Source: Undibacterium hunanense (GTDB lineage: Bacteria > Pseudomonadota > Gammaproteobacteria > Burkholderiales > Burkholderiaceae_D). Taken from it: 64,000 nucleotides of DNA. The stretch is taken from contig NZ_JACOGF010000018.1 in the NCBI RefSeq assembly GCF_014284335.1, forward strand, positions 1-64,000, written 5' to 3'. The position numbers were made by a program, and so were the translations under genes. Of the stretch, positions 1 through 64,000 are shown piece after piece. Below the pieces are notes generated by a model, which searched no databases, had not been told where the DNA came from, and saw nothing but the letters and a program-made list of their open reading frames with translations. Position 1 is the first letter of the stretch. Every line of letters begins with the position of its first letter.

Positions 1-84
1 TACGCAAACAAGAACTGCCTTTGTTCAACTCCCTTGTACTCTCATTCTCTGGCAACGTGCCTCAGCCTTACTTGGGTGCTGAAT

Positions 85-430
85 AGTTACGGCGAAGCAA
101 AGAAAGGAATTCGGCCGCCGGGCCGAGTCCCGGCTTGTATCCACGAAGAGCAATCTTTTAACCAAAGTACGGCAATGCAACGAACGCCGCTGGGCTCCAG
201 CCTGCGCTGGAGCGACGATATAATGATTGCTTTTGATTGATTGAGACTCGGCTTGCGTCTACGAAGAGCAAGCGTTTTAATTAACGTACGGCAGACAACG
301 AACGCCACTGGAGCGCCAGCCCGGTAGCCTCCAGCCTTCGCTGGAGCGACGATATGATGATTGCTGTTAATTGGCCGAGACCAGGCTTGTATCTACGAAG
401 GGCAATCGCTTTACACACAACACAAGCCCA
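85..430. repeat. Tandem degenerate intergenic repeat units
   Basis: Bases 1-456 hold no convincing gene. From about 85 there are three imperfect tandem copies of a roughly 120-130-bp unit. Each contains a (c)ggcttg(t/c)(a/g)tc(t/c)acgaag block (near 130, 250 and 385), and the first two continue with a gtacggca block, an aacgccrctgg block and a hairpin-forming ctccagcct(g/t)cgctggag block. The gccgggccgag...cggcttgtatccacg core matches the minus strand at about 43650-43690, so this is the same intergenic repeat family found at 43540-44035 and 45395-45705. Short ORFs here are taken as by-products of the repeat. Confidence 0.6.
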
Positions 431-456
431 TCTACATCAAAATACCAACATGCCGA

Positions 457-1278
457 TCACACCCTCCAATACTCCCCCTCCGCCCTCTCCATCAATCCAT
501 TCATAATAAACTCCCGTCGCAAGGTCGCAAAGTCAGAATGAAACTGCAGCAAAAAGCTATTGATATCAGCCTCCACATACCGCCGCTCAAACTGTAATTG
601 TCCGACCAGCCAGCGCAAGATCACCAGGCGTTTTTTGCGCTGCTCCGGAATACTCACCAGACGCCCATCCCTGACGAAGGACTTCATCACCCGCTCAGCC
701 TCAACTTCGGTGGACTGCAAATCCAGCATGATCTGGGAAGCATTCCAATTCGCCTTGAAACGCTCGGTGCGGCTGGCTTGCAGGCGTTGCTGCGCCAGGT
801 TCAACCAGCTTGCGCTGCCATATCCCAAAACCAGATCACGCCCGATAGCACTCCAGAATTCAGGCGACGCACTGACGCCCATCGCCTGCAAATAATCGCT
901 GGTGACGATCAGGTATTGACGCCGGTAAGGCAGTAAATAATCCGTCTCATTGGCAAGCAATTGCGCCTGCGCTTCAGCGTAACTGGCATACCAGTGATTG
1001 AAGAAAGAAGTGACTTCGGCGCCATGCCAGAAGTCGCCCATATCGTCACCAGGTTTAGCCTCGCCACCAAGGACGAGGCGGGCATGTTCCCAATTCTGGA
1101 AACCCGCATCTGCCGCCGCCAGATTCATGCAGTGTTTGAGTTGCCAGCTGTCGGGGATTTCCCAGTTGCGCTGACGGCTTAAAATCAGCGCACGTTTGCT
1201 GGCTGCTGTATTACGTGTTTCCAGCAGTTTTTGCAATAAACGGGCGCGGGTTTTGATTTCTGTAGTAAGTGCGTTCAT
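457..1278 (-). CDS. DUF2087 domain protein with glyoxalase-related N-terminus
   Basis: A 273-aa soluble protein. The last ~70 residues (from about 204) match the DUF2087 pattern: an IPEQRKKRLVILRWL segment, an FERRYVEADIN segment, an LLQFHSDFATLRREFI helix and a terminal YWRV. This resembles a small winged-helix-like module often attached to regulators. The first ~65 residues (a basic helix, then an AAADAGFQNWEHA segment) look like the short helical glyoxalase-related domain of uncharacterised cytoplasmic proteins. No catalytic residues, signal peptide or membrane segments are visible. Its upstream region carries the palindromic element at 1426-1547. The domain call is fairly firm; the role (DNA binding or regulation) is unknown. 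Confidence 0.8.
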   Translation of the reverse strand: MNALTTEIKTRARLLQKLLETRNTAASKRALILSRQRNWEIPDSWQLKHCMNLAAADAGFQNWEHARLVLGGEAKPGDDMGDFWHGAEVTSFFNHWYASYAEAQAQLLANETDYLLPYRRQYLIVTSDYLQAMGVSASPEFWSAIGRDLVLGYGSASWLNLAQQRLQASRTERFKANWNASQIMLDLQSTEVEAERVMKSFVRDGRLVSIPEQRKKRLVILRWLVGQLQFERRYVEADINSFLLQFHSDFATLRREFIMNGLMERAEGEYWRV

Positions 1279-1425
1279 GCTGCGGCTCCAGTCATTATGG
1301 GCTGTTGCGCGATGAACAAGGATGGGTAATACGACGATAACATGATGAACTCCAGTTCGCTTATCGACGACCCGCTGACGTCAAACGAAACATGGCAATT
1401 ATCACATTAATCTGGATGTGAATAT

Positions 1426-1547
1426 TTAGAGGCTGTTTCAAAATTAAGATAACTCGGCGTCCCCGGCTAGGCGCCATCGCCGAAGACAGTACTTTAGTAC
1501 GGCAAGGCGATGCAACAACGCCAGGTTAATTTTGAAACAGCCTCTAA
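1426..1547. repeat. 122-bp MITE-like palindromic element
   Basis: Perfect 21-bp terminal inverted repeats (1426-1446 and 1527-1547, starting ttagaggctgtttcaaaa) enclose about 80 bp that can also fold: catcgcc (1473-1479) can pair with ggcgatg, and gtac-ttta-gtac forms a central loop. There is no ORF and no clear target duplication. The form is that of a non-autonomous miniature transposable element or large REP-type palindrome. It lies in the 365-bp gap 1279-1643, which otherwise holds nothing recognisable beyond the upstream region of the DUF2087 gene. Confidence 0.75.
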
Positions 1548-1643
1548 GGGTGAGAGCCTCTTGTGCGGGCAGGCGCCCCTTAGCACCTGTGTCGCAATTG
1601 TAGGCGCGCCTTCAAATTTCGTCAACTGATAGCAAATGAGTCA

Positions 1644-2264
1644 TTACGAATGTAAGGCAGGCAAACTGGCCAACGACACACCCAAAACGATTAATACTGC
1701 ACCAATGAAGCGATTCAATATCACCTGCTGCCTGAGCATACCGGCACGCAAGCGATGATCCGAAAAAAACAGGGCAACCAGACTGAACCAGACCCAGTGT
1801 GCAAAGGACATGAACAAGCCATAGCCAAATTGCGCCAGCAGGCTGGTGTCAAGCTGTACGACCTGGGTGTAAGTGCTCAGGACAAATAAAGTGGTTTTTG
1901 GGTTAAAGGCATTGGTCATGAAACCTGCACGCAAGGCAGCGAGATTATTCAATGACTGCCCTGCACCAACTTCTGCACTGACGACGGCAGGCGCAAAAAA
2001 AGTCTGGTAACCGATATAAATCAGATAAACCGCACCGATGATCTTGATGGCGAAATACAGGCTCGGGGATTTGGCTATCAGCAAGCCCACACCCAGCATG
2101 GTGTACATGACATGCACTTGTACACCCAGCGCTATGCCACTGGCAGCCAGCAAACCTGCACGTCGGCCATACAGGTAACTGTTTCTGGTGACCATGGCAA
2201 AGTCAGCACCAGGACTGATGACGGCCAGGATGGTGATGATGGCAACGGTAATAAGTTCTGTCAT
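1644..2264 (-). CDS. LysE/RhtB-family amino acid exporter
   Basis: A 206-aa inner-membrane protein of normal length for the LysE/RhtB/ArgO exporters. The N-terminal helix is followed by the family motif SPGADFAMVTRNS (about 18-30), then a glycine-rich helix with GIALGVQVH and an IKIIGAVYLIYIGYQ helix. Five to six hydrophobic segments cover the protein. The family exports amino acids or their derivatives by proton antiport; the substrate cannot be told from sequence. It is divergent from a LysR regulator at 2388 across 123 bp, the usual arrangement for a regulator controlling its exporter. Confidence 0.9.
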   Translation of the reverse strand: MTELITVAIITILAVISPGADFAMVTRNSYLYGRRAGLLAASGIALGVQVHVMYTMLGVGLLIAKSPSLYFAIKIIGAVYLIYIGYQTFFAPAVVSAEVGAGQSLNNLAALRAGFMTNAFNPKTTLFVLSTYTQVVQLDTSLLAQFGYGLFMSFAHWVWFSLVALFFSDHRLRAGMLRQQVILNRFIGAVLIVLGVSLASLPALHS

Positions 2265-2333
2265 GTTTTTTCTCAGGAGTAAAATTTATATTCGTGACTA
2301 TCTTTCACGCATAGATATATTCTCAAGCCAGAC

Positions 2334-2352
2334 ATTGATTATTAAAATCGAT
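2334..2352. promoter_or_regulatory. Candidate LysR operator dyad
   Basis: In the 123-bp gap between the divergent exporter and LysR genes, attgatt-attaa-aatcgat forms a 7+5+7 dyad with one mismatch. LysR-type regulators bind interrupted dyads (T-N11-A type) in such divergent regions. This is inferred from position and symmetry only. Confidence 0.35.
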
Positions 2353-2387
2353 TTATACTCAGACATATCATTGAGAAAATCTCACAT

Positions 2388-3284
2388 ATGAGCTATCACC
2401 TGCCATCCCTGAATGCCATACGCGTGTTTGAAGTCGCAGCTCGTCATTTGAGTCTGGTCAAGGCTGCGGAAGAATTGCACGTCACCCACGGTGCCGTCAG
2501 CAGGCAGATCAAGCAACTGGAAGAAAATTTGGGCATAGACTTGTTCGAACGCCGCAACCGTGCCATCTTTTTGACACGCGCCGGACTCAATCTGCAAACT
2601 ACCTGCACAGACATCATGCGGCAACTGGAAGCAGGATTGCGTCAACTGAGGCAGGCAGATGATCAACCGCTGGTCGTCTCTTGTGAACCGACGATAGCCA
2701 TGCGCTGGCTGATCCCGCGTCTGGGTAAATTCAGGCAACTACATCCAGAACTGGACGTTCATTTATTTGCAGCGGGCGGGCCTGTAGATTTGCGCCATGG
2801 CCATATCGACCTGGCTTTGCGGCGCAATGATTTTGTGTGGGAAGCAAACTACCAGGTGGCTAAAGTTGCTCGGGAGCTGATTGCCCCGGTCTGTATTCCA
2901 GGCCTGCTCAATCAGGGCAAATTGCAACTGAACCAGCAATGCCTGCTGCACACTGCAACACGTCCTGATGTCTGGCCCCAGTGGCAAAAACTCAGCGGCC
3001 AAACTGCACGCGGCAAGAGCCGGGCTACGTATGAACATTTCTACCTGAGCCTGCAAGCAGCCTGCGCCGGCCTGGGTGTGGCGATGGCATCGGCCTATAT
3101 GGTGGAAGATGAAATCCGTAACCGGCAACTCATCGCGCCCCATGCTTTCCTGGCGGACGGTACTGACTATGTCTTGCTGTCAGCCCTGTCCTTCGATGAA
3201 GACAAGCGTCGTCTGGCATTTCTGGAATGGTTGCAACAGGAATTTGAAATGACGGCACAGGCCGTCACCAAGCTGCATCAATAA
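2388..3284 (+). CDS. LysR-family transcriptional regulator (GcvA-like)
   Basis: A 298-aa protein with the standard LysR layout. The N-terminal winged helix-turn-helix (LNAIRVFEVAARHLSLVKAA...HVTHGAVSRQIKQLEE, about 8-52) is followed by a linker helix and a periplasmic-binding-like effector domain (about 90-295). The HTH wording (VTHGAVSRQI, LGIDLFERRNRAI) is that of the GcvA/AmpR subgroup. The ATG at 2388 is the only start that keeps the whole HTH. The gene is divergent from the LysE-type exporter and probably controls it. Its last 7 bp overlap the end of the convergent acyltransferase gene at 3278. Confidence 0.92.
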   Translation: MSYHLPSLNAIRVFEVAARHLSLVKAAEELHVTHGAVSRQIKQLEENLGIDLFERRNRAIFLTRAGLNLQTTCTDIMRQLEAGLRQLRQADDQPLVVSCEPTIAMRWLIPRLGKFRQLHPELDVHLFAAGGPVDLRHGHIDLALRRNDFVWEANYQVAKVARELIAPVCIPGLLNQGKLQLNQQCLLHTATRPDVWPQWQKLSGQTARGKSRATYEHFYLSLQAACAGLGVAMASAYMVEDEIRNRQLIAPHAFLADGTDYVLLSALSFDEDKRRLAFLEWLQQEFEMTAQAVTKLHQ

Positions 3285-4141
3285 ACGCCGGGCTCACCGG
3301 GAGGGCGTGTTTTGAAACGCTTATGTGCCCAAAAATATTCAACGGGCGCTTTCAAGATTTCCTGTTCAATGAAGGCATTCATATAACGGGTCGCCGCCAC
3401 GATATCGTCACCAGGATAGTTTTGCCATGGCGCATGGAAAGTCACTTTCCAGCCCTTGTAGTTGGGCAAAATAGTGGCGATGACGGGAATGACTTTGGCA
3501 CCTGTCGTCGCCGCTATTCTTGGCACTGCCGTCAACGTGGCAGCAGGCACGCCAAAGAAAGGCACGAACTCAGCATCCCTGGCACCAAAGTCCATGTCTG
3601 GCAGCATAAAGAAAGGCAAGTTTTCACGCATGGCACGAATGATGGGCTTGACACCTTCGGCACGCGAAAACAGTTTCACTGGGCGAAAACGCGAGCGTCC
3701 CTTGCGCAGGGCGGCATCAAACACCTTGCTGCGTTGACGGGTGTAAATAGAACACAGTGATGACTCCAGCATCACTGCCACACCAGCGACATCCAGGCTG
3801 ACAAAATGCGGGCACATCAGTATCGTCGGGCCAGCGGCTATTGCCGCCATGGGCACGGCTGGGTCGGCCTGGATTAATCGTTTCAGGCGCGCTTCCGATG
3901 CCCACCAGAGTATGCCGCGTTCCAGCACACTGCGTGCATAAACCTCGAAGTGCCGTTTGGCGATAGCGGTTCTTTCAGCCTCACTCAGGTGTGGCAGGCA
4001 CAGGGACAGGTTTGTCAGGGTAATGTGGCGGCGCTTGCGTATCAGCACAAACAGCATGCTGCCCACGGCCTCTCCCAAACGTCCCAGCACAGGTAAAGGT
4101 AACCAGTGCAACAGCCACATCAGGACCAGCACAGCCCTCAT
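3278..4141 (-). CDS. LpxL/LpxM-family lipid A (late) acyltransferase
   Basis: A 287-aa membrane-associated acyltransferase. An N-terminal hydrophobic anchor (VLVLMWLLHWLPLPVLGRL) precedes the catalytic HX4D motif, HFVSLD in a CPHFVSLDVAG context (about 110-115), and a LPDMDFG block near residue 180. These enzymes add secondary acyl chains to Kdo2-lipid A on the inner face of the inner membrane. Its start overlaps the stop of the upstream paralogue by 4 bp (4138-4141), so the two are translationally coupled. Which acylation each performs cannot be decided from sequence. Confidence 0.88.
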   Translation of the reverse strand: MRAVLVLMWLLHWLPLPVLGRLGEAVGSMLFVLIRKRRHITLTNLSLCLPHLSEAERTAIAKRHFEVYARSVLERGILWWASEARLKRLIQADPAVPMAAIAAGPTILMCPHFVSLDVAGVAVMLESSLCSIYTRQRSKVFDAALRKGRSRFRPVKLFSRAEGVKPIIRAMRENLPFFMLPDMDFGARDAEFVPFFGVPAATLTAVPRIAATTGAKVIPVIATILPNYKGWKVTFHAPWQNYPGDDIVAATRYMNAFIEQEILKAPVEYFWAHKRFKTRPPGEPGVY

Positions 4142-4998
4142 GTCTGCCTCTGCGCAAAGCGCGATTCCGGACCATCCACACCATCCGGTTTTTTATAGCG
4201 GTTGTAACTCCAGAAATATTGGGCAGGCGAACGGGCTATCAATTTTTCCATGCCGCGGTTGATTGCGCTGGCCTGGTCTACCGGGTCGCTACCGAGTTCT
4301 TCTTCAAATGGCACAAAACGGATCACATAACCGCGTCCGAATGGCAGCCTTTCTGCATATGTCAGGATGATGGGCGAATCCGTCATGCCATGCAGTTTGG
4401 CAGACAGCGTCATGGTGTAGGCACGCCGTCCAAAAAACTTGGCCCATACGCCTTCACCTTCTTGCGGCACCTGATCCGGCAGCAAGCCTATGGCTTCGCC
4501 TTTTTTAAGAGCCTTGGCCATAATGCGTACGCCCGACAGGTTAGCCGGGGCCAGCAATAAATTATCACGCGCACGCGCACCCTCGATCAGGGGTTTAAGA
4601 GCGTCCTTGCGCGGTGGACGGTACAAAACCGTCAGACGGGTACGCACGGCAATGCTTTGGGCCACGATCTCAAAACAGCCCAGATGCGGGGTCAGGAAAA
4701 TAACTCCTTTTTTGCTGTCCAGCGCCGCCTGCACCAGTTCCCAGTTCTCTATGGTGGCGGTTTTCAACACTCTTTCCGGCCTGGCACACCAGATGAAAGG
4801 CAGCTCCAGAATATTCTTGCCAGCCTCGCGCACAGCCTCATGCAAATGCACGGTAAACCCGGCCCTGGCGATATTTGCCTTCAGGCGTCGACGATATGAT
4901 CCTGACAACAAATACACTACCCAGCCCAGTACAGCTCCGGCAAAATGCAAGACTGACAATGGTAAAATAGAAAGAAGACGAAACAATGTGACAAGCAT
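4138..4998 (-). CDS. LpxL/HtrB-family lipid A acyltransferase
   Basis: An inner-membrane acyltransferase of about 286 aa. It shows an N-terminal anchor (LFRLLSILPLSVLHFAGAVLGWVVYLL), the HX4E catalytic motif HLGCFE (TPHLGCFEIVAQS), an RPPRKD block and an LLPDQVP block, all typical of HtrB/LpxL. The ATG at 4998 is chosen because it begins directly at the anchor; a longer frame reaches 5133 but its extra N-terminus looks non-coding. It forms a two-gene unit with the following acyltransferase and faces metK, a common arrangement in Burkholderiales. Confidence 0.88.
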   Translation of the reverse strand: MLVTLFRLLSILPLSVLHFAGAVLGWVVYLLSGSYRRRLKANIARAGFTVHLHEAVREAGKNILELPFIWCARPERVLKTATIENWELVQAALDSKKGVIFLTPHLGCFEIVAQSIAVRTRLTVLYRPPRKDALKPLIEGARARDNLLLAPANLSGVRIMAKALKKGEAIGLLPDQVPQEGEGVWAKFFGRRAYTMTLSAKLHGMTDSPIILTYAERLPFGRGYVIRFVPFEEELGSDPVDQASAINRGMEKLIARSPAQYFWSYNRYKKPDGVDGPESRFAQRQT

Positions 4999-5249
4999 GA
5001 CGCCGCTCAAGTAACAGTTAAGTAACAGTTGAAAAAGTAGGGGATATTCGACAGATAAAGCAGAACGAGCGTAAAATATCACACATTGGCTAGCTTTGAC
5101 CTGCTTAAGCGCATGGCAAGGTACAAGAAGCAAGCCACCGCCGAGTTAACAGACAACTTGCGAGGCGGTTAATAAAATTCGCTAAAGCGTCGCAGGATCT
5201 CTTTCCGACTGCGGCAAATCTTTACGGTCAATTTTTCTAGGAGCCTGCG

Positions 5250-6431
5250 ATGGCAAATGATTTTCTTTTTACTTCTGAATCGGTTTCCGAGGGACACCCG
5301 GACAAAGTCGCTGATCAGATTTCCGATGCAATTCTGGATGCAATTTTTGAGCAAGACCCCCGTTCCCGCGTTGCCGCCGAAACCCTGACCAACACTGGTC
5401 TGGTCGTACTGGCCGGTGAAATCACCACCAACGCCCACGTGGATTACATCCAGGTAGCACGTGACACCATCAAACGCATAGGCTATGACAATACCGAATA
5501 TGGTATCGATTACAAGGGCTGCGCAGTCCTGGTTGCCTATGACAAACAATCCAACGACATCGCCCAGGGCGTTGATCAGGCATCTGACGACCACCTCAAC
5601 ACCGGTGCCGGTGACCAGGGCCTGATGTTTGGTTACGCCTGCGATGAAACACCTGAACTGATGCCAGCGCCGATTTACTATGCCCACAGGCTGGTAGAGC
5701 GTCAGGCGCAGTTGCGCAAGGATGGCCGTCTGCCTTTCCTGCGTCCGGATGCAAAAAGCCAGGTCACCATGCGCTATGTCGATGGCAAACCGCACAGCAT
5801 AGACACCGTTGTACTGTCGACCCAGCACAGCCCTGACCAAAGCGAAACACCAACGAAGATGAAGCAGTCTTTCATTGATGCTGTCATCGAAGAAATCATC
5901 AAGCCGGTGTTGCCGAAAGAATGGCTGAAAGATACCAAGTTCCTCATCAACCCGACCGGTCGTTTCGTCATTGGTGGCCCACAAGGTGATTGTGGCCTCA
6001 CAGGTCGCAAGATCATCGTTGATACCTACGGCGGTGCCTGCCCGCACGGCGGTGGTGCTTTCTCCGGCAAAGATCCTACCAAGGTTGACCGTTCTGCAGC
6101 CTATGCAGCGCGTTATGTTGCCAAGAACATCGTGGCCGCCGGCATCGCCCGCCAATGCCAGATTCAGGTTGCGTACGCAATTGGCGTGGCACGCCCGATG
6201 AATGTCACGGTCTACACCGAAGGCACAGGCGTCATCCCTGACGAGCAGATCGCCGCACTGGTGAATGAACATTTTGATCTGCGTCCAAAAGGCATCATCC
6301 AGATGCTGGATTTGCTGCGCCCTATCTATTCCAAGACTGCGGCCTATGGTCACTTTGGTCGTGAAGAACCAGAATTCACCTGGGAACGCACTGACAAGTC
6401 AGCGATTTTGCGTGCTGCAGCAGGTTTGTAA
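5250..6431 (+). CDS. metK: S-adenosylmethionine synthetase
   Basis: 393 aa, full length for MetK. It makes S-adenosylmethionine from methionine and ATP in the cytosol as a tetramer. Signatures seen: [19 protein letters not shown] at the N-terminus (first ATP/Mg block), [12 protein letters not shown] (about 117-128) and the P-loop-like [19 protein letters not shown] (about 266-284). An AGGAG ribosome-binding site lies 6 nt before the ATG. With ahcY and metF at 31793-34495 it supplies and recycles the methyl donor. No SAM riboswitch was recognised in the 116-bp leader region. Confidence 0.98.
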
Positions 6432-6487
6432 TTTATCGTCCGTATTGTCGTAATGCGTCATTTGCAGCACTGGGAGTAGAAGCAAGA

Positions 6488-7402
6488 ATGCCGGTAAGTT
6501 TTTTCAGAAGCAAGTTCACTGCATTTCGCTGCAAAAAACTCGGTGCTTTGTTTGCGATGGCTGGCCTGTTGTCCATGCCATCTGCAAACAGCCTGTCAGC
6601 CCCGTCCCCCGCAAAACCAAAAGCTGTCACCGACTGGTGTACGCCACTGGTAGCACGTTTGCCCAAGGTCAGCCTGAACGACTGCAAGAACAGCAAACTC
6701 AATCCTACCGATGCCAATTCACTCAATGGTTTCCCGGTGTTGTTCCGGGATATCAAAGCCGATGCCAAGCATCCGCAAGCCATACGCGTACTGCTGCTGG
6801 GTGGCATCCATGGTGATGAACAGACGGCGTCTTCCATCGTATTCAAATGGATGGAGACCATGCAAAAAAGCCCGCTGGAATTCAACTGGAAGATCGCGCC
6901 GGTGGTCAACCCCGATGGTTTGCTGGCCCCCAAGCCGCGCCGCGTGAATGCCCGTGGCATAGACCTGAACCGCAACTTCCCTACCCCTAACTGGCAAAAG
7001 GAAGCGCCCAGTTACTGGGCACGCGTCACCCGCAGTGACCCGCGTCGCTATCCGGGCAAGGCACCGATTTCAGAACCGGAAAGCCGCTGGGTCTATGAAA
7101 CCATAGAAAAATATAAACCCGATGTCATCATCTCGGTCCACGCACCTTTTGGCGTACTCGACTTTGATGGCCCCACCACGCCACCGAATCGCTTTGGCCG
7201 TCTGATCTACAACCGCGTAGGCGTTTATCCTGGCTCACTCGGCAATTACAGTGGCCTGCACAAAGACATCCCGGTAGTCACCATAGAATTGCCAAATGCC
7301 ACCCAGATGCCGCCAGACGCCGAAGTACAGCGCATCTGGCAAGACATGCAAAACTGGATAAGACAGAATGTGGCGGCCCCATTGAAAACAAGCAGCAATT
7401 AG
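6488..7402 (+). CDS. Secreted M14-family zinc peptidase (murein peptide amidase-like)
   Basis: 304 aa with an N-terminal signal-like segment (KKLGALFAMAGLLSMPSANSLSA). M14 carboxypeptidase residues are in place: zinc ligands H108 and E111 in GIHGDEQ, H218 in ISVHAPFG, substrate-binding R162 in GIDLNRNFP, and catalytic E267 in VVTIELPN. The short single-domain form and the GGIHGDE context resemble MpaA-type enzymes that cut the gamma-D-Glu-diaminopimelate bond of murein peptides. Unlike E. coli MpaA, which is cytoplasmic, this one appears exported, so a periplasmic murein role is inferred. It starts 56 bp after metK and may be co-transcribed. Confidence 0.85.
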   Translation: MPVSFFRSKFTAFRCKKLGALFAMAGLLSMPSANSLSAPSPAKPKAVTDWCTPLVARLPKVSLNDCKNSKLNPTDANSLNGFPVLFRDIKADAKHPQAIRVLLLGGIHGDEQTASSIVFKWMETMQKSPLEFNWKIAPVVNPDGLLAPKPRRVNARGIDLNRNFPTPNWQKEAPSYWARVTRSDPRRYPGKAPISEPESRWVYETIEKYKPDVIISVHAPFGVLDFDGPTTPPNRFGRLIYNRVGVYPGSLGNYSGLHKDIPVVTIELPNATQMPPDAEVQRIWQDMQNWIRQNVAAPLKTSSN

Positions 7403-7548
7403 CGCGTGCGGACCCAGGAATACTTACTCATATTCTTCACCCCGGGTCCTTCCTGCACATTTCATTTGCTATAAAAGACCTGGGGCCACTCTGGAGGTTC
7501 ATTGATCAAGTTTCTTAAAATCCAGTCCCGCCATGGCATGTTTAAAAA

Positions 7549-8061
7549 TCAGTCACCTTGCTGCTGCCAGACTGCTTTACCCGACTTCAAATAAATCAAG
7601 CCGCTGGCTGAGCCTTCTTTCGCGACTACGATGCCATCGTTGTGCAATTTGACAGACTTGGCATGATAGCTATGCGGCTGCGATCCCTTATCTTCAACAT
7701 ACCAAAGCTCCAGCCAGGAAAAATCATCGCCACCATCGCCACCATTGCCAACATGTTCAATTGCATGCCCTGCACCCACGATGACCGGCCTGGTTTTTCC
7801 ATGAGATAAAAAGACAATACCCTCTTTTTTAGTCTTGCTGTCCTTGACCAGTACCGCCAGGTCTCCCTTGCCAGCGCCCAGGAAATTGCCGCGCCAGACA
7901 AAGGGGTTGATACGGCTGTTGACCTCTATTGATTCTTGTTGAGACAGACCATCAAGCTGCTTGTTTGCCCAGTCAGGCAATTGCATCCTGGGTGACACGT
8001 CCTGTGCAAAAGCGATGCTGTTGGCAAATAACAGGACGACGGACGCTAATTTGAAATTCAT
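7549..8061 (-). CDS. Hypothetical secreted protein
   Basis: 170 aa and not recognised as a known family. The start at 8061 gives a clean signal peptide (MNFKLASVVLLFANSIAFA) with an AGGAG site 7 nt upstream; the frame can extend to 8127 but without signal-like sequence. The mature part has an NPFVWRGNFLGAGKGDLAVLV segment, similar in feel to single FG-GAP/beta-propeller-type strands, then a glycine-rich GGDGGDDF patch that could bind metal. It probably acts in the periplasm. It is 125 bp from the end of the next secreted-protein gene on the same strand and may belong to that operon. Confidence 0.65.
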   Translation of the reverse strand: MNFKLASVVLLFANSIAFAQDVSPRMQLPDWANKQLDGLSQQESIEVNSRINPFVWRGNFLGAGKGDLAVLVKDSKTKKEGIVFLSHGKTRPVIVGAGHAIEHVGNGGDGGDDFSWLELWYVEDKGSQPHSYHAKSVKLHNDGIVVAKEGSASGLIYLKSGKAVWQQQGD

Positions 8062-8186
8062 GGCAAAACTCCTGGTAATGATGTAAATGTATAAGTATCG
8101 ATTGGATGAAAGCCTACTTTGCTTCAACTGATCATTGCTACTGATTGCTGCTACTGATTACCGCCACCGCGCTCACTACAAATACC

Positions 8187-9599
8187 TCACCTTAAACTGA
8201 TGGTCTGCCTCTTCCACGCCGGATCCTGCCACTTGTAGAACACGTTCAAAGAGCCGGGTTTGTCAGCACCGTTTTCAACTTGCAGGCTGTCCATGCTGAC
8301 GACTTCAAAACTCTTTTTGAAACGGCCTTCGACTTTGGCTTCGCGTGCCACCAGCATCTTGTTGGTGCCCGGTACCCAGCCGGCAAATTCAGCATAACCC
8401 AGATCGGGGTCACTATTGGCCGGCGGCAGGATGTCGATAATCCAGCCCTGGCTGGTCTGGTGGAATAACCAGAGTTCACGCCAGTTTTCCATCGGTTGCA
8501 CAGCCAGTGTCAGCGCCGTACTTTGAGCATTGGCGCGAGCAGATGCGGCCCACACCACACTATAAGTACAGCGCTTCGCCAGCGGCGTTTTGACATCATG
8601 CTTTGCATCCGTCAGCATGACGCAGGTTTCGCCTGGCTGGCCAGCGGCGGTGACGATGTTCAGGCCGGGTTTGGGTACAACCACCGGTTCAGCAGCCCAG
8701 CGTGTCGTGCCGACACGCACGCCGGCATCAGCGTAGGTATACACGTCTTCATCGGCAAATTCTTCCTTGTTGACGGCAGCCAGTTCGGTCAGTGCACGAT
8801 TGGCGGATTCTGCCACCTGTTCGCCCTTACGGGCACGCTGGAAGGCGATGCTGGACCAGACGCTGGCCTTGCGCATGCGCATGCGGTTTTTCAGATATTC
8901 GGGCAGGCTGGTGGTGTTGACGCGGTCCAGCACGTCGGCGCGCCATTGGTCCAGAGCAAAGCGCTCGGTCGGGCGCATGGCCGGGTCTATGCAATCCTGG
9001 CGTGTCAATGCCAGGGCGGCGCGGGCCTTTTGATCTGGCGTGGCATTCATCGCCAGTACCCGACGGAAGGCTTCGCCGTCATAGCAAAGCTGCATGCGAC
9101 CTTCGCGTTCATAGCCTTTGATGTTGATGCCATAATTGGCCACCACTTCCAGATGTGCCGCTATGGTCGCTTCATTTTGTTTGGGCTGTTTGCTGGATGC
9201 ACGCTTTGCCAAACGTTCTGCCATGGTGCCAAGCGCATCAAAGGCTTCGGCACCAATGGCAGTTGCCGGTGCAGCTTTCAGGTAGGCGGCGGTATAGCTG
9301 ATACCCAGGGCTTCCGCCCCCGGTGTATCGCGCAGAAAACGAATGACGGCAAAGGCATCGGGGGCATCATCCGGCTGCATGGACACCAGGCGCACCTGCG
9401 ACGTCTTGATGTAACCGGCGCGTTCACGCCGGTGGTCATACACTTGCAGGTAGTCGAGTTTTTCACCGCGAATTTCCAGGCTGTCGCCCTGCCACAGGAT
9501 GGCCTGTTGTTGCGCACCGTCTTTGGGGGCAGCGCGCAACTGTGCCTGGTCCTGGGTAACAACAGCAAGTACGGCGACAGCAGCTAAAGTAGCAAACAT
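8187..9599 (-). CDS. Secreted protein with N-terminal SH3-like domain
   Basis: 470 aa with a short signal peptide (MFATLAAVAVLAVVTQ). Residues about 18-75 (LRAAPKDGAQQQAILWQGDSLE...DYLQVYDHRRERAGYIKTSQV) have the pattern of a bacterial SH3 domain, which often binds peptidoglycan or peptides. The remainder, with an alpha-helical middle and a C-terminal beta-rich part, is not recognised. Its ATG lies 2 bp after the stop of the SPFH protein gene, so the two are co-transcribed and probably work together at the membrane or periplasm. Confidence 0.75.
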   Translation of the reverse strand: MFATLAAVAVLAVVTQDQAQLRAAPKDGAQQQAILWQGDSLEIRGEKLDYLQVYDHRRERAGYIKTSQVRLVSMQPDDAPDAFAVIRFLRDTPGAEALGISYTAAYLKAAPATAIGAEAFDALGTMAERLAKRASSKQPKQNEATIAAHLEVVANYGINIKGYEREGRMQLCYDGEAFRRVLAMNATPDQKARAALALTRQDCIDPAMRPTERFALDQWRADVLDRVNTTSLPEYLKNRMRMRKASVWSSIAFQRARKGEQVAESANRALTELAAVNKEEFADEDVYTYADAGVRVGTTRWAAEPVVVPKPGLNIVTAAGQPGETCVMLTDAKHDVKTPLAKRCTYSVVWAASARANAQSTALTLAVQPMENWRELWLFHQTSQGWIIDILPPANSDPDLGYAEFAGWVPGTNKMLVAREAKVEGRFKKSFEVVSMDSLQVENGADKPGSLNVFYKWQDPAWKRQTISLR

Positions 9600-9601
9600 G
9601 A

Positions 9602-10900
9602 TTATTGGCTTTCCTTGTTGTCGTTGATTGCTTCAGCTTCAGCCGACACTTTTTGTTGCGTAGCCTGAGCATTTTTACCAGCGCCCAGCAAGGCCGAACC
9701 GATGAAACCGCCATCAGCCGGTGGTGGCGCGATGATGACCGAGATCTTGTCCGACAATTTGTCAGCCATGGTTTTTTGTATCAGCAAGGGGTGCTTGGTC
9801 AGCAAGGCACCATCGCGCTCCAGTTGTGAACTGGCGACCTTGCCGACCAAGTCTTGCCGGTAGGCTTCGGCATCGGCCAGCTTGCGGCGCGAATCGGCTT
9901 CACCCTGGGCTTCGATGACGCGTGCCTGGGCTGTACCTTCCGAAGTTTTGATGCGTGAGACCTTTTCAGCCTCAGCTTCAAACTGGCGTTGCTCTATCTG
10001 TTTCTGCTTGAACGGCAATACGTGTTTCATGGCTTCTTCCTGTGCTCTGGCAGCGATGATCTGTTCATTACCGGCGGCTTCGGCGGCTTTTTCGCGCTTG
10101 ATCTTGTCGGCATCTGCTTCCAGCGCAGTTTGCTTGACCTGCTTGTCTTTCAGTTCCAGGGTGTAGCGCATTTTTTCGCTTTCCAGTTCTTCTGCCAGCA
10201 GTTTTTCCATGCCGCGTTTATAGTCGACTGGCAAATCCACCTTGCCCATCATGACGCTGCGCAAAAGGATACCGTCCGCGGCCAGCTTGGGCTTCAATTC
10301 GGTTTCTATCATTTGTTGGATTTCTGCCCGTTTGCTGGAAAAAATTTCCCTTACCGTATAACGGGTAAATGCCTTGTAAATGACACCCTGCACTGCCGGC
10401 TCGACGATTTCTGCATTGATGTTTTCGGGCAGGCTTTTGGACATGGCCGCCAGTTTGCTGGGGTCAAACGCATATCGTATGCTCAGGTCCACACCCAGTG
10501 AAAGGCCTTCTACCGACTGGAAAGGTGCTTCGCCATCGGCGCGGCTGCTACGTGTGGGACGATACAACTGATCTTGCAGATTGAACAGACGCAGTTCATG
10601 CAGGCCAGGCACAACGATCACTGCGCCGTCACGTACCTGTTCTGCACTACCGGTCAACTGATTGATACGCACGCCGACTTCACCACGCGGTATGCGCTGC
10701 ATAGGTGGGTGAGTACTGATGGCATACACGGCACCACCAACCAGACTCAATACAACCAGGCGGTTGAAAGTGGTTTTGCTGAAAACGCCAGACCCTGCCG
10801 TTACCCTGGCCCCGGCTTTGAGTCCCGAAGCGCTTTTGCTAAAGACAGAAGACAGAGTGGATCGTACGGCTTGTACCAGGGATTTGATACGGTCAGACAT
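9602..10900 (-). CDS. SPFH/band-7 (prohibitin-like) membrane protein
   Basis: 432 aa from the ATG at 10900, which has GGAGAG about 7 nt upstream; the longer frame to 11026 adds an unlikely N-terminus. A single membrane helix (about 40-60, FNRLVVLSLVGGAVYAIST) is followed by an SPFH domain (GEVGVRINQLTGSAEQVRDGA... through about 230) and a long charged, alanine-rich coiled coil (about 235-375). SPFH proteins form large oligomeric rings that organise membrane microdomains and hold proteases or other clients. Here it is paired with a secreted SH3-like protein and faces a two-component system. No FtsH or NfeD partner is present nearby. Confidence 0.88.
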   Translation of the reverse strand: MSDRIKSLVQAVRSTLSSVFSKSASGLKAGARVTAGSGVFSKTTFNRLVVLSLVGGAVYAISTHPPMQRIPRGEVGVRINQLTGSAEQVRDGAVIVVPGLHELRLFNLQDQLYRPTRSSRADGEAPFQSVEGLSLGVDLSIRYAFDPSKLAAMSKSLPENINAEIVEPAVQGVIYKAFTRYTVREIFSSKRAEIQQMIETELKPKLAADGILLRSVMMGKVDLPVDYKRGMEKLLAEELESEKMRYTLELKDKQVKQTALEADADKIKREKAAEAAGNEQIIAARAQEEAMKHVLPFKQKQIEQRQFEAEAEKVSRIKTSEGTAQARVIEAQGEADSRRKLADAEAYRQDLVGKVASSQLERDGALLTKHPLLIQKTMADKLSDKISVIIAPPPADGGFIGSALLGAGKNAQATQQKVSAEAEAINDNKESQ

Positions 10901-11156
10901 GATAACTCTCCAATGATGGTGTTTTTTCAGGGTTCCTTGCAGTGGCGTTTGCCCTGCTTCCCTGATACACATCATGCTCCGCAAACCCCGGAGCATACAA
11001 TGCTGTGGCAGGGGCAGAAATATCACTGTTGCAAGCTATTTATTCCCAGCCTGGAATAAGCCTTGCCGCGTGTGAAGAAAAACTCACAGCCGCATTATGA
11101 CTTTTGCCGGAAAACCGTGGATACTGCTGATATCGTATTAATTGCAGGGGTATACC

Positions 11157-11891
11157 GTGGTAAAAGTAGCTGTCATCGAAGACGATCTGCCCACCAGCAA
11201 CCAGTTAAAAAGCTGGATAGAGGCAGCCAAACCCGGCATCCACATAGATCAGTGGTTCAGCCGCGACGATGCCGAAGCAGCGATTGCACGCGAGAATTAT
11301 GACCTGGTGGTGCTGGACATAGAACTGGGGCGCGAGCGCCATGCCGGCGTTGCCATCATCAATGCCATCAACAAGCAGCATGCAACGCCTGTGCTGGTTG
11401 TGTCAGCCATGCCGGCCACCATCTACCGCAGCATCATGAAGGCGCTGGACGCCTGGGATTATCTGCAAAAGGCCACCTTTGAAGAAGCCGATTTCATAGA
11501 AACCTTTCTGGAAATCCTGCGCTCGGTCAAAGATCGCAAGCAGCACCTTAGTCAGAATGCTGCCTACAAGGAAGCAGCAAAAACGCCGGTTGCCGACCAG
11601 CTCAGCATGGACCCATTGCGCCAGCGCACACCCATCTGGCGCGGCCAGCGCATCAACCTGCCGCTGACGGCGCAGCGCATACTCGCGGCTCTGTTCGCCC
11701 GCCGTGGCCAGGTGGTGTCGTATGAAGATTTGTATGAAGTCGTCAAGAGCGGACGCAACCGCGACAACATCCGCAAACATGTCTCGACCATACGCGATGC
11801 CTTCCGCGAAATTGATGCAGATTTTGAATGCATAGAAAACGTCCCCATGCGCGGTTTCAGATGGGTGGATGACGACGCAGGCAGGCACTGA
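11157..11891 (+). CDS. OmpR-family response regulator
   Basis: About 244 aa from a GTG at 11157 that follows an AGGGG site; a TTG at 11142 is possible. The N-terminal receiver has the acidic pair EDD, the phosphoacceptor Asp in DLVVLDIEL, Ser in VVSAMP and Lys in YLQKATF. The C-terminal part (about 160-240) is a winged-helix Trans_reg_C-type domain (LTAQRILAALFARRGQVVSYEDLYEVV...DNIRKHVSTIRDAF...GFRWV). The stop is 1 bp before the kinase ATG. It is divergent from the SPFH operon, which it may control. Confidence 0.9.
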   Translation: MVKVAVIEDDLPTSNQLKSWIEAAKPGIHIDQWFSRDDAEAAIARENYDLVVLDIELGRERHAGVAIINAINKQHATPVLVVSAMPATIYRSIMKALDAWDYLQKATFEEADFIETFLEILRSVKDRKQHLSQNAAYKEAAKTPVADQLSMDPLRQRTPIWRGQRINLPLTAQRILAALFARRGQVVSYEDLYEVVKSGRNRDNIRKHVSTIRDAFREIDADFECIENVPMRGFRWVDDDAGRH

Positions 11892-11892
11892 C

Positions 11893-13962
11893 ATGACCAA
11901 GTTCTTGCTGGCGACTTACCGGTTGCGGATATTATTTCGTGGCGTTTTCCTGTTGCTGGCATTGGCGACGGTGGGTCTGGCGCTGTCTGTACTACAGCAG
12001 GAAAAACAACTCAGCTATAACAACTACCAGAGCAACTTCAACAAAACCCGTTTGCAGATTTCAGCAACCCTGCGCCATCCAGCAGGACAACTGGCGTTGT
12101 TGAACCCGCCTGCAGAAAAACAGCGTGCCGCATTGCGGCCCTTGCTGCTGCCGTATTCTGCCATTGATTTTGATGACCAGAACAAGGTACAACAGGCTAT
12201 CGCCATGTCAGGTTGCCTGGTGCAATACGGCAATGATGGCGCGCTGTGCAGCGGTATAGGCAACAACCCCTGGGCTGGTGGTTTCATCTATGTTGCAGGC
12301 AATTTTAATAGCACGCAACTGGTCTCGCATAAGCGCGGTAATGAAAGCCTGACACAGGCGCACAGGCTGAAAGTCAGTGTCAGCCTGCGCGGCCAGACCT
12401 ATCGCTGGATAGCGCCATTTGAAGAAGAAGCCGCACCGGCCAGACAAAACCAGGGCGTGCGTGGACGCTGGACGGGCTTCAACGAAAGCGAAGCAAATAA
12501 ACCGAATGCACGTCCGGTCAGGGATTTCCGTGGCTGGGCCTGGCAACAGGCGATCTGCAATCAGGCCGATCAGGATGACAAGGATGTCAACTGCCAGAAA
12601 AACACCTTCTTCTCATTGCGTCTGCCTATCCCGGTCTTGCAGGAAGCCCTGTTTGAAAAGAAACGCCCCGTCTGGCCGCCACAAGACCTGGACCAGATGG
12701 AAGTCAGCCTGTCCGTATTGCCACCTGACTCTGAAACAGCGCTGCTCGACAGCAAGAATGCGCCAACAGCCACCCCGTTTTCGCTCAAGGATTTGCAGGG
12801 CAATCTCTTGCCTGGCGAAACCCTGCGCATACGCAAGCGCGACGGCCAGGAAAGCAAGTATGACCTGATCAACCTGACCGGTGCATTCGAACAAAGCGAC
12901 GAATCATGGAATATCATCACCCGTCTGATACGCCGCCTGCCGGTGGATGAATACGATATCCCGCTGGAAAGCCGCGAAACCATCAACACCCCACTGGCAA
13001 ATTATGAAGTCTTGCTGAAAGGCGATGTGCGCAGCGTCAGCAAAAGCCTGAGCGTGGTCGCCAGCCGCGTGTCCTGGTTTGTCGGCGCCATGTTGCTGGC
13101 GCTGACGCTGGCCTGGCTGCTGATCGAAATCAGCATCATACGGCGTATCACCCTGCTGACCAAACGTGCCGTGTCACTGTCCAGGACCATGAAGGGTGCG
13201 GGCGAACTGGAACAATTCGATATCAGTGATTTGCGCAGCCCGGATGAACTGGGCGTACTCGCCAGTTGCCTGCATGATTTGCTGCGGCGGGTGAAAGAAG
13301 ATGTGGAACGCGAAACCATACGCACCGAACAGGAAAAAGAAATGTGGCACGCAGTCGGCCATGAAATCATGTCGCCCCTGCAGTCCCTGATGGTCTTGCA
13401 TGGCAGCCCGGATGATCAAAGCAACCGCTACATCAGCCGCATGCAGCAAGCCATACGTGTGCTGTATGGCAGTGCCTCGCCCAGCGAAGCATTTCAATCC
13501 ACCGTCTTGCAGGTCAGTGAAATTGATATCACGTTATTCCTGAAAAACGTGGCCGACAATGCGCCACTGGTGGGCATACCGGACGTAGCCTATCAGGGCA
13601 CGGATGAAGTCGTCATGGTCAAGGCAGATGAATATTCACTGGAAGATGTCGTCACCCACGTCTTGCGCAATGCAGAACGTTATCGCAAGACTGGCAGCGT
13701 CATCAGCATCAAATTGCAAACCAGTGAAACCGCCGTGACGATCGCCATAGACAATGACGGTCCACACATTGCCGACGATCTGATCGATAAAATTTTTGAA
13801 TATGGCGTATCAGACCAACAGGATTCCGCTGCCAACGGCAATCGTGGCCAGGGCCTGTTTGTCGCCAAGACCTATATGGCAAAAATGGGCGGCACCATCA
13901 GCGTGCAAAATGTCGCTGATGGCGTGAGTTTCATACTCAGTCTGCAAAGAGGTAATTGCTGA
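11893..13962 (+). CDS. Sensor histidine kinase with large periplasmic domain
   Basis: 689 aa from the ATG at 11893; a longer in-frame start at 11869 would overlap the regulator. Two membrane helices (about 12-34 and 394-417) bracket a ~360-residue periplasmic domain of unknown fold. A HAMP-like segment follows, then the phosphoacceptor H490 in VGHEIMSPL and an HATPase domain with HVLRNAERY (N593), DNDGPH and GNRGQGLFVAK. The large sensor domain contains four cysteines (about 108, 119, 222 and 234 in this numbering) that could form disulfides. It pairs with the preceding response regulator. Confidence 0.9.
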   Translation: MTKFLLATYRLRILFRGVFLLLALATVGLALSVLQQEKQLSYNNYQSNFNKTRLQISATLRHPAGQLALLNPPAEKQRAALRPLLLPYSAIDFDDQNKVQQAIAMSGCLVQYGNDGALCSGIGNNPWAGGFIYVAGNFNSTQLVSHKRGNESLTQAHRLKVSVSLRGQTYRWIAPFEEEAAPARQNQGVRGRWTGFNESEANKPNARPVRDFRGWAWQQAICNQADQDDKDVNCQKNTFFSLRLPIPVLQEALFEKKRPVWPPQDLDQMEVSLSVLPPDSETALLDSKNAPTATPFSLKDLQGNLLPGETLRIRKRDGQESKYDLINLTGAFEQSDESWNIITRLIRRLPVDEYDIPLESRETINTPLANYEVLLKGDVRSVSKSLSVVASRVSWFVGAMLLALTLAWLLIEISIIRRITLLTKRAVSLSRTMKGAGELEQFDISDLRSPDELGVLASCLHDLLRRVKEDVERETIRTEQEKEMWHAVGHEIMSPLQSLMVLHGSPDDQSNRYISRMQQAIRVLYGSASPSEAFQSTVLQVSEIDITLFLKNVADNAPLVGIPDVAYQGTDEVVMVKADEYSLEDVVTHVLRNAERYRKTGSVISIKLQTSETAVTIAIDNDGPHIADDLIDKIFEYGVSDQQDSAANGNRGQGLFVAKTYMAKMGGTISVQNVADGVSFILSLQRGNC

Positions 13963-13975
13963 CGGTTGCGAGAAA

Positions 13976-14038
13976 TAAAATCAGCTTTCTTGCCTATGCC
14001 CGACAGGGCATGTCACGCTACAGCAAGATTGATTTTTT
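13976..14038. terminator. Bidirectional terminator-like hairpin
   Basis: It lies between the convergent kinase and cupredoxin genes. Outer arms aaaatca...ttcttgc and gcaagattgatttttt can pair, and inside them atgccc-gaca-gggcat forms a 6-bp stem. A-rich left and T-rich right flanks suit termination on both strands. Confidence 0.55.
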
Positions 14039-14047
14039 CAGCAGCCC

Positions 14048-14437
14048 CTAGGTTTTGATGATGAGCTTCCCGCTCATTCCCTCATGCCCGTCACCGCAAA
14101 AATTGTCGCATAAAAAATCATACTCTCCGGGCTTGTCTGCTTTCAGTTCCACATTGATGACTTTGCCTGGTACCAAATCCCTACGAAGATTAAAATCAGG
14201 CAAGTTGAAACCGTGCGGAAAATCCAGCGCACTCAAGGCCAATACGATGGTTTCCCCCACTCTGACTTCGATACGATTGGGGGTAAATGAAAATTTTTGC
14301 GCCTTGACCGGAATCACGTGTTTTTTAGTATTTCCCTGCGCCACGGCTAGTTGACTCCAGGTCATGGCGGCAGTCGCACTCAATAGTGTTAGCGACATGC
14401 CGGTACAAAAAAGACGTCTTGATGTATTCATCGTCAT
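14048..14437 (-). CDS. CuA-type periplasmic cupredoxin
   Basis: 129 aa with a leader peptide (about 1-34, ending AVA-QG). The mature beta-sandwich carries H75 (DFPHGF) and then C110-x3-C114-x3-H118-x2-M121 in the motif CDNFCGDGHEGM. This is the exact ligand spacing of the binuclear CuA centre of cytochrome oxidase subunit II and N2O reductase, not of a type 1 blue copper site. A soluble electron-transfer or copper-binding role in the periplasm is inferred. Its start overlaps the stop of the metallophosphoesterase gene by 4 bp. It is the last gene of the operon facing the ECF sigma factor. Confidence 0.85.
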   Translation of the reverse strand: MTMNTSRRLFCTGMSLTLLSATAAMTWSQLAVAQGNTKKHVIPVKAQKFSFTPNRIEVRVGETIVLALSALDFPHGFNLPDFNLRRDLVPGKVINVELKADKPGEYDFLCDNFCGDGHEGMSGKLIIKT

Positions 14438-15306
14438 GCCTTTATCACTGGAAATTCAGTCACGCTGGCGATCTTGCCGTCCACATCAACTTCCCGGAAC
14501 CCCAGTCCCTGAAAAGGTGCGTCCGGCTTCCATGGCAAAGGTGTACGCTTGTCTTGTGAACCGGGGGCAGGAAGCGGGAATATCAGGGATTTGGCTGCGT
14601 GATGCGGAATATGGCCAGTCATGTGATGGTGCTCCTGATGAATGTGGCCATAAAACACGGTGACATTGGTATAGGGCATCAACAGGCTGACTGCCTGTGC
14701 ACCGTCACGCGTAGCCCAATCCCATTTGGGTACCAGGTCAAACAGGGGTCTGTGGGTGAATAGCACAATGGGAGCATCTTTTGCCTGTCTGGCCAGATCG
14801 GCCTGTAGCCAGGCCAATTGTTTTTCACCTATGCGGGCTCCCGCATCAGACACATTGTCAAGGGCAATAAAATGCACGCCTTTGTGATCGAAGGAATAGC
14901 TGCTTGCACCAAAATATTCATTGAAGGCAGCGCCGGAATCAAGTGAGGCGTCGTGTTCACCAGGGATGAAACGGATATTCCTGACCTTCAGGCCACCAAT
15001 GATTTCTTTAAATTCTGCCATGCGCCTGCGGCGCTCAACCGGGTCATCTGTCGTATGCGTCAAATCACCGGTAAAAATGATGAAGTCAGGTTGATGCTGC
15101 AAGGCGTTTACGCTTTCTATGGCCTTATGCAAGGTATTTTTCGCTTCCGGGTTGGCATCACCGCTGTAACCCCAATGTGTGTCCGATAATTGCACAAAAT
15201 AAAAGTCGGCCTCTGTGTTCGCCTGCACGGAAGCATGCAGGCCAGACATGAATACTGCACCACCGCCAAGGGCAGCAAGTTTCAAGAAACTTCTACGGTC
15301 TATCAT
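14434..15306 (-). CDS. Tat-exported metallophosphoesterase
   Basis: 290 aa. The N-terminus DRRSFLKLAALGGGAVF is a twin-arginine signal, so the protein is exported folded, probably with metals loaded. Calcineurin-type motifs are seen in order: SDTHWG (D-x-H), TGDLTH (GD), PGEHDA (in place of the usual GNHD), FTHRPL and YGHIHQEHHH (GHxH). The Asn-to-Glu change in GNHD is notable, because that Asn normally helps bridge the metals and bind phosphate. The substrate is unknown. It sits between the cytochrome c and cupredoxin genes and probably belongs to the ECF regulon. Confidence 0.87.
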   Translation of the reverse strand: MIDRRSFLKLAALGGGAVFMSGLHASVQANTEADFYFVQLSDTHWGYSGDANPEAKNTLHKAIESVNALQHQPDFIIFTGDLTHTTDDPVERRRRMAEFKEIIGGLKVRNIRFIPGEHDASLDSGAAFNEYFGASSYSFDHKGVHFIALDNVSDAGARIGEKQLAWLQADLARQAKDAPIVLFTHRPLFDLVPKWDWATRDGAQAVSLLMPYTNVTVFYGHIHQEHHHMTGHIPHHAAKSLIFPLPAPGSQDKRTPLPWKPDAPFQGLGFREVDVDGKIASVTEFPVIKA

Positions 15307-15381
15307 GATATTTCCTTTACTGAAAATGACAGTGCGTCTTGCTCAGGATGAAGACAGAACAGCAATGCCGGAGTGGAGAAA

Positions 15382-15765
15382 TTAACGATCAACTTTCAGG
15401 GTCTTCAGATACGCAATCAGGTGTGCACGCTCGCGGGCAGAAGGAATGGAAATACCCATTTTTTGACCTGGCACCAGTTTTTCGGGATTGCGCAGCCATG
15501 CATCAAGCAGCTTCTCATTCCAGACCAGGTCTGATTTGCTCAGTGCTACCGAATAGATATAGCCGTCAACGCTGCCCGCTTTGCGCCCGACCACACCAAG
15601 GTGCGCCGGGCCAACGCCGTTAAATTGCATAGCATGGCAAGCCGCGCATTTTGCCTGGTAGAGCACCTGCCCGACGGCAGCATCACCTGCTGCCTGTGCC
15701 GCGCGTGCTTCCTGCATCCCGGTAAAACTGACTGCCAGCATCAGTAAATATGTTCGACTATTCAT
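15382..15765 (-). CDS. Class I cytochrome c
   Basis: 127 aa with a signal peptide (to about 23, EARA-AQ). The haem-binding motif C40-A-A-C43-H44 is followed by a GVGPAHLGVVGRKAG segment, and M103 in PGQKMGISIP is the distal ligand. This is the pattern of mitochondrial-type/c552 monohaem cytochromes c (KMG...P). It would carry electrons in the periplasm. It is the first gene after the minus-strand ECF-type promoter at 15808-15837, 75 bp ahead of the metallophosphoesterase gene. Confidence 0.92.
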   Translation of the reverse strand: MNSRTYLLMLAVSFTGMQEARAAQAAGDAAVGQVLYQAKCAACHAMQFNGVGPAHLGVVGRKAGSVDGYIYSVALSKSDLVWNEKLLDAWLRNPEKLVPGQKMGISIPSARERAHLIAYLKTLKVDR

Positions 15766-15807
15766 CTCATAAGCCTTATGCTTGTTGTGACAATTTTCAC
15801 AGAGGCA

Positions 15808-15837
15808 AATACTCGCAAGAGCAGTGATTTATTCCCG
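15808..15837 (-). promoter_or_regulatory. ECF-type promoter of the cytochrome c operon
   Basis: On the minus strand the sequence is CGGGAATAAATC, 11 nt, then GAGTATT. The plus-strand promoter of the sigma factor gene has the identical first block, the same 11-nt spacer and GAGTCTT. The second block ends about 43 bp before the cytochrome c ATG. The -35/-10 assignment is inferred from this match and from the GGAAT/GTC-like character of ECF promoters. Confidence 0.65.
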
Positions 15838-15876
15838 GAATTTAAAATCTTTTTTCCGGAATTTTATTTTTTTGAG

Positions 15877-15906
15877 CGGGAATAAATCTGACTGATATTG
15901 AGTCTT
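15877..15906 (+). promoter_or_regulatory. ECF-type autoregulatory promoter of the sigma factor gene
   Basis: CGGGAATAAATC (15877-15888), an 11-nt spacer and GAGTCTT (15900-15906) mirror the promoter of the divergent operon. The ATG at 15926 with its AAGGA site lies just downstream, giving a short leader. Autoregulation by the encoded ECF factor is inferred. Confidence 0.65.
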
Positions 15907-15925
15907 CATAGCAAGGATCAATAAA

Positions 15926-16501
15926 ATGGGTGTTTTTTTGAGAGAAGACCGTGCCGCCAAAGAATTTGAAACCCTGGTCCTGGCCCATCTGGACACGGCA
16001 TACAATCTGGCGCGCTGGCTGACGCGCAATGACCATGATGCGGAGGATCTGGTGCAGAATGCCTATCTGCGGGCTTTCCGTTTCCGCGACAGTTATCGCG
16101 GGGGCGATATCCGGGTCTGGCTCATGACCATCGTCCGCAATACCTATTACACCAGTTTGCGCGACGGCAAAGCGATGAGCGCAGACATTGGTTTTGATGA
16201 AGACCTGCATGGCGATGCTGAAGCCGCCAATGATGATTCGGCCTATGCCTTCAACAAAGACCCTGCGCATGCATTGGAAGATCGCGACCAGCGCAATATG
16301 GTCAACCGTGCCTTGGAAAAACTGCCGCAAGTATTCAAGGAAGTGCTGGTATTGAAAGAGATGGATGATTTTTCCTATAAAGAAATCGCCGATGTCACTG
16401 GCATCCCCATAGGAACAGTCATGTCAAGGCTGGCAAGGGCCAGGAAGTTATTGCTGGGATTGTTAAGAACTGAACAGCAGGGAGACGGACATGGAATGTA
16501 A
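15926..16501 (+). CDS. ECF-family RNA polymerase sigma factor (RpoE-like)
   Basis: 191 aa. Sigma region 2 (about 15-80: ARWLTRNDHDAEDLVQNAYLR, then RVWLMTIVRNTYY) and region 4 (about 130-180: LEKLPQVFKEVLVLKEMDDFSYKEIADV, PIGTVMSRLARARK) are clear, with an acidic linker between them. It directs RNA polymerase to a small set of promoters once released by its anti-sigma factor. The stop overlaps the anti-sigma start by 11 bp, so they are coupled. Matching promoters on both sides of the gap suggest it drives itself and the cytochrome c/phosphoesterase/cupredoxin operon. Confidence 0.95.
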   Translation: MGVFLREDRAAKEFETLVLAHLDTAYNLARWLTRNDHDAEDLVQNAYLRAFRFRDSYRGGDIRVWLMTIVRNTYYTSLRDGKAMSADIGFDEDLHGDAEAANDDSAYAFNKDPAHALEDRDQRNMVNRALEKLPQVFKEVLVLKEMDDFSYKEIADVTGIPIGTVMSRLARARKLLLGLLRTEQQGDGHGM

Positions 16502-17264
16502 TCAGGTCAGGCAGTTGATGTCTGCTTATATCGATCAGGAACTGGACACCGGACAGGCGCTTCGCATGGGCGAACATCTGGCGCACTGTGAAGCATGTCG
16601 CACCGCACTGATGCAGGCAGAAGAACTGACAGCAAGTGTCAGGCAGCATGCCACCTACCATCTCGCCCCTGCAAAGCTGCGCGCACGCATCGTGGCTGAT
16701 CTGGTGCAAGAGCGTCCTTCCCGCTTCAGTAGCTGGCCCTGGGCCTGGATTAACCTTGGTTTAAGTGGCTTGAGCACAGCAGCATTTGCCGTCACTCTCA
16801 CACTGTATTTGAACCAGCCATCGGCCACGCAAATTTTTAATGATGAAGTGCTTGCCAGCCATTTCCGTTCACTGGCGCCGGGGCATCTGGTTGATGTCGT
16901 CTCCTCTGACCATCATACGGTCAAGCCCTGGTATGCGGGCAAGCTTGATTTTTCACCTCCCGTGGTCGACCTGACAGCTCAGGGCTATCCCTTGCTGGGA
17001 GGCCGGCTGGATTATCTGGCAGGCAGACAGGTCGCAGCCCTCGCTTACCAGCACGGCAAGCATATTGTGAACCTGTACCTCTATCCCGATACCACCAATG
17101 CGTCCAATACCGGCAAAGCAGCAGTGAGCTTCACAACAGGTTCCAGCCGTGGTTACCAGCTCATGCAATGGAGTGCGGCTGGCGTGCATTATGTTGCGGT
17201 GTCTGACATGAATGGCGCAGAAATGGCTCAGTTCGCCCATCAAATCAAGGCATCCGTCGATTAG
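16491..17264 (+). CDS. Zinc-finger anti-sigma factor
   Basis: 257 aa. The N-terminal ZAS domain has H29-x3-C33-x2-C36 (EHLAHCEACR) plus C3 as a likely further zinc ligand. A single membrane helix (about 80-104, AWINLGLSGLSTAAFAVTLTLYL) separates it from a ~150-aa periplasmic domain (ending QFAHQIKASVD) of unfamiliar type. It should hold the ECF factor at the membrane until a periplasmic or redox signal arrives. The H-x3-C-x2-C zinc site can respond to oxidants in relatives such as RsrA and ChrR, while the periplasmic domain points to an envelope signal instead. Confidence 0.92.
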   Translation: MECNQVRQLMSAYIDQELDTGQALRMGEHLAHCEACRTALMQAEELTASVRQHATYHLAPAKLRARIVADLVQERPSRFSSWPWAWINLGLSGLSTAAFAVTLTLYLNQPSATQIFNDEVLASHFRSLAPGHLVDVVSSDHHTVKPWYAGKLDFSPPVVDLTAQGYPLLGGRLDYLAGRQVAALAYQHGKHIVNLYLYPDTTNASNTGKAAVSFTTGSSRGYQLMQWSAAGVHYVAVSDMNGAEMAQFAHQIKASVD

Positions 17265-17492
17265 CGATGCAACGGCTACTCATCAAAAAATAGTCAAAAT
17301 AATATCAATCTGATGTGTGCAGCCGTTTTTTCATTAAAAGCAAAACTTAGTTTTGTATTGCGATAAAAATCACATCGCACTATCGGAATATCCCGAATTA
17401 AAATGCCTGACCAAGGTATGACAAAGAAACACGAAAGAGGTGCCTGATCCGTCCAGGCAAAAGCTCGTGCCTGGCCCACAATAAGGAAGACA

Positions 17493-19604
17493 ATGAAACC
17501 ACAAATGAAACTGATCGCTGCACTGTGCATGATAGGCGCAAGCAGTCTGGCACTGGCCCAGGCTGAAGATAAATTCCAGTGGCTGGAAGATGTCACCGGT
17601 GAAAAAGCCCTGAACTGGGTCAAGGACCAAAACAAGGTCACACGTGGCAAGCTCGACAATGATGCCGGTTTTAACAAGCTGAAGGCCGATTTGCAGGTCG
17701 TGCTGGATTCGAAGGACCGTATCCCGGGCATACGCAAAATGGGAGACGCCGTCTACAATTTCTGGATGGATGCAGAACACCCGCGTGGTGTCTGGCGTAA
17801 AACCACGCTGGAAGAATACAAAAAATCCCAGCCTAAATGGGAAGTGGTGCTGGATGTTGATGCCCTGGCCAAAGCAGAAAATGAAAACTGGGTATACAAG
17901 GCCAGCGTATGTCGCGAACCCGTGTATGACCGTTGCCTGATCGAGTTGTCACGCGGTGGTGCAGACGCCGTTGTCACGCGGGAATTTGACCTAGCCAGCA
18001 AGTCCTTCGTCAAAGGCGGCTTCAGCTTGCCAGAAGCAAAAATGAATCTGGACTGGGTTGATAAAGACACCCTGTTTGTCGCCACTGATTTTGGTGCAGG
18101 CACGCTGACTGATTCCGGCTATGCACGCGTAGTCAAGGAATGGAAGCGCGGTACCGAATTATCGGCTGCCAAGACCCTGTTCGAAGGTCAGAAAAATGAT
18201 ATGGCTGTAGGAGCCAATTCCAGCGATCATAAAGGCGTACACCGGGAAATGGTCAGCCGTCAAATCACCTTCTATACGTCAGAACAGTATTTGAAAGACG
18301 GTGACAAGCTGATCAAGCTGGATATACCGGCCAAGAGCAATCTGTATTTCTTTGATAAACAGGCTGTGATCACCCCGCGTGAAACATGGACTGTGGGTGG
18401 CAAGACCTATGCATCCGGCAGCGTACTGGCGATCGACTTTGATGCCTTCATGAAAGGCAATCGCGAATTTACGGTCTTGTTTGAACCCAGCGACACCACC
18501 TCTTATACAGGTGCCACCATCACCCGCAATTACCTGTTGTTGCAAACCCTGGACAACGTCAAGAGCAATCTGAAGGAATGGAAATTTGATAGCGGTAAAT
18601 GGTCTGCCCGCCAGGTCACATTACCAACGCTGGGCGCAGTCGGCGTGAGTGGCGTGGATGCAGAAAATTCTGACGATTACCTGCTCAGCTATTCTGATTA
18701 CCTGACACCCAGTGTCTACATGATGGCGCATGCCGGTAATGACAAACGTGAGTTGCTGAAATCTGCACCGGCCTTCTTTGATGCTGGCGCCTATGAAACC
18801 GTGCAAAAATTCACTACATCCAAAGATGGTACCAAGGTGCCTTACTTTATCGTGCGCCGCAAGGACATGAAGTACGACAGTAATAATCCTACCCTGCTGT
18901 ATGGCTATGGCGGTTTCCAGATTTCCATGACACCGTCATATTCTGGTGGTCTGGGCAAAAGCTGGCTGGATAAAGGTGGTGTCTATGTAGTGGCAAATAT
19001 CCGTGGTGGTGGTGAATTTGGCCCGCGCTGGCATCAACTGGCATTGAAGGAAAATCGTCAGCGTGCCTATGATGACTTTGCAGCGGTAGCAGAAGACCTG
19101 ATCGCCAGCAAAATCACCAGCAACAAACATCTGGGTGCCATGGGTGGCAGCAATGGCGGCCTGCTGGCCGGTGTTGCACTGACCCAGCGTCCGGATCTGT
19201 TTAATGCGGTTGTCAGCCAGGTGCCTTTGCTGGACATGCGTCGTTTCAACCAGTTGCTGGCAGGTGCTTCATGGATGGGTGAATATGGCAATCCGGATGT
19301 ACCGGCGGAATGGGATTACATCTCCAAATATTCGCCTTACCAGAATGTCAAGGCAGGCGTGACTTACCCGAATGTTCTGTTCATCACATCGACCCGTGAT
19401 GACCGCGTACATCCTGGTCATGCGCGCAAGATGGCTGCCAAAATGATGGATCAGGGTCACAAGAATGTCTGGTATTACGAAAACACCGAAGGCGGTCACG
19501 GCGGTGCGGCAAATAATGCACAACGTGCCGACATGAGTGCGATCACCTATACCTTCTTGTGGAATATGCTCAAACGTGACAATGAAGCCAATCAGGTTCA
19601 CTAA
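17493..19604 (+). CDS. Secreted prolyl oligopeptidase family serine peptidase (S9A)
   Basis: 703 aa with a signal peptide (MKLIAALCMIGASSLALA). An N-terminal WLEDVTGEKALNWVK segment and a beta-propeller (about 60-430) precede the alpha/beta-hydrolase domain. Catalytic residues are visible: S553 in GGSNGGLLAG, the DDRV aspartate pair at 636-637, and H669 in EGGHGGA. The YGGFQISMTPSYS and NIRGGGEFG blocks are typical of S9A. It cleaves peptides after proline, here in the periplasm or outside. In the leader, ccaggca/tgcctgg (17453-17474) can form a hairpin just before an AAGGA site. It is followed by a strong terminator. Confidence 0.93.
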   Translation: MKPQMKLIAALCMIGASSLALAQAEDKFQWLEDVTGEKALNWVKDQNKVTRGKLDNDAGFNKLKADLQVVLDSKDRIPGIRKMGDAVYNFWMDAEHPRGVWRKTTLEEYKKSQPKWEVVLDVDALAKAENENWVYKASVCREPVYDRCLIELSRGGADAVVTREFDLASKSFVKGGFSLPEAKMNLDWVDKDTLFVATDFGAGTLTDSGYARVVKEWKRGTELSAAKTLFEGQKNDMAVGANSSDHKGVHREMVSRQITFYTSEQYLKDGDKLIKLDIPAKSNLYFFDKQAVITPRETWTVGGKTYASGSVLAIDFDAFMKGNREFTVLFEPSDTTSYTGATITRNYLLLQTLDNVKSNLKEWKFDSGKWSARQVTLPTLGAVGVSGVDAENSDDYLLSYSDYLTPSVYMMAHAGNDKRELLKSAPAFFDAGAYETVQKFTTSKDGTKVPYFIVRRKDMKYDSNNPTLLYGYGGFQISMTPSYSGGLGKSWLDKGGVYVVANIRGGGEFGPRWHQLALKENRQRAYDDFAAVAEDLIASKITSNKHLGAMGGSNGGLLAGVALTQRPDLFNAVVSQVPLLDMRRFNQLLAGASWMGEYGNPDVPAEWDYISKYSPYQNVKAGVTYPNVLFITSTRDDRVHPGHARKMAAKMMDQGHKNVWYYENTEGGHGGAANNAQRADMSAITYTFLWNMLKRDNEANQVH

Positions 19605-19660
19605 TTAACTTCACCAGGCAAGGCAGGGGGCTGTAAAAAAAACAGCACTCTGGAATTGAA

Positions 19661-19692
19661 AAGGCAGCCAGTTTTCTGGCTGCCTTTTTTTA
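19661..19692 (+). terminator. Rho-independent terminator after the S9A peptidase
   Basis: A perfect stem ggcagccag-tttt-ctggctgcc (19663-19684) is followed by a run of Ts, 57 bp after the peptidase stop. Confidence 0.9.
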
Positions 19693-19715
19693 TTTATATG
19701 AATCAGGTGATTAAT

Positions 19716-19813
19716 GTTAATCAAATCATGTTAATCAAATCATGTTAATCAAATCATGCGAATCAAATCATGCGAATCAAATCATGCGAATCAGATCATG
19801 TGAATCAGATCAT
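19716..19813. repeat. 14-bp tandem repeat, seven copies
   Basis: Seven adjacent 14-bp units run from 19716 to 19813. The consensus is g(t/c)(t/g)aatca(a/g)atcat: the first three copies read gttaatcaaatcat, the next two gcgaatcaaatcat, and the last two carry agatcat. A partial unit (gaatcaggtgattaat) precedes them. It lies between a terminator and the stop of the convergent binding-protein gene and looks like a minisatellite that may vary in copy number. Confidence 0.9.
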
Positions 19814-19826
19814 TAACGAAACAGCC

Positions 19827-20717
19827 TCAATCAACTTTATCAGATGGATAGCGTATGGTTTCGCGCAGTAACACACCCATAGGCAAACCCAGGGGGACGC
19901 CATTCGGTTGTATCGGTTTGGTAAACCATTTTTCATATAACCTGGTCAGTTCGCCATCCAGCATCATGCGTACCATTTCAGCGTCAATGACTTTCTTGAA
20001 TGCGGCATCACCCTTGGGCAGCATCATGGCATAGGCTTCAGAAGAAAGCGGATCACCGACGACCACCAGCTTCTCTTGTGTTTTTGACCTGGCCTTGACA
20101 CCCACCAGTATCGCATCATGCTGGGCAAACGCATCGACCTGTTTATTGAGCAACATGCCAAAAGATTCTGTATGGTCTTTGGCTTCAACCAGCTTCATAT
20201 TCAGGGAACGGACTTTATCTCTTTCCTGCAAATATTTATCTGTAGAAGTACCTTTGGTAATGACCACTTTTTTATTCTTCAAATCCTGCCAGTTATTGAT
20301 GCCGGAATCAGCAAACACGATCATGCGGATAGTGGCGAAGAAATGGGGCAATGTGTAATTGACCTTTTCACGGCGCTCGGCATTATTGCTGGTGGAACCA
20401 CATTCAATATCTGCCTGACCGGAAGTCATTGCCGCCATGCGCGTATCAGAAGTCACGGGAATATAGTTGACCTTCAGTTGCGGCAGCTTCAATTCCTTCT
20501 TGACCGCTTCTACAAATTTTGCACAGATATCAATCGAATAACCTATGGGCGCCTTGCTTTCTGACAGATAAGAAAATGGCAACGCCGCTTCACGGAAAGC
20601 GATATTGATGGTCTGTGTCTTTTTAATACGGTCCAGCGTATCTGCCGCCATGGAAATCTGACTGAACAAACCAGTCAGGAAAACAATACCTGCTTTAATA
20701 ATAAAACCAAATTTCAT
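19827..20717 (-). CDS. Periplasmic amino acid-binding protein (SBP family 3)
   Basis: 296 aa with a signal peptide (MKFGFIIKAGIVFLTGLFSQISMAA). It has the type 3 solute-binding fold, with IAFREAALPFSYL, GYSIDICAKFV, SGQADIECGSTSNNAERR and the hinge region; the last two blocks are typical of the glutamate/aspartate group (GltI-like). It would deliver amino acids to an ABC permease, but no permease or ATPase gene for this family is adjacent, so it is an orphan component or a sensor-type binding protein. It is divergent from mdlA-like across about 350 bp. Confidence 0.9.
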   Translation of the reverse strand: MKFGFIIKAGIVFLTGLFSQISMAADTLDRIKKTQTINIAFREAALPFSYLSESKAPIGYSIDICAKFVEAVKKELKLPQLKVNYIPVTSDTRMAAMTSGQADIECGSTSNNAERREKVNYTLPHFFATIRMIVFADSGINNWQDLKNKKVVITKGTSTDKYLQERDKVRSLNMKLVEAKDHTESFGMLLNKQVDAFAQHDAILVGVKARSKTQEKLVVVGDPLSSEAYAMMLPKGDAAFKKVIDAEMVRMMLDGELTRLYEKWFTKPIQPNGVPLGLPMGVLLRETIRYPSDKVD

Positions 20718-21073
20718 ACAACTTCCTTATCTTCAGCCTCAATGCAAAGGCGGCATTATAGAATCTTTCCGTGACGCAACCATGAATTGTCCAAATTTCA
20801 CATTCTTGCCGCCATCATATTGATGATTTATTGAGCCAGCGCAAGAGTGCTTGCCTTTGCATAACATCAGTTATCCCGGGAAATACCCGGCAGCATTTGA
20901 TACGCCAGGCGACATTCTCGCCATCCGGAGCTGACGCGCACATTTCATAAACAGGGATATGTTCCAGTGAAAGGGCGATGATTTTTGCGGATGCTGTATC
21001 ATTTCCCGCTTTGCCGTGCATGCATTGGCGTGGCATATGCAACCATTTCCCTGATTTCGGGTCTGAACCATCT
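20718..21073. other. Divergent intergenic region, no recognised element
   Basis: The 356 bp between the orphan binding protein and the ABC exporter genes. Short frames on both strands show no family features and no good ribosome-binding site. A cccgggaaatacccgg palindrome-like block (about 20875-20891) is the only symmetric feature seen. It presumably holds both promoters. Confidence 0.4.
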
Positions 21074-22825
21074 ATGAGTTTGTACCAGCTTATTGCTCAG
21101 TTTATCCGCCAGCACTGGCGCCATTATCTTGGTGCGGGTGCGATGCTGTTCGCCGTTGCCGTGATGACGGTCCTGATACCGCGCCGTGTTGGCATGATCA
21201 TTGATGGCATGGTGGCAGGTCGTTTTGACAACACTGGCCTGATGTGGGAATTGTCCTGGCTTATCGGCATGGGCCTGGCCATCTATTTCTTGCGGGTGGG
21301 CTGGCGTACCCAGTTGTTTACTGCTTCCTATCAGTTAGGCATGCAATTACGCACCCGGCTTTACCAGAGGCTGAGCGTACAGGGTTCGCGTTTTTTCCAG
21401 CAACAAAGAACCGGTGACCTGATGGCCCTGGGCACCAATGATGCCGATGCCATTGAACTGGCGGCAGGTGAAGCCGCACTGGCCGGTTTTGACGGCAGCC
21501 TGACCTTTGCCCTGGTGATAGGCATGATGTTACTGGGTGTGGACTGGCGACTGGCGCTGGCGGCCTTGCTGCCCTTCCCTTTCATGGCCTGGGCCTTCAA
21601 GCGCATTACCCATCATATCCACGATGCTTCGCGTGATTCGCTGGAACGTTTCAGCAAACTCAATGACCATGTGCAGGAAACCCTGGCCGGTGTGCGTACC
21701 CTGCGCGCCCTGGGTCTGGAACAGCGCAGCGCAGCTCAGTTTGCCGAGATGGCCGAACAGGCCGCTGCCGCCAGCCTGTCAGCCCAGCGCTGGGAAGCTG
21801 CCTATGAACCGGCAGTCGGCATCAGCCTGACAGCAGCCGGGGCGTTGACCCTGGGTGTGGGTGGCTACCTGGTCTGGCATGGCGAGATGAGCATTGGTGC
21901 ACTGACCAGTTTTTCCATGTATCTGGGCCAGTTGATCTGGCCCATGTTTGCTGCCGGCTGGGTTTTGTCCCTGCTGGAACGCGGAAAAGCGGCATGGGCC
22001 AGACTGGAACCGGTGCTGACACAAGAATTGAGCGTCAATGATGAAGGTGCCATCACCACGCCACCGGCAGGCGATCTGCGTGTAGAACATGTCAGTTTTG
22101 CCTATCCGGGTCAATCCAGCCCAGCCTTGCAAGACATCAGCCTGACGATTGCACCCGGCCAGACAGTGGGCATAGTCGGCCCCACGGGTTCAGGCAAATC
22201 CAGCATCATCCGTTTATTGCTGCGCCAGGTAGAAGCAGAACAGGGCCACGTCACCTGGGGCGGGCATGCGTTGGCGGAGTACCGCCTGCAAGCCTTGCGC
22301 CAGTCCATCAACTGGGTAGCTCAGGAGCCCTTTTTGTTCTCGGCATCGATTGCCGACAATATAGGTCTCAGCAACCCTGCTGCCAGCCGTGCAGACATCA
22401 TGCAGGCCGCCAGACTGGCATCGGTCGACGACGATATACAACGCTTCCCGCATGGCTATGACACGCTGGTGGGCGAGCGCGGCGTCACCCTGTCAGGTGG
22501 TCAAAGACAGCGTGTTGCCATCGCCCGTGCCCTGCTGACAGCCAGCCCGCTGTTGTTGCTGGACGATGCCCTGTCAGCGGTGGATACACAGACTGAAACC
22601 CATATCCTGCAACACCTGGCAGAACTAAGGAAAGAACATCCCGAACGCAGTGCCGTCATCGTCAGCCATCGCCTGAGTGCGGTGCTGGAAGCCAGTCACA
22701 TCCTGGTTTTACGTGAAGGAAAAATCGTCGAACAAGGCAATCACCAGTCCTTGCTGGATCTGGATGGCTGGTATGCAACGCAATGGCGTTATCAACAACT
22801 GGAAGCAAGCCTGGATGCAGCCTGA
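21074..22825 (+). CDS. ABC exporter half-transporter, MdlA-like
   Basis: 583 aa from the ATG at 21074, which begins right at the transporter domain; the frame is open back to 20978. Six membrane helices (about 15-290) are fused to an ATPase with Walker A GPTGSGKSS, a Q-loop in WVAQEPFLF, signature LSGGQRQR and Walker B LLLLDDALSAVD. In this Walker B the catalytic Glu is Asp (DD), a change known in degenerate sites of heterodimeric exporters. It pairs with the next gene, which overlaps its 3' end. The substrate is unknown (lipid or drug-type export). Confidence 0.9.
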   Translation: MSLYQLIAQFIRQHWRHYLGAGAMLFAVAVMTVLIPRRVGMIIDGMVAGRFDNTGLMWELSWLIGMGLAIYFLRVGWRTQLFTASYQLGMQLRTRLYQRLSVQGSRFFQQQRTGDLMALGTNDADAIELAAGEAALAGFDGSLTFALVIGMMLLGVDWRLALAALLPFPFMAWAFKRITHHIHDASRDSLERFSKLNDHVQETLAGVRTLRALGLEQRSAAQFAEMAEQAAAASLSAQRWEAAYEPAVGISLTAAGALTLGVGGYLVWHGEMSIGALTSFSMYLGQLIWPMFAAGWVLSLLERGKAAWARLEPVLTQELSVNDEGAITTPPAGDLRVEHVSFAYPGQSSPALQDISLTIAPGQTVGIVGPTGSGKSSIIRLLLRQVEAEQGHVTWGGHALAEYRLQALRQSINWVAQEPFLFSASIADNIGLSNPAASRADIMQAARLASVDDDIQRFPHGYDTLVGERGVTLSGGQRQRVAIARALLTASPLLLLDDALSAVDTQTETHILQHLAELRKEHPERSAVIVSHRLSAVLEASHILVLREGKIVEQGNHQSLLDLDGWYATQWRYQQLEASLDAA

Positions 22826-24581
22826 TACCAACAAGAAAACAAGCGCCCTGTCAGAAAAGAAGCAAGCCGTGCGCCTGCTGCTGCAGGCCGCCAGCACTGA
22901 AAAACGCCATGTCTGGCTGGGCATCTTCTTTTTGTTCGTGGCCGCTGGTCTGGAAGCCGTTGGCCCCTTGCTGGGCAAGGCATTCATAGATCGTTATCTG
23001 TTGCCACATAAAATGGATATGGGCATGGTCACCGCCCTGCTGGCTGCCTATGTGCTGACCGGCTGGGGTGCGACCTGGCTGCGTTATCTGCAACTGACAC
23101 GGCTGGCCGGTGTTGCCATGCGCTCGGTACGTCGTCTGCGTGAACAGGTGTATGAACATGTACTGCGCTTGCCCATGGCATTTTTTGACAAGGCGATTAC
23201 TGGGCAACTGGTCAGCCGCGTAACGAACGACACCGAATCAGTCAAGAGCCTGTATGTGCAGGTACTGTTCGTGATGCTTGACAGTTCCATCGTCGTCATC
23301 GGCGCACTGACCGCCATGGCGTTTCTGGAATGGCGTCTGATGCTGATCGTCATCATGCTGATACCGGCAGTCATCATCATCGTCTGGTTTTATCAGCGCT
23401 GGAGTGCGCCAGCCGTCAGCCGTGCACGCCAGTTGCGCAGTGAAATCAATGCCCAGGTTGCAGAAAGCATCAATGGCATGAGTACGCTGCAAGCCAGCAA
23501 TGCCGAACGTCGCTTTGGTGAGCGCTTTGCAACCACCAACCAATTACACTATGCAGCAAGGCTGGATGAATTGCGTGCCAATGCCTGGCTCTTGCGCCCG
23601 GCGCTGGATCTGATGAATTCTATCTTGCTGGTGGTGGTGATTTTCAGTTTCAGTCAGCGCAGTTTTTCTGGCGTTGAGATCGGCATACTGTATGCGTTTG
23701 TCAGCTATATCGCACGGGTGGTGGAACCGCTGATACAGATCACCCTGCAATTCGGCCAGATACAGCAGGCCGTCGTTTCGGCAGCGCGGGTCAATACCCT
23801 GTTGAATGAACATCAGGCACCAGTCGCCAGCAGCGACGCCCGCATTGTCGACGGCAATCTGAAGCTGGAACAGGTCAGCTTTGGTTACGACCCGACTCGC
23901 CCGGTCCTGCATGATTTCAGTCTTGAGATACCGGCTGGCAGTTTTTACGGCATCGTTGGTCATACCGGTAGCGGCAAATCCACACTGCTGAGCCTCTTGC
24001 TGCGTTTTTACACGGCACAGTCTGGCCACATCAGTATAGACGGACAGCCATTGGCCAGTATCAGCGATGCACATTTCCGTGACAGGGTCGGACTGGTGCC
24101 GCAAGAACCCTTTTTGCTGGCTGCGAATGCACGCGAAAACATTTCCATGGGCCGCGACATCAGCGAAGCCGATATCATCGCTGCCGCCAAAGCCGCCCAT
24201 GTGCATGACTTTATTCTGCAACTGGAAAACGGCTATGACACCCCGCTGGGTGAAGGCGGCGCTCGCCTGTCCACGGGGCAAAAACAATTGCTGGCCATCG
24301 CGCGTGCCCTGGCTGGCAAGCCACGCGTGCTGTTCCTGGATGAAGCCACGTCACATATCGATAGCGAAACTGAGCAGGTAGTACAGACTGCACTGACAGA
24401 GTTGCGCGGCAAGGTCAGCATCGTGGCCATCGCCCATCGCCTGTCCACCATCCGTGATGCTGACCGCATCATCGTGCTGAACCACGGCAAGCTGGCAGAA
24501 CAAGGCAATCACCAAGAATTAATGCAAGTGGAACAAGGCATCTATCAACGCCTGTACCTGTTGCAAACCCTGGAAGAATAA
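22815..24581 (+). CDS. ABC exporter half-transporter, MdlB-like
   Basis: 588 aa from the ATG at 22815, which overlaps the preceding stop by 11 bp. Six membrane helices are followed by an ATPase domain with Walker A GHTGSGKST, Q-loop VPQEPFLL, signature LSTGQKQLL and Walker B VLFLDEATSHID with an intact catalytic Glu. The LSxGQKQ form is usual for MdlB. Together with the DD Walker B of its partner this points to an asymmetric heterodimer with one full catalytic site. A class A PBP gene follows after 8 bp in the same operon. Confidence 0.9.
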   Translation: MQPDTNKKTSALSEKKQAVRLLLQAASTEKRHVWLGIFFLFVAAGLEAVGPLLGKAFIDRYLLPHKMDMGMVTALLAAYVLTGWGATWLRYLQLTRLAGVAMRSVRRLREQVYEHVLRLPMAFFDKAITGQLVSRVTNDTESVKSLYVQVLFVMLDSSIVVIGALTAMAFLEWRLMLIVIMLIPAVIIIVWFYQRWSAPAVSRARQLRSEINAQVAESINGMSTLQASNAERRFGERFATTNQLHYAARLDELRANAWLLRPALDLMNSILLVVVIFSFSQRSFSGVEIGILYAFVSYIARVVEPLIQITLQFGQIQQAVVSAARVNTLLNEHQAPVASSDARIVDGNLKLEQVSFGYDPTRPVLHDFSLEIPAGSFYGIVGHTGSGKSTLLSLLLRFYTAQSGHISIDGQPLASISDAHFRDRVGLVPQEPFLLAANARENISMGRDISEADIIAAAKAAHVHDFILQLENGYDTPLGEGGARLSTGQKQLLAIARALAGKPRVLFLDEATSHIDSETEQVVQTALTELRGKVSIVAIAHRLSTIRDADRIIVLNHGKLAEQGNHQELMQVEQGIYQRLYLLQTLEE

Positions 24582-24589
24582 GGAAAGCC

Positions 24590-26857
24590 ATGAAGAAGTG
24601 GATCACGATTACCATCAGTGCTGGCGTCACTGTCCTGCTGTCAACCATAGCCTATGTGTATCTGGTAGTGGCGCCCGGCTTGCCGACACTGGAAGCCGTT
24701 ACCGATTACCAGCCCAAAATTCCACTGCGCATCTATACCGCAGACAATGCACTAATCGGTGAATTTGGTGAAGAACACCGGGATTTTGTACCCATCAAGC
24801 AAATTCCTGCCGTCATGAAGAATGCCATCCTGTCGATTGAAGACGAGCGTTTTTATGAACATGGCGGCATCTCTTTCCGCAGCGCAGCCCGTGCCGTCGT
24901 AGCTGACCTGCGTGGTGGTTTTCATCAGGGTGGATCGACCATCACCATGCAGGTGGCACGCAATTTTTTCCTGAGCAATGAAAAGTCGTTGCCACGTAAG
25001 CTGAAAGAAATCCTGCTGACTTATCGTATTGAAGATGCACTCTCCAAGGATCAGATCCTGGAACTGTATATGAACCAGATTTTCCTGGGCCAGCGCAGTC
25101 ACGGTTTTTCCAGTGCCGCGAAAACCTACTTTGGAAAATCGCTGGATCAGTTGACGCTGGCAGAAGCCGCCATGCTGGCCGGTGTGCCGCAAAATCCGGT
25201 CAGACATAATCCTGCCGTCAATTTTGAAAAGACCAAGCAAAGACAGTTGCTGGTCCTGCAAAACATGGTCAGAAACGGCTTTATCACGCAAGCGCAAATG
25301 GAAGCTGCGGCAAAGGAAGAAATCAAGGTCGTCAAAGGCCAGCAATTCGATGCCCATGCCGACTACGTTGCCGAGATGGTACGCCAGAGTATCTTTGCGC
25401 AATACAAGGAAGATACCTACACCAAGGGTATCAAGGTCTACACCACCATCAACAAGGCTGAGCAGGACGCCGCTTATGAAGCAGTACGCCGCAATATCAT
25501 TGCCTATGACCAGCGTCATGGCTATGACGGCCCTGAAGCTCATATAGAATTGCCTGCGGATGAGGATGAACGCGATGATGCAATAGACCAGATCTTGCGC
25601 AAGCATCCTGACAACGACAAATTACTGGCTGCGGTAGTGACCCAGGTATCCGGCAAAATCGTCAAGGCAGAGCTGCAATCTGGCGACAGTATAGAAATTA
25701 CAGGAGAGGGTTTGCGCTTTGCCGCAGCAGCACTGAGCGACAAGGCCAAGGCAGGTATCAAGATACGCGCTGGCTCAGTGATACGCGTGATACAGGATAG
25801 CAAGAAGCGCTGGGCGATCACGCAGATACCTGAGGTCGAAGGTTCCTATGTCGCGCTGAATGCAGACGACGGTTCCTTCCGCGCGATGGTGGGTGGTTTC
25901 GATTTCAACCGCAAGAAATTCAATCATGTGACCAGTGCCTGGCGCCAGCCAGGTTCCAGCATCAAGCCCTTCATTTATTCTGCTGCGCTGGAAAAAGGTT
26001 TTTACCCTGGCACCCTGATCAATGACGTGCAACTCTCGGAAACATCCGACAGCAGTCTGCGCTGGGACCCGCGTAATGATGATGGCAAATATGATGGCCC
26101 CATCAGCATGCGTAGTGCCCTGGCCCAGTCCAAGAACGTAGTATCCGTCAGGATATTGAAATCCATAGGCGTGGATACTGCCAGAAACTGGTTGCCCCGC
26201 TTTGGCTTTGACAAGGACAAGCACCAGGCCAATCTGACCATGGCACTGGGTACAGGCTCGGTGACACCTCTGCAACTGGCTTCGGCCTATGCGGTATTTG
26301 CCAACGGCGGTTACTCGGTCAATCCCTGGCTGATCAGCAAGGTGGTCGATGGCAAGGGCAAAGTCTTGTTTGAAAACAAACCACCCGCCATCGCCCAGGA
26401 AGAAGCACGGGTCATTGATGCCCGCAATGCCTACATCACCGACAACATGCTGCGGGAAGTGGTACTCAGCGGTACGGGTGCCAGCGCTTCTGTCAAACTC
26501 GGCAGGCGTGATCTGGCAGGTAAAACAGGTACCACCAGTGATGCCGTCGATGGCTGGTTTGCCGGTTATGCAGGGAATATCGTGGCAGTCGCCTGGATGG
26601 GATATGACGATCCCAAATCTCTGGGTGGCCGTGAATTTGGTTCCACCCTGGCCCTGCCTATCTGGATAGATACCATGCGGGTAGCGCTGGCCGGCAAACC
26701 CGAAGGGCAACGTGCCGTGCCTGAAGGCATCAGCAATACCGAAGGTGACTGGATGTTCAATGAATTCCTGAACGGATCCAGCGTGCGGACACTGGACATA
26801 ACAGAAAGCCAACCACCTGCGACACCAGCGCAGGCAACTCAGGCACCAGCGCAATAG
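24590..26857 (+). CDS. Class A penicillin-binding protein (PBP1A paralogue)
   Basis: 755 aa. An N-terminal membrane anchor (ITITISAGVTVLLSTIAYVYLVV) is followed by a GT51 glycosyltransferase domain with EDERFYEHGG, GGSTITMQVARNFFLS and the ILELYMNQIFLGQ block, an OB-like linker, and a transpeptidase domain with SxxK (PGSSIKPF), SxN (SKN) and KTG (KTGTTSDAVDGWFAGY). It polymerises and cross-links peptidoglycan. It is a second copy in this window: the canonical mrcA next to pilM is at 62546. Placement 8 bp after the MdlAB-like exporter suggests co-expression with it. Confidence 0.95.
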   Translation: MKKWITITISAGVTVLLSTIAYVYLVVAPGLPTLEAVTDYQPKIPLRIYTADNALIGEFGEEHRDFVPIKQIPAVMKNAILSIEDERFYEHGGISFRSAARAVVADLRGGFHQGGSTITMQVARNFFLSNEKSLPRKLKEILLTYRIEDALSKDQILELYMNQIFLGQRSHGFSSAAKTYFGKSLDQLTLAEAAMLAGVPQNPVRHNPAVNFEKTKQRQLLVLQNMVRNGFITQAQMEAAAKEEIKVVKGQQFDAHADYVAEMVRQSIFAQYKEDTYTKGIKVYTTINKAEQDAAYEAVRRNIIAYDQRHGYDGPEAHIELPADEDERDDAIDQILRKHPDNDKLLAAVVTQVSGKIVKAELQSGDSIEITGEGLRFAAAALSDKAKAGIKIRAGSVIRVIQDSKKRWAITQIPEVEGSYVALNADDGSFRAMVGGFDFNRKKFNHVTSAWRQPGSSIKPFIYSAALEKGFYPGTLINDVQLSETSDSSLRWDPRNDDGKYDGPISMRSALAQSKNVVSVRILKSIGVDTARNWLPRFGFDKDKHQANLTMALGTGSVTPLQLASAYAVFANGGYSVNPWLISKVVDGKGKVLFENKPPAIAQEEARVIDARNAYITDNMLREVVLSGTGASASVKLGRRDLAGKTGTTSDAVDGWFAGYAGNIVAVAWMGYDDPKSLGGREFGSTLALPIWIDTMRVALAGKPEGQRAVPEGISNTEGDWMFNEFLNGSSVRTLDITESQPPATPAQATQAPAQ

Positions 26858-26887
26858 AAAAAAGCCCGCAGATTATATTCTGCGGGC
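26858..26887 (-). terminator. Minus-strand terminator-like hairpin
   Basis: gcccgcag-attatatt-ctgcgggc (26864-26887) is a perfect 8-bp stem. Six As on its left become a T-run on the minus strand, while the plus strand has aaagatc after the stem. It therefore suits termination of leftward transcripts, though it touches the stop of the PBP gene. Confidence 0.6.
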
Positions 26888-26998
26888 AAAGATCCCGACC
26901 TTTGGAGGAAAAACTTTCAGGATTGCCGCATGGTAGCGCTGGAAGATGACATTGTTATGACAAAGGACCAGGGCCATACCTGGCCGTCCATTGCCCAC

Positions 26999-27029
26999 AA
27001 AAAAAAGCCCGTACGGGAGCATACGGGCT
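26999..27029 (-). terminator. Second minus-strand terminator-like hairpin
   Basis: agcccgta-cgggagca-tacgggct (27006-27029) is preceded by an A-run that reads as Ts on the minus strand; gaaat follows on the plus strand. With the hairpin at 26858 it brackets 110 bp. No minus-strand gene is recognised anywhere in the 373-bp gap 26858-27230. Confidence 0.6.
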
Positions 27030-27230
27030 GAAATCCTGATCTGATGAAGGGTTCAGGATAGGGGTAGAACTGTTACAGGTTCAATACAGATTCATCGCTA
27101 ATTCAAAACAAATCAAGACAAGTTCAAAACCGGTTTAAGGCGAATCCACGAACAGAGCGCAAAGCACCCTCTTATTCCGGGTCTTGAACTACAAGGACAT
27201 TTTGTAGACTCTTCTACATCCCTTTACAGA

Positions 27231-27752
27231 ATGTCAGGTCTCAGGATGACTACTTCTTACCGTACACAAAGGACGCTGCCGCGTGAGCCACAATTCATGC
27301 ATGGCACCCCTGGTACCATCTACATTTTGCAAAACGACGGCCTGCGCAAAGGCCTGTACAAAATTGGTGCTACCCGTCGCTCCGGTGTTTCCAAGGCCAT
27401 GGAACTGAATCGCGACCTGCAGCAATTGATACCCGGTTCCTATGAATGCGTTTTCGAACTGCATACCAAAGACTGCGGACACGCACTCGATGAAATCCTG
27501 AAGCAATTCCAGCATCATCGCTGTGGCAAACGGGGCCAGGACTTCTATGATCTGGACCTGGATGCAGCAGCAGAAAAAATTGCCAACACCATTGCCCTGA
27601 TCAATCGCCAGGGCCTGATCCGTCAACAGCAAACCCTGAGCATGATGCGCCATCTGGAACCGGATGAACCCAGCAGCGTCAGCAATGCCGAGGCATTCAG
27701 CCCACCACCTGCCAGCCTGTTCAGAAAAGCCTATGAATGGGTAGCCGGATAA
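27231..27752 (+). CDS. GIY-YIG-like (T5orf172/MUG113 type) small protein
   Basis: 173 aa. The segment GTIYILQNDGLRKGLYKIGATRR (about 28-50), followed by KAMELNRDL, follows the GIY-YIG pattern of T5orf172/MUG113 proteins (YIL...YKIG.T.R...ELN). A conserved acidic residue could be D106 or D110 in the GQDFYDLDLD block. The family fold is that of a nuclease, but in-genome chromosomal copies are uncharacterised. The start is uncertain: ATGs occur at 27231, 27246 and 27297 with no clear ribosome-binding site. It is a single-gene unit ended by the hairpin at 27757. Confidence 0.72.
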   Translation: MSGLRMTTSYRTQRTLPREPQFMHGTPGTIYILQNDGLRKGLYKIGATRRSGVSKAMELNRDLQQLIPGSYECVFELHTKDCGHALDEILKQFQHHRCGKRGQDFYDLDLDAAAEKIANTIALINRQGLIRQQQTLSMMRHLEPDEPSSVSNAEAFSPPPASLFRKAYEWVAG

Positions 27753-27756
27753 GATA

Positions 27757-27783
27757 AAACCGGGATTGCTGATTTCCCGGTTT
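27757..27783. terminator. Hairpin between convergent genes
   Basis: aaaccggga...tcccggttt is a 9-bp stem with a 9-nt loop. It has As to the left and a short T-run to the right, and lies between the GIY-YIG-like gene and the convergent metC-like gene. It is probably a weak bidirectional terminator. Confidence 0.6.
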
Positions 27784-27805
27784 CATACACAATCAGATCA
27801 CAGCC

Positions 27806-29032
27806 TTAGACCACAGCTTTCAACAGGCAAGGTTCGTGCTGCACTTGCACTGTCTTGCGCAAGGCATCAAAGCCGTGGGCAAGATCAGCCAGCAAATCAT
27901 CCACGTCTTCCAGACCCACATGCAGGCGCAGCATCGGTGCAGTCCATTTATCTGCATTCACCGTACGGTAAGCCGCCGGGCTGGTAGGCAACATCAGGCT
28001 CTCGAAACCACCCCAGCTAAAACCTATGCCAAACAGGCGGGTTTTGTCGATCAGTGCCGCCACCTGCTGTTCACTGATATCGGCATGAAACACTGCCCCC
28101 ATCAGGCCGCATGCATAATCAGGCTTGAAATCACGTTTCCATAAATCATGACCGGCACAGCCGGGCAACGGCGGGTACAGCACTTCAGCCACTTCCGGTT
28201 GTTGCTGCAACCATAGTGCGACCACTTTGGCACTTTCACGATGTACAGCCAGGCGTGCCGCCATGGTGCGCAAACCGCGCAGGGCCAGTGCTGCATCATC
28301 CGCCCCGATAGACATGCCAAGCTGGCGGTAAGTACTGCGTATGCGGTCATGCAGGGCTGCCGTGGTCAGGATGGCACCCATCAGCGCATCTGAATGACCG
28401 ACGATGTATTTGGTGGCCGCATGGATAGACACATCAATCCCCAGCTCGAAAGAATTCCAGCCTATCGGCGTTGCCCAGGTGCTGTCAGACACCACCACGG
28501 CCCCACGTGCATGGGCCTGGGCAGCAATCGCCGGAATATCCTGGACTTCAAACGTCAGCGAGCCGGGTGACTCAACAAACACGACCCTGGTATTTGGCTG
28601 TATCAGCGCGGTGATGTCACGACCTATCAGGGGGTCGTAGTAGGTCGTACTGATATTCATGCGCTGTAGCAGGCCATCACAGAAATCACGTGTCGGGTCA
28701 TACACGGTATCGACCATCAGCAGATGGTCGCCCGGCTGCAGCAAGGCCAGCAGCGTGGTCGTGACAGCCGACAGGCCAGAAGAGGTCAACATGCAGGCAG
28801 CTGCGCCTTCGGCAGCACACAGTGCCTGTTCCAGCGCCTGCGTGGTCTCATTGCCGTGACGGCCGTAGGCACGCCGGGTACCGCAGGCATTTTTCAAAGC
28901 TGCAACATCGGGAAACAGTATGGTCGATGCCCTTACCAAAGCCGGATTCACCGGACCATGATGCGCCTTGCCTTTGCGTCCGGCATGGGTAAGACGGGTC
29001 GCGGTTTGCAATTCTGACTCTACGATATTCAT
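27806..29032 (-). CDS. metC: PLP-dependent cystathionine beta-lyase-like enzyme
   Basis: 408 aa from the ATG at 29032; the frame is open to 29170 but without homologous-looking sequence. It is a Cys/Met metabolism PLP enzyme (fold type I). Visible blocks are YGRHGNETTQALE, the SSGLSAVTTTLLALL substrate/PLP loop, DSTWATP with the PLP-binding Asp, and the Schiff-base Lys in SIHAATKYIVGHSD. The TWATP and KYxxGHSD wording fits MetC rather than cystathionine gamma-synthase, but related lyases cannot be excluded. It would cleave cystathionine to homocysteine, feeding methionine synthesis. It is divergent from an Lrp-type regulator. Confidence 0.85.
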   Translation of the reverse strand: MNIVESELQTATRLTHAGRKGKAHHGPVNPALVRASTILFPDVAALKNACGTRRAYGRHGNETTQALEQALCAAEGAAACMLTSSGLSAVTTTLLALLQPGDHLLMVDTVYDPTRDFCDGLLQRMNISTTYYDPLIGRDITALIQPNTRVVFVESPGSLTFEVQDIPAIAAQAHARGAVVVSDSTWATPIGWNSFELGIDVSIHAATKYIVGHSDALMGAILTTAALHDRIRSTYRQLGMSIGADDAALALRGLRTMAARLAVHRESAKVVALWLQQQPEVAEVLYPPLPGCAGHDLWKRDFKPDYACGLMGAVFHADISEQQVAALIDKTRLFGIGFSWGGFESLMLPTSPAAYRTVNADKWTAPMLRLHVGLEDVDDLLADLAHGFDALRKTVQVQHEPCLLKAVV

Positions 29033-29236
29033 ATATGTTCCATTTACTGATGTTTGATTCCTACGCGGCTTGATTGCACATGCAACAACAAGGCAAACCG
29101 GCTGACTGCCCGGGCTTGCAGATCTGTCTTTTAAACAAGGGGGAAGCGTAAAAGACCGATCTACATGCACTGGCTACATCCTAGCAAGCGCAGGTAGAAA
29201 TTTTTTACCAAACATTCAGGCAATTCATGTTATTTT

Positions 29237-29251
29237 TAGGAATATTTTCTA
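29237..29251. promoter_or_regulatory. Candidate Lrp-type operator
   Basis: The 15-mer TAGGAATATTTTCTA is an imperfect dyad with the TAG...CTA ends and AT-rich centre of Lrp/AsnC sites. It lies 13 bp before the regulator's ATG in the gap shared with the metC-like gene, so it may serve autoregulation and control of that gene. Confidence 0.35.
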
Positions 29252-29264
29252 ATATTTACGGCAT

Positions 29265-29744
29265 ATGGATAAAATAGATCTAGAAATTTTGAATATTTTG
29301 CAAAAAGATGCATCTATTGCACTGGCCGACCTGGCACAGGCCGTGCACCTGTCAGTCACCCCATGCTGGCGGCGTGTGCAAAAATTGCAGGAAGACGGTG
29401 TCATAAGGCAACAGGTGACCCTGTGCGATCCGGTCAAGCTGAACCTGGGCCTGACGGTGATGGTGGCCTTAAAGGCTGCCCAGCATAATGAAAAATGGAT
29501 GCAGCGTTTTATTGCAGGGGCCGGTGCCATTTCCGAGATCGTTGAAATCTTCCGCATGAGCGGAGAGATCGACTATTTACTGAAAGTGCACGTGCCTGAC
29601 ATGGCAGGCTTTGATCTGGTCTATAAAAAACTGGTGAAGGTGGCGGACTTGCAGGATGTCAGCTCCAGCTTCGTCATGGAAGTCATCAAGAATACGACAG
29701 CACTACCGCTTAATTATGCCGTACTGAAAACCGCCCGTTCCTGA
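29265..29744 (+). CDS. Lrp/AsnC-family transcriptional regulator
   Basis: 159 aa, typical length. An N-terminal HTH (MDKIDLEILNILQKDASIALADLAQAVHLSVTPCWRRVQKLQEDGVI) is followed by a RAM ligand-binding domain (about 65-150, GLTVMVALKAA..., MSGEIDYLLKVHVPDM). These octameric regulators respond to amino acids. The divergent metC-like gene is the likely target and a sulfur amino acid the likely effector. The gene is preceded by an AT-rich dyad (29237-29251). It ends 5 bp before the convergent diiron protein gene. Confidence 0.93.
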   Translation: MDKIDLEILNILQKDASIALADLAQAVHLSVTPCWRRVQKLQEDGVIRQQVTLCDPVKLNLGLTVMVALKAAQHNEKWMQRFIAGAGAISEIVEIFRMSGEIDYLLKVHVPDMAGFDLVYKKLVKVADLQDVSSSFVMEVIKNTTALPLNYAVLKTARS

Positions 29745-29749
29745 ACAAC

Positions 29750-30532
29750 CTAGCCTCGGAAGCGGTAATGTTCTTGTGTGAACAAATCAATGCCGCATTG
29801 CAGGTTTTCTATCCAGGCAAGAAAAGCTTCGATTGCTTCCCGCCCCTTGAAATACCTGCCATGTTGCGGCACCAGCAAGCTGATGTCCATTTGTCTGACC
29901 ATATTGGCCCACAGCCGGCACACTTTGTTGGACACCATGTAGCGCTTATGAAAACCGGCCATGGTATGCACATGTTCCAGAAATTGTGCTTTGGTGGTGA
30001 TCGGCGCTTCGATGTCGTGCGCATCCACCATGGAAGCACCGACGTCGCCGGAAAACAGGATTTTTGACTTGCTGTCGTAGAACTGGAAATTGCCTTCTGC
30101 ATGCAAAAAATGGGCAGGCACGGCATGGATAATCGTGTCGCGCAGGCGCACCGGCATACCTTCATCCGGGATACCGACAATACGTCCTTCAGCCCGGTTC
30201 AGGTTGCAGAAATGCGGCACAAAGCGTGACCACAGTTTCGATACATACAGATCGCAATCGGTGCCCATCAGCCACTTGTCGAGTGCGCCAATGATGTCCG
30301 GATCCTGATGCGAGGCAAACAGGTATTTGAGATTTTTCTTTGGCACATACTTGTGTATGGCCAGCAACAGCGCGTTATACGTCAGGTTGCCGGAAGGGTC
30401 TATCAACGCACCCTCCCCTTCGGATACGACAAGGAATTGATTGGCCTGGACAGCATGATCAGCCGTGTCATCCAGCAGATCATTAAACATCACGCAGATG
30501 TGTTTGCCGTCATTAAAAAGTTCTATCGCCAA
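29750..30532 (-). CDS. Metallo-beta-lactamase-fold diiron (ODP/flavodiiron-like) protein
   Basis: 260 aa. It resembles the lactamase half of flavodiiron proteins: DHAVQANQFLVV near the start, ALIDPSGN, then the metal motif SHQDPDIIG (H-x-D-x-D where flavodiirons have H-x-E-x-D), HAVPAHFLHAEGNFQFYD, SGDVGAS and a final PQHGRYF. There is no flavodoxin domain or signal peptide. Such stand-alone oxygen-binding diiron proteins act as O2/NO sensors or reductases. The electron donor or signalling partner is not evident from the neighbours (Lrp regulator, AEC transporter). Confidence 0.82.
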   Translation of the reverse strand: MAIELFNDGKHICVMFNDLLDDTADHAVQANQFLVVSEGEGALIDPSGNLTYNALLLAIHKYVPKKNLKYLFASHQDPDIIGALDKWLMGTDCDLYVSKLWSRFVPHFCNLNRAEGRIVGIPDEGMPVRLRDTIIHAVPAHFLHAEGNFQFYDSKSKILFSGDVGASMVDAHDIEAPITTKAQFLEHVHTMAGFHKRYMVSNKVCRLWANMVRQMDISLLVPQHGRYFKGREAIEAFLAWIENLQCGIDLFTQEHYRFRG

Positions 30533-30780
30533 TTGTTCCCCGCAAATACCATAGTTTAAGCGACTATTGTAGTAAGACTGGCTATCGGCCTATTGCGCTG
30601 GATCAAGATCAACGCAGACCGCCGCAAAAACTGCGCGGCCAGGTCAGATGAAATCTTGTCATGTGTCCAGCCAGCCACGGTGCAAGCCTGGCAAAACAAT
30701 TACACTCTGATCAGCCGCATGGTATTTCTGTGCATTCATTTTTCAGCGCATTCATTTTCTCGCTATCTCACACAATACGC

Positions 30781-31683
30781 ATGATAGAACGCATACTTTC
30801 CATCATTCTTCCTGTCTTCATCGTCATCGGCCTGGGCTATCTGTATGCACGGCGCAAGGGTGCGGCAGCAGCGACCGATATGGTGTCGGTCAACCGCATC
30901 AGTATGGATGTGTTGTGCCCTCTGCTGATTTTTACCGCACTGGCCGGCAAGGATTTTGATGTGGGCCACAATCTGTGGCTGATCATTGCCGGTACCCTGA
31001 TCGCTCTTGGTTCAGGCTTGCTGGCCTGGCCGGTGGCGCGCCTGCTGGGTTACGACGTACGCAGTTTTGTGCCACCGATGATGTACAACAATTGCGGCAA
31101 TATGGGCTTGCCGCTGGCGGCACTGGCCTTTGGTACCAGTGGCCTGTCTGCCGCCGTTGCCCTGTTCATGGCGTGCAATCTGGTGTATTTCAGTGCAGGC
31201 ATACGTATCATCCAGCATGGCCACCCCGATCATCAGGCCAAGCCCTGGCGTTTCCTGCTCAGCCCCATGATGCTGGCAATGGCTGCCGGTATGGTGTTTG
31301 CGATTCTACATATTCCCATTCAGGCCACTCTGTTCCTGGCGCTGAAAATGACGGGCGATGCCTGCATTCCCATCATGTTGTTTGCGCTGGGTGTACGCAT
31401 GCTGGATATCAATTTCGCCAGCTGGCGTATCGGCATGGCCGGAGCTATTGTGTGTCCGCTGGCAGGCTTGCTGATAGCGGGGTTACTGGAATTAATTTTG
31501 CCGCTGACGGCAATCCAGCGTGGCCAGATGTATCTGTTTGCTTCCTTGCCACCGGCGGTATTCTGTTTCATGGTGGCCGAACAATACAACCAGGAACCGG
31601 ACAAGGTTGCCTCTATTGTCCTGCTTGGCAACGCGGCGGCCCTGCTGTTTGTACCCCTGGGTTTATGGCTGGGCCTGCGTTAA
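30781..31683 (+). CDS. AEC (auxin efflux carrier) family transporter
   Basis: 300 aa from the ATG at 30781, directly before the first hydrophobic helix; the frame runs back to 30661. About ten membrane helices in two halves, with the conserved MYNNCGNMGLPLA motif (about 101-113) of the first crossover region and the corresponding C-terminal repeat. Bacterial members move organic acids such as malate or malonate. The substrate is not deducible. It ends at a strong bidirectional terminator shared with metF. Confidence 0.9.
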   Translation: MIERILSIILPVFIVIGLGYLYARRKGAAAATDMVSVNRISMDVLCPLLIFTALAGKDFDVGHNLWLIIAGTLIALGSGLLAWPVARLLGYDVRSFVPPMMYNNCGNMGLPLAALAFGTSGLSAAVALFMACNLVYFSAGIRIIQHGHPDHQAKPWRFLLSPMMLAMAAGMVFAILHIPIQATLFLALKMTGDACIPIMLFALGVRMLDINFASWRIGMAGAIVCPLAGLLIAGLLELILPLTAIQRGQMYLFASLPPAVFCFMVAEQYNQEPDKVASIVLLGNAAALLFVPLGLWLGLR

Positions 31684-31695
31684 TTTCCAGCTCAT

Positions 31696-31734
31696 AAAAA
31701 ATCCCCGGAAGATGATGTCTTCCGGGGATTTTTT
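31696..31734. terminator. Bidirectional rho-independent terminator
   Basis: A perfect stem atccccggaaga...tcttccggggat (about 31701-31729) has six As to its left and six Ts to its right. It serves the AEC transporter gene on the plus strand and the metF operon on the minus strand. Confidence 0.92.
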
Positions 31735-31792
31735 ATCAGCGACAATTTTGTGATCTCTTTTTCGACCATCCTGCATCAACCCTGAATCAATC

Positions 31793-32620
31793 CTAAAGCA
31801 GCCTTTGCCAGATCGCTGTAGTTGACGCCGCCTGATTCAAAGAATAAAAATGCAGCCCCGGTGCACCACCTGCCAGCAGGCGTTCACACATGGCAGTCAC
31901 CACGTCCAGACCAAAGGCTTTGATGGAGGCCGTGTCATCGCCATAGCTGGCCAGTTTCAGACGTATCCAGCGCGGGACTTCTGCACCGCACATTTCAGAA
32001 AAACGCTGCAACTGTGTGCTGTTGGTGATGGGCATGATACCAGCCACGATCGGTGCTGAGACACCAGCCTTGCGGGTCTCATCCACAAAACGGAAATAGG
32101 CATCGGCATTATAAAAATACTGGGTGATTGCGGCATTCGCACCGGCGTTCATCTTGCGCACAAAGCTGTTCAGATCATCTTGCGGTGAACGCGCCTGCGG
32201 ATGCATTTCGGGATACGCAGCCACTTCAATATGGAACCAGTCGCCAGTCTCGGCACGAATAAATTCGACCAGCTCATTGGCATAACGAAATTCACCGCCC
32301 ATGCCATAACCGCTAGGCAAATCGCCACGCAAGGCGACCAGGCGGCGAATGTCATTGGCCTTGAATTCATCAAGGATGGCGCGTATCGATTCGCGGGTGC
32401 CGCCTACGCAAGACAGATGCGGTGCGGCATCATGGCCTTCACGACGGATTTCAGTCACGGTATCAAGCGTGCCTTGTTGCGTGGTACCACCGGCACCGAA
32501 CGTGACGGAAAAATATTTGGGTTTAAGCTCGGCCAGTTTGGCCCGTGTTGCACGCAGCTTTTCCGTGCCTTCCGCCGTCTTGGGTGGAAAAAATTCTATG
32601 CTGAAATTAGGCGTCTTCAT
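31793..32620 (-). CDS. metF: 5,10-methylenetetrahydrofolate reductase
   Basis: 275 aa, normal for bacterial MetF. It reduces 5,10-methylene-THF to 5-methyl-THF using FAD, providing the methyl group for methionine. Seen: FSIEFFPPKTAEG (catalytic Glu region), FSVTFGAGGTTQQGT, HLSCVGGTRE, LRGDLPSG and PGLHFYSLNQA at the C-terminus. Its start lies inside the preceding membrane protein gene (14-bp overlap, 32607-32620). It is the last gene of the ahcY operon under the SAH riboswitch. Confidence 0.97.
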   Translation of the reverse strand: MKTPNFSIEFFPPKTAEGTEKLRATRAKLAELKPKYFSVTFGAGGTTQQGTLDTVTEIRREGHDAAPHLSCVGGTRESIRAILDEFKANDIRRLVALRGDLPSGYGMGGEFRYANELVEFIRAETGDWFHIEVAAYPEMHPQARSPQDDLNSFVRKMNAGANAAITQYFYNADAYFRFVDETRKAGVSAPIVAGIMPITNSTQLQRFSEMCGAEVPRWIRLKLASYGDDTASIKAFGLDVVTAMCERLLAGGAPGLHFYSLNQAASTTAIWQRLL

Positions 32621-32963
32621 TTTTTTGTTGCAACAATAAGGTCGAGAGTGTCCAGGAAATCACGCTGTACAACAGGGCACCACCCACTGCAGCCCAAAAG
32701 CCGGTGACATGGAAACCATCTATCACATTTGCCACACCCCAGAACATCAGGCCGTTGATGACAAAAATAAACAGACCCAGGCTCAATACCGTGGCCGGCA
32801 GGGTGAGTATCAGTACCACCGGACGGATAATGGTGTTCACCAGACCAAGTACCACGGCCACTACCAATGCAGTTACAAAGTTGTCGATCTGCACCGACGA
32901 CATCAGATAAGGGATCGCCAGCAAAGCCAGCGCATTGACCAACCAGGTTGCCAGTAAACGCAT
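32607..32963 (-). CDS. Phage-holin-like/DUF360 small membrane protein
   Basis: 118 aa from the ATG at 32963, with AGGAG 5 nt before it; the frame is open to 33062. It has four membrane helices: LATWLVNALALLAIPYL, FVTALVVAVVLGLVNTIIRPVVLILTLP, VLSLGLFIFVINGLMFWGV and FWAAVGGALLYSVISWTLSTLL. The GLVNTIIRPV...LTLPATVLSLGLF wording is that of the YvlD/DUF360 family, named after phage holins but with no shown lytic role. It is wedged between ahcY and metF and translationally coupled to metF. Confidence 0.88.
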   Translation of the reverse strand: MRLLATWLVNALALLAIPYLMSSVQIDNFVTALVVAVVLGLVNTIIRPVVLILTLPATVLSLGLFIFVINGLMFWGVANVIDGFHVTGFWAAVGGALLYSVISWTLSTLLLQQKNEDA

Positions 32964-32987
32964 ACATGCTCCTGTATGTAGATGGAT

Positions 32988-33053
32988 GAAGCTGCAGCCA
33001 CAGGATACAGCTTCATTGCACTTATCCGGACTTGCCTTTGGCAAACCCGGATA
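32988..33053 (-). other. Two intercistronic hairpins after ahcY
   Basis: gaagctg/cagcttc (32988-33014) and tatccgg...ttgcc-ttt-ggcaa...ccggata (33023-33053) can form two stems in the 104-bp gap between ahcY and the membrane protein gene. Neither is followed by Ts, so mRNA processing, stability or partial attenuation is more likely than termination. Confidence 0.45.
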
Positions 33054-33067
33054 GGTTCTCAAGATGA

Positions 33068-34495
33068 TTAATAACGGTAGTGATCTGGCTTGTAAGGGCC
33101 ATTTTGATTCACGCCGATATAGGCTGCCTGTTCATCTGTCAGCACGCTCAGTTGTGCATTGAGTTTTTTCAATTGCAGACGGGCGACTTTTTCATCCAGA
33201 TGTTTAGGCAAGGTGTAAACGCCTACTGGATATTTCGCTGTATTGGCAAACAATTCGATTTGCGCAATGGTCTGGTTGGCGAAAGAAGAACTCATGACAT
33301 ACGATGGGTGACCTGTACCGCAACCCAGGTTCACCAGACGACCTTCTGCCAGCAGGATGATGCGCTTGCCGTCAGGGAAAATCACGTGGTCAACCTGTGG
33401 CTTGATGTTTTCCCAGGTGTATTGCTTCAATGCAGCGACGTCGATTTCATTATCGAAGTGACCGATGTTGCAAACGATGGCCTGGTCTTTCATCTTCAGC
33501 ATGTGTGCATGGCTGATGACGTGGTAGTTACCTGTTGTCGTCACGAAAATGTCGCCATGTTCAGCAGCATATTCCATGGTCACGACGCGGTAGCCTTCCA
33601 TCGCTGCCTGCAATGCGCAGATAGGATCGATTTCAGTTACCCATACCTGTGCAGACAGTGCACGCATGGCTTGCGCAGAGCCCTTGCCTACATCACCGTA
33701 ACCGGCGATAACGGCAACCTTGCCGGCGATCATGACATCGGTTGCACGCTTGATACCATCCACCAAAGATTCACGGCAGCCATACAGGTTGTCGAACTTG
33801 GATTTGGTGACGGAATCATTGACGTTGATAGCAGGGAAAGCCAGTTTGCCATCTTTGTGCATCTGGTACAGGCGATGTACGCCTGTCGTTGTTTCTTCTG
33901 TCACGCCCTTGATTTCTGCCAGGCGTTTGGAGTACCAGGTAGCATCGATAGCCAGGTGTTTCTTGATCGCATTGAACAGGCAGATTTCTTCTTCTGAACC
34001 TGGGCTGGCCAATACAGAAATATCTGTTTCTGCACGTGTACCCAGATGCAGCAACAAGGTCGCATCGCCGCCATCGTCAAGAATCATGTTGGAATAGCCG
34101 CCGTCTTTCCATTCGAAAATACGGTGGGTGAAATCCCAGTATTCATCCAGGTTTTCGCCTTTAAAAGCGAACACAGGTGTGCCACCGGCAGCAATGGCTG
34201 CGGCTGCATGATCCTGTGTGGAGTAAATATTGCAAGATGCCCAGCGTACTTCTGCGCCCAGTGCCAGCAATGTTTCGATCAGCACGGCTGTCTGGATAGT
34301 CATGTGCAGGGAGCCGGTGATACGTGCACCCTTCAGTGGCTGGGTAGCAGCGAATTCTTCACGGATCGCCATCAGGCCTGGCATTTCTGTTTCGGCAATG
34401 CGGATTTCCTTGCGACCCCAGTCAGCCAGACTCAGGTCAGCAACGAAAAAATCTTGGGAAGCGGTATTGGATGTGTTTGCTACGACGGCGTTCAT
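33068..34495 (-). CDS. ahcY: S-adenosylhomocysteine hydrolase
   Basis: 475 aa. It hydrolyses S-adenosylhomocysteine to adenosine and homocysteine, an NAD-dependent cytosolic tetramer. Seen: the N-terminal [11 protein letters not shown] block, [15 protein letters not shown], the NAD-binding [24 protein letters not shown], and the C-terminal [15 protein letters not shown]. The ATG at 34495 has AAGGAGG 5 nt upstream; a GTG directly before it (34498) is too close to that site. It is preceded by a SAH riboswitch and followed by the DUF360 protein and metF. Confidence 0.98.
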
Positions 34496-34522
34496 CACGC
34501 CCTCCTTTCTGATGAAAAAAGT

Positions 34523-34591
34523 AACGTGAGCGCGGTTATGGATATCCCAAGCCTGGCAAAAACTCGTAGTTTTCGTCGCAACGCTCCTTGG
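34523..34591 (-). ncRNA. S-adenosylhomocysteine (SAH) riboswitch
   Basis: On the minus strand the leader reads CCAAGGAGCGTTGCGACG ... GCCAGGCTTGG ... CCGCGCTCAC. CCAAG pairs with CTTGG (P1), GAGCG can pair with CGCTC (the pseudoknot), and the conserved GCCAGGCT joins them. This is the known architecture of the SAH riboswitch, found mainly in beta- and gammaproteobacteria upstream of ahcY, where SAH turns expression on. The element ends about 12 nt before the AAGGAGG of ahcY, so control of translation start is likely. Confidence 0.9.
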
Positions 34592-34682
34592 AAGAATTCA
34601 AGTATAGCGCAGCTCAGGCATTTTTGCTGATTTCTTGCGTTGTCTGGAAAATAGGAAAACACGCTGTTTTCCACTGGCTCCC

Positions 34683-35144
34683 TCAGCGCAGCAAGTTTTT
34701 CTCAAAGCAGACTGCTGCGGAATTGCCTGCATATTTGCCAAAATTGGGAATACGGCAATAGCCGTGTTTTTCATAAAAGGCAACGGCCCGCTGGTTGACC
34801 AGGCGTGTTTCCAAGCGTAAATGACGATAGCCATATTGCCTGGCAGCAGTTTCCAGATGGGCGAGTACCGCTGAACCCAGACCCAGCGTGTTTGTCCGCG
34901 CATACATGCGTTTGACTTCGGCCACGCCTTCTTCCATCGGACGAATAGCACCGCAAGCCAGCGCCACGCCACTGGCATCGCGTGCCAGCACAAACAAGGC
35001 ACCCGGCACACGTACATCCTGTACATCAAAGGAAGCACGGCCACTGCTACCGGTGATCACAGCCAGGCTGGCAGATAATTCTTCCAGCAAGACCTCGGCC
35101 TCGGGCAAGGCCGGGTCAACGGCTTCTATATGCAACAGACTCAT
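34683..35144 (-). CDS. GNAT-family N-acetyltransferase
   Basis: 153 aa. Residues about 60-110 carry the acetyl-CoA-binding motif A (EVKRMYARTNTLGLGSAVLAHLE, with the G-L-G-S loop in place of Q/RxxGxG/A). Motif B follows (RHLRLETRLVNQRAVAFYEKHGYCRI). The organisation is that of small single-domain acetyltransferases acting on amino-group substrates; the acceptor is unknown. It sits between ahcY and apt on the same strand with 39 bp to apt, so co-transcription with apt is possible. Confidence 0.88.
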   Translation of the reverse strand: MSLLHIEAVDPALPEAEVLLEELSASLAVITGSSGRASFDVQDVRVPGALFVLARDASGVALACGAIRPMEEGVAEVKRMYARTNTLGLGSAVLAHLETAARQYGYRHLRLETRLVNQRAVAFYEKHGYCRIPNFGKYAGNSAAVCFEKNLLR

Positions 35145-35183
35145 GCTGACAAACGCTCATCACAAATTTTGAATAGGTATTGC

Positions 35184-35729
35184 CTAATGACCATCAAAAT
35201 TACAAACCGTGTACAAAGGCAAACCACTGTCACGGATAATTTTTGAACCACCCAGTTCGGGCAGATCAACGATGACTGCGCCCTCCACCACGGTCGCACC
35301 CAGGCGCTCCAGCAATTTCTTGCCGGCCATCATGGTACCGCCTGTGGCGATCAGGTCATCAATCAGGACTACGCGGTCGCCTTTTTTGCAGGCATCGGCA
35401 TGCAATTCCACCGTTGCGCTGCCATATTCCAGCTCATATTGCTCAGAAACGGTATGAAAAGGCAGCTTGCCCTTCTTGCGGATAGGCACAAAACCCAGGT
35501 TCAGTTCATAGGCCAGCACAGAACCGATGATGAAACCGCGCGCATCCAGGCCAGCCACGACGTCAAGCTTTTCATCCATGTAGCGATGCACAAACATATC
35601 AATCAGTACACGGAATACCTTAGGATTCTGCAACAAGGGGGTAATGTCGCGGAACATCACGCCTTCCTGTGGCCAGTTTTCCACCGTACGGATATGTTCT
35701 TTAATGTACTCTGATGGATTAAACATCAA
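35184..35729 (-). CDS. apt: Adenine phosphoribosyltransferase
   Basis: 181 aa. It converts adenine and PRPP to AMP (purine salvage). It has an N-terminal [11 protein letters not shown] block, a [14 protein letters not shown] block, the IRKKGKLP flexible loop, and the PRPP-binding [14 protein letters not shown] motif (about 124-137). It lies downstream of the Kef-type antiporter. Salvage of adenine complements ahcY, which releases adenosine. Confidence 0.96.
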
Positions 35730-35758
35730 GCATGTCCTTCAAATTGAAAAATAACCCG

Positions 35759-37741
35759 CTATTTTAACAGCCGCTGCTCTGCTCTAGCGACTGCTTCGGA
35801 AGTTCCTCTGACCACGACCACGTCGCCATTCTGCAAAACGATATCATTTTGTTGATCCAGTCTGGCTTTGCCGCGCCGTATGGCATGGATATCCACCTCC
35901 AGCTCACCCAGCTTCAAGTCTGCCAGATTCTGCCCCAGCGCCTTGGCACGTTCGGTCAACAATACCGTATGCAGACGTATCTGCATGTTTTCCGGGCTGT
36001 CCGCTGCATCGCTGGCACCATGGAAGAAACCACGCAGGGATTCATAACGCGCCTCACGGGCGGCCTGCACCCTGTGCACCACGCGGCGCAATGGTACGCC
36101 CAGCATGACCAGCGCATGGGAAGCCAGCATCAGGCTGCCTTCCATCAATTCCGGCACGACTTCGGTGGCACCGGCAGACCTGAGTTTTTCCAGATCGACA
36201 TCATCGTGGCTACGCACAATGACGGGCAGGCTGGGATTCATTTCATTCACAAAATGCAAGATCTTCAGCGCTGATGCCGTGCTGGTATACGTCACCACCA
36301 ATGCCGCAGCCCGGTTGATACCGGCGGCCAGCAGGCTTTCTCGTCTGGCCGCATCACCATAGGACACATTGACACCCGCAGCCTGCGCTTCGCGCACCCG
36401 GTCCGGGTCCAGATCAAGTGCATGATAATCAATATTTTCCTCTGCCAGAATACGCGCCAGGCTCTGGCCGCTACGACCAAAGCCGGCAATGATCACGTGT
36501 TTTTTGGTAGTCATGGTGCGGGCAGCAATCTGGGTCAGGGCCAGGGATTGCATCATCCATTCATTGGCCGAGAATTTCATGACGATGACATCCGACTTGG
36601 CCAGAATGAATGGGGATATCAGCATGGAAATCACCATCGATGCCAGTATCAACTGCACCAGCAAGGGATCCACCAGTTGCAGGCCCCCGGCCTGATTCAG
36701 CAAGACAAAGCCGAATTCACCGGCCTGCGCCAGACCCAGGCCCGTGCGCAGGGCCACGCTAGTTGAATTGCCAAATACCCTGGCCAATGCAGCGATGAGT
36801 ATCAGCTTTAACAATACCGGGCCAGACAATAACAACATGACCAGCCAGAAATGTTCAATCACCAGGCGCACATTCAACAACATACCGACGGTGATGAAAA
36901 ACAGCCCCAGCAAGACATCGCGGAAGGGTTTGATATCTTCTTCCACCTGATGCCGGTATTCGGTCTCGGAAATCAGCATACCCGCCACGAACGCACCCAG
37001 CGCCATGGAGAGGCCAGCCTTTTCGGTCAGCCAGGCAGCACCCAGGGTAATCAGCAAAAGATTCAGCATGAACAACTCTTGCGAGCGCCGCTTGACCACG
37101 ATGCTGAACCAGGTACGCATGATTTTTTGCCCGACCACCAGCAGCAACACCAGTACCACAACAGCCTTACCGCTGGCCAGCGCCAGGGTTTTTACCAGGT
37201 CAGGTGACTTCGATGCCAGCGCCGGTACCAGGATCAACAAGGGCACCACGGCCAGATCCTGGAATAACAGCACGCTGATGATTTGCCGCCCGTGCAGGCT
37301 TTCCAGCTCCAGCCGTTCTGTGAGCATTTTGGACACAATCGCGGTGGAAGACATGGCCAGCGCACCACCCAGCGCAAATGAGGCTTCCCAACTGATTCTG
37401 AACATGGGGGGCAGCAAGCGACTGGCCAGCCAGCCAAACAACATGCTTGTCAATATGGTCACCAGCACCTGCGCCATGCCCAGACCAAATACTGCCTTGC
37501 GCATGGCCATGAGTTTGGACAGGGAAAATTCCAACCCTATCGAAAACATCAGAAACACCACGCCGAATTCGGCCAGCTCATGGGTGACAGCACTTTCTTC
37601 TGCCACACCCAGGCCATATGGGCCAATTAAAATACCAACTACCAGATAACCCAGCATGGGCGGCAGTTGCAACATGCGGAAGCCGACCACGCCCATCACA
37701 GCGGCTGCCAGCAATAATAATGTAGTGTCTAGACCTGTCAT
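35759..37741 (-). CDS. CPA2-family cation:proton antiporter, Kef/YbaL type
   Basis: 660 aa from the ATG at 37741 with a close GGAGA; the frame is open to 37801. An N-terminal CPA2 membrane domain of about 12 helices includes GYLVVGILIGPYGLG and FGVVFLMFSIGLEFSL. It is followed by a Rossmann RCK/TrkA-N domain (KKHVIIAGFGRSGQSLARIL, about 400-510) and a C-terminal TrkA-C domain (about 580-655, VDIHAIRRGKARLDQQNDIVLQNGDVVVVRG). It is a potassium or sodium efflux system gated by a nucleotide ligand. It is divergent from kdsD across 113 bp. Confidence 0.92.
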   Translation of the reverse strand: MTGLDTTLLLLAAAVMGVVGFRMLQLPPMLGYLVVGILIGPYGLGVAEESAVTHELAEFGVVFLMFSIGLEFSLSKLMAMRKAVFGLGMAQVLVTILTSMLFGWLASRLLPPMFRISWEASFALGGALAMSSTAIVSKMLTERLELESLHGRQIISVLLFQDLAVVPLLILVPALASKSPDLVKTLALASGKAVVVLVLLLVVGQKIMRTWFSIVVKRRSQELFMLNLLLITLGAAWLTEKAGLSMALGAFVAGMLISETEYRHQVEEDIKPFRDVLLGLFFITVGMLLNVRLVIEHFWLVMLLLSGPVLLKLILIAALARVFGNSTSVALRTGLGLAQAGEFGFVLLNQAGGLQLVDPLLVQLILASMVISMLISPFILAKSDVIVMKFSANEWMMQSLALTQIAARTMTTKKHVIIAGFGRSGQSLARILAEENIDYHALDLDPDRVREAQAAGVNVSYGDAARRESLLAAGINRAAALVVTYTSTASALKILHFVNEMNPSLPVIVRSHDDVDLEKLRSAGATEVVPELMEGSLMLASHALVMLGVPLRRVVHRVQAAREARYESLRGFFHGASDAADSPENMQIRLHTVLLTERAKALGQNLADLKLGELEVDIHAIRRGKARLDQQNDIVLQNGDVVVVRGTSEAVARAEQRLLK

Positions 37742-37854
37742 GTCTCCTATTATTGCCGATTTATCGCGTTTGAAACCTGCCTTAGGGCAAACAATATTCA
37801 CTACGTTACAACTGGCAGAGTTCTTGCTTTGCGGATTTCGTTTATACTTCGGGC

Positions 37855-38895
37855 ATGAATGAATTCAATGCCCTATCTTCTCGCGACCATGTTGCACCTG
37901 TGCGCACGGCTGAAGCCGCACAGCGCGCCCTGAAACTGGCTTGCGAAACCCTGCAAATCGAAGCCGATGCCCTGCTTGCATTGCAAAAGCGCCTGGGTAA
38001 CGGTGATGCAGCCGGCTTCACCGAAGCCGTGTATATGTTGTTAGCCTGCCACGGTCGTGTGGTCGTCTCGGGCATAGGCAAGTCTGGTCATATCGCCCGC
38101 AAGATCGCAGCGACTTTCGCCTCTACCGGCACGCCGTCCTTTTTCGTTCATCCAGCAGAAGCTGCGCATGGTGATCTTGGCATGGTGACACCGCAAGATG
38201 TATTTATTGCCATTTCTTATTCTGGTGAAGCATCTGAACTGATGTCCATCCTGCCCATCATCAAGCGCCTGGGTGTCAAACTGATTGCCATGACCGGCAA
38301 CCCGGAATCCAGTCTGGGCAAGCTGGCCGATGTACACCTGAACCTGCATGTGGCGAAAGAAGCCTGCCCGCTGAACCTGGCACCGACTGCCAGCACCACC
38401 GTCACACTGGCGCTGGGTGATGCGCTGGCAGTCGCCGTACTGGATGCACGCGGTTTTCGCGAAGAAGACTTTGCCCGCTCCCACCCTGGCGGTTCACTGG
38501 GTCGCCGCCTGCTGACCCACGTCCGCGATGTCATGCGCACCGGCGATGATATCCCGCAAGTGACACCAGATACCGGCCTGAAAACCGCATTGCTGGAGAT
38601 CACCAAAAAAGGCATGGCGATGACCGCCGTAGTGGATAAGGACCAGCATATCGTCGGCATCTTCACCGACGGTGACTTGCGCCGCCTGATGGATGGCACA
38701 CGCGACTTTACCCAGTTACAGATTGCCGAAGTCATGCATGACAAGCCACGCCGCATACGACCAGAACAACTGGCGGTAGAAGCGGTAGAAATTATGGAAA
38801 CCTATCGCATCAACCAGTTGCTGGTAGCCGATGACCAGGGAAAACTGGTCGGTGCCCTGCATATTCATGACCTGACACGGGCCAAGGTAATCTGA
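37855..38895 (+). CDS. kdsD: D-arabinose-5-phosphate isomerase (KpsF/GutQ family)
   Basis: 346 aa. A SIS sugar-isomerase domain (about 40-195, GIGKSGHIARKIAATFASTGTPSFF, SYSGEASELMSILP) is followed by two CBS domains (about 220-345, VRDVMRTGDD..., GIFTDGDLRRLMD). It converts ribulose-5-P to arabinose-5-P, the first step to Kdo. It is the first gene of the Kdo/LPS-transport/rpoN operon. Its TGA overlaps the kdsC ATG by one base. Confidence 0.96.
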   Translation: MNEFNALSSRDHVAPVRTAEAAQRALKLACETLQIEADALLALQKRLGNGDAAGFTEAVYMLLACHGRVVVSGIGKSGHIARKIAATFASTGTPSFFVHPAEAAHGDLGMVTPQDVFIAISYSGEASELMSILPIIKRLGVKLIAMTGNPESSLGKLADVHLNLHVAKEACPLNLAPTASTTVTLALGDALAVAVLDARGFREEDFARSHPGGSLGRRLLTHVRDVMRTGDDIPQVTPDTGLKTALLEITKKGMAMTAVVDKDQHIVGIFTDGDLRRLMDGTRDFTQLQIAEVMHDKPRRIRPEQLAVEAVEIMETYRINQLLVADDQGKLVGALHIHDLTRAKVI

Positions 38896-39431
38896 TGGAC
38901 AAGGCAAACCAAGTTGCAGCCCATACTGCCGCCACGATCAAACTCATGATATTTGACGTCGACGGCATACTCACTGACGGCAGCCTGCATTTCGGCCCGG
39001 ACGGTGAAATGATGAAAACCTTTAATGTGCTGGACGGCCAGGGCATCAAACTGTTGCAGCAGGCTGGCATTGCGACGGCCATCATCAGTGCCAGACAATC
39101 CGCGATTGTCAGCAAGCGCGCCAGCGACCTCGGTATCACCCATGTGCGCCAGGGCATACACGACAAGAAATCGGCCTTCCTGCAATTGCTTGCTGAACTG
39201 AACCTGTCTGCCGATGTCTGCGGCTTTATCGGTGATGACATCATCGACTTGCCGATACTGACACGTTGCGGTTTTTCTGCCAGCGTACCGAATGCCCATG
39301 CAGAAGTCAGGCAAAGAGTGCACTACGTCACCACGGCCAGTGGTGGCAAAGGTGCGGCACGGGAAGTCTGCGACTTCATCCTGCACGCCCAGGGCAAATA
39401 TGAACAGGCCATCGAGGCTTACCTGTCATGA
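38895..39431 (+). CDS. kdsC: Kdo-8-phosphate phosphatase
   Basis: 178 aa HAD-family C0 phosphatase with no cap domain. Motif I is FDVDGILTDG (nucleophile and acid Asps), motif II is the Ser in TAIISARQS, and motif III/IV is GFIGDDIIDLPIL. It removes phosphate from Kdo-8-P to give Kdo. It works as a tetramer in the cytosol. It overlaps kdsD by 1 bp and lptC by 4 bp. Confidence 0.96.
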   Translation: MDKANQVAAHTAATIKLMIFDVDGILTDGSLHFGPDGEMMKTFNVLDGQGIKLLQQAGIATAIISARQSAIVSKRASDLGITHVRQGIHDKKSAFLQLLAELNLSADVCGFIGDDIIDLPILTRCGFSASVPNAHAEVRQRVHYVTTASGGKGAAREVCDFILHAQGKYEQAIEAYLS

Positions 39432-40078
39432 AACATCATATGACCATAGACCGTTTTCGCATCTGGCTGGCAGTCATACTGCTGGGCGTGATGACCCTTG
39501 GTACCATCTGGGTGATGGAAGTCATACGCCGGAATGCGAATGATGAACAGAACCGTTCATCTGCCCGTTCGGCGCCGGATTACTATGTAGAAAAATTCAA
39601 TTTCATCCGGCTGTCGAATAATGGCAAGGCAAATTACCACATCACCGGTGAACGCCTGATCCATCTGCCGCGCAATGACAATATAGAAATTCAACGCCCG
39701 CAAATCAACAGCTTTGATGTTGATCGCCCGCCTTTGCATCTGCTGGCTGATCTGGCCGTGGTGTCGCAAAAATCCACGATGACTACGCCCAAGCGTGAAC
39801 ATGATGAAGTCCGTCTGTATGACAACGTCAGCATGGAAAGACCCGAAGGCCTGAGCTCACAGTTCATGCGCCTGGAAACCAATTATTTGTTGCTGTTACC
39901 CGACGAAGATATTGTCAAAACCGACAAGCCTATCACCGTCAAAACAGGAAAAGTGGACACCACCGCCGTAGGTATGGTGGCCAACAATTCCACCCAGCAC
40001 CTGGCCCTGCTGAGCAAGGTACGTATTCACCTGAAGAAACGTGAACGCGAACCGGCTCCCTCCACACCATCCAAATAG
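39428..40078 (+). CDS. lptC: LPS export protein LptC
   Basis: 216 aa. A single N-terminal membrane helix (FRIWLAVILLGVMTLGTIWVMEVI) anchors a periplasmic beta-jellyroll domain (about 50-205, with GERLIHLPRNDNIEIQRPQ and MERPEGLSSQFMRLETNYLLLLP). It passes LPS from the LptB2FG transporter to LptA. The ATG overlaps the kdsC stop. The C-terminal tail is short and basic. Confidence 0.92.
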   Translation: MKHHMTIDRFRIWLAVILLGVMTLGTIWVMEVIRRNANDEQNRSSARSAPDYYVEKFNFIRLSNNGKANYHITGERLIHLPRNDNIEIQRPQINSFDVDRPPLHLLADLAVVSQKSTMTTPKREHDEVRLYDNVSMERPEGLSSQFMRLETNYLLLLPDEDIVKTDKPITVKTGKVDTTAVGMVANNSTQHLALLSKVRIHLKKREREPAPSTPSK

Positions 40079-40096
40079 AGAAAGCGATATTTGCCA

Positions 40097-40657
40097 ATGA
40101 AAAATATGAAATTGACACGTTCCCTTGGCCAATGCCTGGGGCTGGCCTGTTTTGCTTTTATCTACACCCCGGTCAGCGCAGAAAAAGCCGACAGTTTCAA
40201 GGAAACCACGATAGAAGCCGGTTATTCTGAAAGCGACGGCAAAACCAGCGTGCGCGTCTTGTCCAAAGGCGTACAACTGGTGCGCGGCACCCTGGTTGTC
40301 AATTCAGAAAAAGCCGTAGTTACCGAAGCCCCGAACGGTGACCAGTTTGTCGTACTGACTGGTGGCGTCAGCAAAAAAGTCAGCTTCCGGCAAAAACGCG
40401 ATGGCGGCCCTGACCTGTGGGTAGAAGGTGAAGCTGACCGAGCCGAATACAATCAGACGACAGAAATCGTCAAGTTCATTTCCAAAGCCAAAGTGCGCTA
40501 CCTGGAAGGCAAGAAAATCACCCAGGAACAAGAGGGCGAATACCTGTCCTATGACAGTAAAAATGATATCGCCATCGGTACCAATTCAACCACTGGCCAG
40601 CATGTAGACGGAGCTGGTCGCGTCAAAATCACCCTGCAACCCAAACAGACCAATTAA
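40097..40657 (+). CDS. lptA: LPS-binding periplasmic bridge protein LptA
   Basis: About 186 aa from the ATG at 40097; a TTG at 40091 and an ATG at 40106 are alternatives. A signal peptide (LTRSLGQCLGLACFAFIYTPVSA) is followed by an OstA-like jellyroll (about 35-180: GVQLVRGTLVVNSEKAVV, VEGEADRAEYNQTTEIVKFISKAKVRYLEGKK). It polymerises to bridge LptC and LptD across the periplasm. It ends directly before the lptB ATG with no gap. Confidence 0.92.
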   Translation: MKNMKLTRSLGQCLGLACFAFIYTPVSAEKADSFKETTIEAGYSESDGKTSVRVLSKGVQLVRGTLVVNSEKAVVTEAPNGDQFVVLTGGVSKKVSFRQKRDGGPDLWVEGEADRAEYNQTTEIVKFISKAKVRYLEGKKITQEQEGEYLSYDSKNDIAIGTNSTTGQHVDGAGRVKITLQPKQTN

Positions 40658-41410
40658 ATGACAGCCACGCCTAGTACCTTGCTCGTCAAGGGATTGCAAA
40701 AACGCTATGGCGCGCGCCAGGTGGTGCGCGACGTCTCGCTGGAAGTGAAAAGCGGTGAAGTGGTTGGTTTGCTGGGCCCGAATGGTGCCGGCAAAACCAC
40801 CTCCTTCTACATGATCGTTGGCCTGGTGCCATCCGACGCTGGCGATATCACGATTGATGCTGTCAATATCTCACAATTGCCCATACACCAGCGGGCCGTA
40901 CTGGGTTTGTCTTACCTGCCCCAGGAAGCTTCGGTGTTTCGCAAGCTGACGGTAGAAGAGAATATCCGTGCCGTGCTGGAGTTACAAAAAGATGCCAATG
41001 GAAAATTTCTTTCCGAGAAATCCATCGTCAAAAGACTTAATGCCCTGCTGGCCGATTTGCAGATTGAAAAAATCCGGGAAAGCCAGGCACTGTCACTGTC
41101 AGGCGGCGAACGCCGACGTGTAGAGATTGCCCGTGCACTGGCCACCAACCCGCGCTTCGTCTTGCTGGATGAACCCTTTGCCGGTGTTGACCCGATCGCC
41201 GTGATTGAAATCCAGCGCATTGTGCGTTTCCTCAAGGAACGTGGCATCGGCGTATTGATTACCGACCACAACGTACGTGAAACTCTGGGCATCTGTGATC
41301 ATGCCTACATCATCAATCAGGGGGCCGTATTGGCCAGCGGCAAGCCGGATGACATCATACAAAATGAATCCGTGCGGCGCGTCTATCTGGGAGAACATTT
41401 CCGGATGTGA
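40658..41410 (+). CDS. lptB: LPS export ABC transporter ATPase LptB
   Basis: 250 aa. Walker A is [11 protein letters not shown] (about 39-49), Q-loop YLPQEASVF, signature [16 protein letters not shown], Walker [13 protein letters not shown], and the switch His lies in [10 protein letters not shown]. It powers extraction of LPS from the inner membrane together with LptF/LptG, which are not in this window. It overlaps the rpoN leader region and is co-transcribed with it. Confidence 0.97.
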
Positions 41411-41421
41411 CGGGAATCATC

Positions 41422-42909
41422 ATGAAACAAAGCCTGCAACTACGCACGTCCCAGCATCTGGCATTAACGCCTCAATTGCAGCAATCCATACGGTTGCTGC
41501 AATTGTCCACATTGGAATTGCACCAGGAGCTGGAAACCCTGCTCATAGAAAATCCCATGCTGGAGCGTGTGGATGACCCGCTGGACCACGCAGTACGCCT
41601 GCTGGCAGATGGTGCCATCAATACCAGCAGCACAGCAGCAGACGCCGGCATGGAAGCACCCGCCTCGCGTGAAGAAAACAGCACCACGACGGAAACCCAG
41701 GCTGATGCAGATATCGCCGTCAGCAATGACACAAGCAGCTCCAGCGAAGAAGACTGGGGTTTTGATGACGTGCATCATGGCAGCAAAAGCAGTGACGATG
41801 AAGATGGCCGGCCACAACTAGGGGCCGCTCACATTACCCTGCGTGAACACCTGCAGGAACAAATGCGCCTGAACCTGCGCGAGCCACGTGACCGCGCCCT
41901 GGTCGAATTGATGATTGATGCCATCGACAACAATGGCTACCTGACAGAAACCCTGGATGAAATCCATGCCAGCCTGCCACTGGAATTATGCGTCGAGCCA
42001 GAAGAACTGGCATTTGCCCTGAACATGCTGCAAAGCTTTGATCCGGCAGGTGTGGGCGCTCGCACACCATCCGAATGCCTGGCCCTGCAAATCAAACGCT
42101 TGCCTAAAATTGCTTTCGTGACACGCAGACTGGCTTTGCAAATTGTTGAAACGCAACTGACTTTATTTGCACAAAGAGATTTCACCAAACTCAAGAAAAT
42201 CCTCGACTGCGATGACGAAGATTTGCGCGACGCACAAACCGTCATCCGGCTATGCAAACCCCGCCCAGGCATCGATTTTGCTGTCGATGAATCGGACTAT
42301 GTAGTGCCAGATGTCATCGTCAAAAAATCAGCCAATGGCTGGCAAGTTACGCTGAATCAGGATGTCATGCCCAAATTGCGTGTCAGCAGCATGTACGCCA
42401 ACATCATGAAACAAAATCGTGGTGAAGGCGGACTCGGCTCACAACTGCAAGAAGCGCGCTGGCTGATCAAGAATATGCGGCAGCGTTTCGATACCATTTT
42501 GCGCGTTGCACAAGCCATAGTTGAAAGACAACGCAATTTTTTCACGCACGGTGCTGTTGCCATGCGCCCCCTTGTTTTGCGCGAAATTGCTGATACACTA
42601 GGATTACACGAGAGCACTATCTCGCGTGTAACAACCCAAAAATACATGCTGACCCCCCACGGCATGTTTGAGTTGAAATACTTTTTCGGCAGCCATGTCG
42701 CGACGGAAACAGGGGGGGAAGCATCTTCCACCGCGATACGCGCACTCATCAAGCAGTTGATAGGAGCAGAAGACCAGAAAAGCCCACTCTCTGATAGCAA
42801 AATTGCAGACATGCTGGGTGAACAGGGCATGGTAATTGCCCGACGGACAGTTGCCAAATACCGTGAAGCCCTCAAAATCCCCCCAGTGAGTTTGCGTAAA
42901 TCTTTGTAA
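41422..42909 (+). CDS. rpoN: RNA polymerase sigma-54 factor
   Basis: 495 aa from the ATG at 41422; a GTG at 41407 overlaps the lptB stop. Region I is the Gln-rich [20 protein letters not shown] activator-interacting segment; an acidic region II follows (about 55-130). The core-binding domain comes next, and the C-terminal RpoN box reads [16 protein letters not shown]. It directs transcription at -24/-12 promoters, which need enhancer-binding activators. The position after lptB is the common proteobacterial arrangement. Confidence 0.97.
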
Positions 42910-43018
42910 GCAAGTCCTTGTAATCACGGTTTGAATTGCTATATATGATTTAGCTCAAGGCAATAAGACAGCAATGAGCTTATCGTTACAGCAAGCAACA
43001 TCACTATAGGAGCACAGT

Positions 43019-43366
43019 ATGAATCTCACCATCAGTGGACATCACGTCGAAGTAACTCCTGCAATTCGTGAATATGTACATACCAAACTAGAACGTATCA
43101 GGCGACACTTCGACCAGGTCATTGATATCGCCGTCATCCTGACGGTGGACAAGCTCCGGGAAAAGGAAAAACGACACAAAGCGGACATTAATTTGCATAT
43201 CAGTGGCAAAGATATCCATGTAGAAAGTCTGGCGCATGATCTGTATGCAGCTATCGATACACTGATAGATAAACTTGATCGTCAGGTCATCAAGCATAAA
43301 GACAAGATACAAAACCATCAGCACGACGCCATCAAGCACATACCTGATCCGGCATCGGCTTCATAA
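43019..43366 (+). CDS. hpf: Ribosome hibernation promoting factor
   Basis: 115 aa, the short HPF/YfiA form. The N-terminal [27 protein letters not shown] and the middle [42 protein letters not shown] are typical. It binds the 30S decoding centre and promotes 100S dimers in stationary phase. It follows rpoN as usual. The ptsN/hprK genes that normally come next are absent here; a terminator and a repeat region follow instead. Confidence 0.95.
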
Positions 43367-43408
43367 GGCCCCAGTCCTTACCCTAACAGGGTTATGGACC
43401 TCCAAAAC

Positions 43409-43432
43409 AAGGACGCTAAAGGCGTCCTTTTT
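43409..43432 (+). terminator. Rho-independent terminator after hpf
   Basis: aaggacgc-taaa-ggcgtcc followed by five Ts, 43 bp after the hpf stop. Confidence 0.85.
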
Positions 43433-43539
43433 GCTGGATGATAGGTTTTTTGTAGATATCGTTTCTGACATTTCAAATAAATAATTCACTTTTATTGCTG
43501 TTTGTTGCATGCGTTGCTCAACAAGCTGCGAGTTAGTTG

Positions 43540-44035
43540 ATTCACGGCATTTTTATTGGCGTCATTCCAGCGTGGGTTTGGCTGGAATCCAGCGGCGTTC
43601 TATGTATGCCGTGTCGCCCGTTATATGCCACACTTTGATTAAGACGATCGCCCTCCGTGGATACAAGCCGGGTCTCGGCCCGGCAGCCGAGATACTTTCT
43701 TTTGCGTCGCCAAAAGCAAGTATCCAAAGAAAAGGCGACCGCAGACTCGCTCCCTGCGGGAGTGCCCATTTATGTAGCGCAAAAAATGGGAAGGTCCGCA
43801 ACTCGCCTGCGGCCTTGCTTTAGGAACATGCGCTTGCATGCGCATGCCGTTACGCAGGCGTTGTGCATGCACCACGAAACCCCTGCTACACCTCAAACAT
43901 CGGACCTTCTTTTTCCATTTTCTACACTACACAAATGGCTTCGGTGTAGCAGGGAATTCGGAATGCATGCATTCCGCCTGTGTAACGACATCGCCTTGCA
44001 AGGCGATGTATCTCCCTTCTGGGACACAGGGCCCA
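43540..44035 (-). repeat. Composite intergenic repeat, left copy
   Basis: The 835-bp gap after hpf is mostly this element. Read on the minus strand it contains, in order, a gccctgtgtccc block, cgccttgcaaggcg palindrome, gttac(a/g)caggcgga block, gcatgcattcc, ccctgctacacc, an aaaatgg block, a ccgcagggagcga block, a ggcgacgcaaaag block and gccgggccgagacccggcttg. The same order is found on the plus strand at 45395-45705, so the two copies are inverted about the enclosed gene. Its last part also matches 90-200 at the window start. Frames such as 43657-44205 show no protein family and are taken as spurious. Confidence 0.75.
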
Positions 44036-44201
44036 AGCGGATTAAAATCAAAAACAAGGTCAAAAGCAAAAACAACTTCAAAACCAACAACAAAGCAATA
44101 GTTACGAATTCATTGTTCGTGTATCTAATACGTTCCGTGACGCACATCTCTGACAAAGCTAAAATAGCAGCTTCATCCCCTACCCTGCATAGTCAACCAC
44201 C

Positions 44202-45296
44202 ATGAGCGAATTTGTACACACTTCCGTCAAGAACAACATCGGCTACATCACTCTGGATAGACCCAAAGCACTGAACTCGCTATCTCTCGATATGGTTAGA
44301 GCGCTGACAACGACCTTGCTGGCCTGGCAGGATGATCAAAGCGTGCGGGCAGTATTTATCCATGGCAGCAGTGAAAAGGCATTTTGTGCAGGGGGTGATA
44401 TCCGCTTCTTTTATGATGTAGGCACCGCAACACCTAAAGGTGATTCTGCCTTGCTGGAAGATTTTTTTACCGAAGAATATGCACTAAATCATTTAATTCA
44501 TTTCTACCCCAAACCTTATATCGCGCTGATGAATGGGGTCGTCATGGGAGGTGGTATGGGTATCGCCCAGGCAGGCAATGACTGCCGCCTTCGCATCGTC
44601 ACGGAACGTACAAAAATGGCGATGCCGGAAGTGAATATCGGCCTGTTCCCGGACGTGGGTGGTGGTTACTTCCTGTCACGTGCACCGGGACAAATTGGTA
44701 CTTACATGGGTCTGACCGGTGAAATCATCAATGCAGCCGATGCGCTGTATGCAGGGCTGGCCGATGTATTTATACCGACCTCAGAATTGCCTGCCTTGAT
44801 GCATCTTCTGGAGCAAAATACCGCCACCGATGTGCGAGCCGCAATACGCGAATTTGCGGTTCCTTTTGCTGATCAGGCACTCCCCGGCAACAGTAAGCTG
44901 GCTGCAAACAGATCAGGCATTGATGCACTGTTCAGTGGAAATAGCGCGATCGAGATCACCAACCACTTGCAGCAAGACACATCTGAATTTGCACAACAAG
45001 CATTTGCCATCATGCAAAAACGTTCTCCACTATTGATGTCTGTCACGCTGGAACAATTACGGCGCAGCGCCAGCATGACCGTATCCGATTGCCTGCGTAT
45101 GGAAAGAAACATGGTACGCCACTGTTTCAAACACGGTGAAGTATTGGAAGGTGTGCGTGCGCTAGTGGTAGACAAAGACAATACCCCACGCTGGTCACCC
45201 GCCACGCTGGCGGAAGTGACGACAGAACAGGTGGCAAATTTCTTCACCGAGGTATGGCCTACCCACGCACATCCTTTGCGTTTTTTGCAGGGATAA
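44202..45296 (+). CDS. Enoyl-CoA hydratase/3-hydroxyisobutyryl-CoA hydrolase family protein
   Basis: 364 aa, longer than simple enoyl-CoA hydratases (~260) and matching the HIBYL-CoA hydrolase type (ECH_2). Crotonase-fold signatures seen: ITLDRPKALNSLSLDMV, KAFCAGGDIRFFYD (oxyanion hole), NGVVMGGGMGIAQ (second oxyanion half) and MPEVNIGLFPDVGGGYFLSR with the catalytic Glu of hydrolases. It acts in valine degradation or a related acyl-CoA step. It stands alone, with no catabolic neighbours, flanked on both sides by inverted copies of an intergenic repeat. Confidence 0.9.
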   Translation: MSEFVHTSVKNNIGYITLDRPKALNSLSLDMVRALTTTLLAWQDDQSVRAVFIHGSSEKAFCAGGDIRFFYDVGTATPKGDSALLEDFFTEEYALNHLIHFYPKPYIALMNGVVMGGGMGIAQAGNDCRLRIVTERTKMAMPEVNIGLFPDVGGGYFLSRAPGQIGTYMGLTGEIINAADALYAGLADVFIPTSELPALMHLLEQNTATDVRAAIREFAVPFADQALPGNSKLAANRSGIDALFSGNSAIEITNHLQQDTSEFAQQAFAIMQKRSPLLMSVTLEQLRRSASMTVSDCLRMERNMVRHCFKHGEVLEGVRALVVDKDNTPRWSPATLAEVTTEQVANFFTEVWPTHAHPLRFLQG

Positions 45297-45394
45297 ATTA
45301 CCCCGCAAAAGCAATTTAACTAAAGGCCGCATTGACGTTGCTTTTGACTATGGGGTTGCTTTTGACTTTGGGGTTGCTTTTGAATTTTGCACTT

Positions 45395-45705
45395 CCCATG
45401 TGCCCTGTGTCCCTATAGGGAAGGAATCTCGCCTTGCAAGGCGAGATCGTTACGCAGGCGGATTGCATGCAATCCAAATTCCCTGCTACACCGACGCCGT
45501 TTGTGCGGTACAGAAAATGGACCAAGAAAGCTTCGTGTTTGAGCGAAGCGAGTTTCGAAGCTTTCCCATTTTTTGTATCGCACAAACGGGAACCCCGCAG
45601 GGGCGACGACGCCTGGGTCGCCTTTTTGGCCCACCTTTTTGGCGAAGCAAAAAGGTGGGTAGCCGCCGGTCTACCACCGGCCTGCAATCCAAAATGAACG
45701 TCTGT
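45395..45705 (+). repeat. Composite intergenic repeat, right copy
   Basis: The plus strand carries tgccctgtgtccc, the ctcgccttgcaaggcgag palindrome, gttacgcaggcgga, gcatgcaatcc, ccctgctacacc, aaaatgg, aaccccgcaggggcg, ggcgaagcaaaaagg and a final gccgccggt...accggcctg. These are the same blocks, in the same order, as the minus strand of 43540-44035. An imperfect gaagctt / cgaagctttcc hairpin lies in the middle. ORFs across it (e.g. 45316-45711 minus) are low-complexity and considered artefacts. Confidence 0.75.
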
Positions 45706-45830
45706 TGACATTAAAAACCAGATTATTCAAAACACTAATAATCTGAAATTAACTCACGCAGTAGTCTGTCAAAAACGCCGCTAGACTACTACCAAAACCA
45801 CGCAGGAACGACGTTAATAAAATTACCTAT

Positions 45831-45862
45831 AAAAAAATGGAGAGCAAGCTCTCCATTTTTTC
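45831..45862. terminator. Bidirectional terminator at the end of the liv operon
   Basis: atggagag-caag-ctctccat is flanked by a run of As on the left and Ts on the right. It is 18 bp past the livF stop on the minus strand. Confidence 0.88.
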
Positions 45863-45879
45863 AGTGCAAACAACATCAA

Positions 45880-46608
45880 TCAATGATGCGCACCGCCACC
45901 CAGATAAGCCGCTTTCACAGCCGGATCATTTTGCAAATTCGCTGCTGGTCCATGCACCGAGATACGACCATTTTCCAACACATAGCCATAATCTGCCACG
46001 GCCAGGGCAGCCGCCGCAAATTGCTCCACCAGCAGCATGGTAGTACCCTCCTCTTTCAGGCGTACAATGATGCGGAAGACTTCATCCACCAGTATCGGTG
46101 CCAGCCCCATCGAAGGTTCGTCCAGCAGAATGACATCGGGATTAAGCATCACAGCTCTGGCCATGGCCAGCATCTGCTGTTCACCACCAGATAAAGTGCC
46201 AGCCAGCTGATTGCGACGTTCTTTCAGACGTGGGAACAGATCCATGGCTTTTTGCAGGTCAGTTTCTATATCGCCGCGTGGACGGCTGCGGGTAAAACGC
46301 GGGAAGGCACCCAGCAAGAGATTGTCTGTCACTGACATGGTGGCAAACACGCGCCGCCCTTCGGGGGAATGGGCCAGACCGGCGCGCGCGATCTTGTGTG
46401 AATCCATTCCCGTCACATCTTTACCCGCCAGCACGACCGAACCTTCTTTCGGTTTCAACATGCCGGAAATGGCACGCATGGTCGTGGTTTTTCCGGCACC
46501 ATTTGATCCTATCAGGGTCACCACCTTACCCTTTGGTACTTCAAGAGAAATACCGTGCAAGACTTCCACCTTGCCATACGCTGCATGTAAATTTGAAATG
46601 CTCAACAT
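45880..46608 (-). CDS. livF: Branched-chain amino acid ABC transporter ATPase LivF
   Basis: 242 aa from the ATG at 46608 (AAGGAGA upstream). Walker A is GSNGAGKTTTM, signature TLSGGEQQMLAMARA, Walker B VILLDEPSMGLAP; this wording is that of LivF. It partners the ATPase domain of the fused LivMG. It is the last gene of the operon, 10 bp after livMG, and the operon ends at the terminator at 45831. Confidence 0.95.
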   Translation of the reverse strand: MLSISNLHAAYGKVEVLHGISLEVPKGKVVTLIGSNGAGKTTTMRAISGMLKPKEGSVVLAGKDVTGMDSHKIARAGLAHSPEGRRVFATMSVTDNLLLGAFPRFTRSRPRGDIETDLQKAMDLFPRLKERRNQLAGTLSGGEQQMLAMARAVMLNPDVILLDEPSMGLAPILVDEVFRIIVRLKEEGTTMLLVEQFAAAALAVADYGYVLENGRISVHGPAANLQNDPAVKAAYLGGGAHH

Positions 46609-46618
46609 GATGTTCTCC

Positions 46619-48568
46619 TTATGCAGCGACGATGTCGGCTGTATCTGCCACACTGCCACCAAGATAAGCTTCTATCACTTTGGGGTCAGCCTGCACGGCA
46701 GCCGGTTTGCCTTCGGCGATCTTTTGGCCGAAATCAAGCACAGTGACAATATCGCAGATCGACATGACTACATCCATATGATGTTCAATCAGGATGATGG
46801 TAATGCCGTGTTCACGTATCTTGTGGATGATGGCGATCAATTCCTTGATGTCCGGCGCAGTGAGGCCAGCAGCAGGTTCGTCCAGCAGCAGCAATTGTGG
46901 ATTCAGACCAAGGGCACGTCCTATTTCCAGCAGACGCTGTTTGCCATAAGGCAGATTGCGCGCTTCTTCATTTGCCAGGTCAGCCAGGCCAACAAAATAC
47001 AACAGGCTGGCAGCCCGCTCACGCGCCAGACGTTCTTCACGCTGATAACGCGGTGTATTCAGCATGACATCCAGCACATTGCTGCGGAAGGTATTGTGCA
47101 GGCCCACCAGGATATTTTCAGTAGCCGTCATTTCACCAAACAACTGCACGTTCTGGAAAGTACGGGCCACACCACCCAGCGCAATAGCCGAAGGAGTATT
47201 ACCGGATATCACGTTGCCACCAAATTCCACCACCCCATCGGTAGGTTGATAGATACCGGTCAGCACATTCATCATGGTGCTCTTGCCTGAACCATTCGGA
47301 CCGATCAGGCCATGCACCGTACCTTTGGTGATTTGCAAATCCACCTGGTTCAATGCCTTCAGGCCACCAAACTGCATCAGTACTTTTCTGGCGGTCAGCA
47401 ACACACCTACCCTGGCTTCACTTGCCTTCACGATGGCGAGATCGTGACTGGCTTGTGCGCTGGCAGCATCCAGTTCCACATGACGTGCCCCTTTGCCAAG
47501 CAGGTTATTGACAAAACCAACGATGCCATCCTGCAGGTAATACACGACGAACAGGGTCATCAAACCAAAGATGGTCAGACGCCAGTCTGTAATGTTTTCC
47601 AGCTTGTAGGAAAACAGGGCCATGGCCACCGTAGCCCCTACTGGCACCAGCATTTCACGGACCGTCTTGCGCTGCTTGAAAATGGCTGCGCCACCTGCAA
47701 TCACGGCAATCACGGCTGCCACACTGGCGATTTTGCGGAACAGTTCTATATCCGCCAGCAGCGATGGCAGCATGACCACGATCAATGCACCCAGCAAGGC
47801 ACCACTACGGGTTTTACGCCCCCCCATGATGACGGCCAGCAAGAACATGATGGTCAGTTCAAAGTTGTAGGTATTCGGTGAAATATATTCTTCCGAGTAG
47901 GCATACAAACTGCCCGCCAGACCGGCCAGGGCCGCGCTGATGACAAAGGCAATCACTTTGTAACGATACACCGACACGCCCATGCAGTCCGACGCAATCG
48001 GGCTGTCACGCAAAGCCTGGAACGCCCGGCCAAGATGTGAACGCAAGATGCGATGGACCACGATCAGCGCCAGCACCATCATCGCCGCTACGACGTAGTA
48101 ATACTCGACTTCGTTGAGCTTGTAACCGAACATGACGGGCTTGGTCAGTTTGATACCCATGGGGCCTTCGGTCAGGAAGGTCATCTCGTTGATCAGGATA
48201 GTGATGATGGTACCGAATGCCAGTGTCACCATGGCCAGGTAGGGACCGGTCACGCGCAACGCAGGCAAGGCCAGCAAGGCACCAAACAGCGCTGTCACGG
48301 CGATACTGCACGGCACGGCAGCCAGGAATGGCATGCCCAGTTTAAACACCAGCACACCGGTTGTATACGAACCTACACCAAACAGGCCGGCATGGCCGAG
48401 AGATACCTGGCCGGTATAGCCAACCACGATGTCGAGACCAAACAGCAGGATGGCATAGATAAGTATGGTTTCAACCAGGTGCAGGTAATAAGGATTGTGC
48501 ATGACAATCGGAAACAGGCTCAGTGCAGCAATCCCGACAATAGAAACAAGCAGGGTCTTTTTATTCAT
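46619..48568 (-). CDS. Fused LivM permease - LivG ATPase
   Basis: 649 aa. Residues about 1-360 are a LivM-type permease (YAILLFGLDIVVGYTGQVSLGHAGLFGVGSY, MVTLAFGTIITILINE, IMFLLAVIMGGRKTRSG). After a ~30-residue linker, about 395-640 are a LivG-type ATPase with Walker A GPNGSGKSTMM, signature LPYGKQRLLEIGRAL and Walker B LLLLDEPAAGL. In most bacteria these are two genes; here one open frame spans both with no stop or frameshift. The product supplies one permease and one ATPase of the LIV system. Confidence 0.93.
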   Translation of the reverse strand: MNKKTLLVSIVGIAALSLFPIVMHNPYYLHLVETILIYAILLFGLDIVVGYTGQVSLGHAGLFGVGSYTTGVLVFKLGMPFLAAVPCSIAVTALFGALLALPALRVTGPYLAMVTLAFGTIITILINEMTFLTEGPMGIKLTKPVMFGYKLNEVEYYYVVAAMMVLALIVVHRILRSHLGRAFQALRDSPIASDCMGVSVYRYKVIAFVISAALAGLAGSLYAYSEEYISPNTYNFELTIMFLLAVIMGGRKTRSGALLGALIVVMLPSLLADIELFRKIASVAAVIAVIAGGAAIFKQRKTVREMLVPVGATVAMALFSYKLENITDWRLTIFGLMTLFVVYYLQDGIVGFVNNLLGKGARHVELDAASAQASHDLAIVKASEARVGVLLTARKVLMQFGGLKALNQVDLQITKGTVHGLIGPNGSGKSTMMNVLTGIYQPTDGVVEFGGNVISGNTPSAIALGGVARTFQNVQLFGEMTATENILVGLHNTFRSNVLDVMLNTPRYQREERLARERAASLLYFVGLADLANEEARNLPYGKQRLLEIGRALGLNPQLLLLDEPAAGLTAPDIKELIAIIHKIREHGITIILIEHHMDVVMSICDIVTVLDFGQKIAEGKPAAVQADPKVIEAYLGGSVADTADIVAA

Positions 48569-48577
48569 GATACGGCC

Positions 48578-49468
48578 TCATACTTTCTTGATGGCAGTTT
48601 TGCCGAACAGACCTGCGGGTTTGATCGCCAATACCAGCAACAGCAATACCAGGCCAGGCACTTCCTTGTAACCGGTGGAGATATAAAAGCCGGTCGTGGT
48701 TTCAGCAATGCCCAATATCAGGCCGCCAACGATAGCGCCGACACCGGATGTCAAACCACCGATAATTGCCACGGCAAACGCCTTCAGGCCCAGGGCAGAA
48801 CCCATGGTGGCACCAGTCAGCGTCAGCGGTGCAACCAGCACACCGGCAAACGCCGCAGTAGCCGATGACAATGCATAGGAAAAGGTAATGACCATACTGG
48901 TATTGATGCCCATCAGGCCAGCCGCATCCCTGTCATTCGAAGTAGCGACTACCGCCTTGCCGTAGATGGATTTGCGGTTGAAAAATTCTACTGCCAGCAT
49001 CATTGCCAGCGCGCCCAGCACGACCACTACTTGCATGGGCTGTACATTGGCACCGAGTATCTGGAATGGCGCTGCCGACAGCGGTGAAGGAAAGGTCAGG
49101 TCATCCTTGCCCCAGATATTTTCTGCGACATTTTTAAAAATGATGGCAAGTGCGATGGTGGACATGATCCAGCCGAATTCGGATTTGATCTTGATGGCCG
49201 GGCGTACGCCTATCCATTCCACAAACATGCCCTGCAAGGCACCAAAGACGATGACGATGGGTATCATCAGCCAATAATTCATATACGGGCCACCGTGAAT
49301 ATTACCGACCACGCTGAGACCAACCAGGGCCCCCAGCATCAGTGCTTCACCCTGACCGAAATTGAGCGTGCCCGAAGTGGCAAATGTCAGCTGGTAGCCA
49401 AAGGCGATGACCGCATAGATCATGCCGAGGGCGATACCGCTGAAAACAAGCTGAAGTAAGATTTCCAT
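48578..49468 (-). CDS. livH: Branched-chain amino acid permease LivH
   Basis: 296 aa from the ATG at 49468, giving the usual MEILLQLVFSGIALGMIYA start; an ATG at 49477 would add three residues. About eight membrane helices, with GYQLTFATSGTLNFGQGEALMLGA and the cytoplasmic EAA-like loop (AVVATSNDRDAAGLMGINT) that contacts the ATPase. It pairs with the LivM half of the fused protein. It lies 9 bp before livMG. Confidence 0.95.
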   Translation of the reverse strand: MEILLQLVFSGIALGMIYAVIAFGYQLTFATSGTLNFGQGEALMLGALVGLSVVGNIHGGPYMNYWLMIPIVIVFGALQGMFVEWIGVRPAIKIKSEFGWIMSTIALAIIFKNVAENIWGKDDLTFPSPLSAAPFQILGANVQPMQVVVVLGALAMMLAVEFFNRKSIYGKAVVATSNDRDAAGLMGINTSMVITFSYALSSATAAFAGVLVAPLTLTGATMGSALGLKAFAVAIIGGLTSGVGAIVGGLILGIAETTTGFYISTGYKEVPGLVLLLLVLAIKPAGLFGKTAIKKV

Positions 49469-49542
49469 TTTTTCCATCCAATGGAGTGCAGCTCACCAGC
49501 CGGCCCGGAATGAACCCGGGACAGTGAACAAGCTGACTGACT

Positions 49543-49575
49543 GAAAAAAAGGCCAGCCCCGGATTGGAGCTGACC
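49543..49575 (-). terminator. Intercistronic terminator/attenuator after livJ
   Basis: On the minus strand GGTCAGCTCC-AATCC-GGGGCTGGCC forms a 10-bp stem (with two G-T pairs) followed by seven Ts, between livJ and livH. It probably stops part of the transcription, so that binding protein is made in excess over the membrane parts. Confidence 0.85.
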
Positions 49576-49601
49576 GTTTGGCTACAGAGTGCGTCTACGC
49601 C

Positions 49602-50759
49602 TTATTTGGCAAGAACGATATGGCCACCCTTGGCTTCACCCATGACAGGGGTACCAGGCTTGATGGCTTCATGATCATCATGTGTGAAAGGTTTGTTGTA
49701 CGTGGTAACCACGCCTTCCACTTTTTCATTCAGATTTTCCAGCGCTTCACGGACTTTGACACCATCGGTGCTACCAGCCTGCTTGAATGCTGCTGCCAGC
49801 AGATAAATGGAATCATAGCCTTGGGCTGCAGAGACGGCAGACGGCATGCGCTCCAGTTTATAAGCTTTTTGATAAGCTTCGATGAAGGCTTTGCGTTTAG
49901 CCGTATTCGGGTCCTGGATAAAGGTTTGCGGCATCATGGCACCGTCGCCATTTTTGCCGGCATTATCAAGGAAGTTACCCATGGACAGTGTCCAGCTACC
50001 TATCATCGGTACTTTCCAGCCTAGTTTTTCCATGCCGTTGGCAATCTGTGCCAGTTCAGGGCCAATACCATAGGTCAGGATAACTTGTGCGCCACCTTGT
50101 TTGGCCTTCAGCAACTGGGCCGTCATGTCCACATCCTTGATATTGAACTTCTCTACCGCGACTGGCTTGATGCCTTTCGCACTCAATACTTTTTCCAGAT
50201 CTTCACGGCCAAGCTGGCCGTAATTGGTAGAGTCTGCAAGGATGGCGACTTTGGTGAATTTGTTTTTTGTGACAGCTTCATCAACAATCATTGCAGACTG
50301 TATGGTGTCACTGGCTGCGGTACGGAAAACATAGTTATCCTTGTGTTCCGGCGCAACAAACTGCTTGGTGATCACACTACCTGTCGCCACATTGTTCAAT
50401 ACCGGGATTTTTGCTTCCTGGTAAAAACGCTGGGAAGCCAGTGCCACGCCAGTGTTGATATAACCGACGGTTGCAGATACTTTTTCTTTGTTGATGAGTT
50501 CTTGTGCTACTTGCACGCCGCGCTCATTTTTGGCTTCGTCGTCGCGCTCAACCAGTTGCAACTGGCGGCCCAGGACGCCACCCTTGGCATTGATTTCACT
50601 GACAGCCAACCTGACGCCGTCACGCATCGATACGCCCATCGGGGCAGAGCCACCAGTAAAAGGGCCGGCAACACCGATTTTGATCGGATCAGCTGCGTGG
50701 GCAACAGCCACCCAGCTCAACAAAGCGGACGCAACTAGGGATTGGATTTTATAGGACAT
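49602..50759 (-). CDS. livJ: Branched-chain amino acid-binding protein
   Basis: 385 aa with a signal peptide (QSLVASALLSWVAVAHA). Type I periplasmic-binding (Leu/Ile/Val) fold, with IKIGVAGPFTGGSAPMGVSMRDGVRLAVSEINAKGG at the N-terminus and two alternating lobes. It feeds the LivHMGF transporter. It is the first gene of the operon and is separated from livH by a terminator-like hairpin. A long (>300 bp) untranslated stretch precedes it. Confidence 0.93.
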   Translation of the reverse strand: MSYKIQSLVASALLSWVAVAHAADPIKIGVAGPFTGGSAPMGVSMRDGVRLAVSEINAKGGVLGRQLQLVERDDEAKNERGVQVAQELINKEKVSATVGYINTGVALASQRFYQEAKIPVLNNVATGSVITKQFVAPEHKDNYVFRTAASDTIQSAMIVDEAVTKNKFTKVAILADSTNYGQLGREDLEKVLSAKGIKPVAVEKFNIKDVDMTAQLLKAKQGGAQVILTYGIGPELAQIANGMEKLGWKVPMIGSWTLSMGNFLDNAGKNGDGAMMPQTFIQDPNTAKRKAFIEAYQKAYKLERMPSAVSAAQGYDSIYLLAAAFKQAGSTDGVKVREALENLNEKVEGVVTTYNKPFTHDDHEAIKPGTPVMGEAKGGHIVLAK

Positions 50760-51125
50760 GCTGGTCTCCTGAATTATTTTTTGGTTGGTAGTTCAAAAAT
50801 GGAATTAATGAATTACCGTGCCAAGTTAGCAGGAAGTGATCAACATGTTGAAAATTACGCTACTTAAGTAATACTACGCACCGTCAGGACAACAAGCCGC
50901 AAACCATGACTGAATAAAATTCAGCACCAGCCGCCAAGCCTTATGTAGCAAGGCCTGACGGATTCTGTGGCATTTTTTTAACGGGGTTTTTCGATGAAAA
51001 AAATCCTTACCAAGAATTTTTTTCATGCATTCAGTGAATTTTTTTCATCCATTCAATGCAAGGCTATTGTTTATGCAACATACACAGGCATGCACAAGTA
51101 AATGCAAGCAAACACAAGGCCGGGA
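50760..51125. other. livJ upstream region with inverted and direct repeats
   Basis: The 366-bp gap holds no gene. ccgtcagg (50881-50888) and cctgacgg (50954-50961) form a wide inverted repeat. Two 20-bp direct repeats, gaatttttttcat(g/c)cattca, lie at 51014-51033 and 51036-51055. The livJ promoter should be here. An amino acid-responsive site is possible but not identified. Confidence 0.4.
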
Positions 51126-51827
51126 TTACTTGAGCAGGCTGAACACTTTGCTGATCGCCTTGCTGCCAGCACCAATCGGGTCCTTGCGTATGGCTTTTTC
51201 TTCTTCCGCGATCATCACAAACAGACCATCCATGGCTTTCTGGGTGACATAGCCTTCTACCGTTGCCTCTTGCTGGGAAACGGCACCGAACTTCTGCGCC
51301 TGTCCCATGATGCTATTGTATTTGGCTGACAAGCCCGCTTTGTCCGTCACACCCTTGACCATGGGCAAGAACTTGGCGCTGAGTGGCGTTGCGGTTTTTT
51401 CCTTGAAAAAATCGGTCACGGACGTGTCGCCACCGGTCAGGATATTTTTTGCGTCGGTCAGCGACATGGACTTGACTGCATTCACCAGCAAAGGCTTGGC
51501 CATAGGTACAGCGGCTTCGGCAGCGCGGTTCATGGAAACCACCAGCTCATCGAGTTGCTGGCCCTTGCCTGTCATTTGCAGAATCGGGCGGGCTTTTTCC
51601 AATATCGACGGCAACTGGATCTTGACCTTGTCGTTGTTCAGGAAACCGTTTTCCACTCCCAGCTTGCTGACTGCGGCGGCAGAGCCCTTGTCCAGGGCTG
51701 CTTTCAGGCCGGTACTGGCATCCTGGTTACTTAAATCGGCAAATGACTGGGCCAGGGCAGCGTTGGTACTGCCAGCAATGGCAACAGTTAACAGCAGGCG
51801 GGTGCACAGGGAGGAGATGGAGGACAT
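51126..51827 (-). CDS. DUF4197 family secreted protein
   Basis: 233 aa from the ATG at 51827; the frame is open to 51920. Signal peptide SLCTRLLLTVAIAGSTNAALA. The body (SFADLSNQDASTGLKAALDKGSAAAVSKLG near the start, DAKNILTGGDTSVTDFFKEKT in the middle, VTQKAMDGLFVMIAEEEKAIRKDP at the end) fits the DUF4197 family of helical periplasmic proteins, whose role is unknown. It is the last gene of the pil-aro-dgt operon, 46 bp after dgt. Confidence 0.85.
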   Translation of the reverse strand: MSSISSLCTRLLLTVAIAGSTNAALAQSFADLSNQDASTGLKAALDKGSAAAVSKLGVENGFLNNDKVKIQLPSILEKARPILQMTGKGQQLDELVVSMNRAAEAAVPMAKPLLVNAVKSMSLTDAKNILTGGDTSVTDFFKEKTATPLSAKFLPMVKGVTDKAGLSAKYNSIMGQAQKFGAVSQQEATVEGYVTQKAMDGLFVMIAEEEKAIRKDPIGAGSKAISKVFSLLK

Positions 51828-51873
51828 GTTTTTTCCAAAATAAAAGAGAGGCCATGATAGCCCGGTTTCAGAT

Positions 51874-53025
51874 TCAAATTTCATCGACCATGAACAAACG
51901 GCGGTGCTCACGCATCGCATAACGATCGGTCATGCCGGCAATATAATCTGCAATTTTTCTCACCTGCAAGCGCAGATGCTCTTCTTCCGGCAATTCCCGT
52001 TTTACCTGATAGTCTGGCGGCAACAGATTCGGCTCCTGGAACATGGCTCCGAACAATTCAGTGATGGTCCGCCTGGCTTTGTAGGTCATGCGGTTAACCT
52101 GATAATGCCGGTACAGGTTTTCAAACAGAAATTGCTTGAGTGCCTGCGCTTCCTGATACATGGGTTCGGAAAAAGCAATCATTCTTTCCATGTCGCGCAC
52201 GTCATCAACATTGGCCGGTGCGCATTCGCGGATTTTTTGCGCAGAAGTCTGTATCAGATCGACGATGAGGGTATTGATCATGCGTCGTATGGTTTCAGCG
52301 ATTGCCCGCCGTCCATTGATACCTGGATAACTGGCATCCACGATGGCGCGATGGCGGGCATAAATGTCCAGATCCATCAACTGCGTTTCCTGTAGCAGGC
52401 CGGAGCGCAAGCCATCATCAATATCATGATTATTATAGGCGATGGCATCAGCAAGGTTGGTCACCTGTGCCTCCAGCGTGGGCCTTTTCTTTTCAATAAA
52501 GCGCAGGCCGACATCGCCCAGCAGGCGGGCATTGGTGATGGAGCAGTGCTTGAGTATGCCTTCACGGGTTTCGAAAGTCAGATTCAAGCCGTCAAATGCG
52601 CCATAGCGCTCTTCCAGCTGATCGACTACACGCAGGCTTTGCAGATTATGTTCAAAGCCACCAAAGGCCTTCATGCAGGTATTCAGGGCATCCTGACCGG
52701 CATGCCCAAAAGGGGTATGGCCCAGATCATGCGCCAGCGAAATGGCTTCGACCAGATCTTCATTCAGACGCAGATTGCGGGCGATGGAGCGCCCTATCTG
52801 GGCGACTTCCAGGCTGTGGGTCAGACGGTTGCGGAATAAATCGCCTTCATGATTGACGAAAACCTGGGTCTTGTATTCAAGCCGGCGAAAGGCGGTGCAA
52901 TGAATGATACGGTCACGGTCACGCTGATATTCACTGCGTGACGACGACGCCTCTTCGGCGTGACGCCGACCTCGTGTGCTGGCAGATTGTGCTGCATAGG
53001 GAGCGAGGTGAGCGTCAGAGAACAT
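51874..53025 (-). CDS. dgt: Deoxyguanosinetriphosphate triphosphohydrolase
   Basis: 383 aa HD-domain enzyme that cuts dGTP (or other dNTPs) to deoxynucleoside and tripolyphosphate. Metal ligands are seen in [14 protein letters not shown] (first His), [19 protein letters not shown] (the HD pair) and the later Asp in [14 protein letters not shown]. The wording is that of the type 2/3 dGTPase-like group, shorter than E. coli Dgt (505 aa). The start is 5 bp after the aroKB stop. Confidence 0.94.
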
Positions 53026-53030
53026 GATCG

Positions 53031-54683
53031 TCAGTGAGAAATACAGCTACGCAGGGTTTGCAGCAGAATATCCTGGGGCACGCTGGTAATGACAGCCTGG
53101 CCCAGCGGTTTCAACAGGATGAACTTGATCTTGCCGCCTTCATTCTTCTTGTCGACTTCCATCAATTCCAGCCAGCGTTCTTCACCCAGATCTGGCGCAA
53201 CGGTAGGCAAGCCTGCGGCTTCCACCAGTTGCTTGATGCGGGTCTTGCTGACGTAATCCATATATCCAAGGCGGCAGGACAGGTCTGCGGCCATCACCAT
53301 GCCACAGCCTACGGCTTCACCATGTAGCCACTTACCATAGCCCAGACCAGATTCTATGGCGTGGCCAAAGGTATGGCCAAAATTTAAAATCGCGCGCAAG
53401 CCACCTTCGCGTTCATCCTGGCGGACAATATCGGCCTTGATTTCACACGAACGCAAAATTGCATGCGTCAGGGCGGCGGCATCCTTGGCGCGCAGGGCGG
53501 CCATATTGGCTTCTATCCAGTCAAAGAATGCAGCATCGATAATGGCACCGTGCTTGATCACTTCTGCCAGTCCGGCAGACAATTCCTTGTCCGGCAGGCT
53601 TTGCAGCGTACCGATATCGGCAATCACTGCCTGCGGCTGGTAAAACGCGCCTATCATATTCTTGCCCAGCGGATGGTTGATGCCGGTCTTGCCACCTACC
53701 GACGAATCTACCTGTGACAACAGGGTAGTCGGTACCTGGACAAATGGTACGCCGCGCATGTAGGCGGACGCCGCAAAACCTGTCATGTCACCAATCACAC
53801 CGCCACCTAAGGCCAGCAGGGTGGTTTTTCTGTCACATTTCTGTTCCAGCAATGCATCAAAAATCAGCATCAGGCTGGTCCAGTTTTTCTGCTCTTCACC
53901 ATCAGGCAACACAACGGATACCACATCCTTGCCGGCAGCTCGCAGGCCTGCTTCCAGTCCGGCCAGATAAATCGGGGCCACAACGGTATTGGTCACGATG
54001 ACGATACGCTTGCCCTTGATCTGGGATTGCAGGAACTGGCTGTCAGACAACAGGGAGGAACCGATGGAAATGGGGTAGCTGCGCTCACCTAAATCGACGT
54101 TCAAGACCTTGCTTGAGGAATTATTTTCGGGAGACATAGTTTGCTTTGTACTGTCATCGGACTCACTGCCGAATTGCTGCGGCAATTTATCCAGGATGGA
54201 CTGCACTAAAAATTGGACATTCGGCCGCCCGGTTTCAACAACCAGATGGGCAACTTCCTGATATAGGGGGTCACGCTGGGATTCTAACTCTTCCAGCTTT
54301 TTGCGGGGATCACCGGTACGCAATAAAGGCCGGTTTTTGTCGTGCCGGGTACGCTGCAATATGCTTTGTATTCCGGCGCGCAAATAAATAACGGTGCCGC
54401 GCTCATGCAAAAACTTCCTGCTTTCTGCATTTAACACGGCACCGCCACCTGTAGCCAAAACGATATTTTCCTGAGCCGTCAAATCACGGATGGCATCCGC
54501 TTCACGCTGGCGAAAGCTTGCCTCACCCTCGATCTCGAATATCACGGGAATAGAGACGCCGGTACGCGCCTCCACTTCGTGATCAGAATCAATGAATCGC
54601 TTATTAAGTTTTTTTGCCAGGGCCCGGCCAACCGTAGTTTTGCCGGAGCCCATCAGGCCTACTAGAAAAATATTAGTCGACAC
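53031..54683 (-). CDS. aroKB: Fused shikimate kinase/3-dehydroquinate synthase
   Basis: 550 aa from a GTG at 54683 (no in-frame ATG precedes it before a stop). Residues about 1-170 are shikimate kinase: Walker [29 protein letters not shown] and the R-rich lid [11 protein letters not shown] ~20-residue linker ([19 protein letters not shown]) joins it to 3-dehydroquinate synthase (about 192-545): [40 protein letters not shown]. They catalyse two steps of aromatic amino acid synthesis. A Met inside the linker (54137) could allow separate AroB synthesis, though no strong ribosome site is seen there. Confidence 0.95.
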
Positions 54684-54736
54684 TATTTCTTATTTCATAC
54701 ACATAACAATAAACTTGCCAGACTAATATTTCATCA

Positions 54737-57112
54737 TCAGCAACCACCAACTGCCAGATTCTGGATCGTCATGGTGCTGGTCGCAGTAATGTTCTGAGCA
54801 TCCTTGACGGTGATCGTCACAGCCGTATCCGCAGCCACGCAGCGTGTACCCTGCGTACCCAGTGAAACATTGATTGATCTTCCAGTAAAGCTCAGAGGAT
54901 TCAATGGGTCTGGGTTAGTACCAGATACAGTGGACAACAATGTATTGTTTGTAAATACTTGGAACGGCGCATTACCACCGGTCAGATTCAACAAAATAGT
55001 CGACACATTTGTTTCATTAATCGTGAATACCGAAGGACTAATGAACAACGATGTAGCTGGTATTGTTGCTGTCACAGTGACAGAACTGGTATTTCCGGAC
55101 GCATCTGCAACCACAATCACTGCCGTACCAACTTTCGCCAGCGTTACATTGAATACGCCACCACTAGCTGACACCGTTCCATTGTTAACCGTCGCGATGG
55201 ATTGGTTGTTCGACGTAATATTGTATGGAGCTGAGCCACCATCAACACGGAACGTCAGCACGTCGCCAACATATCCTGTACTTACCGTTGGTGTAACTGC
55301 CAGTGTTGCACTGGTTGTACCAATCACGGTGACATTGATTGGCACTCGTGCACCAACGCTGTCCACAACAGAGACGAGTGCAGTACCTGCTGTGACACCA
55401 GTCAAAGTCAATCCAGCGCCACTAACAACTGCAGTAACAATGCGTGCGTCGCTTGTTGTCGCCGTATAAGGGCCTGTACCACCACCAATTGTGTAGACGG
55501 GCGCTGCACCGATTGACAAATTAAGGTTGGCAGCAGCAGAGGTATAAAGCGCAACTGCAGTACCGGAGCCGACACTGACAACGATTGCCACGGGTGTTCC
55601 CGCTGCATCCTTGACTTGGACAGTCGCATTACCTGATGCCACACCAGTGATTGTCAATGTGGTCCCGCTTACCGATGTTGTAACTATCGCTGCGTTACTG
55701 CTGGTTGCAGAGTACGGCCCAGTACCACCACCAATTTGATAAGTCGGAGAAGCAGCCACTGCAATAGTCACGGCTGCAGGCGCTGTTGTGAACAAACTAT
55801 TGACTGTGCCACTACCAACTGTAACGGCAATGGTGATCGGGTTGCTACCACCTGCTTCGCGCAAAATAACATTCGCATTGCCAGGAATAATGCCGTTAAT
55901 CACCAAATTCGAACCTGAGACAGATGTAGTAACCACGCTTGTATTGCTACTCGTTGCGGTGTACGGCACGCTTCCCCCGCCAAGTACATAGGTGTTACTG
56001 CCACCCACTGCGATGTTCACTGCACTTGGTGCGGTCGAATAAAAAGTTGCACCGGAGCCAATGGTCACATTGATATTCACTGTTATACCCAGGCTATCCT
56101 TGACTGTAACAACAGTACTGCCTGGACTTACGCCAGTGACAACAAATTTATTGCCATTGATACCGACCGTTGCAATCTGCGTGTTACCACTCGTGGCAGA
56201 GTAAATCTGACTACCACCACCGATAGAGAAAGTCGGGCTCGTGGTACCGATGCCAACGGTCAGATTTGTCGGAGCAGAAGTGAACAGAGCAGCTGTCGAA
56301 CCTACAGTAACCGTAATGCTGACCGTTCCTGTAGATGCATCCCTTACCACCACCGTAGTCGTACCAACCGAAGCGCCTGTAATAGTCAAGGTTGTTCCGG
56401 AGATAGAAGCCGTACCCACCGCATTATTGCTACTACCCACAGAGTAAGGTCCATTACCACCACCAACCTTATAGGTCGCTGCGGCACCAACACCTACGTT
56501 AATAGCACTTGCTGCAGTAGTGAACAACGGATCGGAAGAGCCGACTACGACAGGAAGTTCAACAACGCCACCAACACTATCCTTGACGGACACCGTAGTC
56601 CGGCCGCCTGATACACCTGTCACGACAAAAGTATTATTGTTTGCTGTAACAGTCGCAATCGACAGGTTGTTACTGGTAACGGTGTACACCAGACTGCCAC
56701 CACCAATAGTATAGGTGGTGGAATTTTCACCAACACCGACAACAATGCCTGTGCTAGGTGCTGAAGTGAACAGATCCACACCGCTACCTATCGTCACGTC
56801 AATGCTGACCGAAATGCCGGCACCATCTTTGACGGCGATCGTGGCCTTGCCACCATTACCACCTTTGATGGTCAGGGTGCTACCGTTGACCGTCACAATG
56901 GCTGCTGCAGAATTACTTGTTGCCGTGTAAGAAGGAACGCCACCGCCTATGCTATAGGTACGCGTTTCACCCGGCGCGATCGTCAAGGCACCAGGCGCAG
57001 TCGTAAACAAGGCGACTCCGTTTGTATTACCTGGTGAGCCACCGCCACCACCACAAGCCGTCAGGCCGACCAGCAGTAATAATGCGAACACTTCGCGAAT
57101 AAACTTCATCAT
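54737..57112 (-). CDS. Large lipoprotein with nine tandem Ig-like (Big-type) repeats
   Basis: 791 aa from one of two adjacent ATGs (57112/57109). Signal peptide with lipobox L17-T-A-C20 then GGGGGS: a lipidated, probably outer-membrane protein. The rest is nine ~80-aa beta-rich repeats. Repeats 1-7 share LF(T/S)(T/S)AP, a (Y/F)xxGGGxxxY block, (A/V)T.S.G..L.ITGV and (V/T)xVKD(A/S)xG....I.VTVGSG; repeats 8-9 are divergent. The last repeat has two Cys (TRCVAA and the C-terminal GGC) that could make a disulfide. It sits between pilQ and aroKB, where most Burkholderiales have no gene, so a pilus-related envelope or adhesin role is inferred. Confidence 0.85.
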   Translation of the reverse strand: MMKFIREVFALLLLVGLTACGGGGGSPGNTNGVALFTTAPGALTIAPGETRTYSIGGGVPSYTATSNSAAAIVTVNGSTLTIKGGNGGKATIAVKDGAGISVSIDVTIGSGVDLFTSAPSTGIVVGVGENSTTYTIGGGSLVYTVTSNNLSIATVTANNNTFVVTGVSGGRTTVSVKDSVGGVVELPVVVGSSDPLFTTAASAINVGVGAAATYKVGGGNGPYSVGSSNNAVGTASISGTTLTITGASVGTTTVVVRDASTGTVSITVTVGSTAALFTSAPTNLTVGIGTTSPTFSIGGGSQIYSATSGNTQIATVGINGNKFVVTGVSPGSTVVTVKDSLGITVNINVTIGSGATFYSTAPSAVNIAVGGSNTYVLGGGSVPYTATSSNTSVVTTSVSGSNLVINGIIPGNANVILREAGGSNPITIAVTVGSGTVNSLFTTAPAAVTIAVAASPTYQIGGGTGPYSATSSNAAIVTTSVSGTTLTITGVASGNATVQVKDAAGTPVAIVVSVGSGTAVALYTSAAANLNLSIGAAPVYTIGGGTGPYTATTSDARIVTAVVSGAGLTLTGVTAGTALVSVVDSVGARVPINVTVIGTTSATLAVTPTVSTGYVGDVLTFRVDGGSAPYNITSNNQSIATVNNGTVSASGGVFNVTLAKVGTAVIVVADASGNTSSVTVTATIPATSLFISPSVFTINETNVSTILLNLTGGNAPFQVFTNNTLLSTVSGTNPDPLNPLSFTGRSINVSLGTQGTRCVAADTAVTITVKDAQNITATSTMTIQNLAVGGC

Positions 57113-57172
57113 GAAACACCTATAGTTAAACAAATTCGTAAAATTGGTACTAGCAACTGTACACATTAGCAA

Positions 57173-59323
57173 TTATTGCTTGTTATTAAATTTTTCAGCA
57201 ATAATTTTTGGCGTAATGAATATCAGCAATTCTGTTTTATCGTTAGTACGCCCGGTTGTTTTGAACAAATTCCCGAACAAAGGGAGATCGCCAAAGAATG
57301 GTACTTTTGTAACACTATCACGTTCGTTCTGCTGGAATATACCACCAAGTACAACAGTGCCTCCGTTTTCCACCAAAACCATCGTTTTTACTTCTTTCTT
57401 GTCGATAGCGAAACCAGCTCTGGTTTCAATACCGACGCTATCTTTATGCACGTTGACATCCAGAATCACGTTGCCGTCCGGCGTGATTTGTGGCGTCACT
57501 TCCAGCCTCAGGCTGGCGGTACGGAACACAATCGCGGTTGCACCGCTGGATGTGGCGATCTGATAAGGCAATTCTGTACCTTGCTCTATCGATGCCTTGA
57601 GTTGATCAGCTGTCACTACCCTTGGGCTGGAGATGATCTTGCCTTTGCCATCTGCTTCCAGCGCCGACAATTCCAGGTTCAGGAAACGGTTGGCAGCAGA
57701 AGAGAACAGGCTGACTGCCAAACTGCCAGGATTCAAACCATTGATACCGGTCGCAGGCAAACTCACAAATTGCGAATTCGGGATGTAGCTGGAATCAGTT
57801 ACCTTTGCCTGACCGGTCTGTTCACCAATACCCAGATAGTTACCAGTTACGGCAGCACGCTGATCACCGGATAATTGATAGCCGACATCACCACCACGCA
57901 AGCCACGCAAATCGGTGAAGCCCAATTTCGCACCAAGGCTCTTGCTGAATTTATCATCCGCTTCAACAATTCTTGCTTCGATCAATACCTGCTTGGATGC
58001 GATATCCGTTTTCTGTATCAATTTACGGATTTCTTCCAGCTTGGATGAGATATCAGTCACAAACAATTGATTCGTACGCGGCTCTATCACTGCGCTGCCA
58101 CGTTTGGACAAAATGCGGTTAGTGCTCGCGCCATCTGAACCGAATACCAGCTTGAACGCTTCCGCCTTCTGGTAATTCAACTGGAAGGCTTCCGTCTTCA
58201 AAGGCTCCAGATCGGCAATTTGTGCTTTTTGTTCCAGCTCAAGTTTCTCTTTGGTCAGCAATTCATCTTTTGGCGCAATCCAGATGACTGAACCATTTTT
58301 ACGCATGTCCAGACCTTTGGACTGCATGATGATATCCAGCGCATGATCCCAAGGCACATCTTTCAGGCGCAGGGTGATCGTACCGTTGACGGTATCGCTG
58401 GCGATGATGTTGAGGCTACTGACTTCGGCAATAATCTGCAAAATTGCACGCACTTCAATATTCTGGAAGTTGAACGACAGTCGTTCACCGCGATAGCCCT
58501 GGGTACCCTGGGTCAGTTTATTCGGATCTTCCTTGATAGGTTTCACTTCCACCACAAACTGCGTGTCGCTTTGGTAGGCGCTGTGCTCCCACAGACCGGT
58601 AGGCTCAATCACCATGTGCACATTGTCGCCGTCGGCGGTAGTGGTAATTTTCTGTACTGGCGTACCGAAATCAGCGACATCAACACTTTTTCTCAGGACT
58701 TCCGGCAAACCGACTTTCAGGAAATCGACGATGATTTTCTGGCCTTGCTGACGAATATCAACAGCAACCTGATTGAAAGGCAAATCAATAATGACACGAC
58801 CTTCACCACCTACACCACGACGGAAATCAATATCGCGGACATTCTTTTTACCGCTAATCAATGGATCAGGCGCAACTGGCAAACCTTGAGAATTGACTGC
58901 AGTTGCCACCCCACCAGAACCATCAATCGTGATGATCAGGGCATTGCCTTCAATGACAGTTGCATAATTCAAGGCTTTGTTCATATTGAACACCAGACGC
59001 GAACGGCCACTGGCTTCAATCAGGTTGATGGTGCGCAGGTCGGCGATATTGATGTCGAAAGCAGTCCGGCCCGTACCATTGGTGATATCAGCAAAATCCA
59101 GTGCGATCCTGGCTGGATTGGCAATCGAAAAGCCGACCGGTGCTTTCAGCAGGTTGCTTTTGAAACCAATTTTGACGATGACATTCGAACCTTGCTGGTT
59201 GGCCGTGACTGACTCGATAGAATTGATTTGCGCAAAAGCGGATTGGCACAATGCCAGCATTACCAAAAAAATAAATCGCATCATCGTAGCGCCCCTTATA
59301 CTTGTATTTATCAACGCATTCAT
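57173..59323 (-). CDS. pilQ: Type IV pilus secretin PilQ
   Basis: 716 aa. Signal sequence to about residue 31, two AMIN-type peptidoglycan-binding domains (about 38-120 and 165-255), an STN/N0 domain (LSFNFQNIEVRAILQIIAEVSSLNIIASD), an N1 secretin domain with a KLEEIRKLIQKTDIASKQVLIEARIVEA end, and the secretin barrel with VTPQITPDGNVILDVNVHKDS, PFFGDLPLFGNLFK and LLIFITPKII. The outer-membrane channel for the pilus. The 59323 ATG overlaps pilP; an internal ATG pair at 59284/59281 has a better ribosome site (AGGGG). Confidence 0.96.
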   Translation of the reverse strand: MNALINTSIRGATMMRFIFLVMLALCQSAFAQINSIESVTANQQGSNVIVKIGFKSNLLKAPVGFSIANPARIALDFADITNGTGRTAFDINIADLRTINLIEASGRSRLVFNMNKALNYATVIEGNALIITIDGSGGVATAVNSQGLPVAPDPLISGKKNVRDIDFRRGVGGEGRVIIDLPFNQVAVDIRQQGQKIIVDFLKVGLPEVLRKSVDVADFGTPVQKITTTADGDNVHMVIEPTGLWEHSAYQSDTQFVVEVKPIKEDPNKLTQGTQGYRGERLSFNFQNIEVRAILQIIAEVSSLNIIASDTVNGTITLRLKDVPWDHALDIIMQSKGLDMRKNGSVIWIAPKDELLTKEKLELEQKAQIADLEPLKTEAFQLNYQKAEAFKLVFGSDGASTNRILSKRGSAVIEPRTNQLFVTDISSKLEEIRKLIQKTDIASKQVLIEARIVEADDKFSKSLGAKLGFTDLRGLRGGDVGYQLSGDQRAAVTGNYLGIGEQTGQAKVTDSSYIPNSQFVSLPATGINGLNPGSLAVSLFSSAANRFLNLELSALEADGKGKIISSPRVVTADQLKASIEQGTELPYQIATSSGATAIVFRTASLRLEVTPQITPDGNVILDVNVHKDSVGIETRAGFAIDKKEVKTMVLVENGGTVVLGGIFQQNERDSVTKVPFFGDLPLFGNLFKTTGRTNDKTELLIFITPKIIAEKFNNKQ

Positions 59324-59859
59324 TTCTTGGTCTCCTGCAACTCTAACTTAGCTTCGCGCTCCACCCAGTCACCCGCAGCATCCTGAACAATTTCCTTGAT
59401 GTTTATGGCATCGTCATCAATGCTCGTAATCTTGCCGAAATTCTGTCCCACATAACCACCTGCTTTAACTTGATAAACCGTTTTATCTGCCTGAATCAAG
59501 GCGTAGACGACCTTGTTTTTTTCTATGGTCCCGACCATTTTCAGGGAATCCATCGGAAAAGCTTCCAGCGCTTCACGCCGCCTTTCCATATCAGGCTTGA
59601 GGCCATTGCTGGACTCTGCTTTTAATCTTGCCAGCACAACCAGCAGCTTTGCCGGGTCAAAAGGGTCAATACTGGATTTCCCCTCATAAGAAAAAGGTAC
59701 ATACACTTTGGGCTCACTCAGTTTAGGTGTAACAACCTTGATTTCTTTTCTCTCAGCTTCCATCCAGGCTCTGATCTCGGTCTCTTCGCTATCGCCGCAA
59801 GCAGACAATGAAGCCAGCATCACCAGCAAAAGCGGCAATCTATATACAGTTTTCATCAT
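59320..59859 (-). CDS. pilP: Type IV pilus lipoprotein PilP
   Basis: 179 aa with a lipobox (MLASLSACGDSEE). A C-terminal beta-domain (about 100-170, MVGTIEKNKVVYALIQADKTVYQVKAGGYVGQNFGKI) contacts PilQ. PilP links PilN/PilO at the inner membrane to the secretin. Its start overlaps the pilO stop by 4 bp and its stop overlaps pilQ by 4 bp, so translation is coupled. Confidence 0.94.
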   Translation of the reverse strand: MMKTVYRLPLLLVMLASLSACGDSEETEIRAWMEAERKEIKVVTPKLSEPKVYVPFSYEGKSSIDPFDPAKLLVVLARLKAESSNGLKPDMERRREALEAFPMDSLKMVGTIEKNKVVYALIQADKTVYQVKAGGYVGQNFGKITSIDDDAINIKEIVQDAAGDWVEREAKLELQETKK

Positions 59860-60506
59860 TTCTTAGGCCCCTTTTTCAGGTTTGCCTGCGTCATGACTTC
59901 ATCCTTATTCAAATAGCGGAATGTTTTTGCGGTCACTTCCAGAGCCAGGCCACCGTCTTTGAGAGCGGTCATACCCAAATTGTTCAAGGTAACGATCCTT
60001 GGCAATTTGGCGATGTCCGCAACAAATTGCCCCAAGTCATGATAGCTTCCTGAAATTTTGATCGCGATTGGCAGTTCGGCATAGTAATCCTTGACGAACA
60101 CAGTACCAGGTGTGAACGATTCAAACTGCAAGCCACGGCCTGTTGCGGCCTGATTGATGTCAGCCAGCAAAGCCGCCATTTCAGCCTCGCTAGGCAATTG
60201 TTTTTCCATTGTCGCAACATACTGAAGTACCAGTTTTCGCTGATCTTTCAAGGCATCCAGATTCACTGCCTGTGTCAGTTTTTGCTTGTAATCATTTTTC
60301 AACTTGACTTCTTCAGCCTTGCCGGCATCGATGGCTTCCATCTGACCATCCCATTGCAAGTACCAGCCCAAACCCAACACTACGACAAGGACCGCAAATG
60401 CGGTCGCCAGTCTGGGCGCAATCGGCCACAGACCAGGATGAAGTCCATTTAAGTCTCGAAATTGCGAGCCAAAAGACTCGCCCATTTCATTCAGGTTAAT
60501 CGCCAT
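59856..60506 (-). CDS. pilO: Type IV pilus inner-membrane protein PilO
   Basis: 216 aa. A short cytoplasmic N-terminus, one membrane helix (LATAFAVLVVVLGLGWYL, about 33-50), a coiled coil (AGKAEEVKLKNDYKQKLTQ) and a ferredoxin-like periplasmic domain (about 120-205, LPIAIKISGSYHDLGQFVADIAKLPRIVTL). It forms a heterodimer with PilN in the alignment subcomplex. It begins 41 bp after pilN. Confidence 0.94.
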   Translation of the reverse strand: MAINLNEMGESFGSQFRDLNGLHPGLWPIAPRLATAFAVLVVVLGLGWYLQWDGQMEAIDAGKAEEVKLKNDYKQKLTQAVNLDALKDQRKLVLQYVATMEKQLPSEAEMAALLADINQAATGRGLQFESFTPGTVFVKDYYAELPIAIKISGSYHDLGQFVADIAKLPRIVTLNNLGMTALKDGGLALEVTAKTFRYLNKDEVMTQANLKKGPKK

Positions 60507-60547
60507 TTACAATTTTCCGTAACATTGCTAAAAAGTACAATCAAAGC

Positions 60548-61162
60548 CTATTTGGCTTTAGTGCCGCTTTCGGCAGCTTGCGACGCAGCAGCTTCTTCAC
60601 GCTCCCTTGGTCGCTTGATTCCTACATTAATTGTAAAATCAAACACTTTCTTGGCATCCCGTCCAGTCCCGATTCCTGTTGAGTGAATCCCAACCAACTC
60701 AGGCTTAAACATCCAGTCAGACCTGCCGCCCAGATCACGGATATATTCAGCCACCCGGTCTTGAGACTGTGCATAACCAGTCAGCAAGATGCGCTGACCA
60801 TCCTGCTTCAGCGTCCGTAAATACACACCTTCTGGTGTGAACTTGACCAGCTCATCCATCAAGAAAACAGGTTGATTACGATCGCCCTGCAAATCCTCAA
60901 CCGCTTGCTGACGCGCCTTCAAGGCATCGATTTCCTGACGCAAGGTCGCAATTTCTGCGATTTTCTCATCCAGCTTGAGGTTTTCTTTCTTGATGAATTC
61001 ATTGCGCTCTGCCTGCGCAGTTTGCAGACGTCCAAAATAGGTACTCACGACAACGACGATCAGGCCACCGATGATGGCTGACAACAGCAACAAGGAATAA
61101 AAATCATTTTTAAGCTGTTTCCGCTTTTCTTCCCTGTGCGGCAGGAGATTAATCTTTATCAT
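60548..61162 (-). CDS. pilN: Type IV pilus inner-membrane protein PilN
   Basis: 204 aa. The cytoplasmic MIKINLLPHREEKRK motif binds PilM. A membrane helix (SLLLLSAIIGGLIVVVVSTYF, about 23-43) is followed by a coiled coil (about 55-90) and a periplasmic domain. The C-terminal ~40 residues (FTINVGIKRPREREEAAASQAAESGTKAK) are a charged extension. Its start touches the pilM stop (shared base 61162). Confidence 0.94.
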   Translation of the reverse strand: MIKINLLPHREEKRKQLKNDFYSLLLLSAIIGGLIVVVVSTYFGRLQTAQAERNEFIKKENLKLDEKIAEIATLRQEIDALKARQQAVEDLQGDRNQPVFLMDELVKFTPEGVYLRTLKQDGQRILLTGYAQSQDRVAEYIRDLGGRSDWMFKPELVGIHSTGIGTGRDAKKVFDFTINVGIKRPREREEAAASQAAESGTKAK

Positions 61163-62241
61163 CAGCCAAATCTCCGCAAGGCCAGACCGCAGGCAACCAT
61201 ATAGGCGGGCGCGTCACTACGCAGGGCTTTTTCATTCACACCGGAACCCAGTTCCATACCCTTGAACGGGCTGACAACGGCGGTAGAAATTTTTGTACGT
61301 TCTGCAATGATATCCACCAGGCCGGGGATAACGGCACAACCACCTGTCAGGAATATCTGATCTACCCTGGTGTAGGGTGTGGATGTAAAGAAGAATTGTA
61401 TGGCGCGTGTCACTTCCAGTGCAGCGCTTTCCAGGAAGGGTTCCAGCAATTCCATTTCATAACTGTCTGGCAGATCACCGTTTTTCTTTTTGACTTCAGC
61501 CTCTTCCAGCGACAAACCGTAATTGCGAACGATGTCCTGTGTCAGCTGGCTACCGCCAAATTGCTGTTCACGCTCATAAATGACATCGTCATTGAGCATG
61601 ATAAAGATATAAGTACGCTTGGAACCGATCTGGAAAACGGCGTAAATCTGGTCCTTGCCTTCGTTCGACTGTTGCGATACCAGACGTGTAATTGCTGCCC
61701 GTGCTGCATAGGATTCAATATCCATGACTTTTGCCTGCATGGCAGCGGCTTGAATGACAGCAACGCGATCCTCAATTTTTTCTTTTCTGGAAGCCGCCAA
61801 CATGACTTCCACGTCATCCGAGGCATTCGCAGCCGGGCCCAGCACACAGAAATCCAGACTGACTTCATCCATGGAAAACGGTATATATTGACTGGCTTCA
61901 GACTCTACCTGCACTTCCAGCGCCTGTTCTGACAAGGTGCCGGGCAATATGATTTTTTTAGTAATCACGGCGGAAGCCGGCATCGCCATGGCGACATTTT
62001 TTGCCGACGTACCACTCTTCTTCACGAGACGGCGTACCGCGTCCGTGACTTGTTCAATATTCTCGATGTTGCCATCCAGCACTGCACCTTTGGGCAGCGG
62101 TTCTGAGGCATAACGTTCCAGCCGATAACTCTTGTTGCTTCCTTCTGAAAGCTCAACAAGCTTGATATCGAGAGAACTGATATCCAAACCAACAAGTGGT
62201 GGATTTTTTCTGCCAAGCAATGAAGCCAGATCTAAAGCCAA
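61162..62241 (-). CDS. pilM: Type IV pilus actin-like protein PilM
   Basis: 359 aa. An FtsA/actin-fold ATPase with LVGLDISSLDIKLVELSE (phosphate 1), AMAMPASAVITKKI, the VFQIGSKRTYIFIMLN (phosphate 2) and FLTGGCAVIPGLVDII (adenosine) motifs. It binds the PilN tail in the cytosol and begins the pilus assembly operon. The operon is divergent from mrcA across 304 bp, as in many beta- and gammaproteobacteria. Confidence 0.95.
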   Translation of the reverse strand: MALDLASLLGRKNPPLVGLDISSLDIKLVELSEGSNKSYRLERYASEPLPKGAVLDGNIENIEQVTDAVRRLVKKSGTSAKNVAMAMPASAVITKKIILPGTLSEQALEVQVESEASQYIPFSMDEVSLDFCVLGPAANASDDVEVMLAASRKEKIEDRVAVIQAAAMQAKVMDIESYAARAAITRLVSQQSNEGKDQIYAVFQIGSKRTYIFIMLNDDVIYEREQQFGGSQLTQDIVRNYGLSLEEAEVKKKNGDLPDSYEMELLEPFLESAALEVTRAIQFFFTSTPYTRVDQIFLTGGCAVIPGLVDIIAERTKISTAVVSPFKGMELGSGVNEKALRSDAPAYMVACGLALRRFG

Positions 62242-62439
62242 GAATATCCCCTCACGATTACTTCATCATTTCAATTTGCACAACACGAAAATGCGCAAAT
62301 CATTCACTTTCCTGGAGTAAATTCTCTTTAAAAACCGCTATTTACGAGACAATTATCCAAGCTTACATGAAATCCTAGCAATAAGCCTGACATTGGTAAA
62401 GCAATTTCCACGCAGCACTACCCATATTCGTTGCCAAAT

Positions 62440-62454
62440 ATCCACGTAGTGGAT
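62440..62454. promoter_or_regulatory. Perfect dyad between pilM and mrcA
   Basis: ATCCAC-gta-GTGGAT is a perfect 6+3+6 inverted repeat in the 304-bp divergent gap (62242-62545), about 57 bp upstream of the mrcA -10 box. A regulator binding site is possible; none is identified. Confidence 0.35.
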
Positions 62455-62510
62455 GATTTTATGAAAATTTGCTTTCAATTTGCATCCATCTCAGGCCGAT
62501 AGAAGGCGGC

Positions 62511-62516
62511 TATAAT
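62511..62516 (+). promoter_or_regulatory. Probable -10 box of mrcA
   Basis: A perfect TATAAT is followed by gtgtg, 29 bp before the mrcA ATG. No good -35 hexamer lies 17 bp upstream (atctca), so the promoter may rely on the -10 or on an activator. Confidence 0.5.
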
Positions 62517-62545
62517 GTGTGCTGCCTTATTTACAATTAGCTCAT

Positions 62546-64000
62546 ATGTCTGATCAGAAAAAAGAAACCGACAATAAACAAGTGCCGCCCAAACGCACGG
62601 CTGGCAAGCTATTTGCCCGCATTTTACTCGGGACTGGTGGTGTTTTACTAGGGTTGGCTGTTGCTGGCGTGTTAATTATTGGTTTTGCACTGACAGTGGC
62701 TTACCCCAATTTGCCGGAACTGGACTCAATCACCAGCTATCGCCCCAAAATGCCACTGCGGGTTTTTTCTGCAGACAATATGCTGATCGGCGAATTTGGC
62801 GAAGAAAGACGCAATGTCGTGCGTTTCAAGGATATTCCTGAAATCATGAAAAAAGCGGTGCTGGCGATTGAAGATGACCGCTTCTACGAGCATGGCGGGG
62901 TTGACTATATGGGCATTACCCGCGCCGCCCTGCACAACCTGACCGGCGGCGCCAAACAGGGTGCGTCCACCATCACCCAGCAAGTCGCACGGAATTTCTT
63001 CCTGTCCAGTGAACAAACCTTCAAGCGCAAGATTTATGAAATCTTGCTGGCCTGGAAAATCGAACAGAATCTCACCAAAGACCAGATTCTGGAAGTCTAT
63101 ATGAACCAGATCTACCTCGGCCAGCGCGCCTACGGCTTCTCTTCTGCCGCCCAGATTTACTTCGGCAAGGATTTAAAAGATGTCACCGTGGCAGAAGCAG
63201 CCATGCTGGCTGGCCTGCCCAAAGCCCCCTCTGCCTATAACCCGGTCGCCAACCCCAAGCGCGCGACTGTCCGACAGCAATACATTCTGCAAAGGATGCG
63301 CAACCTTGGCTACATCACCGAAGCACAGTACGAACAGGCAAAGAACGAAGAACTCAAAAGCAAAACGGACAGCAGCGAATTTGGCATCCATGCTGAATAT
63401 GTAGCCGAAATGGCACGTCAATTAGTGTATGAACAATTTAAGGAAGAAACCTATACCCGCGGCCTGAATGTCTACACCACCATCACCAAGGCCGACCAGG
63501 ACAGTGCCTACCTGGCGCTGCGGCGCGGCGTCATGGATTATGAAAAACGTCATGGCTATCGCGGTCCGGAAGCCATTATCACCATCCCTGAAGGCAAGGA
63601 CGCTGCCGAAGAAGCCATAGAAAAAGAACTGGCCGAGCATACCGACAGCGACGACCTGCAAGTTGCCATGGTGCTGGAAGCAACACCCAAGCTGGTGCGC
63701 GCCGTACTGGCCACCGGCGAAGAGATACGCATAGAAGATACCGGCTTGAGTTTCGCCGCCAGCGGACTGTCCGCCAAAACTCCGGCGAACAAGCGCATAC
63801 AGCGCGGTGCAGTGGTACGCGTCATGCTCGACGGCAAAGCCTGGAGCATCACCCAGATGCCTGAAGTACAGTCTGCCTTTGTTGCCGCCAATACCACAGA
63901 CGGTGCCATACGCGCCCTGGTCGGTGGCTTTGATTACAACCTTAATAAATTCAATCACGTGACCCAGGCCTGGCGTCAGCCCGGCTCCAGCTTCAAGCCC
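62546..64000 (+). CDS. mrcA: Penicillin-binding protein 1A (5' part, cut by window end)
   Basis: 485 residues are present with no stop; the gene continues past the window. Start MSDQKKETDNK, then a membrane helix (about 31-55) and the GT51 domain with EDDRFYEHGGVDYMG, GGAKQGASTITQQVARNFFLS and ILEVYMNQIYLGQRAYGF, then the OB-like linker. The window ends directly after the transpeptidase SxxK motif (PGSSFKP). It is next to pilM, the usual place for ponA/mrcA. It is similar to the paralogue at 24590, but its N-terminus is about 15 residues longer. Confidence 0.96.
   Translation, partial: MSDQKKETDNKQVPPKRTAGKLFARILLGTGGVLLGLAVAGVLIIGFALTVAYPNLPELDSITSYRPKMPLRVFSADNMLIGEFGEERRNVVRFKDIPEIMKKAVLAIEDDRFYEHGGVDYMGITRAALHNLTGGAKQGASTITQQVARNFFLSSEQTFKRKIYEILLAWKIEQNLTKDQILEVYMNQIYLGQRAYGFSSAAQIYFGKDLKDVTVAEAAMLAGLPKAPSAYNPVANPKRATVRQQYILQRMRNLGYITEAQYEQAKNEELKSKTDSSEFGIHAEYVAEMARQLVYEQFKEETYTRGLNVYTTITKADQDSAYLALRRGVMDYEKRHGYRGPEAIITIPEGKDAAEEAIEKELAEHTDSDDLQVAMVLEATPKLVRAVLATGEEIRIEDTGLSFAASGLSAKTPANKRIQRGAVVRVMLDGKAWSITQMPEVQSAFVAANTTDGAIRALVGGFDYNLNKFNHVTQAWRQPGSSFKP

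Follow-up and report, generated by a model that had tools for sequence, protein, structure and literature searches.

Within the window analysed here, a stretch of 64,000 nucleotides from Undibacterium hunanense, an ECF sigma factor and its anti-sigma factor face, across a divergent gap of 160 bp (15766-15925), an operon encoding a cytochrome c, a metallophosphoesterase (MPE) and a cupredoxin (Table 1). The conserved core of this locus consists of sigma factor, anti-sigma factor, MPE and cupredoxin, the cytochrome being accessory. The reading we favour, and to which we would give an even chance, is that of a redox module in the periplasm that regulates itself and has the MPE for its catalytic centre. 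All five reading frames were found where the preliminary description of the window had placed them, and Pfam and NCBIfam domain matches confirm the unusual set of electron carriers and a phosphoesterase under a divergent sigma pair that it had noticed; its remark that no oxidase lies nearby holds as far as it was checked, namely for the directly neighbouring genes of a two-component system and of an S9 peptidase.

Table 1. Features of the locus (positions in the window)
Feature	Position	Strand	Remarks
Cupredoxin	14048..14437	-	Last gene of the operon; RR signal TSRRLF; ligands H75, C110, C114, H118, M121
CuA-type loop codons, CDNFCGDGHEGM	14075..14110	-	Read from sequence
Metallophosphoesterase (MPE), Tat-type	14434..15306	-	4-base overlap with the cupredoxin gene
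GEHD codons (MPE motif III)	14950..14961	-	Glu117 at the metal-ligand Asn position
Cytochrome c	15382..15765	-	First gene of the operon; accessory; PF00034 36.2 bits
Predicted ECF26-type promoter, cytochrome-MPE-cupredoxin operon	15808..15837	-	Motif
Predicted ECF26-type promoter, sigma/anti-sigma operon	15877..15906	+	Motif
ECF sigma factor, ECF26-like	15926..16501	+	PF04542 and PF08281 above cut-off; promoter type
Anti-sigma factor	16491..17264	+	PF13490 (zf-HC2) 45.8 bits; one membrane helix; Cys-free periplasmic domain

Gene clusters of this kind occur in many soil and water bacteria. A search for co-occurrence across genomes, as the preliminary description had proposed, found the core conserved in relatives: among 80 related loci of 3.8 to 12.9 kb, gathered with the MPE as bait, 79 carry MPE and cupredoxin together and 70 carry sigma and anti-sigma factor, which in one case (L055) flank the MPE on opposite sides. 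Across 399 genomes of the order, the anti-sigma factor is present in 31, the MPE in 28 and both in 26 (hypergeometric 1.4e-33, uncorrected for kinship), and coordinates place the two within 2 kb of each other in 24 of these 26. A cytochrome homologue is found in 13 of the 80 loci, and its absence from the other 67 counts against a redox module.

The pattern CGGGAATAAATC-N11-GAGTMTT, which had been proposed to stand on both sides of the gap, has two exact copies in the window and none in 100 shuffles of it, and in a scan of the 6.28-Mb genome this pair remained the only exact match. Allowing up to three mismatches yielded one further site, with none for a reversed-pattern control. A relaxed pattern likewise yielded one further site; as this one lies inside a reading frame, we take it as chance. 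In relatives, a looser GGAATA-N14-16 motif precedes the sigma gene in 52 of 70 cases (shuffle mean 0.1) and the operon in 45 of 80 (shuffle mean 0.14), leaving 18 and 35 upstream regions, respectively, in which it is absent, a further point against a redox module. In three genomes (G288, G318 and G193) the motif stands before the MPE though no sigma factor match lies within 10 kb around the MPE and its plastocyanin-type cupredoxin.

Both predicted promoters, at the sigma factor's own operon and at its putative targets, match the ECF26 consensus GGAATA/GT (-35 GGAATA, -10 GT) as well as the printed promoter of SMc01418-rpoE1 from Sinorhizobium meliloti (PMC6180224). The gene downstream of the sigma factor encodes an anti-sigma factor with an N-terminal anti-sigma domain, a single membrane helix and a periplasmic C-terminal domain. 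Judged by promoter type and anti-sigma architecture, the sigma factor is ECF26-like, and it is predicted to regulate itself and to control the facing operon. The preliminary description had tied it to itself and to three periplasmic proteins; matching promoters that are conserved in relatives argue for both links, but the cytochrome is not part of the conserved core. The promoter family, which is linked to sulfite in rhizobia, had been missed there, as had the change at the MPE metal site described below; together they lend the phosphoesterase more interest than any other part of the module.

What distinguishes this MPE from its better-known relatives? It matches PF00149 (Metallophos) with 50 bits and the TAT signal model TIGR01409 with 20.0 bits, above the cut-off of 16.7; its match to PF10518 (18.4 bits) falls below the cut-off of 22.7. 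With an RR or KR motif in 78 of 80 homologues, it is predicted to be exported by a twin-arginine signal. In its AlphaFold model (mean pLDDT 80), which is closest to the structures of GpdQ and Rv0805, Glu117 aligns with N97 of Rv0805, so that GEHD stands for the usual GNHD. This replacement is found in all 81 MPE rows (the window and 80 relatives), in all 28 order-wide rows and in all 17 of a further set, each including the window, and it was not part of any search peptide. All ten readable ones among the eleven other MPEs of this genome have GN. By these alignments, the MPE belongs to a clade fixed for Glu at the metal-ligand Asn of GNHD, which is new here. The remaining usual metal-ligand positions are kept in 81 of 81 rows and His118 in 80 of 81, so hydrolysis by the MPE stays compatible with its sequence. 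A second candidate hallmark, HQEHHHM, is invariant in the first 81 rows; it was dropped because it holds one search peptide and because order-wide matches vary there (NHHM, HHQK, HHFR and others).

GpdQ and Rv0805, as class III cyclic nucleotide or glycerophospho-diesterases, share the fold and most metal-ligand positions with the MPE, but differ from it by GNHD in place of GEHD, whereas the MPE also has a predicted export signal and electron-carrier genes as neighbours. The GNH(D/E) motif with its metal-ligand Asn, typical of class III cyclic nucleotide phosphodiesterases (CpdA, Rv0805, GpdQ), is not found in the MPE, which scores 43.7 bits against a cut-off of 225 for the class III model NF008359 and stays below the curated cut-offs of related NCBIfam models. 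SoxB of the Sox thiosulfate pathway likewise has a metallophosphoesterase fold, is periplasmic and works with c cytochromes, but at about 570 residues it is far longer than the MPE (290), the genome holds a separate, true SoxB, and the SoxB model TIGR04486 is not among the six profile matches of the MPE at 0.01. Matches in defence and phage libraries are weak, comprising one PHROG with unassigned function (2e-6) and three PADLOC models (6e-6 to 6e-5) for the MPE, with none for the cupredoxin in PHROGs and none for sigma or anti-sigma factor in PADLOC.

The cupredoxin scores above cut-off against PF13473 (54.3 bits) and the COX2 domain PF00116 (34.6 bits), and its closest solved structures are CuA domains. 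The CuA ligand spacing ascribed to it earlier is indeed present, as C110-x3-C114-x3-H118-x2-M121 with H75 as the first His, which completes the CuA set of His, Cys-x3-Cys, His and Met in sequence. In 80 rows (the window and 79 relatives), the C/C/H/M loop ligands are kept in 78, the other two being gaps. All five ligands occur in 45 of the 80, and the first His is replaced by Met in 34, a weak point of a redox module. Ligand spacing and COX2 match resemble the CuA domain of cytochrome c oxidase and N2O reductase, from which this cupredoxin differs in being free-standing and soluble and in the frequent Met.

In the anti-sigma factor, the membrane helix spans about residues 82-107 (AlphaFold model from a 52-row alignment, pLDDT 89). 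None of 69 rows (the window and 68 relatives of sufficient length) has a periplasmic Cys, for which reason we reject thiol-based sensing, and H142, K145, W147 and H191 are kept in all 69. The fold of the periplasmic domain bears a weak resemblance to RseB/MucB only (best E 0.0057, low TM).

Electron carriers also accompany the more distant branches of the GEHD clade, which adjoin plastocyanin-type cupredoxins, SoxA/TsdA-type cytochromes, cytochrome c peroxidases or a cbb3-like oxidase. A plastocyanin-type cupredoxin directly follows the MPE in seven of eight loci of a Burkholderia/Caballeronia/Gemmatirosa branch; in Mycobacteroides the neighbours are a cupredoxin, a Rieske protein and a sulfite-oxidase-type protein; in Phyllobacterium and genome G638, a SoxA/TsdA-type cytochrome and a cbb3-like oxidase; and in genome G611, a SoxA/TsdA-type cytochrome together with a pair of cytochrome c peroxidase-like proteins. 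A distant MPE relative in S. meliloti is found next to SoxYZ. Against a redox module, the GEHD MPEs of Methylocystis and B. vietnamiensis have no cupredoxin that was found beside them.

The nearest known parallel is RpoE4 (EcfR4) of S. meliloti, which controls sorT (a sulfite dehydrogenase), a cytochrome c gene and azu2 (a pseudoazurin) (PMC3511301). Shared with sorT-sorU-azu2 are the ECF26-type promoter, the anti-sigma gene downstream of the sigma gene, and a small adjacent regulon that joins a cytochrome c and a cupredoxin to a periplasmic enzyme (PMC3511301, PMC6180224). The enzyme there, however, is a molybdenum sulfite dehydrogenase instead of a GEHD metallophosphoesterase, and the cupredoxin is of pseudoazurin type instead of CuA-like; no Oxidored_molyb protein is found among our five genes, the genome's three PF00174 genes sitting elsewhere (C54:377336, C19:67025, C13:79649). 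Because the layout copies that of RpoE4, a sulfur oxyanion is by analogy our leading guess for both signal and substrate. A response to sulfite-generating compounds is known from only some ECF26 sigma factors. Against our reading, added sulfite itself did not induce the reporters in S. meliloti, where two other ECF26 genes seemed unresponsive to sulfite sources (PMC3511301). That this genome has a sox cluster counts for the redox module. SoxB occurs in 18 of 28 genomes with the MPE and 167 of 371 others (p=0.038, uncorrected for kinship), and within the genus in three of three against 11 of 40, with large genomes going with both, a weak enrichment. The sulfur link is weak: in the 80 core loci, neither SoxY, Z, A, B, C, SCO and cbb3 subunits nor the Phyllobacterium SoxA/TsdA-type cytochrome and the G611 peroxidase had a match at 1e-6.

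How might the module work? A signal outside the membrane would act on the anti-sigma factor at its Cys-free periplasmic domain and so make it release the ECF26-type sigma factor. This would transcribe its own and the facing operon from the two matching promoters and, by motif, little else in the genome. The product would be a Tat-exported two-metal enzyme of MPE fold, with Glu for the usual metal-ligand Asn, that acts on a periplasmic substrate and has the CuA-like cupredoxin as its electron acceptor, joined in some lineages by the cytochrome c. The change from Asn to Glu may hint at redox instead of ordinary phosphatase chemistry.

The MPE might instead be an ordinary hydrolase, either a phosphodiesterase or a SoxB-like enzyme acting on a thiosulfonate, with cupredoxin and cytochrome serving another enzyme and the sigma factor merely co-regulating a stress set. 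The fold closest to GpdQ and Rv0805, the otherwise intact metal site, the precedent of SoxB with its shared fold and cytochrome partners, and the SoxA/TsdA-type cytochromes beside distant relatives would all fit. We nevertheless consider this rather unlikely, since no other part of the loci is as constant as the pairing of MPE and cupredoxin, the pairing persists across a change of cupredoxin type and GEHD is fixed; moreover, core genes and mixed antisense clusters aside, a crude ORF caller places every further gene cluster in at most 10 of the 80 loci.

The preliminary description had left the choice between periplasmic electron transfer and a copper or oxidant stress system; the electron-transfer theme is supported by sequence, but copper stress found no specific support. 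Handling of copper or heme-copper, with the cupredoxin storing or delivering copper and the MPE serving maturation, is quite improbable: the promoter is of ECF26 type, and the core loci lack SCO and cbb3 subunit matches and have a P-type ATPase match in two cases; in its favour, SCO, a cbb3-like oxidase and a P-type ATPase are neighbours of the rhizobial relatives. Somewhat less remote, yet still improbable, is a response to damage by hypochlorite or peroxide in which a repair or detoxifying activity draws on the electron carriers, as suggested by the peroxidase-like proteins beside one MPE relative and by analogy with EcfF-OsrA of B. japonicum, which is triggered by H2O2 and switches on methionine sulfoxide reductases (PMC3420878). 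EcfF, however, belongs to group 16 and has a different, multi-helix anti-sigma factor that needs Cys179, a residue type missing from the periplasmic domain here.

If the favoured redox module is extended to the whole clade, GEHD MPEs would form a new class of two-metal oxidoreductases in the periplasm, with Asn to Glu making a redox site from a phosphodiesterase site; in several phyla their electrons, perhaps drawn from sulfur oxyanions, would go to cupredoxins, to c cytochromes or to an oxidase dedicated to them. We put this forward tentatively, as possible but doubtful. No paper joining these genes was found in the open-access literature searched, and a word search of PMC7406223 and PMC8103513 did not return ECF26. 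The step of sensing and activation in ECF26 systems was left open in PMC6527743 and PMC6180224, and the invariant residues of the Cys-free anti-sigma domain offer concrete positions for its study. Enzymes of the metallophosphoesterase fold are known as hydrolases; if our reading is true, a clade with a fixed metal-ligand exchange that recurs beside electron carriers, and in one branch under a family of sigma factors known from responses to sulfite, would offer a directly testable example of such a fold converted to redox chemistry. ECF26 sigma factors would gain a new target set, and a CuA-like protein that stands free would come with a partner that can be defined.

Two facing operons make up the module (see table). 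The genes of the Tat-type metallophosphoesterase (MPE) and the cupredoxin overlap by 4 bases, and the sigma and anti-sigma genes overlap each other. The two promoter-like sites that the preliminary description had placed in the 160-bp gap lie at 15808-15837 (minus) and 15877-15906 (plus), as described, with 0 matches in 100 shuffles. A genome-wide scan of the kind it proposed, with 3 mismatches tolerated, gave 1 extra site in 6.28 Mb; a relaxed promoter pattern likewise gave 1 additional site genome-wide, within a reading frame. With so few further sites, the predicted regulon would essentially be limited to the two operons. A two-component response regulator and histidine kinase (11142-13962), convergent with the cupredoxin gene and adjoining it at one end, show no sign of membership in the module.

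Genes of the module in the window
Feature	Position	Strand
Cytochrome c	15382-15765	minus
Tat-type metallophosphoesterase (MPE)	14434-15306	minus
Cupredoxin	14048-14437	minus
ECF sigma	15926-16501	plus
Anti-sigma	16491-17264	plus

Is this arrangement maintained in other organisms? A search with the MPE, one genome per species, gave 105 relatives, the closest named one being from Undibacterium sp. TS12 (85% identity), and 80 were kept as core loci. The proposed cluster recurs there with unequal strength: the cupredoxin follows the MPE in 79/80 loci, sigma and anti-sigma are both present in 70/80 (in one, L055, with the MPE between them), and a cytochrome homologue is found in 13/80. Three loci (L115, L116, L118) have a different small CxxCH protein nearby, that of L116 matching only below Pfam cut-offs, and a fourth match, in L079, is doubtful. 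In 58 of the 70 loci sigma and operon are transcribed divergently, and in the other 12 they share one direction. A loose promoter form precedes sigma in 52/70 and the operon in 45/80 (shuffled regions average 0.1 and 0.14), being absent from the remaining 18 and 35 upstream regions; among all 240-base tiles of the loci, both strands, it occurs in 97/7256, these sites included. Going by their record titles, the 80 include beta-, gamma- and alphaproteobacteria, together with MAGs listed as Nitrospirae, Deltaproteobacteria, Acidobacteria and Melainabacteria/Obscuribacterales. Within the genus the module is patchy, with the MPE in 3/43 genomes. A decayed module on a Janthinobacterium lividum plasmid (NZ_CP139977.1; locus L174, 3251-5570) retains the sigma gene, a truncated cytochrome and a cupredoxin minus one Cys ligand; neither MPE nor anti-sigma was found on it.

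The order is probably Burkholderiales, judging by the closest named MPE relative. Among its 399 genomes searched, 31 have the anti-sigma (threshold 1e-10) and 28 the MPE (1e-30), and 26 genomes have both, where about 2 would be expected (hypergeometric 1.4e-33, kinship ignored); five have the anti-sigma without an MPE match and two the reverse. By printed coordinates the pair lies within 2 kb in 24/26 genomes, and in the other two (G288, G318) on separate contigs. These two and a third genome, G193, carry the promoter motif 5' of an MPE and a plastocyanin-type cupredoxin, and in G288 the separate sigma locus has it as well. The anti-sigma comprises a zinc-finger domain, whose columns are missing in 10/69 rows, a single membrane helix and a periplasmic domain weakly resembling RseB/MucB in fold. 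In that domain H142, K145, W147 and H191 are invariant in 69/69 rows and Cys occurs in 0/69, two short relatives being excluded.

The MPE metal-ligand positions D42, H44, D81, H185, H221 and H223 are invariant in 81/81 rows, and so is Glu117, which turns motif III into GEHD in place of GNHD. Glu117 aligns with Rv0805 N97, where the entry Rv0805N97A reads GAHD. The Glu recurs in 28/28 order-wide MPE matches, window included, and in 17/17 representatives of five branches, down to ~30% identity with the window MPE; of 11 other MPE-family matches in the same genome, 10 are readable and GN stands in 10/10. The AlphaFold model (mean pLDDT 80, 81 rows) is closest to GpdQ and Rv0805. The cupredoxin has C110, C114, H118 and M121 in 78/80 rows, the other two being gaps. 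The first CuA His position is His in 46 rows and Met in 34, a natural exchange seen for example in L074, L102 and L110; the CuA reading of the preliminary description is thus consistent with the window protein and does not cover the whole family.

Redox proteins also accompany the MPE in other branches. Beside the CuA-like cupredoxin of the core branch (A), a plastocyanin-type one lies directly 3' of the MPE in 7/8 loci examined of branch B (Burkholderia, Caballeronia, Gemmatirosa and three further genomes), B. vietnamiensis (L120) being the locus where it was not found; three of these loci (L129, L130, L131) also have ECF sigma and anti-sigma. In branch C (Streptomyces, Mycobacteroides) an annotated cupredoxin lies immediately 5', and Mycobacteroides adds a sigma, a Rieske and a sulfite-oxidase-type protein. 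Branch D (Phyllobacterium, G638) unites the MPE with a SoxA/TsdA-type cytochrome and cbb3-like oxidase subunits; by our reading a further protein may be cupredoxin-like, with a CxxH...M stretch seen by eye and Pfam matching only its carboxypeptidase-regulatory part. Also under branch D, the S. meliloti MPE relative has a flavoprotein and SoxYZ close by. In branch E (G611) the neighbours are a SoxA/TsdA-type cytochrome plus two proteins resembling cytochrome c peroxidase; a Methylocystis plasmid MPE grouped with it has no such redox gene among listed neighbours. The 80 core loci gave, at 1e-6, no match to SoxY, Z, A, B, C, SCO, hemA, cbb3 subunits, SoxA/TsdA-type cytochrome or peroxidase, and P-type ATPase matches in 2/80.

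Further neighbours were seen in passing. In rhizobia (L187, 8001-12888, and L180) the MPE relatives belong to an operon-like stretch that also encodes cbb3-like oxidase subunits, one of which is a FixO-cytochrome c fusion, and a SoxA/TsdA-type cytochrome. A DUF6529-annotated membrane protein (~40% identity) is common to a Streptomyces plasmid locus (L121, 7996-8505) and three Collimonas core loci (L042, L044, L045), close to the genes for MPE and cupredoxin. Three loci (L057, 5090-5398; L059; L064) encode, 3' of the cupredoxin, a short protein that begins with a twin-arginine-like stretch and has a Cys-rich tail; by eye it looks like a HiPIP.

The aligned promoter, GGAATA-N15-(C/G)(G/A)GTNT (95 sites), agrees with the cross-species ECF26 consensus GGAATA/GT as given in PMC6180224. 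The S. meliloti SMc01418-rpoE1 promoter shown there shares the 12-mer CGGGAATAAATC and the spacing, but has GTGTCTT where the module has GAGTCTT. Classed by its promoter, the window sigma appears ECF26-like. In PMC3511301, S. meliloti RpoE1 and RpoE4 respond to sulfite-generating compounds, RpoE4 targeting sorT, a cytochrome c and the pseudoazurin azu2; added sulfite failed to induce the reporters, and two other ECF26 genes were unresponsive, given as preliminary. According to PMC6527743, sulfite is the trigger in two species and how it is sensed is not known; the ECF26 consensus was not found there 5' of betaproteobacterial sulfite-oxidase genes.

SoxB scores above the cut-off in 185/399 genomes of the order: in 18/28 with the MPE, this 18 being our own count from E-values, versus 167/371 others (one-sided p=0.038, uncorrected). 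Within the genus it is 3/3 versus 11/40, large genomes going with both. The source genome carries a sox cluster, its gene names other than SoxB being our reading. The association of SoxB with the MPE is suggestive only.

ECF sigma factors are released by their anti-sigma factors, the Tat system exports folded metalloproteins, and cupredoxins and c cytochromes are electron carriers. We would give even chances that the MPE is the catalytic centre, with electron transfer. That a sulfur oxyanion might be signal or substrate seems rather doubtful, slightly more so after the core-locus search, which found none of the sox genes tested. The regulator belongs to a familiar type and the gene combination is a novel variant; should redox activity of the MPE be confirmed, it would represent an entirely new category of enzyme.
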